This document shows, piece by piece, positions 1 to 64,000 of a stretch of 64,000 bases of DNA. Source of the DNA: Flavobacterium sp. WC2421. GTDB lineage: Bacteria; Bacteroidota; Bacteroidia; Flavobacteriales; Flavobacteriaceae. Below the pieces are notes generated by a model. It did no database searches. It was not told the origin of the DNA and saw nothing but the letters and a program-made list of their open reading frames with translations. Each line of letters starts with the position of its first letter. The stretch's first letter is position 1. Made by a program: the position numbers and the translations under genes. The DNA lies in NCBI RefSeq assembly GCF_040822115.1, contig NZ_CP162004.1:3705001-3769000 (forward strand), in the 5' to 3' direction.

Positions 1-133
1 TCAAATACTGCTTCATTGCCTTATCATTAAACACATTTGAACCGAAAATAGCAGATTTTCTTCCTGATTCTTCAAATTGAACTGGTTTTCTTGTAGAAGC
101 TTCTCTCAAAGCTTGGAAACGAATTGTTGACAT
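1..133 (-). CDS. Glutamine synthetase type III (GSIII), N-terminal fragment
   Basis: This is the first 44 codons of a gene that runs leftward out of the window; the ATG is at 131-133. The visible protein opens with MSTIRFQALREA and contains RKPVQFEESGRKSAIFGSNV and then VFNDKAMKQYL, which is the characteristic start of the large (about 730 aa) GSIII enzymes of Bacteroidota. GSIII makes glutamine from glutamate, ammonia and ATP in the cytoplasm. It lies divergent from a GSII gene at 367, so the 233-bp gap must hold both promoters; a -7-like TATCTTTG box lies on the minus strand at 146-153. The catalytic part is outside the window, so the family call rests on the N-terminus only. Confidence 0.82.
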   Translation of the reverse strand, partial: MSTIRFQALREASTRKPVQFEESGRKSAIFGSNVFNDKAMKQYL

Positions 134-298
134 AATTTTTTTTTACAAAGATAACAAATACTAAGGAAAAAACCCAGATATCAGGATGAATAAAGCTCAA
201 AAATAACCTCTTAAATTGATAATTTAAAAATTCAACCCTATAAAAAATAGGGTTTTCGTAAAAATAATAGGAATGAATACAAAAGCCCCCCCATATTT

Positions 299-328
299 TT
301 AACCGAATTAAAAACATCTTTATATTTG
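299..328 (+). promoter_or_regulatory. Putative promoter of the GSII gene
   Basis: TATATTTG at 321-328 fits the Bacteroidota -7 consensus TANNTTTG and lies 38 bp before the ATG at 367. The expected -33 TTG position (299-301) reads TTA, so the upstream box is weak. This is inferred from spacing and consensus only. Confidence 0.5.
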
Positions 329-366
329 CATGAAAATTAAAACAACCAACAAAAAATTATATTATT

Positions 367-1380
367 ATGGCTAAAATAAAATTAGAATATATCTGGTTAG
401 ACGGATATGAACCTACACAAAATCTTAGAAGTAAAACTAAAGTTGAAATACATGAAGATTTTCAAGGTACATTAGAAGAGATAGGAAACTGGTCTTTTGA
501 TGGTTCATCTACAAGACAAGCTGAAGGAGGATCTTCTGACTGTTTATTAGTACCTGTTGCCATTTACCCTGATCCTACTCGCATAAATGGATATTTAGTA
601 ATGACTGAAGTTATGAATCCTGATGGTACAGCACACCCTTCAAATGGTAGAGCTACTATTGATGATGATGGTGATTTCTGGTTTGGATTTGAACAAGAGT
701 ATTTCATCATGGATACTAAAACTTTATTACCACTTGGATTCCCAATTGGTGGATATCCTGCTCCACAAGGAATGTACTACTGTTCAGTAGGTGGAAAAAA
801 CACTCATGGTAGAGATTTAGTTGAAGAGCATGCTGATTTATGTATTGCTGCAGGACTTAATTTTGAAGGTATCAACCAAGAAGTTGCTTGTGGACAATGG
901 GAGTTTCAATTGTTTGCTAAAGGTGCAAAAATAGCTGGTGATGAAATCTGGATTGCTAGATACTTACTTGATCGTTTAACTGAAAAATATGGTTACTATA
1001 TTGAATACCACCCAAAACCACTTGGTGACACAGACTGGAATGGTTCTGGAATGCATGCCAACTTCTCTAATGAAGTATTGAGAACTTGTGGTTCTCGTGA
1101 AACTTACGAAAAAATATGTGAAGCTTTCAGACCTGTAACTGCTGAACACATTGCAGTTTACGGAGCATATAATGACCAACGTTTAACTGGTAAGCATGAA
1201 ACTGCTTCTATCCATGATTTCTCTTTCGGAATTTCAGATAGAGGAGCTTCAATCAGAATCCCATTAATCACTGTTCAAAAAGGATGGAAAGGTTGGTTAG
1301 AAGACAGAAGACCAGCTTCAAACGGAGACCCATACAAAATTGCTGCTAGAATTATTAAAACAGTTAAATCTGTTTTGTAA
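367..1380 (+). CDS. glnII: Glutamine synthetase type II (GSII, beta-grasp)
   Basis: This 337-aa enzyme joins ammonia to glutamate using ATP. Its length and motifs fit the short eukaryote-like GSII class rather than the 470-aa GSI: the beta-grasp start with NWSFDGSSTRQAEGGSSD at residues 41-58, the metal and glutamate ligands in FGFEQEYF (about 106-113), NQEVACGQWEF (170-180), the NGSGMH loop (225-230) and the ASIRIPL segment near residue 295. The ATG at 367 follows a -7-like box by 38 bp, and a strong hairpin terminator follows the stop, so it looks monocistronic. It is divergent from a GSIII gene, giving two non-homologous-length glutamine synthetases side by side, a common arrangement in Flavobacteria. 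Confidence 0.95.
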   Translation: MAKIKLEYIWLDGYEPTQNLRSKTKVEIHEDFQGTLEEIGNWSFDGSSTRQAEGGSSDCLLVPVAIYPDPTRINGYLVMTEVMNPDGTAHPSNGRATIDDDGDFWFGFEQEYFIMDTKTLLPLGFPIGGYPAPQGMYYCSVGGKNTHGRDLVEEHADLCIAAGLNFEGINQEVACGQWEFQLFAKGAKIAGDEIWIARYLLDRLTEKYGYYIEYHPKPLGDTDWNGSGMHANFSNEVLRTCGSRETYEKICEAFRPVTAEHIAVYGAYNDQRLTGKHETASIHDFSFGISDRGASIRIPLITVQKGWKGWLEDRRPASNGDPYKIAARIIKTVKSVL

Positions 1381-1399
1381 TTTAAGTTTATAAATATAA

Positions 1400-1430
1400 A
1401 AGTGCCATTGCTAACAATGGCACTTTTTTT
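1400..1430 (+). terminator. Rho-independent terminator after GSII
   Basis: An 11-12 bp stem (AAGTGCCATTG paired with CAATGGCACTT) with a CTAA loop is followed by a run of T. It lies 20 bp after the GSII stop codon. Confidence 0.9.
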
Positions 1431-1512
1431 ATACCCGTCAATTAATATCCTCTTACCTCAAATATTTATTGAAGTTAAAAAGTATCTTTGTAAATCTAAA
1501 TGAAAACTATTT

Positions 1513-2466
1513 ATGATTGTCTGGATTTCTTTCTTTATAATAGTGCTAATAATTCTTATTTTAGACTTAGGTGTTTTTAATAAAACGCCACATATTATCA
1601 GTACGAAAGAAGCTACTAAGTGGACATCAATTTGGGTAACTATTTCCTTTTTATTTTCAGGTGTTATCTATTGGATCTATAATAACAATTACATTTCAAA
1701 CCCCGATGAACTAAAGCCAATAGGAGCAGCCATAAAATTCATAACAGGCTACTTAATTGAATTATCTTTAAGTGTAGACAACATATTTGTAATTGCCATT
1801 ATCTTCTCCGCTTTCAAAATACCAAAAAAATACCAACACAGAGTTTTATTTTGGGGGATTTTGGGAGCAATTGTATTTAGAGGAATAATGATTTATTTTG
1901 GAGTTTTACTCATCAATAAATTCTCATGGACCACTTATGTTTTTGGAGCTTTCCTTTTTTACACAGCGGTCAAAATGCTTTTCACTAGTGACGAGGAACA
2001 ATTTGAACCAAAGAAATCATTGGTTTTCAAAATGATAAAAAAAATCATTCCAATTACTACACATATTGATGGCGAACATTTTTTTGTAAAAAGAAAATAC
2101 ATTAGAGCCGCAACTCCACTTTTTGTAGCATTAATAGTTATTGAAATAATGGATGTTGTCTTTGCCTTAGATAGTGTACCTGCAATATTAGCCATAACTA
2201 GTGATCCCTTTTTAGTATTTAGTTCAAATATTTTTGCCATCTTAGGATTGCGTTCCATGTATTTCTTTTTAGCTAACATGCTGGAAAAATTCAGTTATTT
2301 AGAATTTAGTCTTATTGCCATTTTAAGTTTTGTAGGACTTAAAATGCTCCTTCATGATTTTATAGAAATTCCTGAATGGGCTTCCTTAGCTTTTATTGCA
2401 TTGGCTCTTTTCGCTGGAATTGTAATTTCATTACGAATGAGTAAAATTAATAATATTAAAGATTAA
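1513..2466 (+). CDS. TerC/Alx family integral membrane protein
   Basis: This 317-aa polytopic membrane protein belongs to the TerC/Alx family, linked in other bacteria to tellurite resistance, manganese export and pH response. It has about nine hydrophobic segments. Family hallmarks are the acidic membrane motif SLSVDN at residues 85-90 and DVVFALDSVPA at 214-224, followed by a conserved stretch ending in LGLRSMYF. The start at 1513 places the first transmembrane helix at residues 3-20, and a -7-like TATCTTTG box lies at 1483-1490. A bidirectional terminator follows. The metal handled cannot be told from the sequence; manganese is the best guess from family members. Confidence 0.9.
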   Translation: MIVWISFFIIVLIILILDLGVFNKTPHIISTKEATKWTSIWVTISFLFSGVIYWIYNNNYISNPDELKPIGAAIKFITGYLIELSLSVDNIFVIAIIFSAFKIPKKYQHRVLFWGILGAIVFRGIMIYFGVLLINKFSWTTYVFGAFLFYTAVKMLFTSDEEQFEPKKSLVFKMIKKIIPITTHIDGEHFFVKRKYIRAATPLFVALIVIEIMDVVFALDSVPAILAITSDPFLVFSSNIFAILGLRSMYFFLANMLEKFSYLEFSLIAILSFVGLKMLLHDFIEIPEWASLAFIALALFAGIVISLRMSKINNIKD

Positions 2467-2514
2467 TTTAATTCGCTGCGTGAAATTCAATTTATACTAT
2501 TCGTTTTAACCACA

Positions 2515-2547
2515 TAAAAAAGGGAGACTAAACAGTCTCCCTTTTTT
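2515..2547. terminator. Bidirectional terminator between terC-like gene and lipoprotein
   Basis: The stem AAAAAGGGAGACT/AGTCTCCCTTTTT with an AAAC loop has A and T runs on both sides. It serves the plus-strand TerC gene and the minus-strand lipoprotein gene, which converge here. Confidence 0.9.
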
Positions 2548-2563
2548 ATAAAATATATTATTT

Positions 2564-3094
2564 TTAGAAATTAATTTGTTGCACTTGACTTTCATTTATA
2601 TTTAAAGCAGCCATAACATCAGCATAATTATTTTTATTTACTGACGCCGAAAAACTTCCTGGAACTATTACCACTCTAAACGTCTGATTATTTATATAAG
2701 ATGGCGTTAAACTCAAATCATAGTTACCTCCTGCATAAATTGTGAAGTCTTCTTTACTAAAATCAAAATCATAATCTAGTTCTCCTTGTGGTAAAAAAAG
2801 AGTTCTTGGTATCAATTGCCAAATTGGTGTTGTAGAATCAATTGTTCCAGTCATTCTATAAATCAAAATAACATCCGAAGAATATATTTGAGGATTTAAA
2901 GCTCTATATATAGTATAGCCATCTGTAGCATTATAAGCAAAATTCACATTCTTAAGCTCAAAAACTTCAGAAATCAGACCATCTGCTCCATTTTGCCCAT
3001 CCAAACCATCATAACCTGGAGGCCCCTGTGGTCCTGAACAACTTGAAATTACAATCATTCCAATAACTGCCAAAAGTGTACTTATCTTTTTCAT
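2564..3094 (-). CDS. Lipoprotein with a short collagen-like segment
   Basis: This 176-aa protein starts with a lipoprotein signal peptide; the lipobox ends at Cys19 (VISSCS). Directly after it come six Gly-X-Y triplets (residues 21-38, GPQGPPGYDGLDGQNGADG), a collagen-like linker common in Bacteroidota surface lipoproteins. The remaining 135 residues are beta-rich, of unknown function, and end in a conserved tail (NKNNYADVMAALNINESQVQ then QINF). A paralogue without the collagen segment is the next gene (3249-3749). The enzyme or ligand is not recognised. It may be an outer-membrane-anchored surface protein, since no retention clue is visible. Confidence 0.75.
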   Translation of the reverse strand: MKKISTLLAVIGMIVISSCSGPQGPPGYDGLDGQNGADGLISEVFELKNVNFAYNATDGYTIYRALNPQIYSSDVILIYRMTGTIDSTTPIWQLIPRTLFLPQGELDYDFDFSKEDFTIYAGGNYDLSLTPSYINNQTFRVVIVPGSFSASVNKNNYADVMAALNINESQVQQINF

Positions 3095-3202
3095 AACTAT
3101 TTTTTTTTAAAAAGGTTGCTTTATTAATCCTACGGTTCTTCATTGAACCAAATTTAATTTCTAAATAACTAATTTACAATTAATTATTTATTTAAAATTT
3201 CA

Positions 3203-3230
3203 AAAAAGGAAATCTTTCGACTTCCTTTTT
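3203..3230 (-). terminator. Terminator downstream of the second lipoprotein
   Basis: AAAAAGGAA and TTCCTTTTT pair around a 10-nt loop just after the stop of the 3249-3749 gene (read on the minus strand). It separates the two paralogous lipoprotein genes into two transcription units. Confidence 0.65.
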
Positions 3231-3248
3231 ATACTTTACTATTCAAAG

Positions 3249-3749
3249 TTAGAAGTTTATTTTCTGAATTTGACTCTCTTTTAGATTTAAAGCCGTAATA
3301 ACATCCGAATAACTATTTTTGTTAATTGAAGTTGCATAATTTGCGGGTACAATCACAATTCTTAAAACTTGATTTATTCTGAATTCGGCAGTTACATTTT
3401 GTAAATTAGATCCTATCATATAAATATCGACGTCAGTATTCGTATAATCATATTTATACCCAAAATTCAAACTACCATCATTATAATAATGTGTTTCGGG
3501 CAATAATTCCCATATATCACCTTGTGAATTAGCTCCCGATAGTCGATAAACTAAAACTACATCCGAAGAATAAATTCTAGGGTTAAAAGTTACCAGTTTA
3601 CCAAAATTATTGGTTGAATTAAACGAAGTGGTTATTTCAAACACTTCACTTGTAGTCGTTGTAGGTGCTATTTCAAAACTACCTGATGTGGTACAACTTT
3701 GCAAGGTTAACAATCCTGCAATAGCTAAAAGTGTAATTATCTTTTTCAT
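3249..3749 (-). CDS. Lipoprotein, paralogue of the 2564-3094 protein
   Basis: This 166-aa lipoprotein has its lipobox Cys at residue 19 (LQSC). From about residue 36 it aligns along its length with the neighbouring lipoprotein: SEVFEITTSFNS matches SEVFELKNVNFA, IYSSDVVLVYRL matches IYSSDVILIYRM, and the C-terminal NSYSDVITALNLKESQIQ matches NNYADVMAALNINESQVQ. The collagen-like insert is replaced by a Thr-rich linker (residues 29-35). The pair is best explained by tandem duplication. No known domain was recognised; location is inferred as membrane-anchored. Confidence 0.75.
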   Translation of the reverse strand: MKKIITLLAIAGLLTLQSCTTSGSFEIAPTTTTSEVFEITTSFNSTNNFGKLVTFNPRIYSSDVVLVYRLSGANSQGDIWELLPETHYYNDGSLNFGYKYDYTNTDVDIYMIGSNLQNVTAEFRINQVLRIVIVPANYATSINKNSYSDVITALNLKESQIQKINF

Positions 3750-3952
3750 GATTTCATTTTTTTATAGATTCTTATTTACATCTATTCATGAACTGTGCCA
3801 AAAATTTATTTGGATAACAAATACAAATTTGAAATACAGATGAAAAATTAAATTTATTTATAGTAATGCTTGGGTGCAGCACAGAAAAAACAATTATAAA
3901 GCAACACATTTTTTTTTCAAATTGAAAAGTTTTAGAATATTTAATCCTAAAA

Positions 3953-4344
3953 ATGATTGCCTTTTATCCCAAAACTAAAGGAGAAACTCATAGTTGTCCT
4001 CTGCGCAAAATAAATAAACTATATGATGCTGTAGTTGCAATCATTGCTAAAGAAAAAGCTGAAATTACTACTTCATGTAAATTATTATATATTAATCTAA
4101 TGGAATAATATATTAAATGAGTTTGCAAAATACTACTCTAAATTCTTACTGTTTCTAAAAGCTGAGTACCAGTTATAAAAAATCCAAAACTAGCACTTTC
4201 TACAAATATTATGATGTAAGTGAGCAGCTTCCATAGATAAATAAGTTTGATATGAATGTATCTGATCTAGCAGACCAATTGAATTCCTGATTCAAAGACA
4301 ACTACTCTTTAAAAATTACTAAAACTGTAACTGATATAAAATAG
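3953..4344 (+). pseudogene. Decayed reading frame, family unknown
   Basis: This 716-bp gap between genes contains protein-like stretches broken by frame changes and stops. A 51-codon open frame starts at ATG 3953 (protein-like run KLYDAVVAIIAKEKAEITTS). A second frame from 4104 reads NEFAKYYSKFLLFLKAEYQL before a stop, and a third from 4171 reads KTSTFYKYYDVSEQLP, stop, NKFDMNVSDLADQLNS, stop, FKDNYSLKITKTVTDIK, stop. The amino-acid composition looks coding rather than random AT-rich DNA, which suggests a dead gene with two in-frame stops and at least one frameshift. I do not recognise the family, and part of this could be chance. Confidence 0.35.
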
Positions 4345-4414
4345 ATTAAATTATATATTAAGTATTTGAAATTAAAAAAGCAAACTGCTTTATAAACCTG
4401 AATTATACAAATGA

Positions 4415-4444
4415 AAAAAGCATCCGTTTTGGTGGATGCTTTTT
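4415..4444 (-). terminator. Terminator of the 813-aa T9SS protein gene
   Basis: AAAAGCATCC pairs with GGATGCTTTT around an 8-nt loop, flanked by A and T runs, 22 bp after the stop codon at 4467. It could work on both strands. Confidence 0.85.
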
Positions 4445-4466
4445 AGTAAAACTTTTACTATTTAAT

Positions 4467-6908
4467 CTATTTGGAAGAAATTACTTTTTTAGAACTACTC
4501 TCTCTATCAGTAGTCAACTTCACAATATACACTTGTTCTTTCATTTTACTTGCATTTAAATCTAGTGTAATTTCTTTGTTTAAATAACTATTGGTGTCTT
4601 TTTTTGAAAGTACCAAAATACCTTGTGCATTGAATACTTCAATCTTCACATCCGATACGTAATCAAAATTGTATTTGATTGTTAGCTGGTCTTTAATAGG
4701 AACAGGAAAAGCCTCAAAACTTGATTTTGTAGTCACCTTGTTTGTCAATACCTCTTTTGGAACAACTGGTTCAGCTGATTTAAGAGCTAACACTACTCCA
4801 CAGGTAGTTAAACCAGAACCGCAACCATTGACTGAAACAGAAACCTTATAGCCCGAACCCGCAGGTATATTACTAAATATAACGGGGGAGACTGCTGTCC
4901 CTATGTAAGTTGTTGCTGTAGTAAGCCCTACGATACCTACAATGGCATTTCCTTCTTTATTCAATACAGTATAAGTAGCTCCATTGATTACACCGGACAG
5001 AGTAATACTAAAAGTGGTTTGATCGCAAGTAGGAGCTGTGTATGAAACACTTGGCGGAGATGGATTTGCTATTACCGTTACTGTAGCTGTTTTTTGACAA
5101 CCATTACTATCCGTATATGTGATAATAGAAGTACCTGCTGACACACCTGTTACCAAACCTGTAGTACTTACAGTAGCAACACTTGGAGTGGCGGACACCC
5201 AGGCATTTGAAATAGCTGGAGTGCCAGATCCGGTCAACTGTGTTGTAAAACCTACACACATACTAAGAGTTCCTGTAATAGTGGGCAATGCATTTACCGT
5301 AACCGTAGCCGTTTTTTGACATCCATTGTTATTGGTATAAGTAATGACTGATGAACCTGCTGACACTCCTGTTACCAAACCTGCAGCGCTAACAGTAGCT
5401 ACACTTGGCGTAGCAGACACCCAAGGATTAGATCCTGCTGCAGTAACTGACCCTGTCAACTGTGTAGTAGAACCTATACATATACTAAGAGTACCGGTTA
5501 TCGTAGGTAATGCATTCACCATAATTTTAATCGATCCGGTGCAACTACCATCGGCACTACTATAATTGATAGTTTTCTCCCCAGCACCACCAGAATTAGA
5601 GGGTGTAAAATAATAGGGACCGCTACCACTTACACCAGGCCCACTAAAAGTACCTCCGCTGGGTGTAGCCGATAGAAGATAAGCTGTTGTATCATCTGCG
5701 CATTTAGCCGCAATAGGAGTAATATCTGTACTACCAAAATCAAAATCCACAGGAATAGGGGTTATAAAATCTTTAAGTGCAGCAGTCGAAGCTGCAGAAG
5801 CTTTTGTTTTAACCCATAATGTTTTTATTTTTAGACCACTACAACTAGCTCCCCCTCCCCCAAGTACCTGATTTAGAAGATAAGTCACATTGACAGCTGC
5901 TTCTACAAATGCATATTGTTGGTACGTATTCGTTCCAAATGCAGAATAAGGTACATTCAATTCAGCACCCGCTCTGTTAGTTTCGGCAAATGCATTAGCG
6001 CCCAAAGCTGCCAAAGTTACCAATTCATAAGACCACTTGGTTCCACTCTGTTTCCACTGGTAAATATATACAATCGGTTTTGAACCCCCATTGGTATACT
6101 CCATGGAAATGATTATATCGTCTTTTGTTCTACCGCCGCCATTTGCCTTACTCGCCAATGGAGTTCCTGTAAAAGTTCCATTATCATTTTGAACAACGGT
6201 ACCTTGCAATAATTCAAAATCTATATAACTGGTTCCATTAGTAGACTGACGGTCTCCGGAAATAAAGATCCACTGGTTGTTACTAGCGTCACGAGACACA
6301 TGATACAGGGCATTATCAATATCGTTTTTATCTGGCGCTGAGTTTGTAAACCATTTTAAATCTGACACATAATCGTTAAATTTGCTTCCATTTGTAAAAA
6401 CATCGTCATTAGAACCATAAGGCTCCTCTGTATCAACACGACCGCTTGTTTGAGCCGTAGCAGGTGCCAAAATATCACCCGCATTATCAAAGACAGAACC
6501 ACCTGAACCTGAACCTGAAGCTCCGGGATACCAATCGCCCTGATTAGCGGTGAAGGGAGTGGGACTAATTGGCGTATTAGCTCTTAACCCTCCATCAATG
6601 GCGAATCCTCCCGATGGTGGGTTTACATCGGCAAACTGCCCATAAATTTGTGAAGAAAAACCCAGGAAACTAATTAAAATCAATGTCACCAAGTTTCTAA
6701 AAGAAAGTAGAAATCCATCATATCCTGATTTTGAAATGCTATTACGTGAAGTCTTTTTTGTAAGATTTAAATTCTGAAATCTAGAATTTAAATAAGAAAA
6801 ATTAGGAATCAGAAAACCTAATGTGACCATACTATCTTTCGTTAAAAAAAAACTATTCACTTTACGGGATAAAAATTCGAAAAAATTCGAAATTGTAAAA
6901 TTTTTCAT
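4467..6908 (-). CDS. T9SS-secreted surface protein with Ig-like repeats and type A sorting domain
   Basis: This 813-aa secreted protein has an atypically long N-terminus: about 65 residues (including TISNFFEFLS and VNSFF) precede a hydrophobic signal segment near 66-90 ending SQIYG-QF. A domain of about 300 residues follows (contains SGDRQSTNGTSYIDFELLQ) that is shared with the 1843-aa neighbour. Two bacterial Ig-like (BIG2-type) repeats of about 75 residues follow (LPTITGTLS... VSATPSVATVS... TYTNNNGCQKTATVTV), then a type A T9SS sorting domain in the last 90 residues (FPVPIKDQLTIKYNF; KVISSK end). The Sec route would carry it to the periplasm and T9SS to the surface. The upstream start is favoured over internal Met27 because the N-terminus is conserved in the paralogue. 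Confidence 0.85.
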   Translation of the reverse strand: MKNFTISNFFEFLSRKVNSFFLTKDSMVTLGFLIPNFSYLNSRFQNLNLTKKTSRNSISKSGYDGFLLSFRNLVTLILISFLGFSSQIYGQFADVNPPSGGFAIDGGLRANTPISPTPFTANQGDWYPGASGSGSGGSVFDNAGDILAPATAQTSGRVDTEEPYGSNDDVFTNGSKFNDYVSDLKWFTNSAPDKNDIDNALYHVSRDASNNQWIFISGDRQSTNGTSYIDFELLQGTVVQNDNGTFTGTPLASKANGGGRTKDDIIISMEYTNGGSKPIVYIYQWKQSGTKWSYELVTLAALGANAFAETNRAGAELNVPYSAFGTNTYQQYAFVEAAVNVTYLLNQVLGGGGASCSGLKIKTLWVKTKASAASTAALKDFITPIPVDFDFGSTDITPIAAKCADDTTAYLLSATPSGGTFSGPGVSGSGPYYFTPSNSGGAGEKTINYSSADGSCTGSIKIMVNALPTITGTLSICIGSTTQLTGSVTAAGSNPWVSATPSVATVSAAGLVTGVSAGSSVITYTNNNGCQKTATVTVNALPTITGTLSMCVGFTTQLTGSGTPAISNAWVSATPSVATVSTTGLVTGVSAGTSIITYTDSNGCQKTATVTVIANPSPPSVSYTAPTCDQTTFSITLSGVINGATYTVLNKEGNAIVGIVGLTTATTYIGTAVSPVIFSNIPAGSGYKVSVSVNGCGSGLTTCGVVLALKSAEPVVPKEVLTNKVTTKSSFEAFPVPIKDQLTIKYNFDYVSDVKIEVFNAQGILVLSKKDTNSYLNKEITLDLNASKMKEQVYIVKLTTDRESSSKKVISSK

Positions 6909-7124
6909 GATAATAAAGTTTTAATACCATAAATTATTTAAAAGCAGGAAACTAGTGGACTTGGGAAAGAAAAACTTGCAGAAAAACAAAACATCTTCAA
7001 TAAATGGATTTATGAAGTAGTCCATCATCAAAAAGAAATTATATTGTAAAGAGCAATAATGGATTCTTTTATCTATCGAGTAGTCATTTTTATAAAACAA
7101 CTTAAATTTTAAAAAAATATAAAT
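6909..7124 (-). promoter_or_regulatory. 5' leader of the 813-aa T9SS protein with conserved hairpin element (copy 1)
   Basis: The element occupies about 6993-7045. On the minus strand it reads AATTTCTTTTTGATGATGG, four bases (ACTA), then a hairpin from 7017 to 6995 (CTTCA-bulge-AAAT paired with ATTTATTGAAG), about 90 nt before the start codon. The same layout occurs at 12821-12865 and 13004-13050. The rest of the leader also resembles that of the 1843-aa gene, for example the A/T-rich stretch before ATG with TTTATGGTAT. It may be a protein-binding site or a structured 5' UTR; its function is inferred from conservation only. Confidence 0.55.
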
Positions 7125-7152
7125 AAACCCCGAAAGTGTACTTTCGGGGTTT
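7125..7152 (-). terminator. Terminator of the 1843-aa T9SS protein gene
   Basis: A perfect 12-bp stem (AAACCCCGAAAG/CTTTCGGGGTTT) with a TGTA loop lies 59 bp beyond the stop codon at 7211, with an A-rich stretch that becomes U-rich on the minus strand. Confidence 0.88.
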
Positions 7153-7210
7153 AATCTTAATGATCTAATCCTTCTCTATATTTTATAGAATTAGATGGTT
7201 ATTAATACTA

Positions 7211-10200
7211 CTATTGTGAAGACATTACTTTTTTAGAGCTGCTTCCTCTATCAGTAGTCAGTTTTACAATAAAAACTTGCTCTTGACCTTTATTTATATT
7301 TAAGTCAAGTACTACGTTTTTGTTTAAAAAACTATTAGTATCTCTTTTAGAATACACCAAGTTTCCTTGTGTATTAAATACTTCAATTTTAACATCTGAT
7401 TGATAATCGAAACCGTATTTAATGGTTAATTGATCTTTAAAAGGAACTGGACTAGCAGTAAAACCTGCGATTTCAGTTTGTGTAACTTTAGATGTTAAAC
7501 TAAGTACTGGACAATTCAATGGCGCAACATTATAACCTACGAATATTCTACATTCATCAAAAGCATTATTAAGTAAATCTTCTAATCCTGCAATTGCTGA
7601 AAGAGAAAGACCGTTTGTTGATCCTCCACCTAATGCTTGGTTTGCTAAATCAAACAATCCTTGAACTGTAGGGTTACCTCCTAAGGCAGTAACAACATTG
7701 CTAGGAATAGTGTAATATTTATATTCATTATTCACTGTTCCGTCTAGATTACAAGTGCGTTCTTTTGCTATTTCTGATCCACAGCCTCCTTGAGGAACTG
7801 CAACAGCTAAAGTTCCTGCTTGCAAGGTAAAGTTACCAAGGTTACTATTGATTCCTATATTAAGACCTAGTGCAATGGTTTGAGCCAATAAAGTATTATT
7901 GATTCTACCATTTTTCAAGTAGCTAGAAGGCAAACTATTTATTTCATAGTTACCTGCTGATAAAACATAGCTACCTCCTCCTCCAGGCATTACAGAGATA
8001 AGAGCATTTATATCGGTCATATTATTCATAATATAAACAGAATGACCTAGTGTACCAATAGTCATTTTACCTCCATAAGAAGTCAATGCTTTAGCAATTA
8101 GCTCTTTTGTTGAGTATGAAATACCTTCGACACATGATTTACCTCCTACATTTCCATAATATCCTTGAGTATACGTACAGATCGCTTTAACACAAATTTG
8201 AGTTGTAACCAAAGCATCATCCGTAGCTGTACAACCATTGGCTGGATCAGTAACAGTGAGTGTATAAGTACCATCAGCATCAACTATTGGGCTCGCTGTA
8301 TCAGCTCCCGAAACAATATGACCTCCATTACTAGCAGTCCACAAGAATGTAGCTCCTATTGTTGTAGAAGATCCTGACAATCCTACAGTGGTGTTGCCGC
8401 ACAAAATTTGAGCATCAGCACCTGCATTTGCATTTGGTAGCGTATTGTTAACCGTTACAGTAACATCATCCGTAGCTGTACATCCAGATGTAGTATGTGT
8501 TTTTGTTACGGTATAAGTAGTAGTTACAGAAGGATTCACCATTGGGTTAGCACTTGTAGAAGTAAATCCTACTGGTGAAGATACCCAAGAATAAGTATAT
8601 CCTGCTGCCGCTACTTCTCCTATTAAACCACCTGATACATTAATCAAACAGTTTTTAGTGAAGTCGGCTCCTGCAACAGCTACAACTGTTGGTTTATTTA
8701 CCGTTACAGTCACATCATCTGTATCTGTACAACCAGATAAAGTATGTGTTTTTGTTACGGTATAAGTAGTAGTAACTGATGGATTCACAAATGGGTTTGC
8801 ACTTGTAGAAGTAAATCCTACTGGTGAAGATACCCAAGAATAAGTATATCCTGCTACCGCTACTTCTCCTATTGAACCACCTGATACATTAATCAAACAG
8901 TTTTTAGTGAAGTCGGCTCCCGCATTCGCTGTTACATCTGGTTTATTAACCGTTACAGTAACATCATCCGTATCTGTACAACCAGATGTAGTATGTGTTT
9001 TTGTTACGGTATAAGTAGTAGTTACAGAAGGATTCACCATTGGGTTAGCACTTGTAGAAGTAAATCCTACTGGTGAAGATACCCAAGAATAAGTATATCC
9101 TGCTACCGCTGCTTCTCCTATTGAACCACCTGATACATTGATCAAACAGTTTTTAGTGAAGTCATCTCCTGCAACAGCTACAACTGTTGGTTTATTTACC
9201 GTTACAGTCACATCATCTGTATCTGTACAACCAGATAAAGTTTGTGTTTTTGTTACGGTATAAGTAGTAGTAACTGATGGATTCACAAATGGGTTTGCAC
9301 TTGTAGAAGTAAATCCTACTGGTGAAGATACCCAAGAATAAGTATATCCTGCTACCGCTACTTCTCCTATCGAACCACCTGATACATTAATCAAACAGTT
9401 TTTAGTAAAGTCGGCTCCCGCATTCGCTGTTACATCTGGTTTATTAACCGTTACTGTTACATCATCTGTATCTGTACAACCAGATGTAGTATGTGTTTTT
9501 GTTACGGTATAAGTAGTAGTTACAGAAGGATTCACCATTGGGTTAGCACTTGTAGAAGTAAATCCTACTGGTGAAGATACCCAAGAATAAGTATATCCTG
9601 CTGCCGCTGCTTCTCCTATTAAACCACCTGATACATTAATCAAACAGTTTTTAGTGAAGTCGGCTCCTGCAACAGCTACAACTGTTGGTTTATTTACCGT
9701 TACAGTCACATCATCTGTATCTGTACAACCAGATAAAGTATGTGTTTTTGTTACGGTATAAGTAGTAGTAACTGATGGATTCACAAATGGGTTTGCACTT
9801 GTAGAAGTAAATCCTACTGGTGAAGATACCCAAGAATAAGTATATCCTGCTACCGCTACTTCTCCTATTGAACCACCTGATACATTAATCAAACAGTTTT
9901 TAGTGAAGTCGGCTCCCGCATTCGCTGTTACATCTGGTTTATTAACCGTTACAGTAACATCATCCGTATCTGTACAACCAGATGTAGTATGTGTTTTTGT
10001 TACGGTATAAGTAGTAGTTACAGAAGGATTCACCATTGGGTTAGCACTTGTAGAAGTAAATCCTACTGGTGAAGATACCCAAGAATAAGTATATCCTGCT
10101 GCCGCTGCTTCTCCTATTGAACCACCTGATACATTGATCAAACAGTTTTTAGTGAAGTCGGCTCCTGCAACAGCTACAACTGTTGGTTTATTTACCGTTA

Positions 10201-12742
10201 CAGTCACATCATCTGTATCTGTACAACCAGATAAAGTTTGTGTTTTTGTTACGGTATAAGTAGTAGTAACTGATGGATTCACAAATGGGTTTGCACTTGT
10301 AGAAGTAAATCCTACTGGAGAAGATACCCAAGAATAAGTATATCCTGCTACCGCTACTTCTCCTATTGAACCACCTGATACATTAATCAAACAGTTTTTA
10401 GTGAAGTCGGCTCCCGCATTCGCTGTTACATCTGGTTTATTAACCGTTACTGTTACATCATCTGTATCTGTACAACCAGATGTAGTATGTGTTTTTGTTA
10501 CGGTATAAGTAGTAGTTACAGAAGGATTCACCATTGGGTTAGCACTTGTAGAAGTAAATCCTACTGGTGAAGATACCCAAGAATAAGTATATCCTGCTGC
10601 CGCTGCTTCTCCTATTAAACCACCTGATACATTGATCAAACAGTTTTTAGTGAAGTCATCTCCTGCAACAGCTACAACTGTTGGTTTATTTACCGTTACT
10701 GTAACATCATCTGTATTTGTACAACCAGATAAAGTATGTGTTTTTGTTACGGTATAAGTAGTAGTAACTGATGGATTCACAAATGGGTTTGCACTTGTAG
10801 AAGTAAATCCTACTGGTGAAGATACCCAAGAATAAGTATATCCTGCTACCGCAACCTCGCCTATAGAACCACCTGATACATTAATCAAACAGTTTTTAGT
10901 AAAGTCGGCTCCCGCATTCGCTGTTACATCTGGTTTATTAACCGTTACTGTTACATCATCTGTATCTGTACAACCAGATGTAGTATGTGTTTTTGTTACG
11001 GTATAAGTAGTAGTTACAGAAGGATTCACCATTGGGTTAGCACTTGTAGAAGTAAATCCTACTGGTGAAGACACCCAAGAATAAGTATATCCTGCTGCCG
11101 CTGCTTCTCCTATTGAACCTCCTGATGTATTAATCAGACAGTTTTTAGTGAAGTCATCTCCTGCCACAGCTACAACTGTTGGTTTATTCACTGTTACAAT
11201 CACTTCATCAGTATCACTACAACTTGTACCTGTTTTAGTTTTAGTAACAGTATATGTAGTGTTTACTAATGGATTTGCGATTGGATTTGCAATATTTGTT
11301 ACAGATAATCCTTCAGCTGGGCTCCATGAATAGGTAAATCCAGCTTGTGGAGTTTCTCCTATTTCTTTACCATCAGGATTGCTAATACATGTTTTAGTAA
11401 AATCAGCTCCAGCAAAAGCTTTTGGAGTAAAATCCAAATCTAATTGAATTGGTCTTCCAGGGAAATCTTTTAATTCAGATTGACTTGAGTTTCCTGAACT
11501 TCTAGTTCTAATAAACAAGGTACTTATCGTAAAGCATTCACTACTTGTGGCTTTAAATACCTGAGTCAAATTTATACCACCTTCAGCCCATTGATTTGGT
11601 GCATAAGAACCTGTAGCTCCACTTCCATAAACATCAAAAGGTACATCAGTAGTTGAAGTATTATTAGTGCAAAAAATATTTCCTTTAATTCCTGGAACTG
11701 AATAGTTAACACCATCAAAAACAACTACGTATTCAAAACCACCGCCTGCTTTTTCAGACCATTTTTGAATTACGACAGTAGCATCACCACCACCCTGAGT
11801 AAACTCAATAGTAATTAACAAATCGCCTAAGGTACGACCACCATCTGTTCCCTCAGATATAAAGCTACCACTTCCACCAGTAATTGGTGCTGTATTAATT
11901 AAGGGATCGATCACTCCAGGATTGGGTAGTGCTCCAGTTATAGTTAAGCGTTTTTGTAAAAACTCAAAATCGATATAACTACTACCATTAGTTACCTGAC
12001 GGTCACCCGCAAAAAGGCACCACAAATCTTTAGAATTTCCTGTAATAGGAAAACTAAAGCTTGTACCATTAGTGCTTATTCCTCCATCCATACCATCTTT
12101 TCCATAACTAAAATGAGCACCACAATTTTGAATTTCATTTTTGTTCGGTGAAGATCCTGGACCCCAAGTATACGTATTTGGGTTATCATTTATTTTATTG
12201 GAACTCGTGAATATCGTTGGATCATTTTGAAACGGATCCTTTAGAAAAAAGGTAACTGGAACAGGATCAATTGTTCCAGGATAAAGAAGACTTCCATCTG
12301 CAAGGTTAAGTATCCCATGGTTAGTGCCATCAATAGGATAGTATTCTTGAGGATTGGTACCTGGAATGGGTTTACCACTTAAATAATTTTTTCTATCAAA
12401 CAAATCTCCAACATTTAAGTAGATGGAACTGGTACCAGTAGGTTCATGAGCCCAACCATCACCGTCAATTCCATCACCTAATAATGGATATTGTACAGGT
12501 ACAACCCCTTTAATAGACTGTGCATTTGTCGTATATCCCGTCACTAAAATTGCCACTAAAATAAGTGGCATAGCAAACCACTGGCGCCAAAAGTAGGACC
12601 AGTAATCCGAAATAAAATCAATAGCTCTTCTCTCCTTAAATTTTAAAAAATTTAATTTAGAAACTGTTTTTTTCGATATAAAGAAACTCATTACTTCATT
12701 AGACAAAACATCGAAAAAATTCGAAATTGTATTCTTTTTCAT
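7211..12742 (-). CDS. Giant T9SS-secreted repeat protein (1843 aa), type A sorting domain
   Basis: This secreted surface protein starts with a long basic/aromatic N-terminal extension (TISNFFDVLS, VMSFF) before a hydrophobic signal segment at about 57-74 (ending TTNAQ). Residues 75-430 form the domain shared with the 813-aa neighbour (GDRQVTNGSSYIDFEFLQ). One divergent Ig/PKD-like repeat (about 431-521) leads into 11 near-identical 83-residue repeats (522-1433), each with one Cys pair (NCLIN and SGCTDTDD), then a divergent repeat (about 1434-1515), a unique domain (about 1516-1745) and a type A T9SS sorting domain (FTASPVPFKDQLTIKYGF; KVMSSQ end). It is probably an adhesin or matrix fibre of the cell surface; the ligand is unknown. 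The N-terminal similarity to the paralogue supports the start. Confidence 0.88.
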   Translation of the reverse strand: MKKNTISNFFDVLSNEVMSFFISKKTVSKLNFLKFKERRAIDFISDYWSYFWRQWFAMPLILVAILVTGYTTNAQSIKGVVPVQYPLLGDGIDGDGWAHEPTGTSSIYLNVGDLFDRKNYLSGKPIPGTNPQEYYPIDGTNHGILNLADGSLLYPGTIDPVPVTFFLKDPFQNDPTIFTSSNKINDNPNTYTWGPGSSPNKNEIQNCGAHFSYGKDGMDGGISTNGTSFSFPITGNSKDLWCLFAGDRQVTNGSSYIDFEFLQKRLTITGALPNPGVIDPLINTAPITGGSGSFISEGTDGGRTLGDLLITIEFTQGGGDATVVIQKWSEKAGGGFEYVVVFDGVNYSVPGIKGNIFCTNNTSTTDVPFDVYGSGATGSYAPNQWAEGGINLTQVFKATSSECFTISTLFIRTRSSGNSSQSELKDFPGRPIQLDLDFTPKAFAGADFTKTCISNPDGKEIGETPQAGFTYSWSPAEGLSVTNIANPIANPLVNTTYTVTKTKTGTSCSDTDEVIVTVNKPTVVAVAGDDFTKNCLINTSGGSIGEAAAAGYTYSWVSSPVGFTSTSANPMVNPSVTTTYTVTKTHTTSGCTDTDDVTVTVNKPDVTANAGADFTKNCLINVSGGSIGEVAVAGYTYSWVSSPVGFTSTSANPFVNPSVTTTYTVTKTHTLSGCTNTDDVTVTVNKPTVVAVAGDDFTKNCLINVSGGLIGEAAAAGYTYSWVSSPVGFTSTSANPMVNPSVTTTYTVTKTHTTSGCTDTDDVTVTVNKPDVTANAGADFTKNCLINVSGGSIGEVAVAGYTYSWVSSPVGFTSTSANPFVNPSVTTTYTVTKTQTLSGCTDTDDVTVTVNKPTVVAVAGADFTKNCLINVSGGSIGEAAAAGYTYSWVSSPVGFTSTSANPMVNPSVTTTYTVTKTHTTSGCTDTDDVTVTVNKPDVTANAGADFTKNCLINVSGGSIGEVAVAGYTYSWVSSPVGFTSTSANPFVNPSVTTTYTVTKTHTLSGCTDTDDVTVTVNKPTVVAVAGADFTKNCLINVSGGLIGEAAAAGYTYSWVSSPVGFTSTSANPMVNPSVTTTYTVTKTHTTSGCTDTDDVTVTVNKPDVTANAGADFTKNCLINVSGGSIGEVAVAGYTYSWVSSPVGFTSTSANPFVNPSVTTTYTVTKTQTLSGCTDTDDVTVTVNKPTVVAVAGDDFTKNCLINVSGGSIGEAAVAGYTYSWVSSPVGFTSTSANPMVNPSVTTTYTVTKTHTTSGCTDTDDVTVTVNKPDVTANAGADFTKNCLINVSGGSIGEVAVAGYTYSWVSSPVGFTSTSANPFVNPSVTTTYTVTKTHTLSGCTDTDDVTVTVNKPTVVAVAGADFTKNCLINVSGGLIGEVAAAGYTYSWVSSPVGFTSTSANPMVNPSVTTTYTVTKTHTTSGCTATDDVTVTVNNTLPNANAGADAQILCGNTTVGLSGSSTTIGATFLWTASNGGHIVSGADTASPIVDADGTYTLTVTDPANGCTATDDALVTTQICVKAICTYTQGYYGNVGGKSCVEGISYSTKELIAKALTSYGGKMTIGTLGHSVYIMNNMTDINALISVMPGGGGSYVLSAGNYEINSLPSSYLKNGRINNTLLAQTIALGLNIGINSNLGNFTLQAGTLAVAVPQGGCGSEIAKERTCNLDGTVNNEYKYYTIPSNVVTALGGNPTVQGLFDLANQALGGGSTNGLSLSAIAGLEDLLNNAFDECRIFVGYNVAPLNCPVLSLTSKVTQTEIAGFTASPVPFKDQLTIKYGFDYQSDVKIEVFNTQGNLVYSKRDTNSFLNKNVVLDLNINKGQEQVFIVKLTTDRGSSSKKVMSSQ
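8444..11179 (-). repeat. Eleven 249-bp coding repeats alternating types A and B (498-bp higher-order unit)
   Basis: Eleven 83-codon units fill residues 522-1433 of the giant surface protein. Type A (six copies) begins TVVAVAG, has NPMVNPS and HTTSGC. Type B (five copies) begins DVTANAG, has NPFVNPS and TLSGC. They alternate strictly A-B-A-B, so the true DNA repeat is a 498-bp dimer (for example the same stretch starts at 8703 and 9201). Copies are almost identical at DNA level, with a few scattered differences (GDD/GAD, GSI/GLI, TQT/THT), which points to recent expansion or gene conversion. Confidence 0.95.
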
Positions 12743-12910
12743 AATAATAGTATTTTTATGCCATACGTTATATTAAGTAGGATATTGAAAGAATGGGGGA
12801 ATCAAATGTCTAAACATCATCTTCATAGCTGATTATGAAGTGTACCATCATCCAAAGGAGTAATGTAATTCAAACATGAAATACAATCAACCTCTAGCAA
12901 TATTTGCGTC
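12743..12910 (-). promoter_or_regulatory. 5' leader of the 1843-aa T9SS protein with conserved hairpin element (copy 2)
   Basis: On the minus strand the element reads GGATGATGG, four bases (TACA), then a perfect 7-bp hairpin with a 6-nt loop (CTTCATA/TATGAAG, 12840-12821), about 80 nt upstream of the ATG. It matches the copy before the 813-aa gene in order and spacing. The stem sequence below CTTCA differs but still pairs. Confidence 0.55.
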
Positions 12911-14419
12911 ACTTTTTGCAAATGACTTTTAAAATTATGAGTAACAAATAGGTTCTATCAAATGTTTTCAAACTTGGGGAGAAAACTAGTTAAAAATCAA
13001 AATAACTTCAGAATTTATATTCTTGAAGTTTTCCATCATTTAAAGAAATTATTAAACAATAAAACAGCATCCTTTTACAAACCAAATATTTATTAATTAA
13101 TAAAAATTGAAAACTTAGTTTAAAAAATTGAAAATGAAGACTGATAAAAGCTTCTATGCTTGATATAGAAACTTGCAAAAAAATAAAATCCAAAAAATTG
13201 ATTCTCAAAGTTTCATTTTCTTTAAAAGCACTTTTGGAAAAAATCGTAATAATGCTTTCTTTGGTGTTTAAAAGCTACTTTAAATTACAACCTATCCCGA
13301 ATTATTTGTTAATCAAAGTTAAAGGATTAACTAAAAAAAGGGAAGAAAAGGCGGTAAAACAAGACCAAATTCTATTTTTAACGATGAGGAACATTGTTCG
13401 TTAAGAAAAGCATTACATCAATAAAATATTAATAAAAAACTACTGGTTAACTTATTGTTTATCAATACATTATGAATAATATTACATAAATTTTGTTAAA
13501 CATAAATTCGTGTTAAACTTCTAAAAAATAATCTAACATATTCTTATTCACTTGATTTTTATATTGATTTTTCCATAAAAAAATTAGAAAAATTTTTCAT
13601 AATCTTAAATTAAAAAAAAGCAACACACTTTTTTAAATTTCCAAATAAGTGTTCAAAATTTTAACATAATTATTCATTTGAAAAATGGAGGCAAACAAAA
13701 AACAATAAAAAAGACATTTTTACTAAAAAGAGAAATCACTTTACGAACATAAACACATCAATAAACATTCTTGTAAAAATTTGAATCTACAGCTACAAAA
13801 TAAACTTCATAACACTTTGAAAATCAACAACATAATACAAAATCGTTTTTAATTGATTCTTTTTTAAATAAAAAAGAATTAGTCTAATAATATGTCATTC
13901 CATTATTAACAAGTTTATTGTACTAATATCTTCATAAAAAGGATTCATTCAGTTCCCGTATTAATCTGCTTAATACAATTCCAAAAACAGTTTAAATAAT
14001 TCCTTTTATTTATAGTTATGTTATCCAAATTTGTTTTTTTATAGTTCTAACTTTTCAAAAAAAACTTCCTCTTCTTATGAGGCTCCTTAAAGCACTGTAT
14101 TTATTTTTTGGCTTATTGATTAGTAAAATAAGTTCCTTCAAAAGCTTCAATTGTTGCAATTGTTTATTTTTTGCATAAAATACAACCAGTATTATTTAGT
14201 TGCAAAACAAATTATTCATTGTTTTGAATTTAAAAACACTCCTTTTTTTTAACATAACAAAAAATATGCTTAACTTTAAGTTCCCTTAGTCGTAAATAAA
14301 AAACACACAACTAGCTGTACAACAAATACTTAGTAGCTAAAATATTACTTTTTTATTTCTACAGTTTTTCCTCTTATTTTATTAATTGAATTTAGATTAC
14401 AATTAAAAAAACACTTACG
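12911..14419. other. 1.5-kb AT-rich gene-free region with an orphan leader copy
   Basis: No convincing gene is visible. It contains the third copy of the leader element at 13004-13050 (hairpin 13006-13028, CCATCAT at 13033-13039), with similarity to leader 1 extending on both sides (the AATTTCTTT run, and CCCAAGT on the minus strand about 35 nt beyond the hairpin). The rest (13060-14419) is very AT-rich with homopolymer runs and only short, unconvincing open frames. The stretch 14300-14419 must hold the promoter of the SDR gene at 14420. The region may be the remains of a deleted third paralogue or a long regulatory zone. Confidence 0.5.
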
Positions 14420-15544
14420 ATGAAAATAATACTTACAGGTGCAACGGGAGTTTTGGGTTCACAAATCATGTATGAAATCCTTGAACTATTTATACGAGAT
14501 TCAATTAATGGAAAACTTTTATTGATTTCTAGAAGCAAAGGAAAAAAGTCTGCATTAGACCGCATCAATAAATTACTTTCCAGTAGTTACACTCCAAAAA
14601 TATTAAAAGACCAAGGGCTTGAAAAGCTAGATCAATACATCGAAATTATTGATACCGATTTAGATTCGGTACAAGAAAACTTTTCTAGTAAAATTGATGG
14701 TGCTTATTTCATCCATTCGGCTGGTTACGTTAATTTATCAACAGACGAAGAACACCGAGAAAAAATATTTGACGAAAACACTAAAATCACCAAAGTCATT
14801 TTAAACAATTTTCATCATTCCATAAAAAAATTCATTTATATAGGCACTGCTTTTTCCTCAGGAGAACGTACTGGAATTGTAGAAAATGATTTTCACAATC
14901 TTGATTTCATTCCCCAACATCGCAACGCATACGAAAATGCCAAATTTTATTCGGAGAACTTTGTTGCAAAACGATGTAAAGACTTAGGATTGCCTTTTCA
15001 AATACTGCGTCCAAGTGTTATTTGTGGACGATTAATGGATGACGAAAACAAATATTTCGTTTCCAAATACATGGTTTTCTATCTCTTGGCTAAATTTTTC
15101 TATCTTGCTGCTCAAAGAACAACCGAACAGGAAAATGTACGTTTTATGATCAATGAAAAAACAGGTTTAAATATAATTCCTGTAGATTATGTAGCCAAAA
15201 TAATTGTTTCCGTTTTCAGGAGAGATGACATTCAACAACTCAATATTGTAAGCCATAAAAGTTTAAATCTGGTCAAAGGGTTAGAATTAATTATGGATGA
15301 AATGGGCTATAAAAATTATACTATAATAAAAAATGCTCCCCATTTTGAGTACCAAAATACCACCGAAAAATTATATTACGAAAGTATTGGTAAGCACCTC
15401 AAACCCTATTTAGTGACTAGTGCCAAACAATTTAACACTACCTTATTGAATTCTATTCTAGAAATTCCAGTACTCGATGATGAAACATTTACACAACTCA
15501 TTCGATATGCGAAATTGCACAAATTCAAAGATGTAAATATCTAA
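14420..15544 (+). CDS. Extended SDR oxidoreductase, thioester-reductase-like
   Basis: This 374-aa NAD(P)-dependent protein has the Rossmann motif TGATGVLGSQ at residues 6-15, an IGTAFSSG strand (141-148) with the catalytic Ser/Thr, and the YENAK catalytic Tyr/Lys pair at 171-175. The spacing fits the extended SDR group, and the insert pattern (RSKGKKSALDRIN after the second strand, RPSVICGR) resembles the male-sterility/thioester reductase branch that reduces fatty acyl-CoA or carrier-bound acyl groups to aldehydes. No carrier protein or adenylation domain is attached, so the substrate is open; a sugar or steroid epimerase role is less likely. It stands alone after a long AT-rich region. Confidence 0.75.
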   Translation: MKIILTGATGVLGSQIMYEILELFIRDSINGKLLLISRSKGKKSALDRINKLLSSSYTPKILKDQGLEKLDQYIEIIDTDLDSVQENFSSKIDGAYFIHSAGYVNLSTDEEHREKIFDENTKITKVILNNFHHSIKKFIYIGTAFSSGERTGIVENDFHNLDFIPQHRNAYENAKFYSENFVAKRCKDLGLPFQILRPSVICGRLMDDENKYFVSKYMVFYLLAKFFYLAAQRTTEQENVRFMINEKTGLNIIPVDYVAKIIVSVFRRDDIQQLNIVSHKSLNLVKGLELIMDEMGYKNYTIIKNAPHFEYQNTTEKLYYESIGKHLKPYLVTSAKQFNTTLLNSILEIPVLDDETFTQLIRYAKLHKFKDVNI

Positions 15545-15587
15545 TTTCGTTTTCTAATAATTACTTTCAAAAGTAAAACAAAATAAA

Positions 15588-15627
15588 AAAGACCTTCCTC
15601 CCGAAGATTCGGAACTGAAAGGTCTTT
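15588..15627. terminator. Bidirectional terminator between SDR gene and icmF
   Basis: AAAGACCTT and AAGGTCTTT pair around a loop that contains a smaller CCGA/TCGG hairpin (15601-15612). A and T runs flank the stem. It sits between two convergent genes. Confidence 0.7.
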
Positions 15628-15704
15628 CTAATTTTTAATCTGTTCCACAAAAAAGGCAGAACTGCGATTCATCTCTTTTATGGAATGCAAAAGTGGTTCT
15701 CTGC

Positions 15705-18700
15705 TTACATATTTCTTCTGTATTGTCCACCCACTTCAAATAAAGCGGCAGTTATTTGTCCTAACGTACATACCTTAGTTGCTTCCATTAAGTGGTCAAA
15801 TAAGTTTTCATTTTCAATTGCTGCGTCTTGTATGCGGTCCAATTGTTCTTTTACTTGCATTGCATTGGCTTTATGTAAGTTTTCCAAGGTATGAATCTGG
15901 AATCGCTTTTCTTCTTCCGTTGCACGAATCACTTCAGCAGGAATCACTGTTGGCGACCCTTTGGAACTTAAAAACGTATTTACTCCTATGATTGGGAATT
16001 CCCCAGTATGTTTCAACGTTTCATAATACAAACTTTCTTCTTGAATTTTAGAACGTTGGTACATGGTTTCCATAGCACCAAGAACTCCTCCTCTTTCAGT
16101 TATTCTATCAAATTCTTGCAGAACAGCTGCTTCAACAAGATCCGTTAATTCTTCAATGATAAACGAACCTTGAATTGGATTTTCATTTTTGGCTAGACCT
16201 AACTCTTTATTAATAATCAATTGGATTGCCATGGCACGACGTACTGATTCTTCTGTAGGTGTTGTAATCGCTTCATCATACGCATTGGTATGCAAAGAAT
16301 TACAGTTGTCATAAATAGCATATAATGCTTGTAATGTGGTACGGATATCATTGAAATCTATCTCTTGCGCATGTAAAGAACGTCCAGACGTTTGAATATG
16401 GTATTTCAACATTTGCGCTCTTTCGTTAGCTCCGTATTTAACTTTCATGGCTTTCGCCCAAATTTTACGTGCCACACGACCAATAACTGCATATTCAGGA
16501 TCTACTCCGTTCGAAAAGAAGAACGATAAGTTAGGTCCAAAATCATTGATACTCATTCCACGACTCAAATAGTATTCTACATACGTAAATCCATTTGAAA
16601 GTGTAAATGCCAATTGTGTTATTGGGTTTGCACCCGCCTCAGCAATATGGTATCCCGATATTGAAACCGAATAAAAATTACGAACATTGTTAGTAATAAA
16701 ATATTCTTGAACGTCTCCCATTAAACGCAAAGCAAATTCGGTAGAGAAAATACACGTATTCTGCGCTTGATCTTCTTTTAAAATATCAGCCTGAACCGTT
16801 CCACGAACTTGTGAAAGTGTTCTAACTTTAATTTCATTATATACGTCTAAAGGCAATACTTGATCTCCTGTTATTCCTAAAAGGAACAAACCTAAACCAT
16901 TATTCCCTTCGGGTAAATCACCATTGTAAACAGGGCGATTAACTCCTTTTTCTTTATATATTTTGCTAATTTTAGCTTCTACTTCTTTTTCTAAATCATT
17001 AGCTTTGATGTACAACTCACATTGTTGATCAATAGCAGCATTCATAAAGAAACCAAGCAGCATAGGCGCTGGTCCATTGATTGTCATACTTACCGAAGTC
17101 ATAGCATGTACCAAATCAAAACCTGAATACAATTTTTTAGCATCATCTAAACAACAAATAGAAACTCCAGCATTACCAATTTTTCCGTAAATATCAGGAC
17201 GCAAATGCGGATCATTACCGTACAAAGTCACACTGTCAAAAGCAGTTGATAAACGCTTAGCCGGTAAACCTGCACTTACATAATGAAAACGCTTGTTAGT
17301 TCTTTCCGGTCCACCTTCACCTGCAAACATACGTGATGGATCTTCTCCTTCTCTTTTAAAAGGATACAATCCGGAGGTAAAAGGGAATTCTCCTGGTACA
17401 TTTTCTTGTAAACACCATCTCAATATATCTCCCCAAGCTTCGTACTTAGGCAAGGCAATTTTTGGAATTTGGGAGTGCGATAACGATTCCGAATGTGTTT
17501 TTATTTCAATAACCTTATCTCTAACTTTAAACGAGTAGATCGGGTTTTTATATTTGTTTACTTTTTCATCCCAAGTCAAGATTACTTCCCAATTGTAAGG
17601 ATCTAAATCCATTTTTACTTTATCAAATTGATTCAATAAAAGGTTAAGAAAGATATTATTTTCATCGTGCTCTTTGATTGCACTTGGATAAACCGAAGTA
17701 TCGTCAAGTCCAGTTTTAGTAATCACTGGAACATTTCCAGAAACCGATTCTATAGTTTTGAAAATACCATACAATTTTTGAGCTACTTTTTGTTGGCTCA
17801 AAGCGGTTTCATCATATTTTCTGTTGCTTTCGGCAATTTCAGACAAATAACGGGTTCTGTGAGGTGGAATTACGAAGATCTTCTCACTCATTTCACGCGT
17901 TACTTCAAAGGTTGATTTCAAGTCGGAATCCGTTTTCTCTACAATTTTATCCATAATGGATTTGTAAAGCGTATTCATTCCCGGATCATTGAACTGTGAA
18001 GCAATAGTTCCAAAAACAGGCATATCATCTGGATTTGCATCCCATAGATTATGATTGCGTTGGTATTGTTTTTTTACATCACGAATAGCATCTAATGCGC
18101 CACGTTTATCAAATTTATTCAATGCTACTAAATCAGCAAAATCAAGCATGTCGATTTTTTCTAATTGTGTTGCAGCACCAAATTCTGGTGTCATTACGTA
18201 TAACGAAACATCAGAATGGTCCATAATCTCGGTATCCGATTGACCAATTCCTGAAGTTTCCAAAATGATGATATCGTATTTTGCCGCTTTGATTACTTGA
18301 ATCGCATCAGCAACATATTTTGATAAGGCTAGATTGGATTGACGTGTTGCTAGAGAACGCATATACACTCTAGGACTATTAATCGCATTCATACGAATTC
18401 GATCTCCAAGAAGCGCTCCTCCTGTTTTACGTTTTGATGGATCAACCGAAATTAAACCAATGGTTTTCTCTGGAAAATCGACTAGAAAACGACGAACTAA
18501 TTCATCTACTAATGATGATTTTCCAGCTCCACCAGTACCAGTAATTCCTAGAACGGGTGTTTTGCAGTTTTTATTTATTTCATGAATGGCATCCAATGCT
18601 GGTTTCGCAATTTCAGGAAAATTCTCTGCCGCCGAAATTATTCTAGCAATAGCTGTTGGATTTTTGGAAGCCAATTGCGCTACTTCATCCGTTAATTTGT

Positions 18701-19145
18701 CTCCAGTAGGAAAGTCTGATTGTTGAACTAAATCATTAATCATTCCTTGTAATCCCATCGAACGCCCATCATCTGGCGCATAAATTCGGGTGATTCCGTA
18801 AGCTTGTAATTCCGCAATTTCAGAAGGCAAAATTACTCCTCCTCCTCCTCCGAAAATTTTAATATGTCCTGCTCCTTTTTCTTTTAGCAAATCATACATG
18901 TATTTAAAATACTCATTATGGCCTCCTTGATAGGAAGTCAAAGCAATTGCATTAGCATCTTCTTGAATAGCGGTATTCACCACTTCTTCAACACTACGAT
19001 CATGCCCTAAATGAATTACCTCTACTCCTGTAGACTGAATAATTCTTCTCATGATATTTATAGCTGCATCATGACCATCAAATAATGAGGCTGCAGTGAC
19101 AATTCTTACTTTATTCTTAGGAATATACGGTGTTTGTGGATTCAT
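15705..19145 (-). CDS. icmF: Fused isobutyryl-CoA mutase with G-protein chaperone domain
   Basis: This 1146-aa enzyme interconverts isobutyryl-CoA and n-butyryl-CoA using adenosylcobalamin. The order of domains is that of IcmF: N-terminal B12-binding domain with DGHD at 23-26 (His25 is the lower cobalt ligand) and GVEVIHLG, a MeaB-like GTPase domain with P-loop [12 protein letters not shown] at 200-211, then the TIM-barrel mutase domain to the C-terminus. Two substrate-selecting positions agree with IcmF and not with methylmalonyl-CoA mutase: Phe in KRFHYVS where the latter has Tyr, and Gln in AQNTCIF where it has Arg. The built-in G domain loads and protects the cofactor. It is a single gene with its own terminator. 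Public annotation often calls it methylmalonyl-CoA mutase family. Confidence 0.93.
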
Positions 19146-19246
19146 TTTGAGAATATGATAATTTTAAGGGTGCAATTTACAAAAATTTTTAATGATTGTT
19201 CTATGTTCCTTTGAGATGTTAATAAAAAAGCAATAATCTTCTAAAT

Positions 19247-19315
19247 TAGCCCCGATGGAAGTGGCATCCCACGCTTTTGGGCGTGGATACAACGGACAGC
19301 GGGACAATTGTTCCT
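19247..19315 (+). ncRNA. Structured intergenic element, copy A (possible Flavo-1-like RNA)
   Basis: The 5' box TAGCCCCGATGGAAGTGGCAT and 3' box ATACAACGGACAGCGGGA flank an inner stem CCACGC/GCGTGG. The boxes are shared with four other copies in this window, while the inner stem is different in sequence. It lies 89 bp before the DUF4197 lipoprotein gene. Confidence 0.55.
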
Positions 19316-19403
19316 AAATATAACATAAAGTTTATGCTTCTATAAAAAATTATGCAACTCTATTTGAATTAAATAGTATTTTTGGTCTAAATAAAATAAA
19401 ATT

Positions 19404-20111
19404 ATGAAAAAATTAATAGCAATTATAGCCTTGTTTTCTCTTTCTAGTTGTGCTGAATTACAACAAATTGCCAATCAATATCCGACCCTTGGAACTGTGG
19501 GAAGTGTTAATATTGCAGGTGGTTTGCGAGAAGCTTTAAACAATGGAATTTCTAAACAAGTTACAAAGCTAACAGCGACTGATGGGTTTTTGAAAAATGA
19601 AGCTGTAAAGATCTTATTGCCACAAGAATTGCGAAAAGTTGATTCGGCTTTAAGAAGCGTAGGTCTTAGCTCGCTGGCAGATGAAGGTTTAAAAGTACTG
19701 AATCGTGCTGCCGAAGATGCTGTAAAAGAAGCAACTCCTATATTTGTAGATGCCGTAAAAAACATGACTTTTACGGATGCTAAAACTATTTTATTAGGCA
19801 ATAATACTGCTGCAACTGCTTATTTACAAAGTAGTACTTCGACTGCGTTGTACGGCAAATTTAATCCTGTAATCAAGAATTCATTTAGCAAAGTTGGAGC
19901 TGATAAAGTGTGGTCTAACATCATCACTAAATACAACAGTATTCCACTGGTTAACAAAGTAAACCCTGACTTAACGGACTATGTTACGAATCAAGCGATG
20001 GATGGTGTTTTTAAAATGATTGCCGTTGAAGAATTAAACATAAGAACGAATATCACTGCAAGAACTTCTCCTTTATTACAATCTGTTTTTGCTATGCAAG
20101 ACAAAAAATAA
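19404..20111 (+). CDS. DUF4197 family lipoprotein
   Basis: This 235-aa protein has a lipoprotein signal peptide with Cys16 (SLSSC). The mature part matches the DUF4197 pattern: GLREALNNGISKQV, then FLKNEAVKILLPQELRKV, FTDAKTILLGNNTAATAYL and a helical C-terminus (VWSNIITKYNSIP, TNQAMDGVFKMIAVEELNIR). It is predicted to be an all-helical envelope protein. The biochemical role of the family is unknown. It is 32 bp upstream of purU and probably shares a transcript, though no functional link is obvious. A structured intergenic element (19247-19315) lies in its leader region. Confidence 0.85.
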   Translation: MKKLIAIIALFSLSSCAELQQIANQYPTLGTVGSVNIAGGLREALNNGISKQVTKLTATDGFLKNEAVKILLPQELRKVDSALRSVGLSSLADEGLKVLNRAAEDAVKEATPIFVDAVKNMTFTDAKTILLGNNTAATAYLQSSTSTALYGKFNPVIKNSFSKVGADKVWSNIITKYNSIPLVNKVNPDLTDYVTNQAMDGVFKMIAVEELNIRTNITARTSPLLQSVFAMQDKK

Positions 20112-20143
20112 TTAATACCTATTCTCAAAAATAATTATCCAAA

Positions 20144-20998
20144 ATGCAAAAGATTACCTTACTCATTCATTGCAAAGACCAAAAAGGAATTATTGCCGCA
20201 GTAACTAATTTTATACTAAAAGTAGAAGGAAACATTACCTATATCGATCAACATGTTGATGTAGAACAAAATGTTTTTTTCATGCGTTTAGAGAGCCAAT
20301 TGACCAATCCTGAAATTAGTTTAGCGGCTATAAAAGAAGATTTTGAAAAAACCATTGCCCATGATTTCAATATGGCTTGGGATTTTTATAATAAAGATTT
20401 AAAACCAAAAATGGCTTTGTTTGTTTCTAAATACAACCATTGTTTATATGATATTTTAGGTCGCTATAGTGCTGGAGAATTAAACGTTGAAATTCCTTTG
20501 ATTATTAGCAATCACATGGACTTGAAACCTATTGCGGATCAATTTAATATTCCGTTTTATCATGTTCCTTTTACAAAAGACAATAAAGAAGAAGGAGAGA
20601 AAAAACAGATTGAATTATTGAAAGAATTTGAAGTGAATTTTATTGTTTTGGCAAGATACATGCAAATCATCACGCCGAAACTGATATCGCTTTACGAAAA
20701 TAAAATCATCAACATTCACCATTCCTTTTTGCCCGCTTTTCCAGGTGCAAAACCGTACCATTCGGCATTTAAACGAGGTGTAAAGATTATTGGAGCAACA
20801 AGTCATTATGTTACTGAAGAACTAGACGAAGGACCCATTATTGAACAAGACATCTCTCGGGTATCCCATATTAATTCAGTAGATGACTTTATAATGAAAG
20901 GTCGAGATTTAGAACGAATTGTTTTGGCAAGAGCCATAAAACTACATGCCGAAAGAAAAGTAATGACCTACAGTAATAAAACAGTCATTTTTCTTTAA
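20144..20998 (+). CDS. purU: Formyltetrahydrofolate deformylase
   Basis: This 284-aa cytoplasmic enzyme hydrolyses 10-formyl-tetrahydrofolate to formate and tetrahydrofolate, balancing one-carbon pools and supplying formate for purine synthesis. It has an N-terminal ACT domain (about 1-80, starting ITLLIHCKDQKGIIAAVTNF) and a formyl-transferase catalytic domain with the triad Asn190, His192 (NIHHSFLPAFPGAKPYH) and Asp228 (ELDEGPII). Length is normal for PurU. It follows the DUF4197 gene by 32 bp and is followed by a hairpin terminator. Confidence 0.96.
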   Translation: MQKITLLIHCKDQKGIIAAVTNFILKVEGNITYIDQHVDVEQNVFFMRLESQLTNPEISLAAIKEDFEKTIAHDFNMAWDFYNKDLKPKMALFVSKYNHCLYDILGRYSAGELNVEIPLIISNHMDLKPIADQFNIPFYHVPFTKDNKEEGEKKQIELLKEFEVNFIVLARYMQIITPKLISLYENKIINIHHSFLPAFPGAKPYHSAFKRGVKIIGATSHYVTEELDEGPIIEQDISRVSHINSVDDFIMKGRDLERIVLARAIKLHAERKVMTYSNKTVIFL

Positions 20999-21018
20999 AA
21001 TGATTTTTTTTTATCATG

Positions 21019-21047
21019 AAAATAGCTCACTTAATGTGGGCTATTTT
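21019..21047 (+). terminator. Terminator after purU
   Basis: AAAATAGCTCAC pairs with GTGGGCTATTTT (one G-T pair) around a 5-nt loop, 20 bp after the purU stop. Confidence 0.85.
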
Positions 21048-21194
21048 TATAGAAATACATTCCTAAGATAAAAAGAATTTAATAACGCATTGATATACAG
21101 ACATAAAGCGTAAAAACTAAAAATCTTAACTTATACACAACAAACTAATAACACAATATTAACAGCTTTACGCTTCCTTATATATGATCTTTGC

Positions 21195-21272
21195 AGAGTA
21201 ATAAACTGGTTATTTATTATTTGGTTTTGGTTAGTTAAAGAATTGCCGGCATCTTAGGATGCCGGCATTTTT
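21195..21272 (+). ncRNA. Candidate small RNA between purU and hydrolase
   Basis: A -7-like sequence (TATATGATCTTTGC, about 21182-21195) is followed by about 50 nt with no open frame and then by the strong hairpin at 21242-21270 with a T run. If transcribed on the plus strand it would yield an RNA of about 75 nt. The same hairpin also terminates the minus-strand hydrolase gene, so the signal can be explained without an sRNA. Confidence 0.25.
21242..21272. terminator. Bidirectional terminator next to the hydrolase gene
   Basis: A GC-rich 11-12 bp stem (ATTGCCGGCATC/GATGCCGGCAT) with TTAG loop and T run abuts the hydrolase stop codon at 21272 on the minus strand. Confidence 0.88.
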
Positions 21273-22108
21273 TATTTAGTTCTATTCATAAAAGAAAGAA
21301 CCTCTTTATTGAAAACAAGAGGTTGCTCTACATTTACCACATGACCACAATTTTCTATTACTAATAGACTCGAGGATTTATAATGATTTTCAACCACCTT
21401 GCGAACGGCTGGTAAAAACATATAGTCTTCCTCTCCCATAACATATAGCGTAGGAATATTCAACTCTACCTGACGAAACCATTTTAGAACGGGATTAATT
21501 TCGGCAGTGAGTTTAAACCATTTAATAAATTCTTTTTGGTATAATTTTTTGGCTTCATTTATAAAAAGCAGTCGAGATTGTTTGTGGCTTTTTTTAGGCA
21601 TAATCACAAAGGCGAAAAACCGATATAAAACCAAATAAGGTAAAACATACTTAAAAGCATTACCCAATTTCATTAAAATCTGTGAACGAAAATTCATTTT
21701 CAATATGGCGCCACCAAGAATCATACTTTGTACGCGTTGGGGATACATTTCGGCCAATTGTCTAATTAAGATAGTTCCCATTGAAATACCAATAAAATGC
21801 GATTTTTCAATTTTAAGATGATCCAGCACTTCCAAAATATCATTGGCCAAAGCCGAAAAAGTATATTTTTGCTTAAAAGCGGTTTTTAAAGTAGTTTTAG
21901 ATGCTCCATGACCTCGCAAATCCAATAGCAATACATTATAATGCTTTTGAAAATCCCTAATTTGCTTGAACCAAATAGAAGAACTTCCACCTGCACCGTG
22001 TACAAAAGTCACCCATTGCTTTGCCTGTTGACTTTCGATCAAGCTAGCAACATTTTTATTTTCATAAATTGTATAACAAATCACCGTTTTTTGGCAAAAA
22101 TAGTACAT
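21272..22108 (-). CDS. Alpha/beta-fold hydrolase
   Basis: This 278-aa protein has the complete alpha/beta hydrolase signature: oxyanion loop HGAGGSS at 37-43, LLLDLRGHGAS (60-70), nucleophile elbow GISMG with Ser109, a likely acid in GEEDYMF, and the catalytic His in NCGHVVNVEQP near residue 257. A basic and hydrophobic lid region lies at about 140-185. No signal peptide is convincing, so it is probably cytoplasmic. The substrate (ester, peroxide or lactone) cannot be assigned. It is transcribed away from a small plus-strand gene at 22189. Confidence 0.88.
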   Translation of the reverse strand: MYYFCQKTVICYTIYENKNVASLIESQQAKQWVTFVHGAGGSSSIWFKQIRDFQKHYNVLLLDLRGHGASKTTLKTAFKQKYTFSALANDILEVLDHLKIEKSHFIGISMGTILIRQLAEMYPQRVQSMILGGAILKMNFRSQILMKLGNAFKYVLPYLVLYRFFAFVIMPKKSHKQSRLLFINEAKKLYQKEFIKWFKLTAEINPVLKWFRQVELNIPTLYVMGEEDYMFLPAVRKVVENHYKSSSLLVIENCGHVVNVEQPLVFNKEVLSFMNRTK

Positions 22109-22188
22109 TAATTCTAAATCTCAATCTTAACTAATTTTTAAGTATTTTATAAGAATCAAAAAAACTAAATTTGCAAAAAATTACGATT

Positions 22189-22335
22189 ATGATTGGCTTA
22201 CTGAAAGAGAAGAATGAAATTGAGAAACTCCAAGAAGAATATAAAAAATTAGCAGACACAAACTTTAAAGTGGACGCTACTATCAAAACTGAAATCCCAA
22301 AAGAAGAATTAGTTCTTGAAGAATGTGAATCATAG
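22189..22335 (+). CDS. Small conserved protein, Lacal_2735-like (48 aa)
   Basis: This 48-codon ORF encodes a charged helical peptide opening MIGLLKEKNEIEKLQEEYKK, which resembles the short flavobacterial Lacal_2735 family (M-x-GLF-K-K-x-x-x-EKLQ-x-x-Y-x-KL). The second half (TIKTEIPKEELVLEECES) departs from what I recall of the family. A -7 box TAAATTTG at 22166-22173 lies 16 bp before the ATG, supporting expression with a very short leader. Its last 6 bp overlap the 3' end of the convergent gene at 22330. Function is unknown. Confidence 0.6.
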   Translation: MIGLLKEKNEIEKLQEEYKKLADTNFKVDATIKTEIPKEELVLEECES

Positions 22336-23130
22336 TTTTTGATGTAACATTTTGAAATAATCAAAGGCTTTTAGCAAGCGGCTACCGTACCACGAAAACA
22401 TTTCTCCATCTACCAAGACAGTTTGCGCTTTATCCGTATAGTTGCTTATTTCATATCCATCTTCTTTTTTAAACGGATAAGGTTCAGAAGACAGAAAAAT
22501 AAAATCGGGATCACCATCTTGAACAATTTCTTCTATGGCAACTTCGGGATAACGTCCTTTAGTGTCATATATGTTCTTGAAGTGGTTGAGTTTTAATAAT
22601 TCGTTTATAAAATTATCCGAACCCGCCACCATATAAGGATTTTTCCAAATAAAATAGGCCGCTTTCTTCACTGGAATGTCCTTTATGAAATTTTTAAAAT
22701 CGCTCAAGGCAAAAGCCAATTTGTCGTTCCATTTTTGGGCCTCGGTTCTACAATTAAACAGCTGACCAAAATCAGATATCATTTGGAAATTATCTTCAAT
22801 TGTAATGATATTTGTAACCCAAACAGGGCATATTTCGCTTAATCTTTCAACAATTTCTTGGGTGTTCTCCTCTTTGTTGCAAATGATAATATCTGGTTCT
22901 AATAGACGGATTTTTTCATAATGCACTTTCTTAGTTCCTCCTACTTTAGTTTTGGTGGATTTAAAATGATAAGGATGTACACAAAACTTCGTTATCCCAA
23001 TTATTTTAGCCTCTTGCCCCAAGTCATACAATAATTCAGTTTGCGAAGGCACAAGAGAAATAATTCGTTTTGGCGAAGTTATAAAGGTGTGTGAAGTCCC
23101 AAGTTGATCGATGAAAGAAATTTGTTTCAA
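22330..23130 (-). CDS. Helical-backbone metal receptor (BtuF/TroA-like), no signal peptide
   Basis: This 266-aa protein resembles the periplasmic binding proteins for cobalamin and siderophores: RIISLVPSQTELLYDLG at 23-39, IIGITKFCVHP, KKVHYEKIRLLEPDIII and the central helix plus a C-terminal lobe (PDFIFLSSEPYPF). It lacks a signal peptide or lipobox at the N-terminus (MKQISFIDQLGTSHTF), so it appears cytoplasmic, as is common for this subgroup in Flavobacteria, and no ABC permease or ATPase gene is next to it. It may be a cobalamin or metal-binding protein with a non-transport role. Its 3' end overlaps the small gene at 22189-22335 by 6 bp. Confidence 0.8.
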   Translation of the reverse strand: MKQISFIDQLGTSHTFITSPKRIISLVPSQTELLYDLGQEAKIIGITKFCVHPYHFKSTKTKVGGTKKVHYEKIRLLEPDIIICNKEENTQEIVERLSEICPVWVTNIITIEDNFQMISDFGQLFNCRTEAQKWNDKLAFALSDFKNFIKDIPVKKAAYFIWKNPYMVAGSDNFINELLKLNHFKNIYDTKGRYPEVAIEEIVQDGDPDFIFLSSEPYPFKKEDGYEISNYTDKAQTVLVDGEMFSWYGSRLLKAFDYFKMLHQKL

Positions 23131-23437
23131 GTTTTTTTGTTTAAAGGTTTAACCACAAAGTTCGCAAAGGACACAAAGGATTTTTTTAAGTTGCAAAGTT
23201 ACGGAGACTCAAAGTTACAAAGTTCGTAGGTTTTAACTTGAGGTTTGAATTTCATAATTCGATCAGCGAATTTTAAGTACTAAAAACGTTAAACTTTTTA
23301 AAACCATGTAGGTATGAAGAAAAATCAAGACCTCTCTTTATAGACAATCCAAAACTTTAAACTTTAAACCTGAAACTTTAAACTAAATTACCCACAAACT
23401 GAGACAACTTGAAACTTTAAACCTGAAACTTTAAACT
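23131..23437. repeat. Low-complexity and direct-repeat intergenic region running into pyrF
   Basis: Two kinds of simple repeats are seen. From 23148 to 23230 there are degenerate units built on CAAAGTT/ACAAAGG. From 23359 a 26-bp motif made of AAACTTTAAA units (23359-23384) is repeated exactly at 23412-23437, a 53-bp offset. The second copy runs through the pyrF stop codon (23417-23419), so the last seven or so PyrF residues are encoded by repeat DNA. Confidence 0.75.
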
Positions 23438-24244
23438 TACAATAGCCTCCATCTCCTGTTGCATTTTCAAGGCTTCTTCTCTTGCTTTGACGGCAAAATC
23501 AGTTCCGTTTGAGGCATAGATAATTGCTCTTGAAGAGTTGATCAATAACCCTATGTTGTCGTTCATTCCGTATTTGCATACTTCTGAAAGGCTTCCACCT
23601 TGTGCTCCTACTCCCGGAACTAGCAAGAAACTATCTGGAACAATTTTTCGAACCTCTGTAAAATATTCTGCTTTGGTAGCACCAACCACATACATTAAGT
23701 TTTCGCTGTTTTTCCAAGATTTAGAGGTTTCAAGTACTTGCTTGTACAATTCTTGTCCGTTCACAAGTAAAGTCTGAAAATCAAATGCACCTTCATTAGA
23801 AGTCAGCGCCAACATGATAGTATGTTTGTTTTCGAAAGCTAAGAAAGGCTCTACCGAATCTTTCCCCATATACGGAGCAACAGTTACACTATCAAAGTTT
23901 AAATCTTCAAAAAAAGCTTTGGCATACATCGAAGACGTATTTCCTATATCTCCTCGTTTTGCATCGGCAATCGTAAAAATTTCAGGATAATTGGCATTGA
24001 TATATTGGATTGTTTTTTGCAAAGCCAACCATCCTTTTATACCGTAAGCTTCAAAAAAAGCAATATTGGGTTTGTAAGCAACACATAAATCATGTGTTGC
24101 ATCAATAATAGCTTTGTTAAACTCAAAAATAGGATCTTCTAAATCTAAAAGATGTTTTGGAATTTTATTTAAATCGACGTCCAGACCTACTGCGAGGAAT
24201 GATTTCTTGATTTTGATTTGTTCAATTAGTTCTTGTGTAGTCAT
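23417..24244 (-). CDS. pyrF: Orotidine 5'-phosphate decarboxylase
   Basis: This 275-aa enzyme carries out the last step of UMP synthesis, decarboxylating OMP. It belongs to the longer (type 2) family: [13 protein letters not shown] at 17-29, the catalytic [11 protein letters not shown] at 94-104 (Asp94, Lys96, Asp99), and the phosphate-binding VPGVGAQGG loop. The start is supported by the conserved helix [15 protein letters not shown]. The C-terminal tail SLKFQV is encoded within a 26-bp direct repeat that extends downstream, so the native end of the protein has probably been altered. No other pyrimidine gene is adjacent. Confidence 0.95.
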
Positions 24245-24662
24245 TTTTCTTGTAGTTGTGCGACAAAATTACAAACATAGAGTTAATATCGGTTAGAATA
24301 CTACGATAAAATTCCATTTAATTTACAAAATTAAAATCCGTAGTTCTCAGTTTAATGAAATCTTTACTACCCAACAAATTGACTATTTGTAAGTTCTTTT
24401 TTTAATACCATACAAATGAAATGGAACTGTAAAAGCGTAAAACAACTGTTAAAAAAAACACAAAATACAAGAAACTGCTACTAGAGTCTATTTTAATAAC
24501 CAAAAAAATCTCACAAATAATCCGCTAATAATCAACACACAACTATTATTTTATTGTCGAAAATTTCATAATTTCACGCCTAAAATTTAAAAAAATGATA
24601 GTACGAATGGGTATTCAATAAATTTAGTATTAACATTTTTATATCTTTACTAATTAACAAAA
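24245..24662. other. Intergenic region between pyrF and the AraC-type regulator
   Basis: These 418 bp separate two divergent genes and must hold both promoters. The sequence is AT-rich with A runs. No hairpin, repeat or clear consensus promoter stands out apart from TATCTTTAC near 24641-24650, about 15 bp before the regulator start. Confidence 0.4.
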
Positions 24663-25232
24663 ATGCTTATGAAAGTACATTTGAAGTTTGACTATGCTCA
24701 GTTAACAAAAAAGATTGTCCAAGAAAAACTATCCGAATTAGGATATAAATACAATTATATTGGGTTTGGTGAATTCAATTTTTTAGAAAAAGTACCTACT
24801 GCAAAAATAAAAGAAATCACTTCTATTTTCGATGAGTATGGTATAGAAATAGTTGAAAATCAAAAAAGCATATTAGTTCAAAAAATTAAAGACACCATCG
24901 TTGAAATGGTTCACAATGACGAGCAATTAAATATAAAAAGCTCCGTATACATTGCTGATAAATTAAACATGAGTTACGCCTATTTGTCTAATCTATTTTC
25001 AGAAGTCACTTTTACTTCGATTGAAAACTTTATTATAATTCAAAAAATAGAATTAGCAAAACAATTAATGCTTAACACCTCATTGAACATAACTGAAATT
25101 TCCATTCAGTTGAACTATTCCAGTGTAGCGCATTTAAGCACACAATTCAAAAATATGACAGGCATGACTCCTTCCGTTTTTCAAAAGTTAATTAACAAAC
25201 GAAAAGAACAATTAGATAAAAATAACAGCTAA
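24663..25232 (+). CDS. AraC-family transcriptional regulator
   Basis: This 189-aa protein has a C-terminal AraC/XylS double helix-turn-helix (about 90-180: SVYIADKLNMSYAYLSNLFSE, IELAKQLMLNTSLNITEIS, YSSVAHLSTQFKNMTGMTPSVFQ). The N-terminal 80 residues (KVHLKFDYAQLTKKIVQEKLSELGYKY) look like a small ferredoxin-like fold of the heavy-metal-associated shape but lack a CxxC motif, so metal sensing is not supported. An alternative start is Met3 (24669). It precedes a response regulator by 11 bp and a histidine kinase, suggesting an operon in which it is a co-expressed output regulator. Confidence 0.85.
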   Translation: MLMKVHLKFDYAQLTKKIVQEKLSELGYKYNYIGFGEFNFLEKVPTAKIKEITSIFDEYGIEIVENQKSILVQKIKDTIVEMVHNDEQLNIKSSVYIADKLNMSYAYLSNLFSEVTFTSIENFIIIQKIELAKQLMLNTSLNITEISIQLNYSSVAHLSTQFKNMTGMTPSVFQKLINKRKEQLDKNNS

Positions 25233-25243
25233 AACAAGACTCT

Positions 25244-25690
25244 ATGACTACTGATTACATAAATATTTGCCTTGCAGACGATGACGAAGACGACAGGTTG
25301 TTTTTTACAGACGCTTTTGACGAATTGAAAATAAATACAAAAGTGAGCACTTTTAAAGATGGTGTAGAGTTAATGAATTACTTAAACCATTTTGATGCTG
25401 TTTTACCTAACATTTTATTTTTAGACTTAAACATGCCAAAAAAAAATGGTCTCGAATGTTTATTGGAAATAAAAAAAAATAAAACCCTAAATGATATTGT
25501 CGTTGCCATCTATTCAACCTCATCATCAGAAGAACATATCGATGAGACTTTTATAAATGGTGCTAATATTTATATTAAAAAGCCAAGTGATTTTGATAGT
25601 TTAAAAAAAATACTTTCTGACGTGGTGACCATTAACTGGCAATACCATACCTCTGGTTTAAATAAAGATAATTTCTTAATGAGAATGTAA
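25244..25690 (+). CDS. Receiver-only response regulator
   Basis: This 148-aa protein is a single CheY-like receiver with no output domain. The acidic pocket is Asp12 and Asp13 (LADDDEDD), the phospho-acceptor is Asp61 (LFLDLNMP), the switch Thr/Ser lies in YSTSS (about 90-94) and the conserved Lys is 113 (IKKP). This type, with a DDDEDD start, is typical of Bacteroidota receivers paired with hybrid or orphan kinases. It ends one base before the kinase start codon, so the two are translationally coupled and probably partners. Confidence 0.92.
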   Translation: MTTDYINICLADDDEDDRLFFTDAFDELKINTKVSTFKDGVELMNYLNHFDAVLPNILFLDLNMPKKNGLECLLEIKKNKTLNDIVVAIYSTSSSEEHIDETFINGANIYIKKPSDFDSLKKILSDVVTINWQYHTSGLNKDNFLMRM

Positions 25691-25691
25691 A

Positions 25692-27476
25692 ATGAAATAT
25701 ATTCAGCTTCATAAATCGCCGCTATTTTTAAAAATAATTTTTATTATCTCAGTAACGATTATATTTTTTATTGGCGCTATTACTTTTAAACACATTACTG
25801 TTCTAAAAAAAACATCCAATTGGGTAAGTAATAGTTATGAAGTAAATATTGAACTGGAGCGTTTAATTTCTTACCTAAAAGATGCCGAAACTGGAGAAAG
25901 AGGTTATATATTGACTAAAGAGAAAAGTTTTCTTGAACCTTATATTGCATCTAAACATTTAATCAAAAATTCTTTCAAGAAAGTAACCTTATTAACTGTC
26001 AACAGTAGGACTCAACAAGCAAATTTAAAAAAATTAATATTCCTCATTAATACCAGACAAAACTACCTTTCCAAAACATTGTATCTTGTTGAGCAGGAAA
26101 ATTATGATCAGGAAGTTTTTAAAAGTTATTTAGAAATTGGAAAAAAAACAATGGATTCTATACGAGATAAAATAGAAGAAATGATTATTGTTCAAAAAAG
26201 ACTTTTACAAAACAGGCAATTGGATTATGAGTCCACTATGAGTTATACTCCGCTACTTATTTATCTCACCCTCTTAGTGACGTTAGTTTTAATTACGATT
26301 GCATTTATTAAAATGAATCAGGACTTAGTGACCCTTAAAAATACAATTAACACACTTTCAGTTGCCAATGAAGCCAGTAATCTTGCGGAGATTGTGGGAG
26401 GTTTTGGAAGTTGGCAATTCAATTTAAATACAGAAACCTTTGCTTTCTCAGATAATGAATATCGCTTATTAGGATGTGAACCTCAATCTTTTAAGGCAAG
26501 TCTCGAAGAATTTTACAAATTTGTTCACCCAGACGATTTACAACACGTAATTGACAACGCGAACAACATTCCTATTGAAACAACTTTACCTGCATTTACT
26601 TATAGAATTATCAGAAAAGATGGCGAAATAAGATATTTCAGAGCTTTAGGACGAGTTGTAACAGTAGCTTCTGGCGAGAGAACACATATAGGAACTACAA
26701 GTGATGTAACTGAGGAAGTGTATGCTAATAACTTTATTGAAGATCGAAATAGAGAATTAGAAAGTAACAATAAAGAACTAACGGCATTCAACTACATTGC
26801 GAGTCACGATTTACAAGAACCACTAAGAAAAATTGAAACTTTTCTCTCAAGATTAGTTAGTAAAGATTATAACAATTTATCTAAAGCAGGACAACAATAC
26901 GTGACCAGCATACAATATTCTGCTAATCGAATGCGTATTCTTATTGAAGACTTATTGCAATTCTCTAGAACTAATAAAACTGAAAAAGCTTTTGAAGACG
27001 CTGATTTAAATTCCTTATTAGAAAATGCAAAACAAGAACTAGCTCAAATAATTGAAGATAAAAATGCAAGTATTGAAAATACTGAATTACCTCATTTAAA
27101 AGTAATTCCATTTCAAATGCAGCAGTTGTTTATTAATTTAATTGGTAACTCATTAAAATATAGCAAAGAAGACAGCAGTCCAATCATTCAAATTAATTGT
27201 TCAACAATCAGTGCTAATAACGAAGAATTATTACCTAACAACAATCTGAACTATTATAAAATCACCATTAATGACAACGGAATCGGATTTGAGCAAGAAT
27301 ATGCTAAAAAGATTTTTATCCTCTTTAATAGACTTCACAACAAAAACGAATATAACGGAACAGGAATTGGTTTGGCTATTTGTAAAAAAATAGTAGAAAA
27401 CCACAAAGGATTTATATTTGCCAATGGAGTATTGAATCAAGGTGCTACATTTACTATTTTTCTCCCTGAGGCATAA
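25692..27476 (+). CDS. CHASE3-PAS sensor histidine kinase
   Basis: This 594-aa inner-membrane kinase has TM1 at 11-32, a periplasmic CHASE3 domain (about 35-180, with DAETGERGYILT at 64-75), TM2 at 186-206, a PAS_3 domain (about 230-345: NEYRLLGCEPQSF, FVHPDDL, RKDGEIRYFRALG), a HisKA box with phospho-His372 (YIASHDLQEPLRK) and a HATPase_c domain with NLIGNSLKYS, DNGIGF and GTGIGLAICKKIV. The resemblance in the dimerisation helix is to phytochrome-like kinases. It is the third gene of the regulator-receiver-kinase set. The signal sensed by CHASE3 is unknown. Confidence 0.93.
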   Translation: MKYIQLHKSPLFLKIIFIISVTIIFFIGAITFKHITVLKKTSNWVSNSYEVNIELERLISYLKDAETGERGYILTKEKSFLEPYIASKHLIKNSFKKVTLLTVNSRTQQANLKKLIFLINTRQNYLSKTLYLVEQENYDQEVFKSYLEIGKKTMDSIRDKIEEMIIVQKRLLQNRQLDYESTMSYTPLLIYLTLLVTLVLITIAFIKMNQDLVTLKNTINTLSVANEASNLAEIVGGFGSWQFNLNTETFAFSDNEYRLLGCEPQSFKASLEEFYKFVHPDDLQHVIDNANNIPIETTLPAFTYRIIRKDGEIRYFRALGRVVTVASGERTHIGTTSDVTEEVYANNFIEDRNRELESNNKELTAFNYIASHDLQEPLRKIETFLSRLVSKDYNNLSKAGQQYVTSIQYSANRMRILIEDLLQFSRTNKTEKAFEDADLNSLLENAKQELAQIIEDKNASIENTELPHLKVIPFQMQQLFINLIGNSLKYSKEDSSPIIQINCSTISANNEELLPNNNLNYYKITINDNGIGFEQEYAKKIFILFNRLHNKNEYNGTGIGLAICKKIVENHKGFIFANGVLNQGATFTIFLPEA

Positions 27477-27807
27477 GAGTCAACCATATACTATCTTCTA
27501 AACTCAATAAAAGATACTTCAACTCCTGATAAAACGCACAAAAAAAATCTCTTTTTGGCATGTATCAGTCTGCAATAAGTTTTAAATTATATAAGACCAC
27601 ATTTAAATTCTGTAATAAAAATCGAAATTGATGTAACAAACTTTTGCTATCAACTATCGATCTTTGTATATATAAAACAAATCTTTAAATAAGATGCTGA
27701 ATTAGAACATTTATAAAAGAATATGGGTTGCTTTATTAATGACGGGAATAACCAAATTAATGCAAGCAGCTAATACACTTTAATTATTAATTATATATAA
27801 AAACATC
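27477..27807. other. Intergenic region before the small stress membrane genes
   Basis: These 331 bp have no open frame of note and no clear terminator after the kinase. The AT-rich stretch 27780-27807 directly precedes the Lmo0937-type gene and probably contains its leader; a TATATAAAAAC sequence is visible but no confident -33/-7 pair. Confidence 0.35.
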
Positions 27808-27951
27808 ATGCAAAATTTATTATACATTGTAGCAGTAGTATTAGTAATACTATGGGCATTAGGATTCTTCGTTTATAGTTTAGGAAGTATTATTCACATA
27901 TTATTAGTAATAGCTGTTATTGCAATTTTACTAAGAGTGATAAGAGGGTAA
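27808..27951 (+). CDS. Lmo0937 family small membrane protein (47 aa)
   Basis: This 47-codon gene encodes two transmembrane helices (about 4-22 and 27-42) separated by a short turn. The pattern LLYIVAVVLVILWALGFF, then a Gly/Ser turn, IIHILLVIAVIAILLRVIRG, matches the Lmo0937 family of tiny membrane proteins, which are often found with stress genes. The function is unknown. It lies 13 bp upstream of a YtxH-like gene, so the two are likely co-transcribed. Confidence 0.85.
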   Translation: MQNLLYIVAVVLVILWALGFFVYSLGSIIHILLVIAVIAILLRVIRG

Positions 27952-27964
27952 TTAGATAAAACAA

Positions 27965-28264
27965 ATGAAAAACAACAATTTAACAATAGGAATACTTGGA
28001 GGTTTCGTATTAGGATCTTATTTAGGAATTCTATTCACCCAAGAAAAAAGAGAAATTGCTAAAAATAAAATAGTTGACAACACCAACAATTTAAAAAAAA
28101 TGGTAAAACACTCAACTAATATATTGAATGATACAATTTCTGAAAAAATAAATAGCCTAAAAAATCAATCACAACAATTGAAAGAAAACGCTATAGTACT
28201 TATAGAACAAGAAAAAACAAAATTAGAAAATATAAAAGACATTAATAAATCAGTCTTTTTATAA
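27965..28264 (+). CDS. YtxH-like stress-associated membrane protein
   Basis: This 99-aa protein begins with a glycine-rich transmembrane helix (LTIGILGGFVLGSYLGILFT, residues 6-25) followed by EKREIAKNKI and a long charged coiled-coil-like tail, the layout of YtxH/gas-vesicle-like general stress proteins. It is 13 bp downstream of the Lmo0937-type gene, a pairing common in Flavobacteria under envelope or osmotic stress. The exact role is unknown. Confidence 0.82.
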   Translation: MKNNNLTIGILGGFVLGSYLGILFTQEKREIAKNKIVDNTNNLKKMVKHSTNILNDTISEKINSLKNQSQQLKENAIVLIEQEKTKLENIKDINKSVFL

Positions 28265-28504
28265 TAGCAAGCGAATTAAATGTACAGTAAAAAACCGTAC
28301 TATTTTAAAAAGCACATTCAATCTAAACATAAGAGTATTCAATAGCTTGCTACACTACTAATTCTATGTTTAATACGATGATCAATTGTATGAAAAATGT
28401 CCTTTTTAATGATTTTCAAGCAGTCAAAATAAAGGTGCTAAAAAACGGTTTAGTACATATCTATTTTAGACTTATATATGTAATAAAACCATAATAATAC
28501 CAGA

Positions 28505-28825
28505 ATGAAAAATTCAATACCACTATTAGGATTTTTTTTAATAGCAATTAGTTTGGCATCTTGCAAAACCCAAGAAGAAAAAAAAGCAGAACAAGTTACT
28601 AATAATTATGTTCGTTTTGTAGATTCGATCAGTCATAAAAATACTGATGATATACTAGCAAATTGGGATTCTATTAATACGTCTTTCGAAAATAAAACAG
28701 CTGAAATAAATACTGAAATTGACAAATTAGAGGACAATCATGATTTTGATGCCAAAATCGATTCGGCTATCGCCAAATATGAAGTTTTAAAAAAATCAGT
28801 CCTTCTACTAAAAGAAAACAAGTAA
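28505..28825 (+). CDS. Small helical lipoprotein of unknown function
   Basis: This 106-aa lipoprotein has its lipobox Cys at about residue 20 (LASC) and a mature part that is charged and predicted helical (EEKKAEQVTNNYVRFVDSIS, then DDILANWDSINTSFENKT, IDSAIAKYEVLKKSV). A heptad-like pattern suggests a coiled coil. No catalytic motif was seen. Its position after Lmo0937 and YtxH genes, with a gap of 240 bp, suggests membership of the same stress group under its own promoter. A terminator follows. Confidence 0.7.
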   Translation: MKNSIPLLGFFLIAISLASCKTQEEKKAEQVTNNYVRFVDSISHKNTDDILANWDSINTSFENKTAEINTEIDKLEDNHDFDAKIDSAIAKYEVLKKSVLLLKENK

Positions 28826-28847
28826 ATATTCAAGAACTAAAACTAAA

Positions 28848-28883
28848 AAAAATGCCACACTAATTAGTAGTATGGCATTTTTA
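28848..28883. terminator. Terminator between lipoprotein and prfA
   Basis: AAAAATGCCA pairs with TGGCATTTTT around a 13-16 nt loop, with A and T runs on both sides, between two convergent genes. Confidence 0.75.
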
Positions 28884-28910
28884 TGTATTCAATATTTTTA
28901 TTCTGTTTTC

Positions 28911-29987
28911 TTAAAAAACCTCACTGGCTTCTTTCAGTTTCTCCATGTTGTTCACTAATGCTAGTTCGTCAACAATTTTTTGAATATCACCATTCATAAT
29001 GTTTCCTAGGTCATACAGGGTTAAACCAACTCTATGGTCCGTTACACGGCCTTGTGCGTAATTGTAAGTACGAATTTTAGCAGAACGGTCACCTGAACTA
29101 ACTTGAGACGTACGTGTAGTAGCATCTTCAGCTTGTTTTTTGGCTAATTCTTGTTCGTATAAACGAGAACGCAATACGCCAAAGGCTTTATCCTTATTCT
29201 TGTGTTGTGATTTTTGATCTTGACATTGTGCTACCAATCCAGTTGGAATATGCGTCAAACGCACTGCCGATTTGGTTGTATTTACTGATTGTCCACCAGG
29301 TCCTGACGAACAAAAGAAATCCACACGTACATCATTCATATCAATTTGCACATCAAATTCCTCTGCTTCTGGCAATACCATAACAGTCGCTGCTGAGGTG
29401 TGCACACGTCCTTGCGTTTCCGTTTGTGGTACACGTTGCACACGGTGAACACCCGCTTCAAACTTCAATGTTCCATAAACATCCTCACCAGTAACTTCAA
29501 AGATTACCTCTTTAAATCCACCCGAAGTTCCTTCATTCATATCCACAACTGACGTTCTCCATCCGCGGCCTTCACAGTATTTAGTGTACATACGGAATAA
29601 ATCCCCTGCAAAAATACTCGCTTCATCCCCACCCGTTCCGGCACGAATCTCCACCATCACATTCTTCGCATCTTCAGGATCTTTAGGAATCAACATAAAT
29701 TTAATTTCTTCCTCTAGTTCTGGTAATCTTTCCTTTGCTTCGTCCAGTTGCATCTTGGCCATTTCGGTCATATCTGCATCACTACCGTCAGCAATTATTT
29801 CATTTGCTTCATCAATATTAGCCATAAGTAGCACGTATTCGTCTCTCTTTTCAGCCAATGCTTTCAAGCTTTTATACTCTTGATTCAATTGCACATAACG
29901 TTTCTGATCAGAAATAACATCCGGCTGGATAATCAAATCCGATATCTCATCGAAACGTTGTTTTACTATTTGAAGTCTATCTAACAT
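28911..29987 (-). CDS. prfA: Peptide chain release factor 1
   Basis: This 358-aa factor ends translation at UAA and UAG codons. It has the class I release-factor layout: N-terminal helical domain, a PxT codon-recognition tripeptide (Pro187-Gln188-Thr189 in [16 protein letters not shown]) and the catalytic GGQ at 231-233 ([17 protein letters not shown]). The PxT rather than SPF tripeptide identifies RF1 rather than RF2. Length is normal. It is followed by a convergent terminator, and a structured intergenic element lies upstream. Confidence 0.97.
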
Positions 29988-30066
29988 AATCTTAGTCCTT
30001 TATTTGGAGTGCAAAAATACGAAATTTTTGTTTAAAGTGTAATGTTTAAAGTTCCAAGTTTTTTCT

Positions 30067-30168
30067 GGAGCTATTTCCTGCTATCCGCTGTATTCCCGAT
30101 AATAAAAACTAAGGCTAAAAAAAGCCTAGTTTTTCTAAATCGGGAGATGCCGCTACTATCAGGGCTAG
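30067..30168 (-). ncRNA. Structured intergenic element, copy B (possible Flavo-1-like RNA)
   Basis: On the minus strand it starts CTAGCCCTGATAGTAGCGGC and ends ATACAGCGGATAGCAGGAAA plus TAGCTCC. The inner part folds as CCCGAT/ATCGGG, AAAACTA/TAGTTTT and GGCT/AGCC. It resembles copies C and D closely and lies between prfA and a lipoprotein gene. Confidence 0.6.
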
Positions 30169-30209
30169 CGCATTTGTTATAGAAAGATTAATACAATTCC
30201 ACAAACAAA

Positions 30210-30307
30210 GTCATTGCGAGGAACGAAGCAATCTCACGATCAAAAGCAAATCCAATAAATTATCTACGCGGATAAACTGGATGAGATCCCTCATTCTTCG
30301 GAATGAC
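30210..30307. repeat. MITE/REP-like element with GTCATT...AATGAC ends
   Basis: About 98 bp begins GTCATTGCGAGGAACGAAGC and ends TTCTTCGGAATGAC, so the outer GTCATT/AATGAC form a short inverted repeat. Sequences of this style (CATTGCGAGGAACGAAGCAAT) are widely dispersed in bacterial intergenic DNA. No transposase is present, and no second copy was seen in the window. Confidence 0.5.
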
Positions 30308-30334
30308 AAGAATATAGCAAAGGTCTTAATATAA

Positions 30335-30386
30335 AAAACCAACGATTCAAGCAATACTTATTTCGTATTCTTAAACCGTTGGTTTT
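30335..30386 (-). terminator. Terminator after the 160-aa lipoprotein gene
   Basis: AAAACCAACG pairs with CGTTGGTTTT across a 32-nt loop, 50 bp beyond the stop at 30437 on the minus strand. Confidence 0.6.
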
Positions 30387-30436
30387 AGTGTATTAGCTAA
30401 GTTAGAAAAGACAATAATTCATTCCTCGCTTGCAGA

Positions 30437-30919
30437 TTATTTATCAACGCAATCGACACTTGTTAATTTATATTTTACATTATCATAATCGATAGGTTGC
30501 CCTTTAACAAAATAAGACTTTCCAAAATAGTATTCTATTTTTCCATTTCCTAAAATTAGGCTATCTCCCCTTTTTAGAAATGCCATTGGGTTACTAAATA
30601 TTTTTACTTTGTCCGCTCCCTGATAAAAAGAATAGTCTACTAATAGCGTATCTCCATGGAATGATCCCGTGATTTTTCCAATCTTTTTTGGCTTAGCATA
30701 AAGACTCATTATCATATCCCCAGTTATTTTATTGTCTTTTGAAGTAATCATTTTCATTTCGATAGTATCACTTTCATACAACGCTTTATAGCAAGCTACG
30801 TTGGCAGAATTTTCAGCCTGTACTTCAGTAGCTTTAGTATCTTTTTGACTTTGCTCTTTTTTACAGCTTTGGAGTCCAAAGCATGATAATAGCAATAAAA
30901 ATAGACCTAGATTTTTCAT
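30437..30919 (-). CDS. Lipoprotein of unknown function
   Basis: This 160-aa protein has a lipoprotein signal peptide ending at Cys19 (LQSCKK). After a charged linker (20-40) the mature domain is beta-rich: VACYKALYESDTIEMKMITS, NKITGDMIMSLYAKP, GKITGSFHGDTLLVDYSF. The alternation of strands ending GNGKIEYYFG recalls small outer-membrane lipoproteins of Flavobacteria that bind or insulate small molecules, but no family was confidently recognised. It stands alone between a terminator and a divergent gene. Confidence 0.72.
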   Translation of the reverse strand: MKNLGLFLLLLSCFGLQSCKKEQSQKDTKATEVQAENSANVACYKALYESDTIEMKMITSKDNKITGDMIMSLYAKPKKIGKITGSFHGDTLLVDYSFYQGADKVKIFSNPMAFLKRGDSLILGNGKIEYYFGKSYFVKGQPIDYDNVKYKLTSVDCVDK

Positions 30920-31165
30920 AATAGTAAACAGTTTAGTTTATAAATTGGTGAATATTTACTACTAATTTACGAATAAATAGCGTGATTTAACGCCTATTTT
31001 CAGTTTAATATTAGGACTGTCCGCAAATCGAACCAAACGTTCTTTATTTGGCTACTTTGAAACAAGTGAAAATATTTATTTAAAGCACTTTGTAGCATTT
31101 ACAAAACGTTTTTTTATACTTTTATAAAACTAAAAGCTACTTCAAAATTTAAAACTACATCAACA

Positions 31166-31813
31166 ATGAATCTCAAAGTCGACGACTTTATTAGTAATGC
31201 TAAAAAATGGCAGCCCGAAATGGAGCAATTACGACAATTGTTACTCGATTGTGGTCTGACCGAAGAGTTCAAGTGGCGCACGCCTTGTTATAGTTTTCAA
31301 GGGAACAACGTAGTTTTAATAGCCAGTTTTAAATCATTTTGTGCGCTTAGTTTCCTCAAAGGTTCGTTGCTACAAGATACCAACGGAATGTTAGTACAAC
31401 CGGGAGAAAACAGCCAAGCAGTCCGTTTTTTTAAATTTACTAATGTATCTGAAATTGAGGAACTAAAACCTATCCTGAAAAACTACATTTATGAAGCGAT
31501 TGAGGTCGAAAAAGCGGGTTTAAAAGTAGCTTTCAAAAGTAATAAAGAATTAGAGTTAGTAGATGAACTGAAAGCTATTTTAGATAAAAACCTAGCTTTA
31601 AAAGCAGCTTTTGAATCCTTAACTCCAGGACGACAACGGGCATATAACTTGTTTTTTGAAGCTGCGAAACAATCCAAAACTAGGGAAACCAGAATAGAAA
31701 AATACATTCCCCGCATTCTTGACGGTAAAGGAATCAATGATTGTGTTTGCGGTTTATCTAAAAAAATGCCCAGTTGCGACGGTTCACACAAATCCATTTG
31801 TGGAGAAAAATAA
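31166..31813 (+). CDS. YdeI/DUF1801-like protein with C-terminal CDGSH iron-sulfur motif
   Basis: This 215-aa protein starts with the DUF1801 pattern (QLRQLLLDCGLTEEFKWRTPCYSF, VVLIASFKSFCALSFLKG) and continues with the YdeI/OmdA-type helical region (LTPGRQRAYNLFFEAAKQSKTRETRIEKYIPRI). The last 27 residues contain a full CDGSH zinc-finger-type 2Fe-2S motif: Cys193, Cys195, Cys204, His208 in CVCGLSKKMPSCDGSH. CDGSH domains normally bind a labile [2Fe-2S] cluster as in mitoNEET. In most YdeI proteins the tail ends shortly after GKG. A redox or iron-linked role is therefore plausible but inferred. Confidence 0.82.
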   Translation: MNLKVDDFISNAKKWQPEMEQLRQLLLDCGLTEEFKWRTPCYSFQGNNVVLIASFKSFCALSFLKGSLLQDTNGMLVQPGENSQAVRFFKFTNVSEIEELKPILKNYIYEAIEVEKAGLKVAFKSNKELELVDELKAILDKNLALKAAFESLTPGRQRAYNLFFEAAKQSKTRETRIEKYIPRILDGKGINDCVCGLSKKMPSCDGSHKSICGEK

Positions 31814-31869
31814 ACGACACCCTTCAACCTCCTATTGCATTAGTTATTATTGAAAATAAAACGTTCTCA

Positions 31870-31962
31870 CTAGCCCTGATGGAAGCGGCATCTCCCGATT
31901 TAGAAAAACAAGGCTTTTTTAGCCGTAGTTTTTATTATTGGGAATACAGCGGACAGCAGGAC
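31870..31962 (+). ncRNA. Structured intergenic element, copy C (possible Flavo-1-like RNA)
   Basis: It starts CTAGCCCTGATGGAAGCGGC and ends ATACAGCGGACAGCAGGA. The inner region pairs CCCGAT with ATTGGG and AAAAAC/GGCT with AGCC/GTTTTT. It lies between the YdeI-like gene and topB. Confidence 0.6.
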
Positions 31963-32099
31963 CATTCGTTTTTATAAATCCTATTTATTCTGCTCCTAAA
32001 AAACCTGGCAATTTACTACCCGTTCATAACTCCCGACGATTTTTTTTTAATACCAATTTCTAAATTCCTAATTTGCGCCATCAAAATCAGTAGAAGAAA

Positions 32100-34406
32100 A
32101 TGAAGGTCTGTATTGCCGAAAAACCAAGTGTAGCACGTGAAATCGCATCCGTTTTAGGAGCCAATACCAAGCATGATGGCTATTATGAAGGCAATGGTTA
32201 TGCGGTAACCTATACTTTTGGTCATTTATGTACCTTGAAAGAACCTAACGATTACAAATCCTATTGGAAAAGTTGGGACTTGAACAACTTGCCCATGCTT
32301 CCTGAAAAATTTGAGACTAAAGTAGTTTCTAATTCAGGAATTCAAAAGCAATTTAAAATTATAAAAGGATTATTTGACAAGGCCACTTTAGTCATCAACT
32401 GCGGGGATGCGGGACAAGAAGGAGAACTGATCCAGCGCTGGGTGATGAATGAAGCCAATTACAAAGGCGAAGTGCAACGCTTGTGGATTTCGTCCCTAAC
32501 CACCGAAGCTATTAAAGAAGGTTTTGAGAATTTAAAACCATCGGCCAACTACGATAATTTATACTATGCCGGTTTTTCAAGAGCCATAGGTGACTGGTTA
32601 CTGGGTATGAATGCCACCCGTTTGTACACCGTAAAACATGGCGGTTACAAGCAAGTATTGTCTATAGGACGCGTACAAACGCCTACATTAGCGATGGTAG
32701 TCGATCGCTGGAAGGAAATAGAAAATTTTAAGCCACAACCCTATTGGGAATTGCAAACCTTATATAGAGAAACACTTTTCAGCTATGAAGAAGGTCGTTT
32801 TTTGAAAAAGGAAGACGGAGAAATTTTGGCCAATAAAGTCAAAGAAAGTGAATTCGAAATTGTTTCTGTAGAAAAAAAGAACGGAAATGAGTTTGCACCT
32901 AAGTTATTTGATTTAACTGGATTACAAGTATATTGCAATACAAAATTTGGTTTTACAGCTGATGAAACGCTTAAAATAGTACAGACTTTGTATGAACAAA
33001 AAGTAGTCACCTACCCCAGAGTAGACACCACTTTTTTACCAAACGACGTCTATCCAAAAGTACCCGGAATTCTACAAAAGCTGACTAATTATGCTGCATT
33101 AACGCAACCGCTTTTAGAAAAAAAGATTAAAAAATCATCTAAGGTTTTCAACGATAAAAAAGTAACAGATCACCATGCGATTATTCCTACGGGAATTCAA
33201 TCGAACTTGCAATACAATCAGCAGCAAGTCTATGATATTATTACAAAGCGTTTTATAGCTGTATTTTATGATGATTGCTTGGTAGCTAATACCTCAGTGA
33301 TTGGGAAAGCAGCCGATGTACTGTTCAAAACTACTGGAAAAGAAATCTTAAAAAAAGGATTTCGAGTTGTTTTTGAAGATCCAAATGCCAAAGAAAAAGA
33401 AGCCGATTTATTACCCAGTTTTACTGTGGGTGAGAAAGGACCTCATCAACCTTCCTTTTTAGAAAAGGAAACCAAACCACCCAATCAGTTTACGGAAGCT
33501 ACGTTATTGCGTGCTATGGAAACTGCAGGTAAACAAGTTGATGATGAAGATTTACGGGAATTGATGAAGGAAAATGGCATCGGACGACCGTCAACACGAG
33601 CCAATATTATTGAAACCTTGTTCAAACGCCAGTACATTGTAAGAAATAAAAAACAAGTATTGCCAACCCCAACAGGAATTCAATTGATAGACACGATTCA
33701 AAATGAATTAGTAAAATCAGCGGAACTGACGGGATCTTGGGAAAAGCAATTGAAAGATATCGAAAAAGGAACTTTTACCGCTGGTGCTTTCATCAATAAT
33801 ATGAAACGCATGGTCGAGGCCTTAGTCTATGAAGTACGCAGTGAAACCAAACGTGCTAATATTTCGCATGTGGGTAATATTCAAAAAGAAGTAGCTAAAG
33901 TAGAAAAAAAGAAAGCGGCTGGAATCATGGCAGAAGCCTGTCCTAAATGTAAAAAAGGTACAATTATAGCAGGAAAGTCGGCTTATGGTTGTACCGATTA
34001 TAAAGCGGGTTGCACTTTTTTATTGCCTTTTACTTTTATGGAGAAAAAAATATCCGAGAATCAATACCTGCGATTGCTACAAAAAGGATCCACTGTAAAC
34101 TTGAAAGATTTTAAAACGGATACAGGTACTGTAGAAGGATTACTGCGATTTGATGAAAACTTCAATTTAAAATTAGAACCCAAAAAAACGGCTGCTCCTG
34201 CTCCTGCAAAGAATACAACTGCTGACATGCTGGCTTGTCCCAAATGCCAAAAAGGAACCGTTATAAAAGGAAATACAGCTTATGGGTGCAGCAATTACAA
34301 ACTGGGCTGTGATTTCAAAGTCCCTTTTGATGTGGTTCGAACAAAACTAAAAGATCAAAAACCGACCAAAGAATTGGTTCATACTATTTTGAAAGAAAGC
34401 ATTTAA
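32100..34406 (+). CDS. topB: DNA topoisomerase III (type IA)
   Basis: This 768-aa enzyme relaxes and decatenates DNA by single-strand passage. The TOPRIM start is KVCIAEKPSVAREIASVLG at 2-20 with acidic CGDAGQEGELIQRWV at 101-115. SIGRVQTPTLAMVVDRW (188-204) and the active-site Tyr305 in VVTYPRVDT (302-310) mark the type IA core, and ENGIGRPSTRANIIE is the conserved C-terminal core motif. Two CxxC...C zinc-ribbon-like tails follow (CPKCKKGTIIAGKSAYGC and CPKCQKGTVIKGNTAYGC), typical of the Bacteroidota TopB. It lies between two copies of a structured intergenic element. Confidence 0.95.
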   Translation: MKVCIAEKPSVAREIASVLGANTKHDGYYEGNGYAVTYTFGHLCTLKEPNDYKSYWKSWDLNNLPMLPEKFETKVVSNSGIQKQFKIIKGLFDKATLVINCGDAGQEGELIQRWVMNEANYKGEVQRLWISSLTTEAIKEGFENLKPSANYDNLYYAGFSRAIGDWLLGMNATRLYTVKHGGYKQVLSIGRVQTPTLAMVVDRWKEIENFKPQPYWELQTLYRETLFSYEEGRFLKKEDGEILANKVKESEFEIVSVEKKNGNEFAPKLFDLTGLQVYCNTKFGFTADETLKIVQTLYEQKVVTYPRVDTTFLPNDVYPKVPGILQKLTNYAALTQPLLEKKIKKSSKVFNDKKVTDHHAIIPTGIQSNLQYNQQQVYDIITKRFIAVFYDDCLVANTSVIGKAADVLFKTTGKEILKKGFRVVFEDPNAKEKEADLLPSFTVGEKGPHQPSFLEKETKPPNQFTEATLLRAMETAGKQVDDEDLRELMKENGIGRPSTRANIIETLFKRQYIVRNKKQVLPTPTGIQLIDTIQNELVKSAELTGSWEKQLKDIEKGTFTAGAFINNMKRMVEALVYEVRSETKRANISHVGNIQKEVAKVEKKKAAGIMAEACPKCKKGTIIAGKSAYGCTDYKAGCTFLLPFTFMEKKISENQYLRLLQKGSTVNLKDFKTDTGTVEGLLRFDENFNLKLEPKKTAAPAPAKNTTADMLACPKCQKGTVIKGNTAYGCSNYKLGCDFKVPFDVVRTKLKDQKPTKELVHTILKESI

Positions 34407-34420
34407 GATACTTTTTTTTA

Positions 34421-34521
34421 GGAGCTTCTTCCAGCTATCCGCTATATTCCCGATCATAAAAACTACGGCTGAAAAAGCCTTGTTTTTCAAAATCGGGAGA
34501 TGCCGCTTTTATCTGGGCTAG
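34421..34521 (-). ncRNA. Structured intergenic element, copy D (possible Flavo-1-like RNA)
   Basis: On the minus strand it starts CTAGCCCAGATAAAAGCGGC and ends ATATAGCGGATAGCTGGAAG plus AAGCTCC. The inner CCCGAT/ATCGGG stem and GGCT/AGCC core are kept. It starts 14 bp after the topB stop and may also act as its transcription end. Confidence 0.6.
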
Positions 34522-34578
34522 TTGTGTATATTTTTCCTAATTTTGTATCCGTTCAACAAACAATAATTCGAAATCAAG

Positions 34579-35067
34579 ATGTTTAAAAAAATAACTTTAC
34601 TACTGCTGATCGTAACATTGCTATCCTGCAAGAAATCAGATTCATCTGATAAGAATGAAAAAGACAAGATAAAAACTGCCCATTGGTTACTGGGAACTTG
34701 GGAAAACAAAACTGCCGAAGGAAATTTATCAGAGACTTGGGAAAAAGTAAATGACAGTACATATGAAGGGCAATCGTATTTCATAAAAGGAAAAGACACG
34801 ATTCACTTTGAAACCATTCAATTGCAACAAAAAGGAGAAGAATTAACTTATAATGCTAACGTACAAGGGCAAAATGAAGACAAACCGGTTCCTTTTAAAC
34901 TAACTAAAACCACCGAAAAAGAATTGGTTTTTGAAAATCCAAAACACGATTACCCTCAAAAAATAAGCTACAAAAGCGTTTCAAAAGACAGTTTAATAGC
35001 GGAGATTTCAGGTATGCAATCAGGCAAACCAAGCTCCGAAAAATATGTGATGACGAAATCTAAATAG
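34579..35067 (+). CDS. DUF6265-like lipoprotein
   Basis: This 162-aa lipoprotein has Cys17 in its lipobox (TLLSCKK). The mature part is a compact lipocalin-like beta domain starting WLLGTWENKTAEGNLSETWE, with DSTYEGQSYFIKGKDTIHFE and FENPKHDYPQKISY, the pattern I associate with DUF6265. It probably faces the periplasm on the outer membrane. The ligand is unknown. The stop lies 24 bp from the convergent MFS gene. Confidence 0.75.
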   Translation: MFKKITLLLLIVTLLSCKKSDSSDKNEKDKIKTAHWLLGTWENKTAEGNLSETWEKVNDSTYEGQSYFIKGKDTIHFETIQLQQKGEELTYNANVQGQNEDKPVPFKLTKTTEKELVFENPKHDYPQKISYKSVSKDSLIAEISGMQSGKPSSEKYVMTKSK

Positions 35068-35090
35068 TACCGATTTAAGAAAAAATACAA

Positions 35091-36254
35091 TTATGCTTCT
35101 TCGGTTGCAATTTTATTGACCATAAAAATCATAATGATTCCCAAAAGAGCCATTATTAAAAAGGCCCATTTCATACTCGAAATTTGAGAAATGAATCCAA
35201 CCATTGGTGGCACAATCAAAAAACCAAGATATCCAATAGTTGAAATAGACGTTAGTGCGCTACCATTGCTCAAACTTTTTGATTTTCCAGCGATACTGAA
35301 CACTAATGGGACAACACACGACACCCCAATTCCTATTAAAAAATAACCAATTATGGTTGTCGAAATAAAAGGAAAAAGAAAACAAATCAAAAAACCAGAG
35401 CTAATAAAAATACCGCTATAAAATAAAATTGGTTTTATACCATATTTAAATACGGCATAATCTCCCAAGAGACGCCCTAATGTCACCGCAGTCATAAAAA
35501 AAACAAAAGCTGCTGTGGTCCATTTTGGTGATGCATGTAATATGTTTTGAAAATAAATTCCGCTCCAATCATACATGGTATTTTCACAGGCCATCGACAC
35601 AAAACAAATTATAGCAAACTTGATCAGGTTTTTGTCGGGCATCAAAAAGAATTTTTTCTTCTCCTTCACCGGTTCGGTATGAATTGTTTGTGGATAAACC
35701 CATGCTGTAACTGCCATCATTGCAACACTTACTCCCAGCAAATGAAAGGAAGGCGCAATTTTTTGAGTAACCATTACATAACCTAAACCTGCTCCTATAA
35801 ATCCTGCCAAACTCCAGACGGCATGAAAAGTAGTCATTATTGATTTTGGATACAGTTTTTGAACTTCAAGTGCCTGTGCATTCATTGATAAATTCAAAAT
35901 ATTTCTAGAAGAGCCAAAAATCAAGAGGATTATAACCAATTGCCAAACAAAAACAGCAAAACCAGGTAAGGCCAATACGATATTAAACAATATGGCACCT
36001 AATAACATACAATACCGACTGCTATATTTATTCAATAACCTTCCAGTAAATGGCATAGTTAACATCAATCCTACTGGAAATGCAAATAAAACGGCTCCAA
36101 ATTGCGCTTCACTTAAATGCAATTGCGCTTTAATAGCAGGAATTCGAGATGCCCAAGAAGAATATCCAAATCCCGAGATGAAAAAAAATACGGTGTTGGC
36201 AATTCTATATCCTTTAGGAGAATGCTGTATTTTTTTTAAATAGGATTGTATCAT
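35091..36254 (-). CDS. Major facilitator superfamily transporter
   Basis: This 387-aa protein has about 12 hydrophobic segments. The first cytoplasmic loop carries a degenerate MFS motif A region (AFPVGLMLTMPFTGRLLNKYSSR, near residues 58-80). The start (ISGFGYSSWASRIPAIKAQL) is similar to the YbjJ/fucose-permease-like branch. Direction and substrate cannot be told from the sequence. It is divergent from the siderophore receptor at 36667, so it might be co-regulated with iron uptake, but no operator was seen on its side of the gap. Confidence 0.87.
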   Translation of the reverse strand: MIQSYLKKIQHSPKGYRIANTVFFFISGFGYSSWASRIPAIKAQLHLSEAQFGAVLFAFPVGLMLTMPFTGRLLNKYSSRYCMLLGAILFNIVLALPGFAVFVWQLVIILLIFGSSRNILNLSMNAQALEVQKLYPKSIMTTFHAVWSLAGFIGAGLGYVMVTQKIAPSFHLLGVSVAMMAVTAWVYPQTIHTEPVKEKKKFFLMPDKNLIKFAIICFVSMACENTMYDWSGIYFQNILHASPKWTTAAFVFFMTAVTLGRLLGDYAVFKYGIKPILFYSGIFISSGFLICFLFPFISTTIIGYFLIGIGVSCVVPLVFSIAGKSKSLSNGSALTSISTIGYLGFLIVPPMVGFISQISSMKWAFLIMALLGIIMIFMVNKIATEEA

Positions 36255-36559
36255 TTATTTTGAATGGTTTCAAAAATTATTGCTCTTTTTAAAAAATGAT
36301 AGGCACTAATTCGAAGCTGTAAATTTAAGTATTTTCAAAACTAAATTTCTATGCTCCTTCCACTTTCTCCTAAAATTTAAAAAGTCAGTTTAAATACTAC
36401 TATTTCATGTATCCAGTTCAGACAATTATTCTTGGATGAAGATTCATAAAAAAACGACCATTTTACATAATACATTATAAACAACAACCTTTCATATAAA
36501 AAACAGTGTTATTTAGGATTCATAAAATGCTGTAAAACAATTGTGTAAAAACTTTATTT

Positions 36560-36576
36560 TTATTTAATCTAAATAA
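36560..36576. promoter_or_regulatory. Palindromic operator before siderophore receptor 1
   Basis: TTATTTA-ATC-TAAATAA is a perfect 7-3-7 inverted repeat that ends 3 bp before the -33 TTG. The same element with one mismatch lies at the same distance in front of the second receptor gene (40333-40349). Binding by an iron regulator such as Fur is inferred from the genes it controls. Confidence 0.65.
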
Positions 36577-36579
36577 CTA

Positions 36580-36609
36580 TTGTTAAATAAAAATTAAAAT
36601 ATAGATTTG
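36580..36609 (+). promoter_or_regulatory. Promoter of siderophore receptor 1
   Basis: TTG at 36580-36582 and TAGATTTG at 36602-36609 are 19 bp apart, the spacing of Bacteroidota primary sigma promoters. The ATG at 36667 is 57 bp downstream. Confidence 0.75.
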
Positions 36610-36666
36610 CATTATTCTTATTCATTATAAATAAAAATAAATCTATAACTTTAATTATTTTTTAAT

Positions 36667-39042
36667 ATGCACTATTTTAATAAAAAAACACCCACTTTCT
36701 TATTACTCCTTTGTCTGTCACTAATTTCATTAAATACAGCTTTTGGTCAGCAGCAAAAAACAGCAATAAAAGGAACTGTTTATACCAGCGGTAATAAAGC
36801 GGCTGAAGGAGTATCCATTACCTTGAAAGGAAAAAACAAAACTACCATTACAGATAATGACGGTGTCTTTATTCTAAAAAATTTAAACGAAGGGGAATAC
36901 ACCTTAGTTGTAAGTTTAATTGGAAACAATGATATTGAAAAACGAGTTGCAGTAAAAAATAACGAAACAACCACTGTTGACATTACGCTTTCTCTATCAA
37001 ACAATGAACTGAACCAAGTAGTAATTCTAAGTAATAAAAGTGCTTTTAAAACCAATAGAATTTCTTCCTCGTTGCGTTTACAGTCTCCCATCATTGAAAT
37101 TCCTCAAAACATACAGGTAATCACTGGAAAACTAATTAATGACCAACAAATATTTGACATGTTAGAAGGGGTTACTCGTAACGTAAGTGGTGCTACCAGA
37201 GTAGAGCATTGGGATAATTATGCTAATATAACGATGAGAGGAAGTCAAGTAGCTGCTTTTAGAAACGGTATGAATATGAGTTCCACTTGGGGACCATTAA
37301 CTGAGGATATGAGTATGGTAGAACGTATTGAATTTGTAAAAGGGCCTGCCGGATTTATGCTGGCTAATGGAAATCCAAGTGGTTTTTATAATGTAGTTAC
37401 TAAAAAACCCAGCGGCCGTACAAAAGGAGAAGCGAGTTTGACTTTAGGAAGTTTTGACATGTACAGAGGGACATTAGATTTTGACGGAAAATTAACCAAA
37501 AATGGAAAATTATTGTACCGTATCAATGTAATGGGAGAAAAGAAAAACAGTTACCGTGATTTTGACTTCAATGATCGTTATTCCTTTGCCCCTGTTCTTA
37601 AATATTTGGTTTCAGATAAAACAGCAATTACACTTGAATACACCCAACAATTCTCTAAAGTAAATGCGATAGGAGCTAATTATTTGTTTTCACACAGAGG
37701 ATATGCTGACTTACCCAAAAGTTTCTCCACATCCGAAGCCAATTTAGATCCTACAAAAATGACAGAAAGAAATATTCTTGCTATTGTAGAACATAAAATC
37801 AATTACAATTGGAAATTCACAGCACAAACGTCTTACCTAAATTACCAGCAAGAAGGGATGTCATTGTGGCCAACTGGTTTTGATACTACTAATGATGCAA
37901 TTCTTAAACGTGGTGCTGGTATTTGGGATGTTTTAGGTAAAGTATATGTAGGTCAAGCATTTTTAAATGGTGAAGTTCAAACTGGAGCTATCTCACACAA
38001 AATACTATCAGGCATCGATATGAGCGATAAAACATTCTATCATGACTTTGCACAATCTGTTGCTTTACCCGATTTAGACATTTACAATCCTGTACACGGA
38101 ACACTAGCTGCCTCGCCTACTTTTGACAGAAGCAAAAGCCTAGAAGAAAGAGGTGTTAAATACCAAAATAACTACAAAGCTTTTTATGTGCAAGACGAAT
38201 TGGGGTTTTTAGACAACAAACTGCGATTGACATTAGCAGGAAGATATACTGTACTTAAAGCATATAATGCTTATTCTGGCAACGCTAAAAACAACAAATT
38301 TACGCCAAGAGTGGGATTAAGCTATTCAATTGATAAAAATACATCAGCCTATTTTGTAAACGATCAATCTTTTAATGAAAACTATGGTACAGACTGGCAA
38401 GGAAAATCTTTTAATCCTGAAACAGGTGGAAATATTGAATTTGGCTTAAAAAGAGACTGGTTGAACGGAAAATGGAATTCTGTCGTTTCAGTTTACCAAA
38501 TCACAAAAAATAATGTACTTACAGCTGACCCAGAACACGCTTCAGGAGGGATGCAGTATAGCAGAGAAAGTGGACAACAAAAAGTAAAAGGATTTGAAGT
38601 TGACATTAGAGGTGAAATCGTAAAAAACTTAGACCTTATAGTTAACTATGCCTTTACTGAAGGAAAAACTACTAAAGATACTGATGAATCTATAATAGGA
38701 AACCAAATAGCAGGAACTACCAGACACATTCAAAATACTTGGTTGAATTACAAAGTAGACAGAGGTACTTTGAATGGAGTTGGTTTTTCACTAGGTTATC
38801 AATACCAGATAAAAAGAGCTCCATGGTATATCTCACCAGATAACACTGCTAGTTTACCTGATTATTTCCGATTAGATGGAGGAGTTTCTTACCAAAAAAA
38901 CAAAGTATCTATCAATCTAGTTGTCAATAATATCTTAAATAAATACTTGTATTCTGGAGGCTATTATAGCTATAGTGATATGTATTACTGGCAAGCGGAA
39001 GCGGGTACTAATTTTCGCTTATCAGTTGGATATAAATTTTAA
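36667..39042 (+). CDS. TonB-dependent siderophore receptor 1
   Basis: This 791-aa outer-membrane receptor takes up ferric siderophores with energy from TonB. It has a signal peptide (1-27, ending NTAFG), an N-terminal carboxypeptidase-regulatory-like domain typical of Bacteroidota receptors (about 32-118: GTVYTSGNKAAEGVSITLKG), a plug domain (about 130-260: IEIPQNIQVITGKLINDQQ, ITMRGSQVAAFRNGM, VERIEFVKGPAGFMLANGNP) and a 22-strand barrel ending in LSVGYKF. The plug pattern is that of the FhuA/FhuE/FpvA siderophore group. It is followed by a hairpin and then a PepSY protein gene, with an operator-promoter pair upstream. The specific siderophore is unknown. Confidence 0.92.
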   Translation: MHYFNKKTPTFLLLLCLSLISLNTAFGQQQKTAIKGTVYTSGNKAAEGVSITLKGKNKTTITDNDGVFILKNLNEGEYTLVVSLIGNNDIEKRVAVKNNETTTVDITLSLSNNELNQVVILSNKSAFKTNRISSSLRLQSPIIEIPQNIQVITGKLINDQQIFDMLEGVTRNVSGATRVEHWDNYANITMRGSQVAAFRNGMNMSSTWGPLTEDMSMVERIEFVKGPAGFMLANGNPSGFYNVVTKKPSGRTKGEASLTLGSFDMYRGTLDFDGKLTKNGKLLYRINVMGEKKNSYRDFDFNDRYSFAPVLKYLVSDKTAITLEYTQQFSKVNAIGANYLFSHRGYADLPKSFSTSEANLDPTKMTERNILAIVEHKINYNWKFTAQTSYLNYQQEGMSLWPTGFDTTNDAILKRGAGIWDVLGKVYVGQAFLNGEVQTGAISHKILSGIDMSDKTFYHDFAQSVALPDLDIYNPVHGTLAASPTFDRSKSLEERGVKYQNNYKAFYVQDELGFLDNKLRLTLAGRYTVLKAYNAYSGNAKNNKFTPRVGLSYSIDKNTSAYFVNDQSFNENYGTDWQGKSFNPETGGNIEFGLKRDWLNGKWNSVVSVYQITKNNVLTADPEHASGGMQYSRESGQQKVKGFEVDIRGEIVKNLDLIVNYAFTEGKTTKDTDESIIGNQIAGTTRHIQNTWLNYKVDRGTLNGVGFSLGYQYQIKRAPWYISPDNTASLPDYFRLDGGVSYQKNKVSINLVVNNILNKYLYSGGYYSYSDMYYWQAEAGTNFRLSVGYKF

Positions 39043-39078
39043 AGTTAGTTCGTTTTGTTTCAGTTTTGTTTAATTAAG

Positions 39079-39103
39079 CTCCTCATTTCGGTGAGGAGTT
39101 TTA
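39079..39103 (+). terminator. Hairpin between receptor 1 and its PepSY partner gene
   Basis: CTCCTCA and TGAGGAG pair around a 6-nt loop followed by TTTTA. It could terminate part of the transcription, making the downstream PepSY gene less expressed than the receptor. Confidence 0.65.
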
Positions 39104-39113
39104 TTCTTATCTA

Positions 39114-40244
39114 ATGAAAAATAATAATTTAAAAAAAGGAATAGGGAAAATACACTTATGGTTGGGTTTATCTTCGGGCATAATTGTATTTATCATTGCT
39201 ATTACAGGTTGTTTGTATGCTTTTCAAGAAGAAATTCAAAACCTGACTGAGGAATATCGTTTTGTCCCAGAACAACAATCTCCTTTTTTGCCTCCATCTC
39301 AATTACTCAAAATTGCCCAGAAGCAACTACCTACCAAAACGATTCACGCTTTAAAATACAATAGAAAAACAGATGCTGCAGAAGCCATTTTTTTTCATTA
39401 TGAGCCTACTTATTATTACACCACGTACTTAAACCCCTATTCTGGAAAAGTATTGAAAACAGTCGATAATGAAACTGGTTTTTTTCATTTCATTTTAGAC
39501 GGACACTACTACTTATGGCTACCAGATCAAATTGGGCAAGTTGTAGTTGCCTCAGCTACTTTACTATTCCTAATTCTCATCATTTCAGGATTTATATTAT
39601 GGTACCCTAAAAACAAAAATGCAGCCAAACAGCGTTTCACTTTCAAGTGGAAAAAAGGGATGAAATGGAAACGAAAAAATTACGATTTACATAACATTAC
39701 TGGATTTTATGTTTTGCTGATTGCCTTCATTTTTGCGGTAACAGGATTAATATGGGGATTTCAATGGTTTGCTTTTTCTTATTATAAAGTTTTAGGGGGC
39801 GAAAAATCCTTAGTTTATGTCGAGCCAATTTCTAAAATAGAAAAAGGACCAAAAAATGCTCCAGCTTCACCTCTAGATATTATCTGGGAAAAAATGAAAA
39901 TAGAACATCCCAAAGCCGAATCTATAGAATTACATCCTCCAGAAAATGATAATTCCTCTATAGCAGTAAATATAAATAGTGATAAAGAAACCTACAGTAA
40001 AATAGACTACCGCTATTTTGATCAATACTCCTTAAAAGAAATTAAGGTCAACCACATTTGGGGAAGAAAAAAGGATGCTAAACTTGCAGATACCCTAACG
40101 AAAATGAATTATGACATTCATACTGGTGGCATCTTTGGCCTAGCCGGAAAAGTATTTGCTTTTCTAATTAGCTTATTAATAGCCAGCTTACCCGTTACAG
40201 GAACTTTAATTTGGTGGGGGAAAAATAAGAAACAAAAAAACTAA
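39114..40244 (+). CDS. PepSY-domain inner-membrane protein (ferric-siderophore reductase-like)
   Basis: This 376-aa protein has four transmembrane helices: one near 18-40 (LSSGIIVFIIAITGCLYAFQE), one near 143-165, one near 196-220 (GFYVLLIAFIFAVTGLIWGF) and one near 350-370. Two PepSY-like periplasmic regions lie between them, and conserved His (IHLWLG, DLHNITG, DIHTGG) in or near membranes suggest heme or metal ligation. Proteins of this family (PiuB/FegB type) accompany siderophore receptors and are thought to reduce ferric siderophores. It lies 71 bp after receptor 1. Confidence 0.88.
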   Translation: MKNNNLKKGIGKIHLWLGLSSGIIVFIIAITGCLYAFQEEIQNLTEEYRFVPEQQSPFLPPSQLLKIAQKQLPTKTIHALKYNRKTDAAEAIFFHYEPTYYYTTYLNPYSGKVLKTVDNETGFFHFILDGHYYLWLPDQIGQVVVASATLLFLILIISGFILWYPKNKNAAKQRFTFKWKKGMKWKRKNYDLHNITGFYVLLIAFIFAVTGLIWGFQWFAFSYYKVLGGEKSLVYVEPISKIEKGPKNAPASPLDIIWEKMKIEHPKAESIELHPPENDNSSIAVNINSDKETYSKIDYRYFDQYSLKEIKVNHIWGRKKDAKLADTLTKMNYDIHTGGIFGLAGKVFAFLISLLIASLPVTGTLIWWGKNKKQKN

Positions 40245-40332
40245 AATTACGTAATTATACATTTTTGTCATCCAATAAAAATAGTAGATGACTAACAATC
40301 AAATTCTTAAAAAAAAATTAAAATAATTATTG

Positions 40333-40349
40333 ATATTTAATCTAAATAA
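40333..40349. promoter_or_regulatory. Palindromic operator before siderophore receptor 2
   Basis: ATATTTA-ATC-TAAATAA is an inverted repeat with one mismatch and ends 3 bp before the -33 TTG, exactly as for receptor 1. A further TCTAAATAA half-site lies just before the ATG (40402-40410). Confidence 0.65.
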
Positions 40350-40352
40350 GCT

Positions 40353-40382
40353 TTGTCAATTCAAAATCAGATTATATATTTG
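40353..40382 (+). promoter_or_regulatory. Promoter of siderophore receptor 2
   Basis: TTG at 40353-40355 and TATATTTG at 40375-40382 are 19 bp apart, the Bacteroidota consensus. The start codon at 40412 is 29 bp downstream. Confidence 0.78.
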
Positions 40383-40411
40383 CACCGTTATTTTTAATAA
40401 ATCTAAATAAA

Positions 40412-42814
40412 ATGAAAGCTCAACTTAGAATCATAGCATTATTATTATTTGCAACTCTTTTTGTAAACGCACAAGAAAAAGGAATTATACAAGGAAAAAT
40501 AGTTTCTGCTGATGGATATCCTTTGAAAGAAATTGTAATTAAATTAGCAAAAGGAGCTTATACAAGTGAAACAAATAATGATGGAACCTTTAGATTTGAT
40601 AATTTCCCCGTAGGTATTCATACCTTAACAATTGAGGGAGAAGGATTAAAAAAACAATCCAAAGAAATTAAAGTATCCCCAAATACAGTGACCTACGTAG
40701 AGTTCAAATTAAATGAAAACATTGAATCCTTACAAGAAATTGTAATTGTATTTAAAGGAAGTACCAATAAGAAAAAAGAAAATGTACTTTCTGGACTATC
40801 GTTAAAACCATTAGATATCCCTCAAAGTATTCAGATAATTGGTAATGAAATCATCACACAACAACAAGCCATCCGATTAAGTGATGTTATAAAAAATGTA
40901 AATGGTGCCTATGTAGGCTCCGCTCGTGGTGGTGCTCAAGAATCCATCTGGTCTAGAGGATATGATATGACGGCAAACAATATGTTTAAAAATGGGTTCC
41001 GTTTTAGTGGCGGATCTGTTCCCGAAGTATCATCTTTAGAAAAAGTAGAGATTTTAAAAGGAAGTGCCGCTCTTTTATTTGGAAATGTAGCTCCAGGAGG
41101 AATTATGAACATGGTGACTAAAAAACCTTCATTCGAAAAAGGAGGAGAAATAAGCATGCAAGCAGGTAGTTTTGCTTTCTATAAACCCTCTATTGATATT
41201 TACGGTCCTTTAAACAGCTATATTGCATACCGATTTACAGGATCTTATGAAAACTCTGAAAGTTTTAGAGATGTGGTAAAAAAAGAACGCTATTATATTA
41301 ATCCTTCGTTCCTTTTCAAAGTTAGTGATAAAACGGAGATTGTATTACAAGGTGATTACCTACATGATAATTGGACACCCGATTTTGGTACAGGAATCAT
41401 AGGAAAAGAAATTGCCGATGTACCTCGTAGTACTTATTTAGGAGCGACATGGTCTAATGGACAAACAAGACAATCTAGTGTATCTGGATTAGTAAAGCAT
41501 GAGTTTAACAAAGATTGGAAATTAAATTTCAATACCTCTTTTCAAGATTACAACAGAATTTCAAAAGGGACAGAGCGTATTCAACCAGCCGATAATGGAG
41601 ATTGGAGCAGACCACTGGGACAAAACAAAAACCTGGAACAAAATATTGGTCAACAAATTAATCTACAAGGTTGTTTTACTACTGGAAGTGTAAAACACCA
41701 ATTGTTTACAGGAGTTGATTTTGAAAACTCATTTGCACAAGCGTATCGATTTAGCTTCTCCCCCTCTACTTACGGATCTGGAAATATTTTTGATTTCGAA
41801 AATTTTGATCAAGGTGGTGCTATTCCAGAAGGAGATATTACTAGAATCGTAAAAACAAACACGAATAGTTTTGGAGTATATGCACAAGATTTGATTTCGA
41901 TTACAGATAAATTTAAAGTATTAGCAGGATTACGTTGGTCATGGCAAGAATCACAAGCAACCACTCATGATTATACTACAACACCTATCACTATCACAGA
42001 AGATCAAATAAGAAATGATCAAGCCTTTACTCCTAAGTTAGGATTGGTATTTCAACCAACCAAAGACCTGTCATTGTTTGCGAGCTATTCGAATTCATTC
42101 ACACCAAATTCAGGAACTACAGTTGATGGAAAAGTAATAAAACCCTCTTTGATTGATCAATATGAGGCGGGAATTAAAAAAGATTTCTGGAAAGGTTTAT
42201 TGAGCGCTAATGTTACTGTCTATCAAATTACCAATAGCAATTTAGCGCAAACGGCTGAATTCAAAGCCGATGGTACTTTTAATACAGATACTTCAATAAA
42301 AGTATTAAGCGGGGAAACAACTAGTAAGGGAATCGAAATTGATATTACTGCAAGACCAACTGATGGATTAAATATCAATGCAGGTTACAGCTACAATGAT
42401 ATGCGATACACTAAAACATCAGGCCTTAACGGAAGTTTTATTGAAGGGGATCGTTTAGCAAGAACACCTGCTAATACTGCCAACTTGAGCTTCTTCTATA
42501 CGTTACAATCAGGATTGTTAAAAGGAGTTTCTATAGGAGCAATTGGAAACTATATAGGAAAACGTGTGGGTGGATGGAACAACCAAATTCTTATTGATGC
42601 CAATACACAAGAACAAACTATAAGAGACAGACAAATCCCTCTTGGTGATTACACAACAGTAGATGTATCTGCAGGTTACGAATGGGGTAAATTTTCAATC
42701 CTTTGTAAATTATCAAATGTTGCTAATGTATTGGCTTATACAGTACATGAAAATTATAGTGTAAATCCCATTGGACCTCGTCAAGTAATGACTTCATTAA
42801 AATATAAATTTTAA
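40412..42814 (+). CDS. TonB-dependent siderophore receptor 2
   Basis: This 800-aa receptor has a signal peptide (1-20, ending VNAQ), a carboxypeptidase-regulatory-like domain (about 25-105: GKIVSADGYPLKEIVIKLAK), a plug (LKPLDIPQSIQIIGNEII, SRGYDMTANNMFKNGFR, VEILKGSAALLFGNVAPGG) and a barrel ending in LKYKF. It falls in the same siderophore-receptor group as the gene at 36667 but the two are diverged, so they probably take up different siderophores. It has its own promoter and operator and is followed after 44 bp by a short PepSY-associated gene. Confidence 0.93.
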   Translation: MKAQLRIIALLLFATLFVNAQEKGIIQGKIVSADGYPLKEIVIKLAKGAYTSETNNDGTFRFDNFPVGIHTLTIEGEGLKKQSKEIKVSPNTVTYVEFKLNENIESLQEIVIVFKGSTNKKKENVLSGLSLKPLDIPQSIQIIGNEIITQQQAIRLSDVIKNVNGAYVGSARGGAQESIWSRGYDMTANNMFKNGFRFSGGSVPEVSSLEKVEILKGSAALLFGNVAPGGIMNMVTKKPSFEKGGEISMQAGSFAFYKPSIDIYGPLNSYIAYRFTGSYENSESFRDVVKKERYYINPSFLFKVSDKTEIVLQGDYLHDNWTPDFGTGIIGKEIADVPRSTYLGATWSNGQTRQSSVSGLVKHEFNKDWKLNFNTSFQDYNRISKGTERIQPADNGDWSRPLGQNKNLEQNIGQQINLQGCFTTGSVKHQLFTGVDFENSFAQAYRFSFSPSTYGSGNIFDFENFDQGGAIPEGDITRIVKTNTNSFGVYAQDLISITDKFKVLAGLRWSWQESQATTHDYTTTPITITEDQIRNDQAFTPKLGLVFQPTKDLSLFASYSNSFTPNSGTTVDGKVIKPSLIDQYEAGIKKDFWKGLLSANVTVYQITNSNLAQTAEFKADGTFNTDTSIKVLSGETTSKGIEIDITARPTDGLNINAGYSYNDMRYTKTSGLNGSFIEGDRLARTPANTANLSFFYTLQSGLLKGVSIGAIGNYIGKRVGGWNNQILIDANTQEQTIRDRQIPLGDYTTVDVSAGYEWGKFSILCKLSNVANVLAYTVHENYSVNPIGPRQVMTSLKYKF

Positions 42815-42858
42815 ACAATCCCTTTTATCTCTTTTTACTTTTAAAAAGAACTAGAACT

Positions 42859-43407
42859 ATGAAAAAAATCAATTTCAGAAATTTACACCGCGACTTAGGT
42901 TATTTCTACATCGGGTTAATTGTTTCCTTTGCTTTATCAGGACTTATGATGAATCACAGAGAATCTTGGCATCCTGAAAAATATACTACCCAAACAAAAG
43001 CAATTGAAGTTCCACTTCCAGAAGAAAGTGGGTTAAACGAAGATTTTGCTAAGGACTTAGGTAAAAAATTAGGAATTGAAGACAAAATGAGACGTCAAAT
43101 GGTTCGAAAAGGAACTTATAAAATTTCATTTGAAAGTCATGATGTCGAAATAGACATGAAAACAGGAAAAGGGGAAATTGTTTCTTTCTTTAAAACCCCC
43201 ATAATAAGTCAATCAATGACATTGCACAAGAATACGTCCAATTTTTGGATTTATTATTCCGATATTTTTGCGATAAGCCTAATTATTATTGCCTTAACTG
43301 GAACTATAATGATAAAAGCAGGTAAATTCAGTTGGAAAAATAGAGGTTGGAAACTAGCAGTAGCTGGTGTTGTATTTCCTTTATTATTCTTGTTTTTATT
43401 TAGTTAG
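42859..43407 (+). CDS. Short PepSY-associated membrane protein
   Basis: This 182-aa protein has a first membrane helix near 15-30 (LGYFYIGLIVSFALSGLMMNH), a periplasmic PepSY-like region (about 32-128), and two C-terminal helices (135-152, 165-181). His10 (NLHRDLG), His33 and His121 (LHKNTSNFW) are typical positions for the PepSY-associated TM family. It follows receptor 2 by 44 bp in a probable operon and likely assists iron release from the siderophore, as the larger partner does after receptor 1. Confidence 0.85.
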   Translation: MKKINFRNLHRDLGYFYIGLIVSFALSGLMMNHRESWHPEKYTTQTKAIEVPLPEESGLNEDFAKDLGKKLGIEDKMRRQMVRKGTYKISFESHDVEIDMKTGKGEIVSFFKTPIISQSMTLHKNTSNFWIYYSDIFAISLIIIALTGTIMIKAGKFSWKNRGWKLAVAGVVFPLLFLFLFS

Positions 43408-43426
43408 CATTTTTGAAAAAAATAAG

Positions 43427-43456
43427 TAAACCCCGTTTAGCAATAGGCGGGTTTTT
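43427..43456 (+). terminator. Terminator of the receptor 2 operon
   Basis: AAACCCCG pairs (with one bulge) with CGGGTTT and is followed by a T run, about 20 bp after the PepSY stop codon. Confidence 0.75.
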
Positions 43457-43618
43457 TGCTTTTAAGAAGAATACAAATTTTTAGTATATTTGGCTCAAAT
43501 AATACTTTTTCTTACAAACTTAACATCGTAAAAGTGAATAGATAATAAGTATCATAATCTTTTTTAGGCTAAGACTAGTTACACTTCTACTGCTACAGCT
43601 ATTAAAAACTAAATTGCT

Positions 43619-44941
43619 ATGACAAAATCAAAAAAAAACCAATTGAAAAAAAGCTTAGGCTTGGGTTTTGGAATTGCAATATTAATTGGAGGTACCATCG
43701 GAGTAGGAATACTGAGAACACCAGGTGCCATCGCGGGCATGTTGGACAATTATTGGCTTATCATTAGCTGTTGGTTTTTAGGCGGACTTTATATCTTAGT
43801 TGGCGCAAATTCCTATGCAGAATTAGCTACTATGCTTCCCAAAGCTGGTGGATCATACAATTACATAAAAAGAGCTTTTGGTGATTATGCCGGTTTTTTA
43901 TCTGGCTGGTTTGACTACATTACTAATGTGGTCCCTCCCGCTTTTTATTGTATCGTAATTAGTGAATATCTAGTTATTTTATTTCCGAGTCTTGAAAGTC
44001 AAACAACAGTAATAGCCATCGGTTTTCTAGTCGCCTTTACCTTATTACACGTCAGCGGAGTAAAAAATGGCAGTTTCATACAAAAAATGACAAGTATAAT
44101 AAAAGTCCTGTTTTTTGTTGCCTTAATTGTTGCTTGTTTTATCTATTCGGGATTTAAATTTAATCCTATTGAAAAAGATACTCCTTTCTTTGAAATGGGA
44201 ATTGTTTTCGGTTTCTTTAAATCACTACAATTAATTATTGGTACTTATGATGGCTGGTACGCTGTTTGCTTTTTTGCTGAAGAAGATAAAAACCCAAGTA
44301 AAAACATCCCCAAATCTTTATATACTGGAGCTATAATAGTTATAGTAATATATATATTGATAAATATGGCATTCTTTCAAGTATTGCCCGTTTCAGCATT
44401 GGCTAATTCTCCATTAGTAGCTTCAGATGTTGCTAAAGTTGTGTTTGGACACAATGGTTCAATAATAGTCACTGTCATTGCCATTTTTTCTTTAATTAGC
44501 ATTCTGAATGCCTATATGATGATACCTGCTCGCATACTATTTGGATTGAGTCGCGATGGCTTTTTTACACAAAAAGGAACTAGAATAAATAAGGGTGGCA
44601 CCCCAATTGTGGCGCTTTTAATCTCTTCATTATTTAGTCTATTCTTGATTAGTATAGGTTCATTTGAAATATTGTTTTCGTTTGGAACCTTCATGTCTGT
44701 CATTGTTTGGGGATTGGCCTATTGCTCACTAATGAAATTAAGAACCAAAGAACCCAATTTACCAAGACCTTATTTATCTTGGGGGTATCCATGGACATCG
44801 ATATTGATGATTATAGCCACCTTAACTTTGTTAATAGGCTTTGCCTACAGCGACACTAAAAACTTTGTAATTATTATAATTATTGCTGTACTATCCTATC
44901 CAACTTTCTTACTTATTGATCGTACAAATAAAAAAGAGTGA
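43619..44941 (+). CDS. APC-superfamily amino-acid permease
   Basis: This 440-aa inner-membrane carrier has about 12 transmembrane helices. TM1 carries the unwound substrate-binding motif GGTIGVGILRTPG (about 23-35), and the conserved AELATMLPKAGGSYNYIKRAFG follows (about 68-89), typical of LAT/APC amino-acid exchangers. A second signature is EEDKNPSKNIPKSL. The substrate is not predictable beyond amino acids or related amines. It is a single gene 160 bp after the preceding terminator. Confidence 0.92.
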   Translation: MTKSKKNQLKKSLGLGFGIAILIGGTIGVGILRTPGAIAGMLDNYWLIISCWFLGGLYILVGANSYAELATMLPKAGGSYNYIKRAFGDYAGFLSGWFDYITNVVPPAFYCIVISEYLVILFPSLESQTTVIAIGFLVAFTLLHVSGVKNGSFIQKMTSIIKVLFFVALIVACFIYSGFKFNPIEKDTPFFEMGIVFGFFKSLQLIIGTYDGWYAVCFFAEEDKNPSKNIPKSLYTGAIIVIVIYILINMAFFQVLPVSALANSPLVASDVAKVVFGHNGSIIVTVIAIFSLISILNAYMMIPARILFGLSRDGFFTQKGTRINKGGTPIVALLISSLFSLFLISIGSFEILFSFGTFMSVIVWGLAYCSLMKLRTKEPNLPRPYLSWGYPWTSILMIIATLTLLIGFAYSDTKNFVIIIIIAVLSYPTFLLIDRTNKKE

Positions 44942-45008
44942 TTTCTAAAATCCTAAAACTGAAAACTCCAGTTTTAAAAGCATTAATAATCGAGTAGTAT
45001 TAAAAAAT

Positions 45009-45383
45009 TTATTTCATAAAAATCCCGTTCTCTTCCAGTAATTCTACTAGGCTAGTATGTTCATTAGGCTCATATTTTTCAATACCACTTTGATACCATT
45101 TTGAAATTATATTGATTTGATAAGCCGTGTATTCATCGGCATCTATAGGTAAACCGAACATGCCTGCAATAAGGAAATCTTCTAAAACTTTTTCAGTAAC
45201 AATCCGATTTGGAATTCCGTTACTAATACATCCATTCATTCGTTCATAGTCTAAACGTCCTGATTTAAATCCAGCAATAAAACCTGCCTTTTTTGTACCA
45301 CTAAATGGCAACAAAGGGTCTAAACCTATTGAATATCCGTCAAAATAATCTTTTCTGTAAGTGGAACTAAATATTTTTTTCAT
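45009..45383 (-). CDS. Conserved hypothetical protein, 124 aa
   Basis: This small cytoplasmic-looking protein is not recognised. It opens MKKIFSSTYRKDYFDGYSIG and contains a Gly-rich segment (FSGTKKAGFIAGFKSGRLDY, about 27-46) and a helical acidic C-terminal half (VTEKVLEDFLIAGMFGLPID, YQINIISKWYQSGIE). The arrangement of GY, GF and aromatic residues recalls immunity or small regulatory proteins, but no family can be named. No toxin partner is adjacent; neighbours are an amino-acid permease (convergent) and valS. Confidence 0.65.
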   Translation of the reverse strand: MKKIFSSTYRKDYFDGYSIGLDPLLPFSGTKKAGFIAGFKSGRLDYERMNGCISNGIPNRIVTEKVLEDFLIAGMFGLPIDADEYTAYQINIISKWYQSGIEKYEPNEHTSLVELLEENGIFMK

Positions 45384-45570
45384 TGGTAGTAAATGTGGTA
45401 TTTAATAATTACTGTACAAAAATATTAACAATTTGTCCGTAAATACGCATAAATCGTTTAAAGGAAAAAATACCCTTTAAAATACAATCACTATGATGTT
45501 CGTCGATAAAATAGGGCTACCATCTATTTGATTACACTTATTAAATGAGTTCGTTTTGCAATAAATCTAA

Positions 45571-45603
45571 AAAACCCATCTCATTTTAAATGAGATGGGT
45601 TTT
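45571..45603. terminator. Terminator after valS
   Basis: A perfect 13-bp stem (AAAACCCATCTCA/TGAGATGGGTTTT) with a TTTTAAA loop lies 23 bp past the valS stop on the minus strand. Confidence 0.9.
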
Positions 45604-45625
45604 AAATTGAGTTATCTGCTTCCCT

Positions 45626-48259
45626 TTATTTCAGTCCTGCCAAACTATTTTCAATAGTTTCAATTTTAGCCAAAGCATCTGCCTCTTTTTGCTTCTCATT
45701 TGCCAAAACTTTTTCTGGTGCTCCTGCAACAAATTTTTCGTTCGCTAATTTATTTTGAACTGATTTTAAAAATCCTTTTGTATAATCTAATTCAGCTGTC
45801 AGTTTTGCAATTTCTTCTTCAACGTTTATGTTTCCAGTAATTGGAATAAAATATTCATTAGAATTCACACGGTACGATAAAGCCCCATCCACTTTTTCAG
45901 TAACATATTCTAACGAAGTGATGTTCCCTAATTTAGTGATAACCGAATCAAAATAAGTAGAAACTTTATCGTTATTGATTGCTTTTAATTCAATCGCATC
46001 CTTAAATGGAATATTCTTATCCTTACGGATGGTACGAATTCCAGAAATCACTTCCATTGTGCTTTCAAAATCAGTAATTAAAGTTGCATTAAATGGTTTC
46101 ATCTCTGGCCAAGTAGCAACAATCAAAGCTTCTTCCTTAGTTCTTGTAGCTAATATTTGCCAAATTTCCTCGGTCAAGAAAGGCATAAATGGATGCAATA
46201 CTTTTAAGTTATTTTCTAGCATTTCTATCGCTTTCGCAAAAGTTATACTATCAATTGGCTGTTGGTATGCTGGTTTAATCATTTCTAAAAACCAAGAACA
46301 GAAATCATCCCAAACTAATTTGTAGGTTCCCATTAAAGCTTCTGAAATTCTGTATTTCTCAAAATTATCTTCGATTTCTAAAAGTGTTTGTTGCAACTTC
46401 GCTTCATACCATTCTATCGCCACTTTAGAAGATTCTGGTTGTGGAATACTTTCAGATACTTCCCATCCTTTGATCAATTTAAAGGCATTCCAAATTTTAT
46501 TAGTAAACCCCTTTCCTTGGTTGCATAACTCTTCATCAAACATAATGTCGTTTCCTGCAGAAGCACTTAAAAGCAATCCTACACGAACCCCATCAGCACC
46601 AAATTTTTCAATTAAATCCAAAGGATCTGGTGAATTCCCTAATGATTTAGACATTTTACGTCTTTGTTTGTCACGAACTAAACCTGTCAAATAGACATTT
46701 GTAAATGGTTTTTTTCCTGTATATTCATAACCTGCAATAATCATTCTCGCTACCCAGAAAAATAAAATATCTGGACCCGTTACTAAATCATTCGTTGGGT
46801 AATAATATTTAAAATCTTCACTTTCTGGATCCATTATACCACCAAAAACTGACATTGGCCATAGCCAAGAAGAAAACCAAGTGTCTAATGCATCAACATC
46901 TTGTCTTAAATCTTTTGTTTCAAGTTTTGAGTTTGAAGTTTTCTCTCTCGCAAGCACTAGAGCATCTTCGATCGATTCAGCCACAACAAAATCTTCTTTT
47001 CCGTCTCCGTAGAAATAAGCAGGAATTTGTTGTCCCCACCACAATTGACGAGAAATATTCCAGTCACGTATGTTATTCAACCAGTGTGCATAGGTGTTTT
47101 CAAAACGTTTTGGATGCAATTTAATATCTCCATCTACCAAAACTGATTGGATTGCTGGCTTTACTAAATCTTCCATTTTCAAGAACCATTGATCCGATAA
47201 ACGCGGTTCAATAACAGCTTTCGTTCTTTCAGAAGTTCCTACTTTGTTCAAGTGGGTTTCTGTTTTTGCTAAAGCACCTAATGTTTCCAGTTCTTTTGCT
47301 ATTTCTTCACGAACCACAAAACGATCTTTCCCTTGGTAATGTAAACCAAAACTATTCATTGTTGCATCTTCATTGAAAATATCAATAATTTCAAGGTTGT
47401 GTTTTTCCCCTAAGGTTTTATCATTCATATCATGGGCAGGAGTTACTTTCAAACATCCTGTTCCAAATTCGATATCTACGTATTCATCTTCTATTATAGG
47501 AATAATACGACCACAAATAGGAACAATGGCGCTTTTTCCTTTTAAATGAGCAAAACGTTCGTCATTCGGGTTAATACAAATTGCACTATCCCCAAAAATA
47601 GTTTCAGGACGAGTCGTTGCAATGGTCAAGAAGTCTTCACTTCCGTCAATTTTATATTGAATGTAATATAGTTTCCCTTGTTGCTCTTCAAATATTACTT
47701 CTTCATCAGATAAAGTCGTTTTAGCTTCTGGATCCCAGTTTACCATTCGATATCCACGGTAGATAAGTCCTTTGTTATACAAATCAACAAAAGAACGAAT
47801 TACAGATGCTGACATATCTGGATCCATAGTAAATTTTGTTCTTTCCCAATCGCAAGAAGCACCAAGCTTTTTTAATTGATCCAAAATTACGCCACCATAT
47901 TTATCTGTCCAATCCCAAGCATGTGCCAAAAACTCTTCTCGAGTCAAATCATTTTTATTGATTCCTTCTGCTTTTAATTTAGCCACCACTTTAGCTTCTG
48001 TAGCGATTGAGGCGTGATCCGTTCCTGGAACCCAACAAGCGTTGAATCCTTTTAAACGTGCTCTACGAATCAAAACATCTTGAATAGTATTGTTCAACAT
48101 ATGCCCCATATGCAAGACTCCAGTGACATTTGGAGGAGGAATTACAATAGTATAAGGTGTTCTATGGTCTGGCTGCGAATGGAAATAATTATTTTCCATC
48201 CAGTATTCATACCATTTGTTCTCAATAGTTTTAGCGTCAAATTGTGCAGGAATTGTCAT
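45626..48259 (-). CDS. valS: Valyl-tRNA synthetase
   Basis: This 877-aa class I synthetase charges tRNA-Val. It has the HIGH-type motif HMGH at 50-53 (PPPNVTGVLHMGHMLNN), an editing (CP1) domain in about 190-340 (ATTRPETIFGDSA), the KMSKS loop (RRKMSKSLGNSPDPLDLIEK, near 530), the anticodon-binding helical domain, and a C-terminal coiled coil (about 805-877) that is specific to ValRS. Length is normal. It is expressed alone, ending at a strong terminator. Confidence 0.97.
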   Translation of the reverse strand: MTIPAQFDAKTIENKWYEYWMENNYFHSQPDHRTPYTIVIPPPNVTGVLHMGHMLNNTIQDVLIRRARLKGFNACWVPGTDHASIATEAKVVAKLKAEGINKNDLTREEFLAHAWDWTDKYGGVILDQLKKLGASCDWERTKFTMDPDMSASVIRSFVDLYNKGLIYRGYRMVNWDPEAKTTLSDEEVIFEEQQGKLYYIQYKIDGSEDFLTIATTRPETIFGDSAICINPNDERFAHLKGKSAIVPICGRIIPIIEDEYVDIEFGTGCLKVTPAHDMNDKTLGEKHNLEIIDIFNEDATMNSFGLHYQGKDRFVVREEIAKELETLGALAKTETHLNKVGTSERTKAVIEPRLSDQWFLKMEDLVKPAIQSVLVDGDIKLHPKRFENTYAHWLNNIRDWNISRQLWWGQQIPAYFYGDGKEDFVVAESIEDALVLAREKTSNSKLETKDLRQDVDALDTWFSSWLWPMSVFGGIMDPESEDFKYYYPTNDLVTGPDILFFWVARMIIAGYEYTGKKPFTNVYLTGLVRDKQRRKMSKSLGNSPDPLDLIEKFGADGVRVGLLLSASAGNDIMFDEELCNQGKGFTNKIWNAFKLIKGWEVSESIPQPESSKVAIEWYEAKLQQTLLEIEDNFEKYRISEALMGTYKLVWDDFCSWFLEMIKPAYQQPIDSITFAKAIEMLENNLKVLHPFMPFLTEEIWQILATRTKEEALIVATWPEMKPFNATLITDFESTMEVISGIRTIRKDKNIPFKDAIELKAINNDKVSTYFDSVITKLGNITSLEYVTEKVDGALSYRVNSNEYFIPITGNINVEEEIAKLTAELDYTKGFLKSVQNKLANEKFVAGAPEKVLANEKQKEADALAKIETIENSLAGLK

Positions 48260-48486
48260 TTTATAGTGAATTCGTTTAATCGTTATTTAGTGATCTAATT
48301 ATTCTATTAATACAATGATTACTAGTCGAATAACCGACTGACCAAGTCATAAAAATAGTTTGGTCTAATTATTGCAATTCATATTGGGAACAAAAGTAAA
48401 TAATAAAGTACACTATAAAAAGGGAAATAAAAATTTGTGCTCTAATTAAAACAAAGTATATTTACTTTTATTAAATAAAATTTAAA

Positions 48487-48876
48487 ATGAAAAAAATAGC
48501 AACATTAATAGTGGTCGTATTATTCAGTAGTATTGGATTTGCACAAAACGGAGCTAAAATTGACTTTAAAGACGAAAATAATACGATTGACTACGGGACA
48601 ATTACAAAAGGAAAAGATAATGGTATAAGAGCATTTGTATTTACAAATACTGGAAATGCTCCTCTTATTATATCCTCTGTGCAATCGACATCGAGTTGTA
48701 CTATTTTATCGAAACAAACGGACACCATATTACCAGGTAAATCATCCAAAATAGAAGTAAAATACAACATGGTAGCAGGCCCTATTAGAAAAACAATTAC
48801 TGTAGAGTCTAATGCTGTTAATTATGATGAAGGTAGAATCCCTTTAAAAATAAAAGGTGAGGTTATAGCTAACTAA
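48487..48876 (+). CDS. DUF1573 family secreted protein
   Basis: This 129-aa exported protein has a signal peptide (1-19, FAQ) and a single Ig-like DUF1573 domain: KDENNTIDYGTITKGKDNGI, FVFTNTGNAPLIISSVQSTS, LPGKSSKIEVKYNMVAG, ITVESNAV. The family usually carries a CGC motif at the S-C-G-C-T position; here it is reduced to a single Cys71 (STSSCTILSK), as if two residues were lost. The function of DUF1573 proteins is unknown, though they are abundant in Bacteroidota envelopes. A terminator follows. Confidence 0.88.
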   Translation: MKKIATLIVVVLFSSIGFAQNGAKIDFKDENNTIDYGTITKGKDNGIRAFVFTNTGNAPLIISSVQSTSSCTILSKQTDTILPGKSSKIEVKYNMVAGPIRKTITVESNAVNYDEGRIPLKIKGEVIAN

Positions 48877-48893
48877 GAACTAAAACAATACAT

Positions 48894-48929
48894 AAAACAC
48901 TTCTTGATAAATAGTTCAAGAGGTGTTTT
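48894..48929. terminator. Bidirectional terminator between DUF1573 and protease genes
   Basis: AAAACACTTCTTGA pairs with TCAAGAGGTGTTTT (one G-T pair) around an 8-nt loop, followed by a T run, between two convergent genes. Confidence 0.9.
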
Positions 48930-48932
48930 TTT

Positions 48933-50261
48933 TTACAAAATATTTTGCAGTTGAAATTTAAATTTTAAAACTACCCCTTCTCTTAATACCTCTACAGTAA
49001 TCCATTTTTCATCCTCCGATTTTAAGAAAGAATTCATTTGCTGTAATGTATATTTATGAGCTAAATTCGAATTGATAGAAACAATCACATCACCTAATTG
49101 TAAACCACAAAGAGCTGCTGGAGAATTTTTCCTAAGGTTTGCTATTTCATAAATAGGTTTTAATTTAAATTTATATTGAAAATCAGATGTTTTCTTTTCC
49201 ACTTTTGAATCAAAAGTATCCGCCAATACTGGTACAGTCTGAAGATGGACGGTTTCTTGCACCCATTGCATTCCACTGTGCCTGATCTCAATTCCACTTT
49301 TATTATAATTAAAAGGAGCGAAGTACTCTTTCCCTTTTCTAAAATACAAGCTATTGTTAGGATAATCAAAAACTATTGAGAATCTTTTTAAAATTTCACC
49401 CCCTACTGAACCGAATCTGTTGGGTACCATTTTTACATGCTTCACTGAATTCGAATCTGGGAATGCTATAACGAGATTAGAAAATTTAAAATCGGAAATT
49501 GTAAATTCTGAAATACGGGCTCTTCTCCCTTCCACATCTCCACTAAAACCTTTACCCAAATAATCTTCAAAATTTCTGTTTGGTACTTTTATTTTATCAG
49601 ATACATTTTGAAAAAGCCAAACTGCATCACTATTACCAATATCGACCAATAATTTTGAAGCGATATTAACGGAGTCAATCATGACATTTGCAACAATATA
49701 TGGCTTTGCTCTTTCAATGGAAATTGGTAATTTTTTATATTTTTTTTCAATCCTTCTCTTATTTTTACCATTATCATGGTAAAAAAATATTCTTTTTTTA
49801 TCGTAATTAATTTCTACTAGATTATTTTTAAAAAAAGAATATCCTATAATTCCATTTACAGGAATTCCAATATGAGATGACAGATTAAAATCCGGATCCA
49901 AAATAATATACAAAAGATGATTCCGCGATTCCATCCCTTTTACCTCCAATAAATTCCCAGTTGACTTTAGTCCTTCAACAGCTTCTTCACTTCCCAACCC
50001 TTTTAAACTTATTTTTTCAATGTTTTTTAAATTGATTTCCTTTTTATCTTCTAAACTAAATAATACTGTCTCTTCAACACCTGTATCCAATAAAAAAGTC
50101 AGCTCAACCCCATTAACATTTAATGGAATGAAGACTAAATTATTTATTAATTTAAAAGGAATACTTACTTTATTACTATTTTTAACAAAATGAAATCCAT
50201 CTTGAGCATTAGTAGAAAAAGAATAAAGGAGTAAAAAAAAATACAGCAGATTTTTTTTCAT
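48933..50261 (-). CDS. Retropepsin-like aspartic protease with PDZ domain
   Basis: This 442-aa secreted protein has a signal peptide (1-19, TNAQ) and two pepsin-like half domains: the first has the catalytic DTG at 59-61 (LLDTGVEETVL), the second a degenerate DIG near residue 207 (LLVDIGNSDAVW). Conserved GIIGYSFFKNN and VGGEILKRFSIVFDY follow each. A PDZ domain sits at the C-terminus (about 365-440: LRKNSPAALCGLQLGDVIVS). The fold belongs to the aspartyl protease/PDZ combination found widely in Bacteroidota. The function, possibly processing or protein quality control in the envelope, is not established. Confidence 0.88.
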   Translation of the reverse strand: MKKNLLYFFLLLYSFSTNAQDGFHFVKNSNKVSIPFKLINNLVFIPLNVNGVELTFLLDTGVEETVLFSLEDKKEINLKNIEKISLKGLGSEEAVEGLKSTGNLLEVKGMESRNHLLYIILDPDFNLSSHIGIPVNGIIGYSFFKNNLVEINYDKKRIFFYHDNGKNKRRIEKKYKKLPISIERAKPYIVANVMIDSVNIASKLLVDIGNSDAVWLFQNVSDKIKVPNRNFEDYLGKGFSGDVEGRRARISEFTISDFKFSNLVIAFPDSNSVKHVKMVPNRFGSVGGEILKRFSIVFDYPNNSLYFRKGKEYFAPFNYNKSGIEIRHSGMQWVQETVHLQTVPVLADTFDSKVEKKTSDFQYKFKLKPIYEIANLRKNSPAALCGLQLGDVIVSINSNLAHKYTLQQMNSFLKSEDEKWITVEVLREGVVLKFKFQLQNIL

Positions 50262-50386
50262 AGAAATGATTTATATAAAATTACTAAAAAAACAGATAAA
50301 TATTGCACATTTAACAACAAATAAGGGATATAAGCCTATTAAAATTGAGAAAAAAATCGCAAATTTGCATTTCAACAATTATAATC

Positions 50387-51580
50387 ATGCCAAAAATATC
50401 GAATAAAGGTAATTTAATGCCTGAATCACCTATCCGTAAATTAGTTCCTTACTCGGAAATTGCTAAGAAAAAAGGCAATAAAGTATATCATCTAAATATT
50501 GGTCAACCCGATATAAAAACACCAGAAGTAGCTATCAATGCTGTTAAAAACTTTGATATAGAAGTTTTAGAATACAGTCATTCCGCTGGTTTTGAAAGCT
50601 ATAGAACTAAACTATCTCAATTTTACAAAAACCAAGGTTTACCAATTAATTTTGAAGACATCATTATTACTACTGGAGGCTCTGAAGCGTTGTTATTTGC
50701 AATGGGTAGTACTATGGACCAAGGAGATGAGATCATCATTCCTGAACCTTTCTATGCCAATTACAATGGTTTTTCAACAGCATCTGGTGTAACGGTAGTT
50801 CCAGTTATTTCATCGATTGACACTGGATTTGCTTTACCTCCTATCGCAGATTTTGAAAAATTAATTACACCAAAAACAAAAGCTATCCTTATTTGCAATC
50901 CTGGTAATCCAACTGGTTATTTGTATTCCAAAGAGGAAATCATGCAACTAGCAGAAATCGTAAAAAAACACGATTTATTCTTGATTGCTGATGAAGTGTA
51001 TAGAGAGTTTACTTACGATGGTGATTTACACTATTCTGTAATGAACATTCCTGGACTAGAGGAAAACGCCATTATGATTGATTCTGTTTCTAAAAGATAC
51101 AGTATGTGTGGTGCAAGAATTGGTTGTATTGTTTCAAAAAACAAAGAACTAATGGCTACAGCAATGAAATTTGCACAAGCAAGATTGAGCCCGCCTACAT
51201 TTGCTCAAGTAGCAAGTGAAGCCGCTCTTGATACTCCACAAAGTTATTTTGACGAAGTAATATCTGAATATAGAGAACGTAGAGATACACTAATTACCGA
51301 ATTAAATAAAATAGAGGGTGTAAAAGTAGCTACTCCAAAAGGAGCTTTTTATTGTATCGCAGAGTTGCCTATAGACAACGCAGATTATTTTGCACAATGG
51401 CTATTAGAAACTTACGATTTAAATGGTGAAACGGTAATGGTAGCACCAGCTGCTGGTTTTTATTCCACTCCTGGAGTTGGTTTAAACCAAGTTAGAATAG
51501 CCTATGTATTGAAAAAAGAAGATTTAATTACGGCTGTACACATCCTTAAAGAAGCAATTACAACTTATAATTCTAAATAA
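50387..51580 (+). CDS. PLP-dependent aminotransferase (class I/II)
   Basis: I chose the ATG at 50387 (MPKISNKGNLMPESPIRKL); a longer frame from a TTG at 50345 reads through the promoter-like stretch CGCAAATTTGC and is unlikely. The 397-aa enzyme has the substrate and cofactor motifs of the AspC/AAT-like family: LNIGQPDIKTPEV, GGSEALLFAMG, ICNPGNPTGYLY, ADEVYREFTYDG, and the PLP-binding Lys in SVSKRYSMCGARIG. It probably transaminates aspartate or a related amino acid with 2-oxoglutarate; the exact substrate is open. It is divergent from the protease gene and ends at a strong terminator. Confidence 0.9.
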   Translation: MPKISNKGNLMPESPIRKLVPYSEIAKKKGNKVYHLNIGQPDIKTPEVAINAVKNFDIEVLEYSHSAGFESYRTKLSQFYKNQGLPINFEDIIITTGGSEALLFAMGSTMDQGDEIIIPEPFYANYNGFSTASGVTVVPVISSIDTGFALPPIADFEKLITPKTKAILICNPGNPTGYLYSKEEIMQLAEIVKKHDLFLIADEVYREFTYDGDLHYSVMNIPGLEENAIMIDSVSKRYSMCGARIGCIVSKNKELMATAMKFAQARLSPPTFAQVASEAALDTPQSYFDEVISEYRERRDTLITELNKIEGVKVATPKGAFYCIAELPIDNADYFAQWLLETYDLNGETVMVAPAAGFYSTPGVGLNQVRIAYVLKKEDLITAVHILKEAITTYNSK

Positions 51581-51661
51581 TTAAATAGGGTACAATAAAA
51601 TAAGGAAACCTTTAAAAAAATCCTTTCCATAGGGGGATCCTGAAAACATAACCTATTAATT

Positions 51662-51703
51662 ACAAAGGCAATAACTACCATTTAGTTATTGCCTTTGTTT
51701 TTT
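51662..51703 (+). terminator. Terminator after the aminotransferase
   Basis: A perfect 16-bp stem (ACAAAGGCAATAACTA/TAGTTATTGCCTTTGT) with a CCATT loop and T run, 80 bp after the stop codon. Confidence 0.92.
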
Positions 51704-51843
51704 AGTTATCAAAATAATGGCATAAGCTATGCCAATACCATTTAAAAGAGACCATTTATTATTAAAGCCTATAGAAATTCTTTAGTTTTTATTAATTATC
51801 TTTACAGCCTAAAAATATATACCCACTATAACAGTACCTTTTA

Positions 51844-52515
51844 ATGATAAACAATGAAGAAATTCATGACGAAATAGGAGATAATCATATTGGTTCATGT
51901 GCAAAAAATCCAGTTCGAGACGATGCTTTTGCAATAAGTGACGACGAAAAAATTGAAAAAATAAAAAAAGATGTTGAAAGTATCCTAATTACCCTTGGGA
52001 TGGACTTGACAGATGATAGCATGAAGGGCACACCTAATCGTGTTGCAAAAATGTTTGTTAAAGAAATTTTTGGAGGATTGAATCCTGCAAAAAAACCAAA
52101 AGCATCTACTTTTGACAATAATTATAAATACGGTGAAATGTTAGTTGAAAAAAACATTACACTCTACTCTACTTGTGAGCATCATTTATTACCAATTATA
52201 GGAAGAGCACATGTTGCTTACATCTCTAATGGTACAGTAATTGGACTTTCAAAAATGAATCGTATTGTAGAATATTATTCTAAAAGACCACAGGTACAAG
52301 AACGTTTAACAATGCAAATAGTTCAAGAACTTCAAAGGGCATTAGGAACTCAAGACGTTGCTTGTGTCATTGATGCCAAACATCTTTGTGTAAACTCAAG
52401 AGGTATTAGTGATATTGAAAGTAGTACCGTAACCTCAGAATTTGGTGGTAAATTTAAAGAACCTCAAGCAAGAAGAGAATTTTTGGATTATATCAAATTA
52501 GAAACAAAATTCTAG
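51844..52515 (+). CDS. folE: GTP cyclohydrolase I
   Basis: This 223-aa enzyme converts GTP to dihydroneopterin triphosphate, the entry to folate (and pterin) biosynthesis. It shows the zinc and active-site signature CEHHLLPIIGRAHVAYIS (about 113-130), GLSKMNRIVEYYSKRPQVQERLT and CVNSRGISD. The first 40 residues are variable. It forms a homodecamer in known members. The 121-bp gap to cysS contains copy E of the structured intergenic element, so folE and cysS may be separate units or attenuated. Confidence 0.96.
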   Translation: MINNEEIHDEIGDNHIGSCAKNPVRDDAFAISDDEKIEKIKKDVESILITLGMDLTDDSMKGTPNRVAKMFVKEIFGGLNPAKKPKASTFDNNYKYGEMLVEKNITLYSTCEHHLLPIIGRAHVAYISNGTVIGLSKMNRIVEYYSKRPQVQERLTMQIVQELQRALGTQDVACVIDAKHLCVNSRGISDIESSTVTSEFGGKFKEPQARREFLDYIKLETKF

Positions 52516-52541
52516 AAGGATTACTTAAAACAAATAATGCC

Positions 52542-52624
52542 CTAGCCCTGATTGAAGTGAAAATCCTTTTTATTTTTATTTTCAAAAATAAAAAGATTGC
52601 AGCGAAAAGCAGGAAATAGCTCCT
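52542..52624 (+). ncRNA. Structured intergenic element, copy E (possible Flavo-1-like RNA)
   Basis: It starts CCTAGCCCTGATTGAAGTGA and ends GCAGCGAAAAGCAGGAAATA plus GCTCCT. The inner stem is unlike the other copies (CTTTTTATTTTT paired with AAAAATAAAAAG) but is perfectly complementary. It ends 12 bp before the cysS start codon, so it could affect cysS translation. Confidence 0.55.
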
Positions 52625-52636
52625 AAAAAAATAAAA

Positions 52637-54115
52637 ATGCCTCTATATAACGATCAATCTTTAAAAATATACAATTCTCTTTCGGGAGAAAAAGAAACAT
52701 TTGTTCCTATTAACGAAGGAAACATTGGAATGTACGTATGTGGACCTACGGTTTACAGCAATGTTCACCTTGGAAATGTTAGGACATTTATGTCTTTTGA
52801 TGTTATTTTTAGATATTTATTGCATTTAGAATACAAAGTTAGGTACGTACGAAACATTACGGATGTAGGTCATATTGTGGATGATGTAGATGAAGGCGAA
52901 GATAAAATTGCTAAAAAAGCGCGTTTAGAGCAACTGGAACCTATGGAAGTAGTGCAACGCTATACTGTAGATTTTCATGATATCTTGAAAGCGTTTAATT
53001 TTTTACCGCCAAGTATTGAGCCAACGGCTACTGGACATATTATTGAACAAATTGAAATCATCAAAAAAATTATTGAAACAGGAGTTGGTTATGAAGCCAA
53101 TGGATCTGTATATTTTGATGTTGTTAAGTTCAATAAAACAAATCATTATGGAAGACTAAGTGGAAGAAATATCGAAGATATGCTTGCTAATACCCGTGAT
53201 CTTGATGGACAATCGGACAAGAGAAATCCGCAAGATTTTGCGCTTTGGAAAAAAGCAGAGCCACAACACATTATGCGTTGGCCGTCTCCATGGAGTGATG
53301 GATTCCCAGGTTGGCATCTAGAATGTACTGCAATGAGTACAAAATACTTAGGAAATCATTTTGACATTCACGGTGGCGGAATGGATTTAAAATTCCCGCA
53401 TCATGAGTGCGAAATTGCACAAAATGAAGCATGTACAGGACAGACTCCAGTAAATTATTGGATGCATGCCAATATGTTGACTTTGAACGGTAAAAAAATG
53501 GCAAAATCTACTGGAAACAACATTCTTCCAAGAGAGATTTTGACTGGTGAAAATTCAATATTAAGTAAAGCATTTTCGGCATCAGTTGCTCGATTTTTTA
53601 TGCTTCAAGCCCATTATAGAAGTATTCTTGATTTTTCTGACGATGCCATCGTTGCTGCCGAAAAAGGATATAAAAGATTGATGGAAGCGATTGATACTAT
53701 AAAGCAACTAACTTCTAGTACTACTAGTACACTTGATATAGCTGCATGGAAACAATCTTGCTATGACGCTATGAATGATGATTTTAACTCTCCTATTTTA
53801 ATTGCTCAATTATTTGAAGGAGTACGTTATATCAACCTACTAAATGACGGAAAAGAAAAATTAACTGCTTCTGATCTAGAACTGTTTTCAACAGCTATGC
53901 ATGCTTTTGTATTTGATGTCTTAGGCTTAGAAGACGAAAATTCAGCTAGTAACAGTAATGACAAGTTAGAAGGAACAGTTAATATGCTTATTAGCATGCG
54001 AAATCAAGCGAGAGCCGATAAGAATTTTACGCTATCGGATCAAATTAGAGATCAATTAATTGCTTTAGGAATACAATTGAAAGATGGAAAAGAAGGAACA
54101 ACCTTTAGCATTTAA
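52637..54115 (+). CDS. cysS: Cysteinyl-tRNA synthetase
   Basis: This 492-aa class I synthetase charges tRNA-Cys. It contains the N-terminal signature [20 protein letters not shown] with the zinc ligand Cys35 and HIGH-type HLGN at 44-47, further zinc ligands in [10 protein letters not shown] and [13 protein letters not shown], and the KMSKS-type loop [10 protein letters not shown]. The C-terminus is the usual helical anticodon-binding region. The start is just after a structured intergenic element, 12 bp away. yidD follows after 47 bp. Confidence 0.97.
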
Positions 54116-54162
54116 AGATCAATTTAAGATAGTCAATTACATTAAGTAAAAATAGAAATCAA

Positions 54163-54423
54163 GTGCAACACTTCAAAACTATACTATCAAATATCCTCAT
54201 TTTTCCTTTTTTACTATTGGTCCGATTGTATCAATTAGTATTATCTCCACTTATGCCTGCAACCTGCCGTTTTGAACCTACATGTTCTGCTTATATGATT
54301 GAAGCTTTACAAGTACATGGTCTATTTCGAGGTGGTTATCTAGGTATAAAAAGAATTTTAAGTTGTCATCCTTGGGGAAAAACAGGCTATGACCCTGTTC
54401 CAAAAAAGAAATGCAACCATTAA
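54163..54423 (+). CDS. yidD: YidD, membrane protein insertion efficiency factor
   Basis: This 86-aa protein carries the complete YidD pattern: a membrane-associated helix ([15 protein letters not shown]), then [37 protein letters not shown] and YDPVP. YidD assists YidC/Sec membrane insertion. The reading frame begins with a GTG at 54163; no upstream ATG in frame is available. It lies between cysS and lgt, and may share a transcript with cysS. Confidence 0.93.
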
Positions 54424-54543
54424 TCAAGTTTAACCGCATAATGAAAATCAGAATGTTATAAAAAGCTTAAAAAGTAATCTTTAACTTAAATTTCACACTG
54501 AAACTCTTAACAAAAAATGTATTTTTACATAAAATAAAAAATA

Positions 54544-55497
54544 ATGACACACGCTTTAAATATAGTTTGGAATCCATCGGAAGGAATTGATCTTGGTTTT
54601 TTTATAATCCGTTTTTACAGCCTTATGTTTGTAATTGCTTTTGGATTAGGATGGTATATCATGAAAAATATATATGAGCGAGAAAATGAATCTATAGAAA
54701 AACTAGATTCTTTATTCATTTGGACTGTACTTGCCACATTACTTGGAGCCCGTTTAGGTCATGTATTTTTTTATGATTGGGAATATTATCGTAATCATTT
54801 AGTCGAAATTCTTCTACCTATTAGAGAAAATGCTGTAGAAAATTTGTTTGGCTTTATCCCTGGCTGGGAATTTACTGGATATCAAGGGCTGGCCAGTCAT
54901 GGCGCAGCCATTTCTATCATAATTGCAATGTATTATTACAGCAAAAAAATACTAAAAAGACCCTTATTATGGATTTTAGACAGAGTTGTTATTGCTGTTG
55001 CAAGTGGAGCAATTTTTGTACGATTAGGTAATTTTTTCAATTCAGAAATTGTTGGAAAAGAAACAACTTCATCATTTGGAATAAAGTTTGTTAGAGATTA
55101 TTTTAGTCCAAGAGATGCTGTTAATGCGACTCAAATTGCAAATCCAAAAGAAGCTTATCATGCGATAGCAACTAATCCAAAGTTTGCTAGTTTATTAGAG
55201 CAAGTACCTGCTAAACATCCAGCACAATTATACGAAGCATTTTGTTATGTTTTTGTATTTGCTATCTTGTTCTTCTTGTATTGGAAAACAGAAGCAAGAG
55301 AAAAATCAGGTTTCTTATTTGGTCTTTTTCTAGTTTTATTATTCACTGTACGAATAGTCGTAGAATTTGTAAAAGAGAGCCAAGGAGGTTTTGAAAGTGC
55401 CTTAGGTTTGCTTTCTACAGGTCAATGGCTCAGTATTCCTTTTATATTAATTGGTGCTTATTTCATCTTCACTGCTGAAAAACCTGTTACTATCTAA
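54544..55497 (+). CDS. lgt: Prolipoprotein diacylglyceryl transferase
   Basis: This 317-aa inner-membrane enzyme adds diacylglycerol to the lipobox Cys of prelipoproteins, the first step of lipoprotein maturation. It has about seven membrane helices and the family signature regions: FIIRFYSLMFVIAFGLGWY, LLGARLGHVFFYDWEYY, GYQGLASHGAAI, the active loop RLGNFFNSEIVGK and HPAQLYEAFCY, and RIVVEFVKESQ. It would serve the many lipoproteins seen in this window. A strong terminator follows. Confidence 0.96.
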   Translation: MTHALNIVWNPSEGIDLGFFIIRFYSLMFVIAFGLGWYIMKNIYERENESIEKLDSLFIWTVLATLLGARLGHVFFYDWEYYRNHLVEILLPIRENAVENLFGFIPGWEFTGYQGLASHGAAISIIIAMYYYSKKILKRPLLWILDRVVIAVASGAIFVRLGNFFNSEIVGKETTSSFGIKFVRDYFSPRDAVNATQIANPKEAYHAIATNPKFASLLEQVPAKHPAQLYEAFCYVFVFAILFFLYWKTEAREKSGFLFGLFLVLLFTVRIVVEFVKESQGGFESALGLLSTGQWLSIPFILIGAYFIFTAEKPVTI

Positions 55498-55520
55498 ACA
55501 TAAAACACATTTTAGAATTA

Positions 55521-55553
55521 AAAAAAAACTCCCGCCATGGCGGGAGTTTTTTT
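55521..55553. terminator. Bidirectional terminator between lgt and the T9SS type B protein gene
   Basis: AAAAACTCCCGCC and GGCGGGAGTTTTT form a 13-bp stem with an AT loop, and A and T runs lie on both sides. Confidence 0.93.
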
Positions 55554-55557
55554 GTTT

Positions 55558-57726
55558 TTAACGTTTTAATGAAAAGTGAGATTTAAACTTTTTTGAAATA
55601 TTCTGTTCTGTATATTCAACTACAAACCAGTAATCATTGCTTGGCATTGGCTGCCCATTAAAATTACCATCCCATCCATTTCCGTTTGGTCTAATTTCCT
55701 TTAGTAACTTACCATATCTATCAAAAATAAAAATTTTAGAACCCAATTCATCTTGTAATTCCGCTATATTCCAAGTATCATTATAACTATCTCCATTTGG
55801 AGTGAAATATTTTGAATAATTAATTACTAGAATATTTGATTTTGTAATTGGGTTACTACACCCTCCTTGGTCTATAACCGTTACAGAATGATAGCCCGAA
55901 GAAACATATTCAAATATTGGACTATCCTGTAGCGGTCCACTATCCAGCATATAAGAATAGTTCCCTGCTGCGGTAGCTGAAATTGTAATTACTTGATTTT
56001 CTGCAAAAGCTTCCGTTACAGTCCATGTGAAATCAACTAAAGTATTAGACAGTATTACAGTAACATCGATTGTTTGAGCACTAGCACATTGATTTGGATC
56101 TGGAATAAAGTCATATGAAGCACTTGTCATATTATCAACTATTCCAGGAGACCAAGTCCCTGTAATTCCATTTGGAGACGTTTGATTTAAAGTTGGAGGT
56201 ATACTTCCTGAACAAACTGAAAACGAAGCAAATCCAGGGTTTATAAGTGGTGTAATTACAACATTAAGCGTCTGCGTATTTGCACATTGATTTGAATTAG
56301 GTGTAAATACATAACTTCCACTAGCGGTGTTATCAATTGTCGCTGGAGACCAAGTACCAGTAATTCCGTTTGGTGCCGTATTATTCAAAACAGGAGTTGC
56401 TGTCCCTGTACATATAGGGGAGATAGGTTGAAAATCGGGTGTAGCTTTTTGAATAATCGAAACATTTAATGTCTGTGAACTAGCACATTGATTTGGATTG
56501 GGTGTAAAAACATACGATCCGCTAGTAGTATTGTCAATTGTAGCAGGCATCCAAGATCCAACGATCCCGTTAGGAGAGGTACTTGTTAATATCGGTGCTG
56601 TTGTTCCTGAGCAAAAAGGGGCAATTGAAGCAAAATCTGGGGTAACATTTTGAACAATTGTAATAGTAACCATTGTAGGAGTTACTGAAGTACATTGCCC
56701 AGGGTTAGGCGTAAATGTATAAGTAACCGGGCCCAAAATTGAAGTATCTACAGTAGCAGGACTCCATGTTCCAGAAATAGAAGGCACATTATTTGAGTTA
56801 GAAGGTAAAACTGGAGCAATAGCATTTTGACATACAATTGCTGGAATACCGGAAAAAGTAGGTGTAATTAAAGGTGTAACTGTAACGTTTAAAGTTTGCG
56901 TAGTAGCACAAGGAAATAAAACTGGATTTGGTGTAAAGACATAACTACCACTTGTTGTATTGCTAATGACAGCCGGTAACCAAGTACCTGTAATATTATT
57001 TGGCGATGTAAGACCTAAAATTGGCGCCACCGATCCAAAACAAATAGGAGCTATGGTAGGAAAATTTGGAGTTATCGTAGAAGCTCCACAAGGAACAGTA
57101 CAAGTCAATGTTTGTGGAGGAACACAAGGATGTGTTGCAGATGACAAGGTCAATGTTGCTGATTCTCCTGGTGATACACCAAAAACCTCTTGATGCGAAA
57201 CACCTGTGGTTCCACTAACTGTAGGACCTCCATTAATAGTATACGAATAATTATAAGTATTCGAAATAAGCGGGTTATTTGCCCAATCAAAAAAAACAGA
57301 AGTGGTAGTTGTAGCTTGTGTAGGGTCACACCTGAAAGATAAAATAGCTGCTCCATTATCAGCGACTACATTTACAACAATTTCGGCCCTAGTGCTCTCT
57401 CCTGTGCCATCGTTCTGACTTACGTAATACTTTGTCTGGCCGACTGTTGTTGTAGAAGGAGTTGGTGCAGATGCAGAACCTACACCGCCAATTGCATTTG
57501 TCCCATACCAAATTAAAGTCCCACCGGGAGAAGATGTAGCTGTTAAGGGGCTTGCTGTACTATTTTGACATAAATTAATGGGGGTATTTACTGTAGGCGG
57601 TGGGGCAATTAAATAAATTCTCTCTTTTAGATCAGAAAAACTGACACTAGCATGCACATGAATGATACTAGAAGATAAAAATATAATTATAAAAAGAGAA
57701 GCAAATAACCGGATACTATTTTTCAT
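55558..57726 (-). CDS. T9SS-secreted surface protein with Ig-like repeats and gliding-motility-type (type B) sorting domain
   Basis: This 722-aa secreted protein has a signal peptide (1-26, HVHA), an N-terminal Ig-like pair (about 30-215), then five degenerate repeats of about 75 residues with the pattern ICxGSxxPxL, NGITGTWSPATIDNT, SGSYVFTPNPNQCA, TLNVTI, each with two Cys, and a type B T9SS domain at the C-terminus (YFTPNGDSYNDTWNI, IFIFDRYGKLLKEI, GWDGNFNGQPMPSNDYWFVV) ending KFKSHFSLKR. Type B domains (CHU_C family) typify gliding-linked exported adhesins such as SprB. It lacks the leader element and N-terminal extension of the two type A proteins. Its function is presumably adhesion; the ligand is unknown. 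Confidence 0.88.
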   Translation of the reverse strand: MKNSIRLFASLFIIIFLSSSIIHVHASVSFSDLKERIYLIAPPPTVNTPINLCQNSTASPLTATSSPGGTLIWYGTNAIGGVGSASAPTPSTTTVGQTKYYVSQNDGTGESTRAEIVVNVVADNGAAILSFRCDPTQATTTTSVFFDWANNPLISNTYNYSYTINGGPTVSGTTGVSHQEVFGVSPGESATLTLSSATHPCVPPQTLTCTVPCGASTITPNFPTIAPICFGSVAPILGLTSPNNITGTWLPAVISNTTSGSYVFTPNPVLFPCATTQTLNVTVTPLITPTFSGIPAIVCQNAIAPVLPSNSNNVPSISGTWSPATVDTSILGPVTYTFTPNPGQCTSVTPTMVTITIVQNVTPDFASIAPFCSGTTAPILTSTSPNGIVGSWMPATIDNTTSGSYVFTPNPNQCASSQTLNVSIIQKATPDFQPISPICTGTATPVLNNTAPNGITGTWSPATIDNTASGSYVFTPNSNQCANTQTLNVVITPLINPGFASFSVCSGSIPPTLNQTSPNGITGTWSPGIVDNMTSASYDFIPDPNQCASAQTIDVTVILSNTLVDFTWTVTEAFAENQVITISATAAGNYSYMLDSGPLQDSPIFEYVSSGYHSVTVIDQGGCSNPITKSNILVINYSKYFTPNGDSYNDTWNIAELQDELGSKIFIFDRYGKLLKEIRPNGNGWDGNFNGQPMPSNDYWFVVEYTEQNISKKFKSHFSLKR

Positions 57727-57917
57727 TATTTGAGGTATTTAATTTGATATAAACAAATAGTCGATTCTATCAATAGGAAGTAAATATATAAAATTTGAAA
57801 CTTTTATAAAATAATTAACACATTTAAAATGATGGCCAACTCAAACAAAACCTAGAACACACTTCAAAATGTAAATAAAATCTTAAAAAAAACAGAATAC
57901 GAAAAGAAATATAAAAT

Positions 57918-58532
57918 TTACAACTTGTAGAAAATACCAAATTCAAAATTCTGAGTATTAAATCCAAGATTAGGACTACTTAGGCCTGCATTAGAAACAT
58001 GTCGAAAACTAGGCTTGATTTCAATTGTAAAACTGTTAATTTCTAAATCAAATCCTATTGCTAACGTATTTGACAATGCAAACCCTTTGGCCAAACGTTC
58101 AGTTTCAACATCAGAAATTAAAGGTCCCACACTTCCCAAAACAAAAAAACTAAAGGCATTAGAAATTGGCTTTCTTAAAATAACTCCAAAGTTTAAAATG
58201 TACTGATTGATTCTATTAGTTTTGGAATAATATTCTCTTTTCACCAAATAATCAGGATCATCACTGGTAATAAAAAGAGGATTGATCAGTTTATGATTGG
58301 CTAAATTTATTTCTGGCTCCAAAATTAATTCACACCTAAATTGCTTTAGTTGTTTGACTATATATCCTACATGTGCTTTATAAAATTTATTTTCAAATGT
58401 ATAGTTCTTGTTTTTCAATTCATGTCCAAAACCGTATGAAAAACCCACTAATAAATCATTCTTGTTTTTTTGAGCAAAAGAAGCATGAATTAAAAAAAAC
58501 ACCAATAGCGCAAAATGTATTTTTTTACTCAT
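57918..58532 (-). CDS. PagL-like acyloxyacyl hydrolase (lipid A 3-O-deacylase)
   Basis: This 204-aa outer-membrane beta-barrel has a signal peptide (1-21, FAQ). The strand with the catalytic His/Ser is FRHVSNAGLSSPNLGFNTQN, His178 and Ser180, matching the PagL HxSN motif; a catalytic Glu could be Glu197 (FEFGIF) or a nearby acid. PagL-type enzymes remove a 3-O-acyl chain from lipid A, altering the cell surface. The overall barrel (eight strands of about 10 residues) fits. It is followed by secDF in the same orientation with a terminator between. Confidence 0.83.
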   Translation of the reverse strand: MSKKIHFALLVFFLIHASFAQKNKNDLLVGFSYGFGHELKNKNYTFENKFYKAHVGYIVKQLKQFRCELILEPEINLANHKLINPLFITSDDPDYLVKREYYSKTNRINQYILNFGVILRKPISNAFSFFVLGSVGPLISDVETERLAKGFALSNTLAIGFDLEINSFTIEIKPSFRHVSNAGLSSPNLGFNTQNFEFGIFYKL

Positions 58533-58623
58533 AATGCATTCATTTAAAAACGATTAAATATAAATACCCTTATTAAATTTAACCATTAAAATTGAATAAA
58601 ATCCAATTTATTAAGACAAAAAA

Positions 58624-58651
58624 AAAGACCCAATTTTTCAATTGGGTCTTT
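58624..58651 (-). terminator. Terminator after secDF
   Basis: AAAGACCCAATT and AATTGGGTCTTT form a perfect 12-bp stem around a 4-nt loop, 22 bp after the secDF stop codon on the minus strand. Confidence 0.92.
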
Positions 58652-58673
58652 AAAAATATTTAAAAAAGTTATA

Positions 58674-61646
58674 CTAACTTTCTTGATGTTGTTTTTCAAT
58701 TAATTTTTTATCTTCTCTAGATATGGTGTCAACCAATACTGGTGTTGCAATAAATAAAGACGAATAAGTACCTACAACGATACCAACTAACATAGCAAAT
58801 ATAAATCCTCTAATAGATTCACCTCCAAAGATGAACATGATTAATAATACACCAATCATAGTCAATGAAGTATTAATAGTTCTTGACATAGTAGAGTTAA
58901 TCGATTTATTTACAATTTCACCAAAAGTTCCTTTTGTTTTACCATCCAAGAATTCACGAACTCTATCAAATACAATTACAGTATCATTCATAGAATATCC
59001 AATAACTGTTAATATTGCAGCTATAAAGTGTTGGTCAATTTCCATTCCAAAAGGCATGAACTTATAGCATAATGAATAAATTCCTAATACAAAAATAACA
59101 TCATGCGCAACAGCAGCAATAGCACCTAAACCATATTGCCATTTTCTAAAGCTTATTAGTAAGTATAAAAATACAATTAACATAGCTCCAATAACAGCCC
59201 AATACGCATTCGTTTTAATATCTTCTGCAACTGTAGGTCCTACTTTAGAAGCTTGTACAATACCAAATTTCTTTCCATCATAAGCATTTACAAATTTCTC
59301 ATAAGTCAATCCAGCAGCATAATATTCTTTTAAATTATCGAATAATAACTTATTAACTTCTTCATCCGCTTTTGTACCGTGCTCCTGTACTTTATATTTA
59401 GTTGTAATTTTTAACTGGTTGTCATTACCAAAAACTTTCACTTCGGCACTACCATCAAAAACTTTTGCCAATTGTGCTTTTACAACTTCCGTTTCAACTG
59501 GTTTTTCAAAACGCACTTGAAAAGTTCTTCCTCCAACAAAATCTACTCCTTGATCCAAACCATTTGTAAATAAAGAGACAAAACTCACTACTACAACAAT
59601 TGCAGAGAACAAATACGTCCATTTTTTTATTTTTAAGAAATCAAAATGGAAATTAGTAAAGAAATTTTTAGAAAAATTTGTTACGAATGACAAATCATTT
59701 TTACCAAGAATATTTTTATCAATAAAAATCCTAGCTATAAAAATAGAGGTAAACAATGAAGTAATAATACCAATTAATAATGTAGTTGCGAAACCTTTAA
59801 TTGGACCCGAACCAAATATAAAAAGAACTGTTCCAATCAAAATGTGAGTAACATTCGCATCAACAATAGAACGCATTGCTCCTGTCCAACTATAAGAAGC
59901 CACAACAGCTTCACTCAAAGATTTTCCTTCTCTTAATTCTTCTTTAGCTCGCTCGTATATGATAATATTCGCATCAACTGCCGTACCCATTGTCAATACA
60001 ATACCAGCAATACCTGGCAAAGTCAATACAGCACCTAAACTTGCTAAAATTCCAAATAAGAATAGTAAGTTAACTGCCAAAGCAATATTTGCATACCAAC
60101 CTGCTTTACCATAATAAACCAACATCCATAGAGAAACTAAAAGTAACCCTACAAGTGCTGAGTTAGTTCCGTTGTCAATAGCTTCTTGACCTAAAGAGGG
60201 TCCTACTACATCTGACTGAACAATATCAGCAGAAGCTGGAAGCTTACCAGCTCTCAAAACATTTGCTAAATCTTTAGTTTCTGTCACATCAAATGATCCT
60301 GAAATTTCAGATCTACCACCAGAAATTGGTCCGCTAGAAACACCTGGAGCAGAATATACAATATTATCAAGAACGATTGCTATATTACTTTTTTGAGTAT
60401 AAGCTCTTCCTGTTAATTCTTCCCAAGCTTTAGCACCTTGTCCGTCCATTTGCATAGAAACCGAAGGCTTTCCTGATTGATCAAATGAATCTTTAGCATC
60501 AGTAACAACACCACCACTCATTGCAGGAATATTATCTCTATTTCCTTTTAAAGCATATAATTCAACAGCTTCAACATCTTTTGCTTTAGCATCTTTGATC
60601 GTTGTCAATTTACCCCAAACAAATTTAGCGTAACGTTGATCAGCAGCTAATAATACTCTTATATCAGCTCTTTTTAAATATCCATTTACTGTAGCTGTAT
60701 CTTTTGGAGAGAAAAGACCTAAAACTGGACCTCCACCTTGACCAATTATTTTATCCAATAAAGGATTATTTCCTTTTTTAGTAGAAGCAGAATCTTTACC
60801 ATCCGTTAATAAAGCACTCAAAGAATCTTTAACAACTGCTTTTGTCTCTACCTTTGAAACTTCAGTATTTTTTAATGACTCATTTGCAGCCATTAAAAAA
60901 CTTCCCATTTCATCAATCTTATACGTTTCCCAAAACTCTAATTGAGCAGTACTTTGTAATAACTTTTTTATTCTATCTACATCTTTAGCTCCAGGAAGTT
61001 CAACAAGAATTCTTCCAGTCTCTCCTAATTTTTGAATATTAGGTTGAGTTACTCCAAATTTATCAATACGTTTTCTCAATACTCCAAAAGCACTTTCTAC
61101 AGATTCATCAATTTTTCTTTTGATTACTTTTTGTACTTGTGCATCTGTCATTTGATAATCTACACCACCTTCACCTTGCAAACTTCTGTTAGCAAAAATA
61201 TCCGGCGAAGCTAATTTTACAGTTCCTTTAGAATTTGCTTCAAAAGCATCAAAAAACTTATCTGTAAAAGATTTATTTCCTTCAACATCTGCAGTAGCGT
61301 CAGCTAATGACTTATTGAAAACTGGGTTTTTAGAATTATTAGATAATCCTTTCAATATATCTTTAACTGAAATTTGAAGAATCACGTTGATTCCTCCTTC
61401 TAAGTCAAGACCTTTATTGATTTGCTTGTCACTTACTTCATTAAAAGTAAAGTTGGTAAAACCTAAGTTAAATACACTTTCCTTACCAATAGAATCTAAA
61501 TATTTTACTTCTTTTTCAGAGTTTCCATTTGCAAAAGATTTTGCATCACTTTTTACTTTGCTTGCAACAAAAGTGAAAGAAAGTTGGTAAATACTTACCA
61601 ATGCAAATAGAATTGCGAAAAATTTAATAAGTCCTTTATTCTGCAT
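58674..61646 (-). CDS. secDF: Fused SecDF protein translocase subunit
   Basis: This 990-aa inner-membrane protein drives late steps of Sec export using the proton motive force. It is a natural SecD-SecF fusion common in Bacteroidota. The SecD half has TM1 (about 8-25), the P1 periplasmic domain (INKGLDLEGGINVILQISV), then five helices (SALVGLLLVSLWMLVYYGK, TMGTAVDANIIIYERAKEEL). The SecF half starts near residue 665 (TYLFSAIVVVVSFVSLF, GVDFVGGRTFQVRF) and ends with IGYSMNDTVIVFDRVREF and RTINTSLTMIGVLLIMFIFGG. The essential acidic residues in both halves (D in VDAN, D in MNDT) are present. Confidence 0.97.
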   Translation of the reverse strand: MQNKGLIKFFAILFALVSIYQLSFTFVASKVKSDAKSFANGNSEKEVKYLDSIGKESVFNLGFTNFTFNEVSDKQINKGLDLEGGINVILQISVKDILKGLSNNSKNPVFNKSLADATADVEGNKSFTDKFFDAFEANSKGTVKLASPDIFANRSLQGEGGVDYQMTDAQVQKVIKRKIDESVESAFGVLRKRIDKFGVTQPNIQKLGETGRILVELPGAKDVDRIKKLLQSTAQLEFWETYKIDEMGSFLMAANESLKNTEVSKVETKAVVKDSLSALLTDGKDSASTKKGNNPLLDKIIGQGGGPVLGLFSPKDTATVNGYLKRADIRVLLAADQRYAKFVWGKLTTIKDAKAKDVEAVELYALKGNRDNIPAMSGGVVTDAKDSFDQSGKPSVSMQMDGQGAKAWEELTGRAYTQKSNIAIVLDNIVYSAPGVSSGPISGGRSEISGSFDVTETKDLANVLRAGKLPASADIVQSDVVGPSLGQEAIDNGTNSALVGLLLVSLWMLVYYGKAGWYANIALAVNLLFLFGILASLGAVLTLPGIAGIVLTMGTAVDANIIIYERAKEELREGKSLSEAVVASYSWTGAMRSIVDANVTHILIGTVLFIFGSGPIKGFATTLLIGIITSLFTSIFIARIFIDKNILGKNDLSFVTNFSKNFFTNFHFDFLKIKKWTYLFSAIVVVVSFVSLFTNGLDQGVDFVGGRTFQVRFEKPVETEVVKAQLAKVFDGSAEVKVFGNDNQLKITTKYKVQEHGTKADEEVNKLLFDNLKEYYAAGLTYEKFVNAYDGKKFGIVQASKVGPTVAEDIKTNAYWAVIGAMLIVFLYLLISFRKWQYGLGAIAAVAHDVIFVLGIYSLCYKFMPFGMEIDQHFIAAILTVIGYSMNDTVIVFDRVREFLDGKTKGTFGEIVNKSINSTMSRTINTSLTMIGVLLIMFIFGGESIRGFIFAMLVGIVVGTYSSLFIATPVLVDTISREDKKLIEKQHQES

Positions 61647-61828
61647 TATTACTAAAAATTAATTATTTTATATTTATTTATTTTTGCTTTAACCCCTATA
61701 AGACAAGTCTTGAACATTTTTTTGATCTTAAAATAGAAACCCAATAATTATGATATTTATTTTAAACCGAGCAAATATATAATTAAGGTTAAGATTAACC
61801 AATTTATTTATTGATTAATCTCAAAAAA

Positions 61829-61850
61829 AAGACTGCATAAGTGCAGTCTT
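61829..61850 (-). terminator. Terminator after mdh
   Basis: AAGACTGCA pairs with TGCAGTCTT around a 4-nt loop, with an A run that becomes T on the minus strand, 22 bp past the mdh stop. Confidence 0.87.
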
Positions 61851-61871
61851 CTCTATTATATGACTAAAATA

Positions 61872-62807
61872 TTAAGCTAAAATTGTTTTTAAGGCATCAT
61901 TCATCTGTCTAACAGCATCTGCACTTTTTGCAAACAATGCTTTTTCGGCATCATTCAATTCAATTTCAAGAATTTCTTCTACTCCGTTTTTCCCAATAAT
62001 ACAAGGTACTCCGATGCAAATATCATTTTGACCGTACTCTCCTTCAACAAATACAGAGCAAGCAATCATTTTCTTTTGATCGTTTAATATACTATCTACT
62101 AAAAAAGCAACTGATGCTCCAGGAGCATACCACGCTGATGTACCCAAAAGACCTGTAAGTGTTGCTCCACCAACCATAGTACTTGCAGCTACTTTTTGCA
62201 AAGCCTCTTCTGAAAGAAATTGAGAAACAGGTATACCATTATAAGAAGCCAAACGAGTCAATGGAATCATCGTCGTATCTCCATGTCCTCCTATAACCAT
62301 TGCTGAAATATCATTTGCTGGTTTACCTAAAGCCATAGACAAATAAGTTCTAAAACGAGAACTATCTAATGCTCCACCCATACCAATTATTCTATTTTTA
62401 GGCAATCCAGTTGATTTTAATGCTAAATATGTCATAGTATCCATTGGATTAGAAACAACTACAATAACTGCTTCTGGAGAAAATTCAAGTACATTTTCGG
62501 CAACTGTCTTAACAATTCCCGCATTAATTCCTATTAATTCTTCACGAGTCATTCCTGGTTTTCTAGGAATTCCAGAAGTAATAACTACTACATCACTATT
62601 AGCAGTTTTAGAGTAATCATTAGTAACACCAGATACCTTAGTATTAAAACCCGTATTGGTAGCACACTGCATAATATCCAACGCTTTTCCTTCAGCAAAT
62701 CCTTCTTTAATATCTAATAACACTACTTCACTTACAATTCCTCTATAAGAAATCACATCCGCACAAGTAGCACCTACATTCCCTGCCCCTACAATAGTAA
62801 CTTTCAT
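61872..62807 (-). CDS. mdh: Malate dehydrogenase
   Basis: This 311-aa NAD-dependent enzyme interconverts malate and oxaloacetate in the citric acid cycle. It has the nucleotide-binding GAGNVGAT (7-14), the acidic strand VVLLDIKEG that selects NAD, the substrate Arg residues 82 and 88 in IPRKPGMTREE, and the catalytic His in MVIGGHGDTTM. Arg rather than Gln at position 82 supports malate over lactate. The length suits the LDH-like MDH group. It is upstream of secDF and downstream of gyrB in this orientation. Confidence 0.97.
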   Translation of the reverse strand: MKVTIVGAGNVGATCADVISYRGIVSEVVLLDIKEGFAEGKALDIMQCATNTGFNTKVSGVTNDYSKTANSDVVVITSGIPRKPGMTREELIGINAGIVKTVAENVLEFSPEAVIVVVSNPMDTMTYLALKSTGLPKNRIIGMGGALDSSRFRTYLSMALGKPANDISAMVIGGHGDTTMIPLTRLASYNGIPVSQFLSEEALQKVAASTMVGGATLTGLLGTSAWYAPGASVAFLVDSILNDQKKMIACSVFVEGEYGQNDICIGVPCIIGKNGVEEILEIELNDAEKALFAKSADAVRQMNDALKTILA

Positions 62808-62874
62808 ATTTTATGGTTTATCGGTTGTTTGTTAATTTTATTTTAATCTAAAACAATACTAATTGTTTTTATGG

Positions 62875-64000
<1,126 letters not shown>

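Follow-up and report, generated by a model that had tools for sequence, protein, structure and literature searches.

Tandem hairpin units in the predicted mRNA leaders of a class of T9SS surface-protein genes in Flavobacterium

Introduction

In the genome of Flavobacterium sp. WC2421, two large genes for T9SS surface proteins are preceded by copies of the same short hairpin, and the question that this locus raises is what the element is and at which level, DNA or RNA, it would act. To our knowledge, little is known about post-transcriptional regulation of T9SS surface proteins in Bacteroidota. A preliminary description of the 64,000 nucleotides analysed here, called the window throughout (contig NZ_CP162004.1, positions 3,705,001 to 3,769,000), had reported three hairpins preceded by ATGATGG and had proposed either a structured 5' UTR or a protein-binding site. 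Sequence comparison, drawing on conservation, covariation, the strand bias of deviations, tandem arrangement, position and gene specificity, supports that interpretation in part. The three sites are real, while the larger unit to which they belong, its tandem arrays, an operator-like repeat and a -7 box had been missed. So had the absence of a recognisable promoter for the second gene alone, which does have a unit. The reading that we prefer, and to which we give about an even chance, is that the element is a unit of a structured mRNA leader in which a single promoter is followed by one to four or more tandem units and then by a surface-protein gene.

The element in the window

All three copies of ATGATGG, four further bases and a CTTCA/TGAAG hairpin lie on the minus strand where they had been reported (7028-6995, 12851-12821 and 13039-13006). 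The pattern ATGATGG-N4-CTTCA-N(6-25)-TGAAG has exactly these three matches in the window, against a mean of 0.00 in 100 dinucleotide shuffles, and the same three and no others in the whole genome (3,833,975 bases, one contig), where the next-best matches of a covariance model, R2, have E values of 0.38 or worse. The lower stem differs between copies as first described; a T is bulged out in copy 1 and an A in copy 3. When folded alone, copies 2 and 3 form the described hairpin and copy 1 prefers another pairing, of the ATGATGG region with TCCATT. The features of the locus, all on the minus strand and given in the direction of reading, are as follows.

13402..13409, minus: TTTTCTTA box, conserved upstream of the direct repeats (sequence)
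13360..13387, minus: operator-like direct repeat TCATCG...TTGGTCTTG, period about 20 bases, a module shared with 43 of 65 array-first copies
13314..13321, minus: predicted -7 box TAACTTTG (TAnnTTTG, consensus from passages of PMC9723704)
13148..13174, minus: hairpin AAGTTTCTAT-loop-ATAGAAGCTT, possible remnant of a further, degenerate upstream unit (fold -8.3 kcal/mol)
13006..13039, minus: copy 3, ATGATGG, N4 and hairpin, distal unit of P0002
12821..12851, minus: copy 2, ATGATGG, N4 and hairpin, proximal unit of P0002
7211..12742, minus: P0002, surface protein of 1843 aa with a T9SS type A CTD
7128..7149, minus: intrinsic terminator CCCCGAAAG-TACA-CTTTCGGGG after P0002 (-18.3 kcal/mol)
6995..7028, minus: copy 1, ATGATGG, N4 and hairpin, single unit of P0001, behind the terminator
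4467..6908, minus: P0001, Ig-like (Big_2) surface protein of 813 aa with a T9SS type A CTD

Copies 2 and 3 are thus tandem units of one gene, 188 bases apart, and copy 2 ends 78 bases before the start of P0002 at 12742; P0001, with its one unit, starts at 6908, 86 bases after the end of copy 1. P0002 has two good units and a possible remnant, the candidate at 13148..13174 giving no match by R2 at E 0.01. Its promoter module at 13409-13314 places the transcript start, by prediction, near 13307 and implies a leader of about 565 bases. Upstream of copy 1 both an operator match and a -7 box match were looked for and neither was found. Elsewhere in the window the combined operator and box pattern matches once, on the plus strand at 24554-24625, where it adjoins no unit.

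The predicted structure of P0001 (mean pLDDT 67.9, pTM 0.40) and its PDB matches, which are of low TM and comprise Aureispira GhpA and Ig-repeat proteins, say only that it is an Ig-like repeat surface protein. Relatives of the N-terminal half of P0001 (window 4467-6908) occur in the Chitinophagaceae; in Flavisolibacter nicotianae the identity is about 60% and covers half of the query. As the leader was found only in Flavobacterium, the protein may be a passenger acquired by transfer.

Distribution among genomes

The exact pattern, searched in 150 genomes of the genus, has matches in 11, and in five of these (G042, G032, G115, G023 and G092) the flanks suggest chance or coding matches. The check put forward with the preliminary description, a covariance-model search of flavobacterial genomes, was run with a first model built from 14 copies that included the three of the window. 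It gave at least 106 matches in at least 38 of 398 Flavobacterium genomes under strict filters and with no more than 10 candidates scored in any genome, a lower bound, and these many further copies lie mostly upstream of T9SS-cargo genes and covary. In a sample of the family, 397 genomes over 237 genera, the only covariance-model matches were those in the genome of the window itself. A stricter DNA pattern run over a collection of 84,980 species found 18 stretches, 17 of them in Flavobacterium records and one in an 'uncultured Bacteroidetes' MAG; the records with the element include F. granuli, F. caseinilyticum, F. rhamnosiphilum, F. xinjiangense and F. fluvii.

The statement that the element has no established name agrees with what we found: in the window and seven further loci no Rfam 15 family scored above its gathering threshold for it, the sole trace being a sub-threshold His_leader match outside the element, and among papers judged by title and the start of the abstract there was no description of it. 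Flavo-1 RNA (RF01705) is a flavobacterial RNA motif with five copies in the window (52540-52620, 19244-19310, 30070-30170, 31868-31967 and 34424-34523), none of which overlaps these leaders.

Anatomy of the unit and of its arrays

A model termed R1, applied to 51 fetched stretches, gave 116 matches, or 114 after an overlap between two stretches was removed. The core drawn from 105 of the 114 copies is TATCCTTTTG-RTGATGG-n-GTACTTCAT-loop-TGAAG-RTGTTTTGTTTTT, in which GA.GG and CTTCA are the least variable parts and TCCTTTTG, just before ATGATGG, shows strong conservation; the stretch that starts with ATGATGG and closes with the 3' arm is 26 to 43 bases long. This core sits in a unit of about 200 bases (about 180-210) that is repeated in tandem, with one to four units detected per gene: of 49 neighbouring pairs less than 1000 bases apart, 42 are spaced at 178-213 bases and seven at 292-376 bases, and among 67 groups of copies there are 32 with one copy, 26 with two, eight with three and one with four. 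R2, built from the first matches, raised the number of matches to 123; among the added units, some fall within long gaps and others lie upstream of first copies. The distance from the hairpin to the first long ORF, for the 56 gene-proximal copies, is 59-95 bases in 34, 127-172 bases in 16 and 252-375 bases in six. In ten genomes the units lie on the strand of the gene in all 20 CTD genes that have them. There is moderate support for a second hairpin that lies 45-95 bases before ATGATGG.

As many copies read ATG ATG GNN TAC TTC, with both ATG present in 48 of 89, the motif might be taken for the start codon pair of a leader peptide (MM[EVDA]YF...). The core lengths do not keep a frame, falling into the three classes with 41, 39 and 9 of the 89 copies, neither ATG is present in eight of 89, and the conservation of the G and the A in GA.GG exceeds that of the remaining letters of the start codons. 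A leader peptide was rejected because the reading frame is not kept, and we regard it as extremely unlikely.

A promoter-like module upstream of the arrays

Passages of PMC9723704 give TAnnTTTG as the -7 consensus of sigma-A promoters in F. psychrophilum and 24 bases as the median length of its 5' UTRs. Of 65 arrays, 35 have this box within the 250-40 bases upstream of the first unit (2.93 per kb), as against four of the 49 gaps between units (0.64 per kb, in windows that are somewhat shorter). The narrower form TA[AT]CTTT[GA] precedes the first unit in 30 of 65 arrays, and a direct repeat, TTRTCG...TTRTCT with a period of about 20 bases, lies upstream of 43 of 65, each against 0.05 expected per window; both patterns were derived from the same sequences, so that their enrichment is partly circular. 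The constant distance between them is less so: in 41 of 46 operator matches a TAnnTTT box follows 64-69 bases after the operator start. The operator pattern has no match in 22 of the 65 arrays, and a loose version of it gave fewer matches in 12 genomes than its reversed control, so that it defines no regulon and true sites are recognised by their position only.

These observations bear on the number of promoters. We first held a model of tandem promoters, in which every unit would have a promoter, TATCCTTTTG being its -7 box, and the hairpin would form the very 5' terminus of the mRNA and stabilise it in the manner of ompA. The tandem arrangement and the conservation of the bases just upstream of ATGATGG would suit this model, and non-canonical boxes are conceivable; the spacing of TAnnTTTG is not found at the units, where TATCCTTTTG is wrongly spaced for a sigma-A promoter, and the model was dropped because canonical -7 boxes are rare between units. 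We now consider it unlikely. That boxes lie upstream of the first unit and rarely between units suggests instead that the array would be one long leader, with the core hairpin predicted, from the positions of the boxes, about 90-100 bases inside the transcript.

An upstream terminator lies in range of nine of the 65 arrays. In six of the nine, P0001 among them, the terminator is 93-133 bases before the unit and there is no operator match; another array behind a terminator (L086+17568) does have a -7 box match, unlike P0001. Second genes that lack a recognisable promoter keep their own unit near the start codon, and this suggests post-transcriptional action on each cistron. Such per-cistron placement would favour an action on mRNA stability or translation.

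Covariation and the strand of the structure

The preliminary description had read the stem changes as compensatory. Three copies alone could not prove covariation, and it is the 122 distinct rows of the alignment A6 (123 matches) that support it. In A6, 89.6% of cells pair, as compared with at most 63.4% when the partner is slid by 1 to 3 columns, and eight of nine pairs have changed on both sides, in 55 double-change cells. None of 500 shuffles reached any of these measures, a result that overstates independence because the copies are related by descent, which weakens all such probabilities. Since A6 had been fitted to the hairpin structure, a second control without that fit was used, in which the inner 3' arms were swapped among 88 distinct hairpins; pairing was worse than with their own arms in 2000 of 2000 trials.

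Deviations from Watson-Crick pairing indicate which strand is concerned. Read on the strand of the gene, the 88 distinct hairpins have 51 G.U against four A.C. Transitions in the flanking columns are skewed in the same direction, 1.8- and 2.8-fold (A>G 122/1261 versus T>C 67/1261; C>T 78/291 versus G>A 47/485), and against a background of 3:1 the excess of 51 of 55 still has a p of 7e-4, a 2:1 background having been tested too; the five outer pairs alone, at 18:2 (18 of 20), are not significant against 3:1 (p 0.09). The ratio is 34:2 in proximal and 16:2 in distal copies, in a ranking that took the first long ORF and gave a few copies the wrong rank. The sense fold is the more stable one in 81 of 91 copies and the less stable in seven. 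As the excess of G.U over A.C goes beyond the flanking skew, the element most likely works as mRNA-sense RNA, judged by its sequence.

The hairpin upstream of ATGATGG leans the same way, with sense over antisense by 60 to 29 in a fold test and G.U over A.C by 131 to 69 in a stem test; a control region gave a sense lean of 55 to 39 in the former and 147 to 123, not significant, in the latter. That this hairpin, too, looks like sense-strand RNA argues further against a promoter in each unit. The core hairpin is AU-rich, and MAFFT with RNAalifold over a long region returned hairpin B plus one short, spurious-looking pairing only. Hairpins P (with a C-rich loop) and C are appealing in single copies and weakly or inconsistently supported, as tests over all copies disagree: their mean fold z-scores are near those of the flanks, and P shows no preference for sense folding and C a slight one against it, while both stems exceed shuffles in score and have a mild excess of G.U (p 0.02 each). 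The hairpin-B row of that stem-shuffle test, which retained six sequences after a length filter, is not relied on.

The same data weigh upon the proposal of a protein-binding site, which stands as a possibility at the level of RNA and not as a rigid DNA palindrome of two half-sites. A double-stranded operator, bound once per unit by a dimeric regulator on CTTCA/TGAAG and ATGATGG, would account for the strong conservation of GA.GG and CTTCA, and arrays are a common form for operators. Its half-sites would lie 5 to 22 bases apart with no fixed spacing, the inner stem covaries, and a G.U to A.C ratio of this size is unexpected for DNA, even with the flanks skewed in the same direction. The spacing and the asymmetry led us to reject a DNA palindrome, and an operator of this kind appears improbable. 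The structured 5' UTR of the preliminary description, still a predicted one, fares better, being supported by the covariation, by the excess of G.U over A.C and by a promoter-like module that is found upstream of the array and rarely inside it.

The downstream gene class

Large proteins with a long N-terminal region lie downstream of most units, and their CTD, compared in 35 sequences, shares 47-79% identity with the CTD of P0002. Among 64 ORFs behind units, 42 were complete in their stretches and 40 were scanned after two with masked letters had been dropped; the T9SS type A domain (TIGR04183 / PF18962) was found in the C-termini of 35. The five others are, by low identity, two polyketide synthase-like proteins (L083 and L089) and one MauG-like protein (L093), together with two ORFs that lack a recognisable CTD end (L052 and L091).

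The link to T9SS surface proteins that had been drawn from the window holds, for one CTD subclass and not for cargo in general. A profile of this CTD finds 22 genes in ten genomes, and 20 of them, matched by hand, have at least one unit upstream, directly so in 18. One CTD gene of G292 is separated from its units by an IS3-like insertion (integrase core and transposase HTH; L087 1016-2412, between a two-unit leader and its surface-protein gene). Two units of G292 lie directly before a secreted-looking ORF of 175 aa that is followed by another CTD gene, of 2500 aa (L147 993-1278 and 1314-1841), so that the small ORF is either another target of the leader or a split first cistron. The two CTD genes without a unit encode a protein of 7602 aa with a weaker CTD match (G036) and one that may be cut by the contig end (G017). 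Conversely, of 41 unit matches in the ten genomes, 39 lie upstream of CTD genes, one before a surface ORF cut by the contig end and one elsewhere (E 0.057).

The association extends over the 398 genomes. Of the 33 genomes whose CTD match reaches E 1e-40 or lower, a limit set after the fact, 31 have a unit at the first threshold; of 43 with a match between 1e-40 and 1e-20, two do. The two others of the 33 have weak R2 matches, in G275 (E 0.003) beside its CTD gene and in G342 (E 1.5e-4) on a contig different from that of the CTD match. Among the 322 genomes without a CTD match five have a unit; four of these are fragmented assemblies, and in the fifth, G123, the match adjoins a MauG-like gene and is probably false.

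Units also lie upstream of a type III polyketide synthase-like gene (L083 658-927 and L089 549-646), which has a chalcone/stilbene synthase C-terminal domain and a weak StlD/DarB match, is a frequent neighbour of the arrays (18 loci) and at L089 is preceded by an operator and -7 box match as well. With the small ORF of G292, these cases indicate that the element is not strictly limited to large surface proteins.

As the unit-bearing genes have their N-terminal region and CTD in common, and at one locus their neighbours too, the leaders might be without function and homologous merely because the genes are paralogues. The hairpin, GA.GG and the module are kept while the flanks diverge, the covariation and the strand asymmetry suggest that pairing is under selection, and distal units keep these features too; such hitch-hiking seems very unlikely to us.

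Proposed mode of action and comparison with known systems

In our preferred reading of a structured leader, a single promoter would consist of the direct-repeat operator followed by the TAnnTTTG -7 box, and the direct repeats may bind an activator. The long leader, probably transcribed as one piece, would carry one to four or more tandem units of about 180-210 bases, each made up of GATGG, four variable bases and the CTTCA/TGAAG hairpin, preceded, less certainly, by another hairpin, and would run into the gene of a large T9SS type A surface protein. The hairpin units may then act post-transcriptionally, as a multivalent binding or protection site that determines how stable each cistron is or how well it is translated. 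The data agree poorly with a leader peptide, with a rigid DNA palindrome and with one promoter per unit. The tandem hairpin leader looks like an undescribed control of the timing and amount of surface proteins. More speculatively, it could be a genus-specific RNA device in which the number of units, from one to four or more, sets surface-protein output through multivalent binding of an RNA-binding factor or a ligand, with a promoterless second cistron using its own unit; we put this forward tentatively, as a conjecture.

Several known systems invite comparison. Hairpins in the leaders of abundant outer-surface proteins are familiar from the 5' stabilising hairpins of the ompA type and from S-layer gene leaders. 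Hairpins of the ompA type stand at the extreme 5' end, and those described here are repeated and predicted to lie well inside the transcript. The structured 5' cis-regulatory regions of F. psychrophilum (PMC9723704) are likewise candidate leaders of the same genus without Rfam hits and with the TAnnTTTG box; the conserved examples in the main-text passages of that paper are pheA, hisG, ftsY, acsA, alaS and rimP, and those passages contain no tandem arrays or surface-protein leaders of this kind.

Tandem riboswitches, the subject of PMC9481103, are likewise repeated structured RNA units in one mRNA leader. It is therefore conceivable that the units are tandem aptamers of a riboswitch or attenuator which sense a small molecule and switch expression; the long structured leader has that form, and the absence of an Rfam match would be compatible with a new class. 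These arrays differ from tandem riboswitches: as many as four units were detected, repeated about every 200 bases, with a single simple hairpin strongly supported and no known ligand. Only one hairpin is strongly supported, without a complex junction, no expression platform was identified, and the element is genus-restricted and tied mainly to one protein class, all of which makes a riboswitch distinctly unlikely.

Whatever the mechanism, an array built of modules, their number differing from gene to gene and from species to species, would be an unusual design for a bacterial leader. The element is also a concrete one: some 120 natural variants are at hand, the genes that it precedes form a defined class, and a promoter and an operator have been predicted. 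It offers a handle for finding an RNA-binding factor.

The genomic neighbourhood

Relatives of three ORFs of the window recur beside the arrays of other species, namely a glutamine synthetase (367-1380; six loci), TerC (1513-2466; 13 loci) and a fused methylmalonyl-CoA mutase (15705-19145; five loci), and the locus therefore looks syntenic. Downstream of P0001, two small ORFs of 176 and 166 aa (window 2564-3094 and 3249-3749) have no Pfam match, and each has relatives at 17 other fetched loci, as a conserved companion of the gene class.
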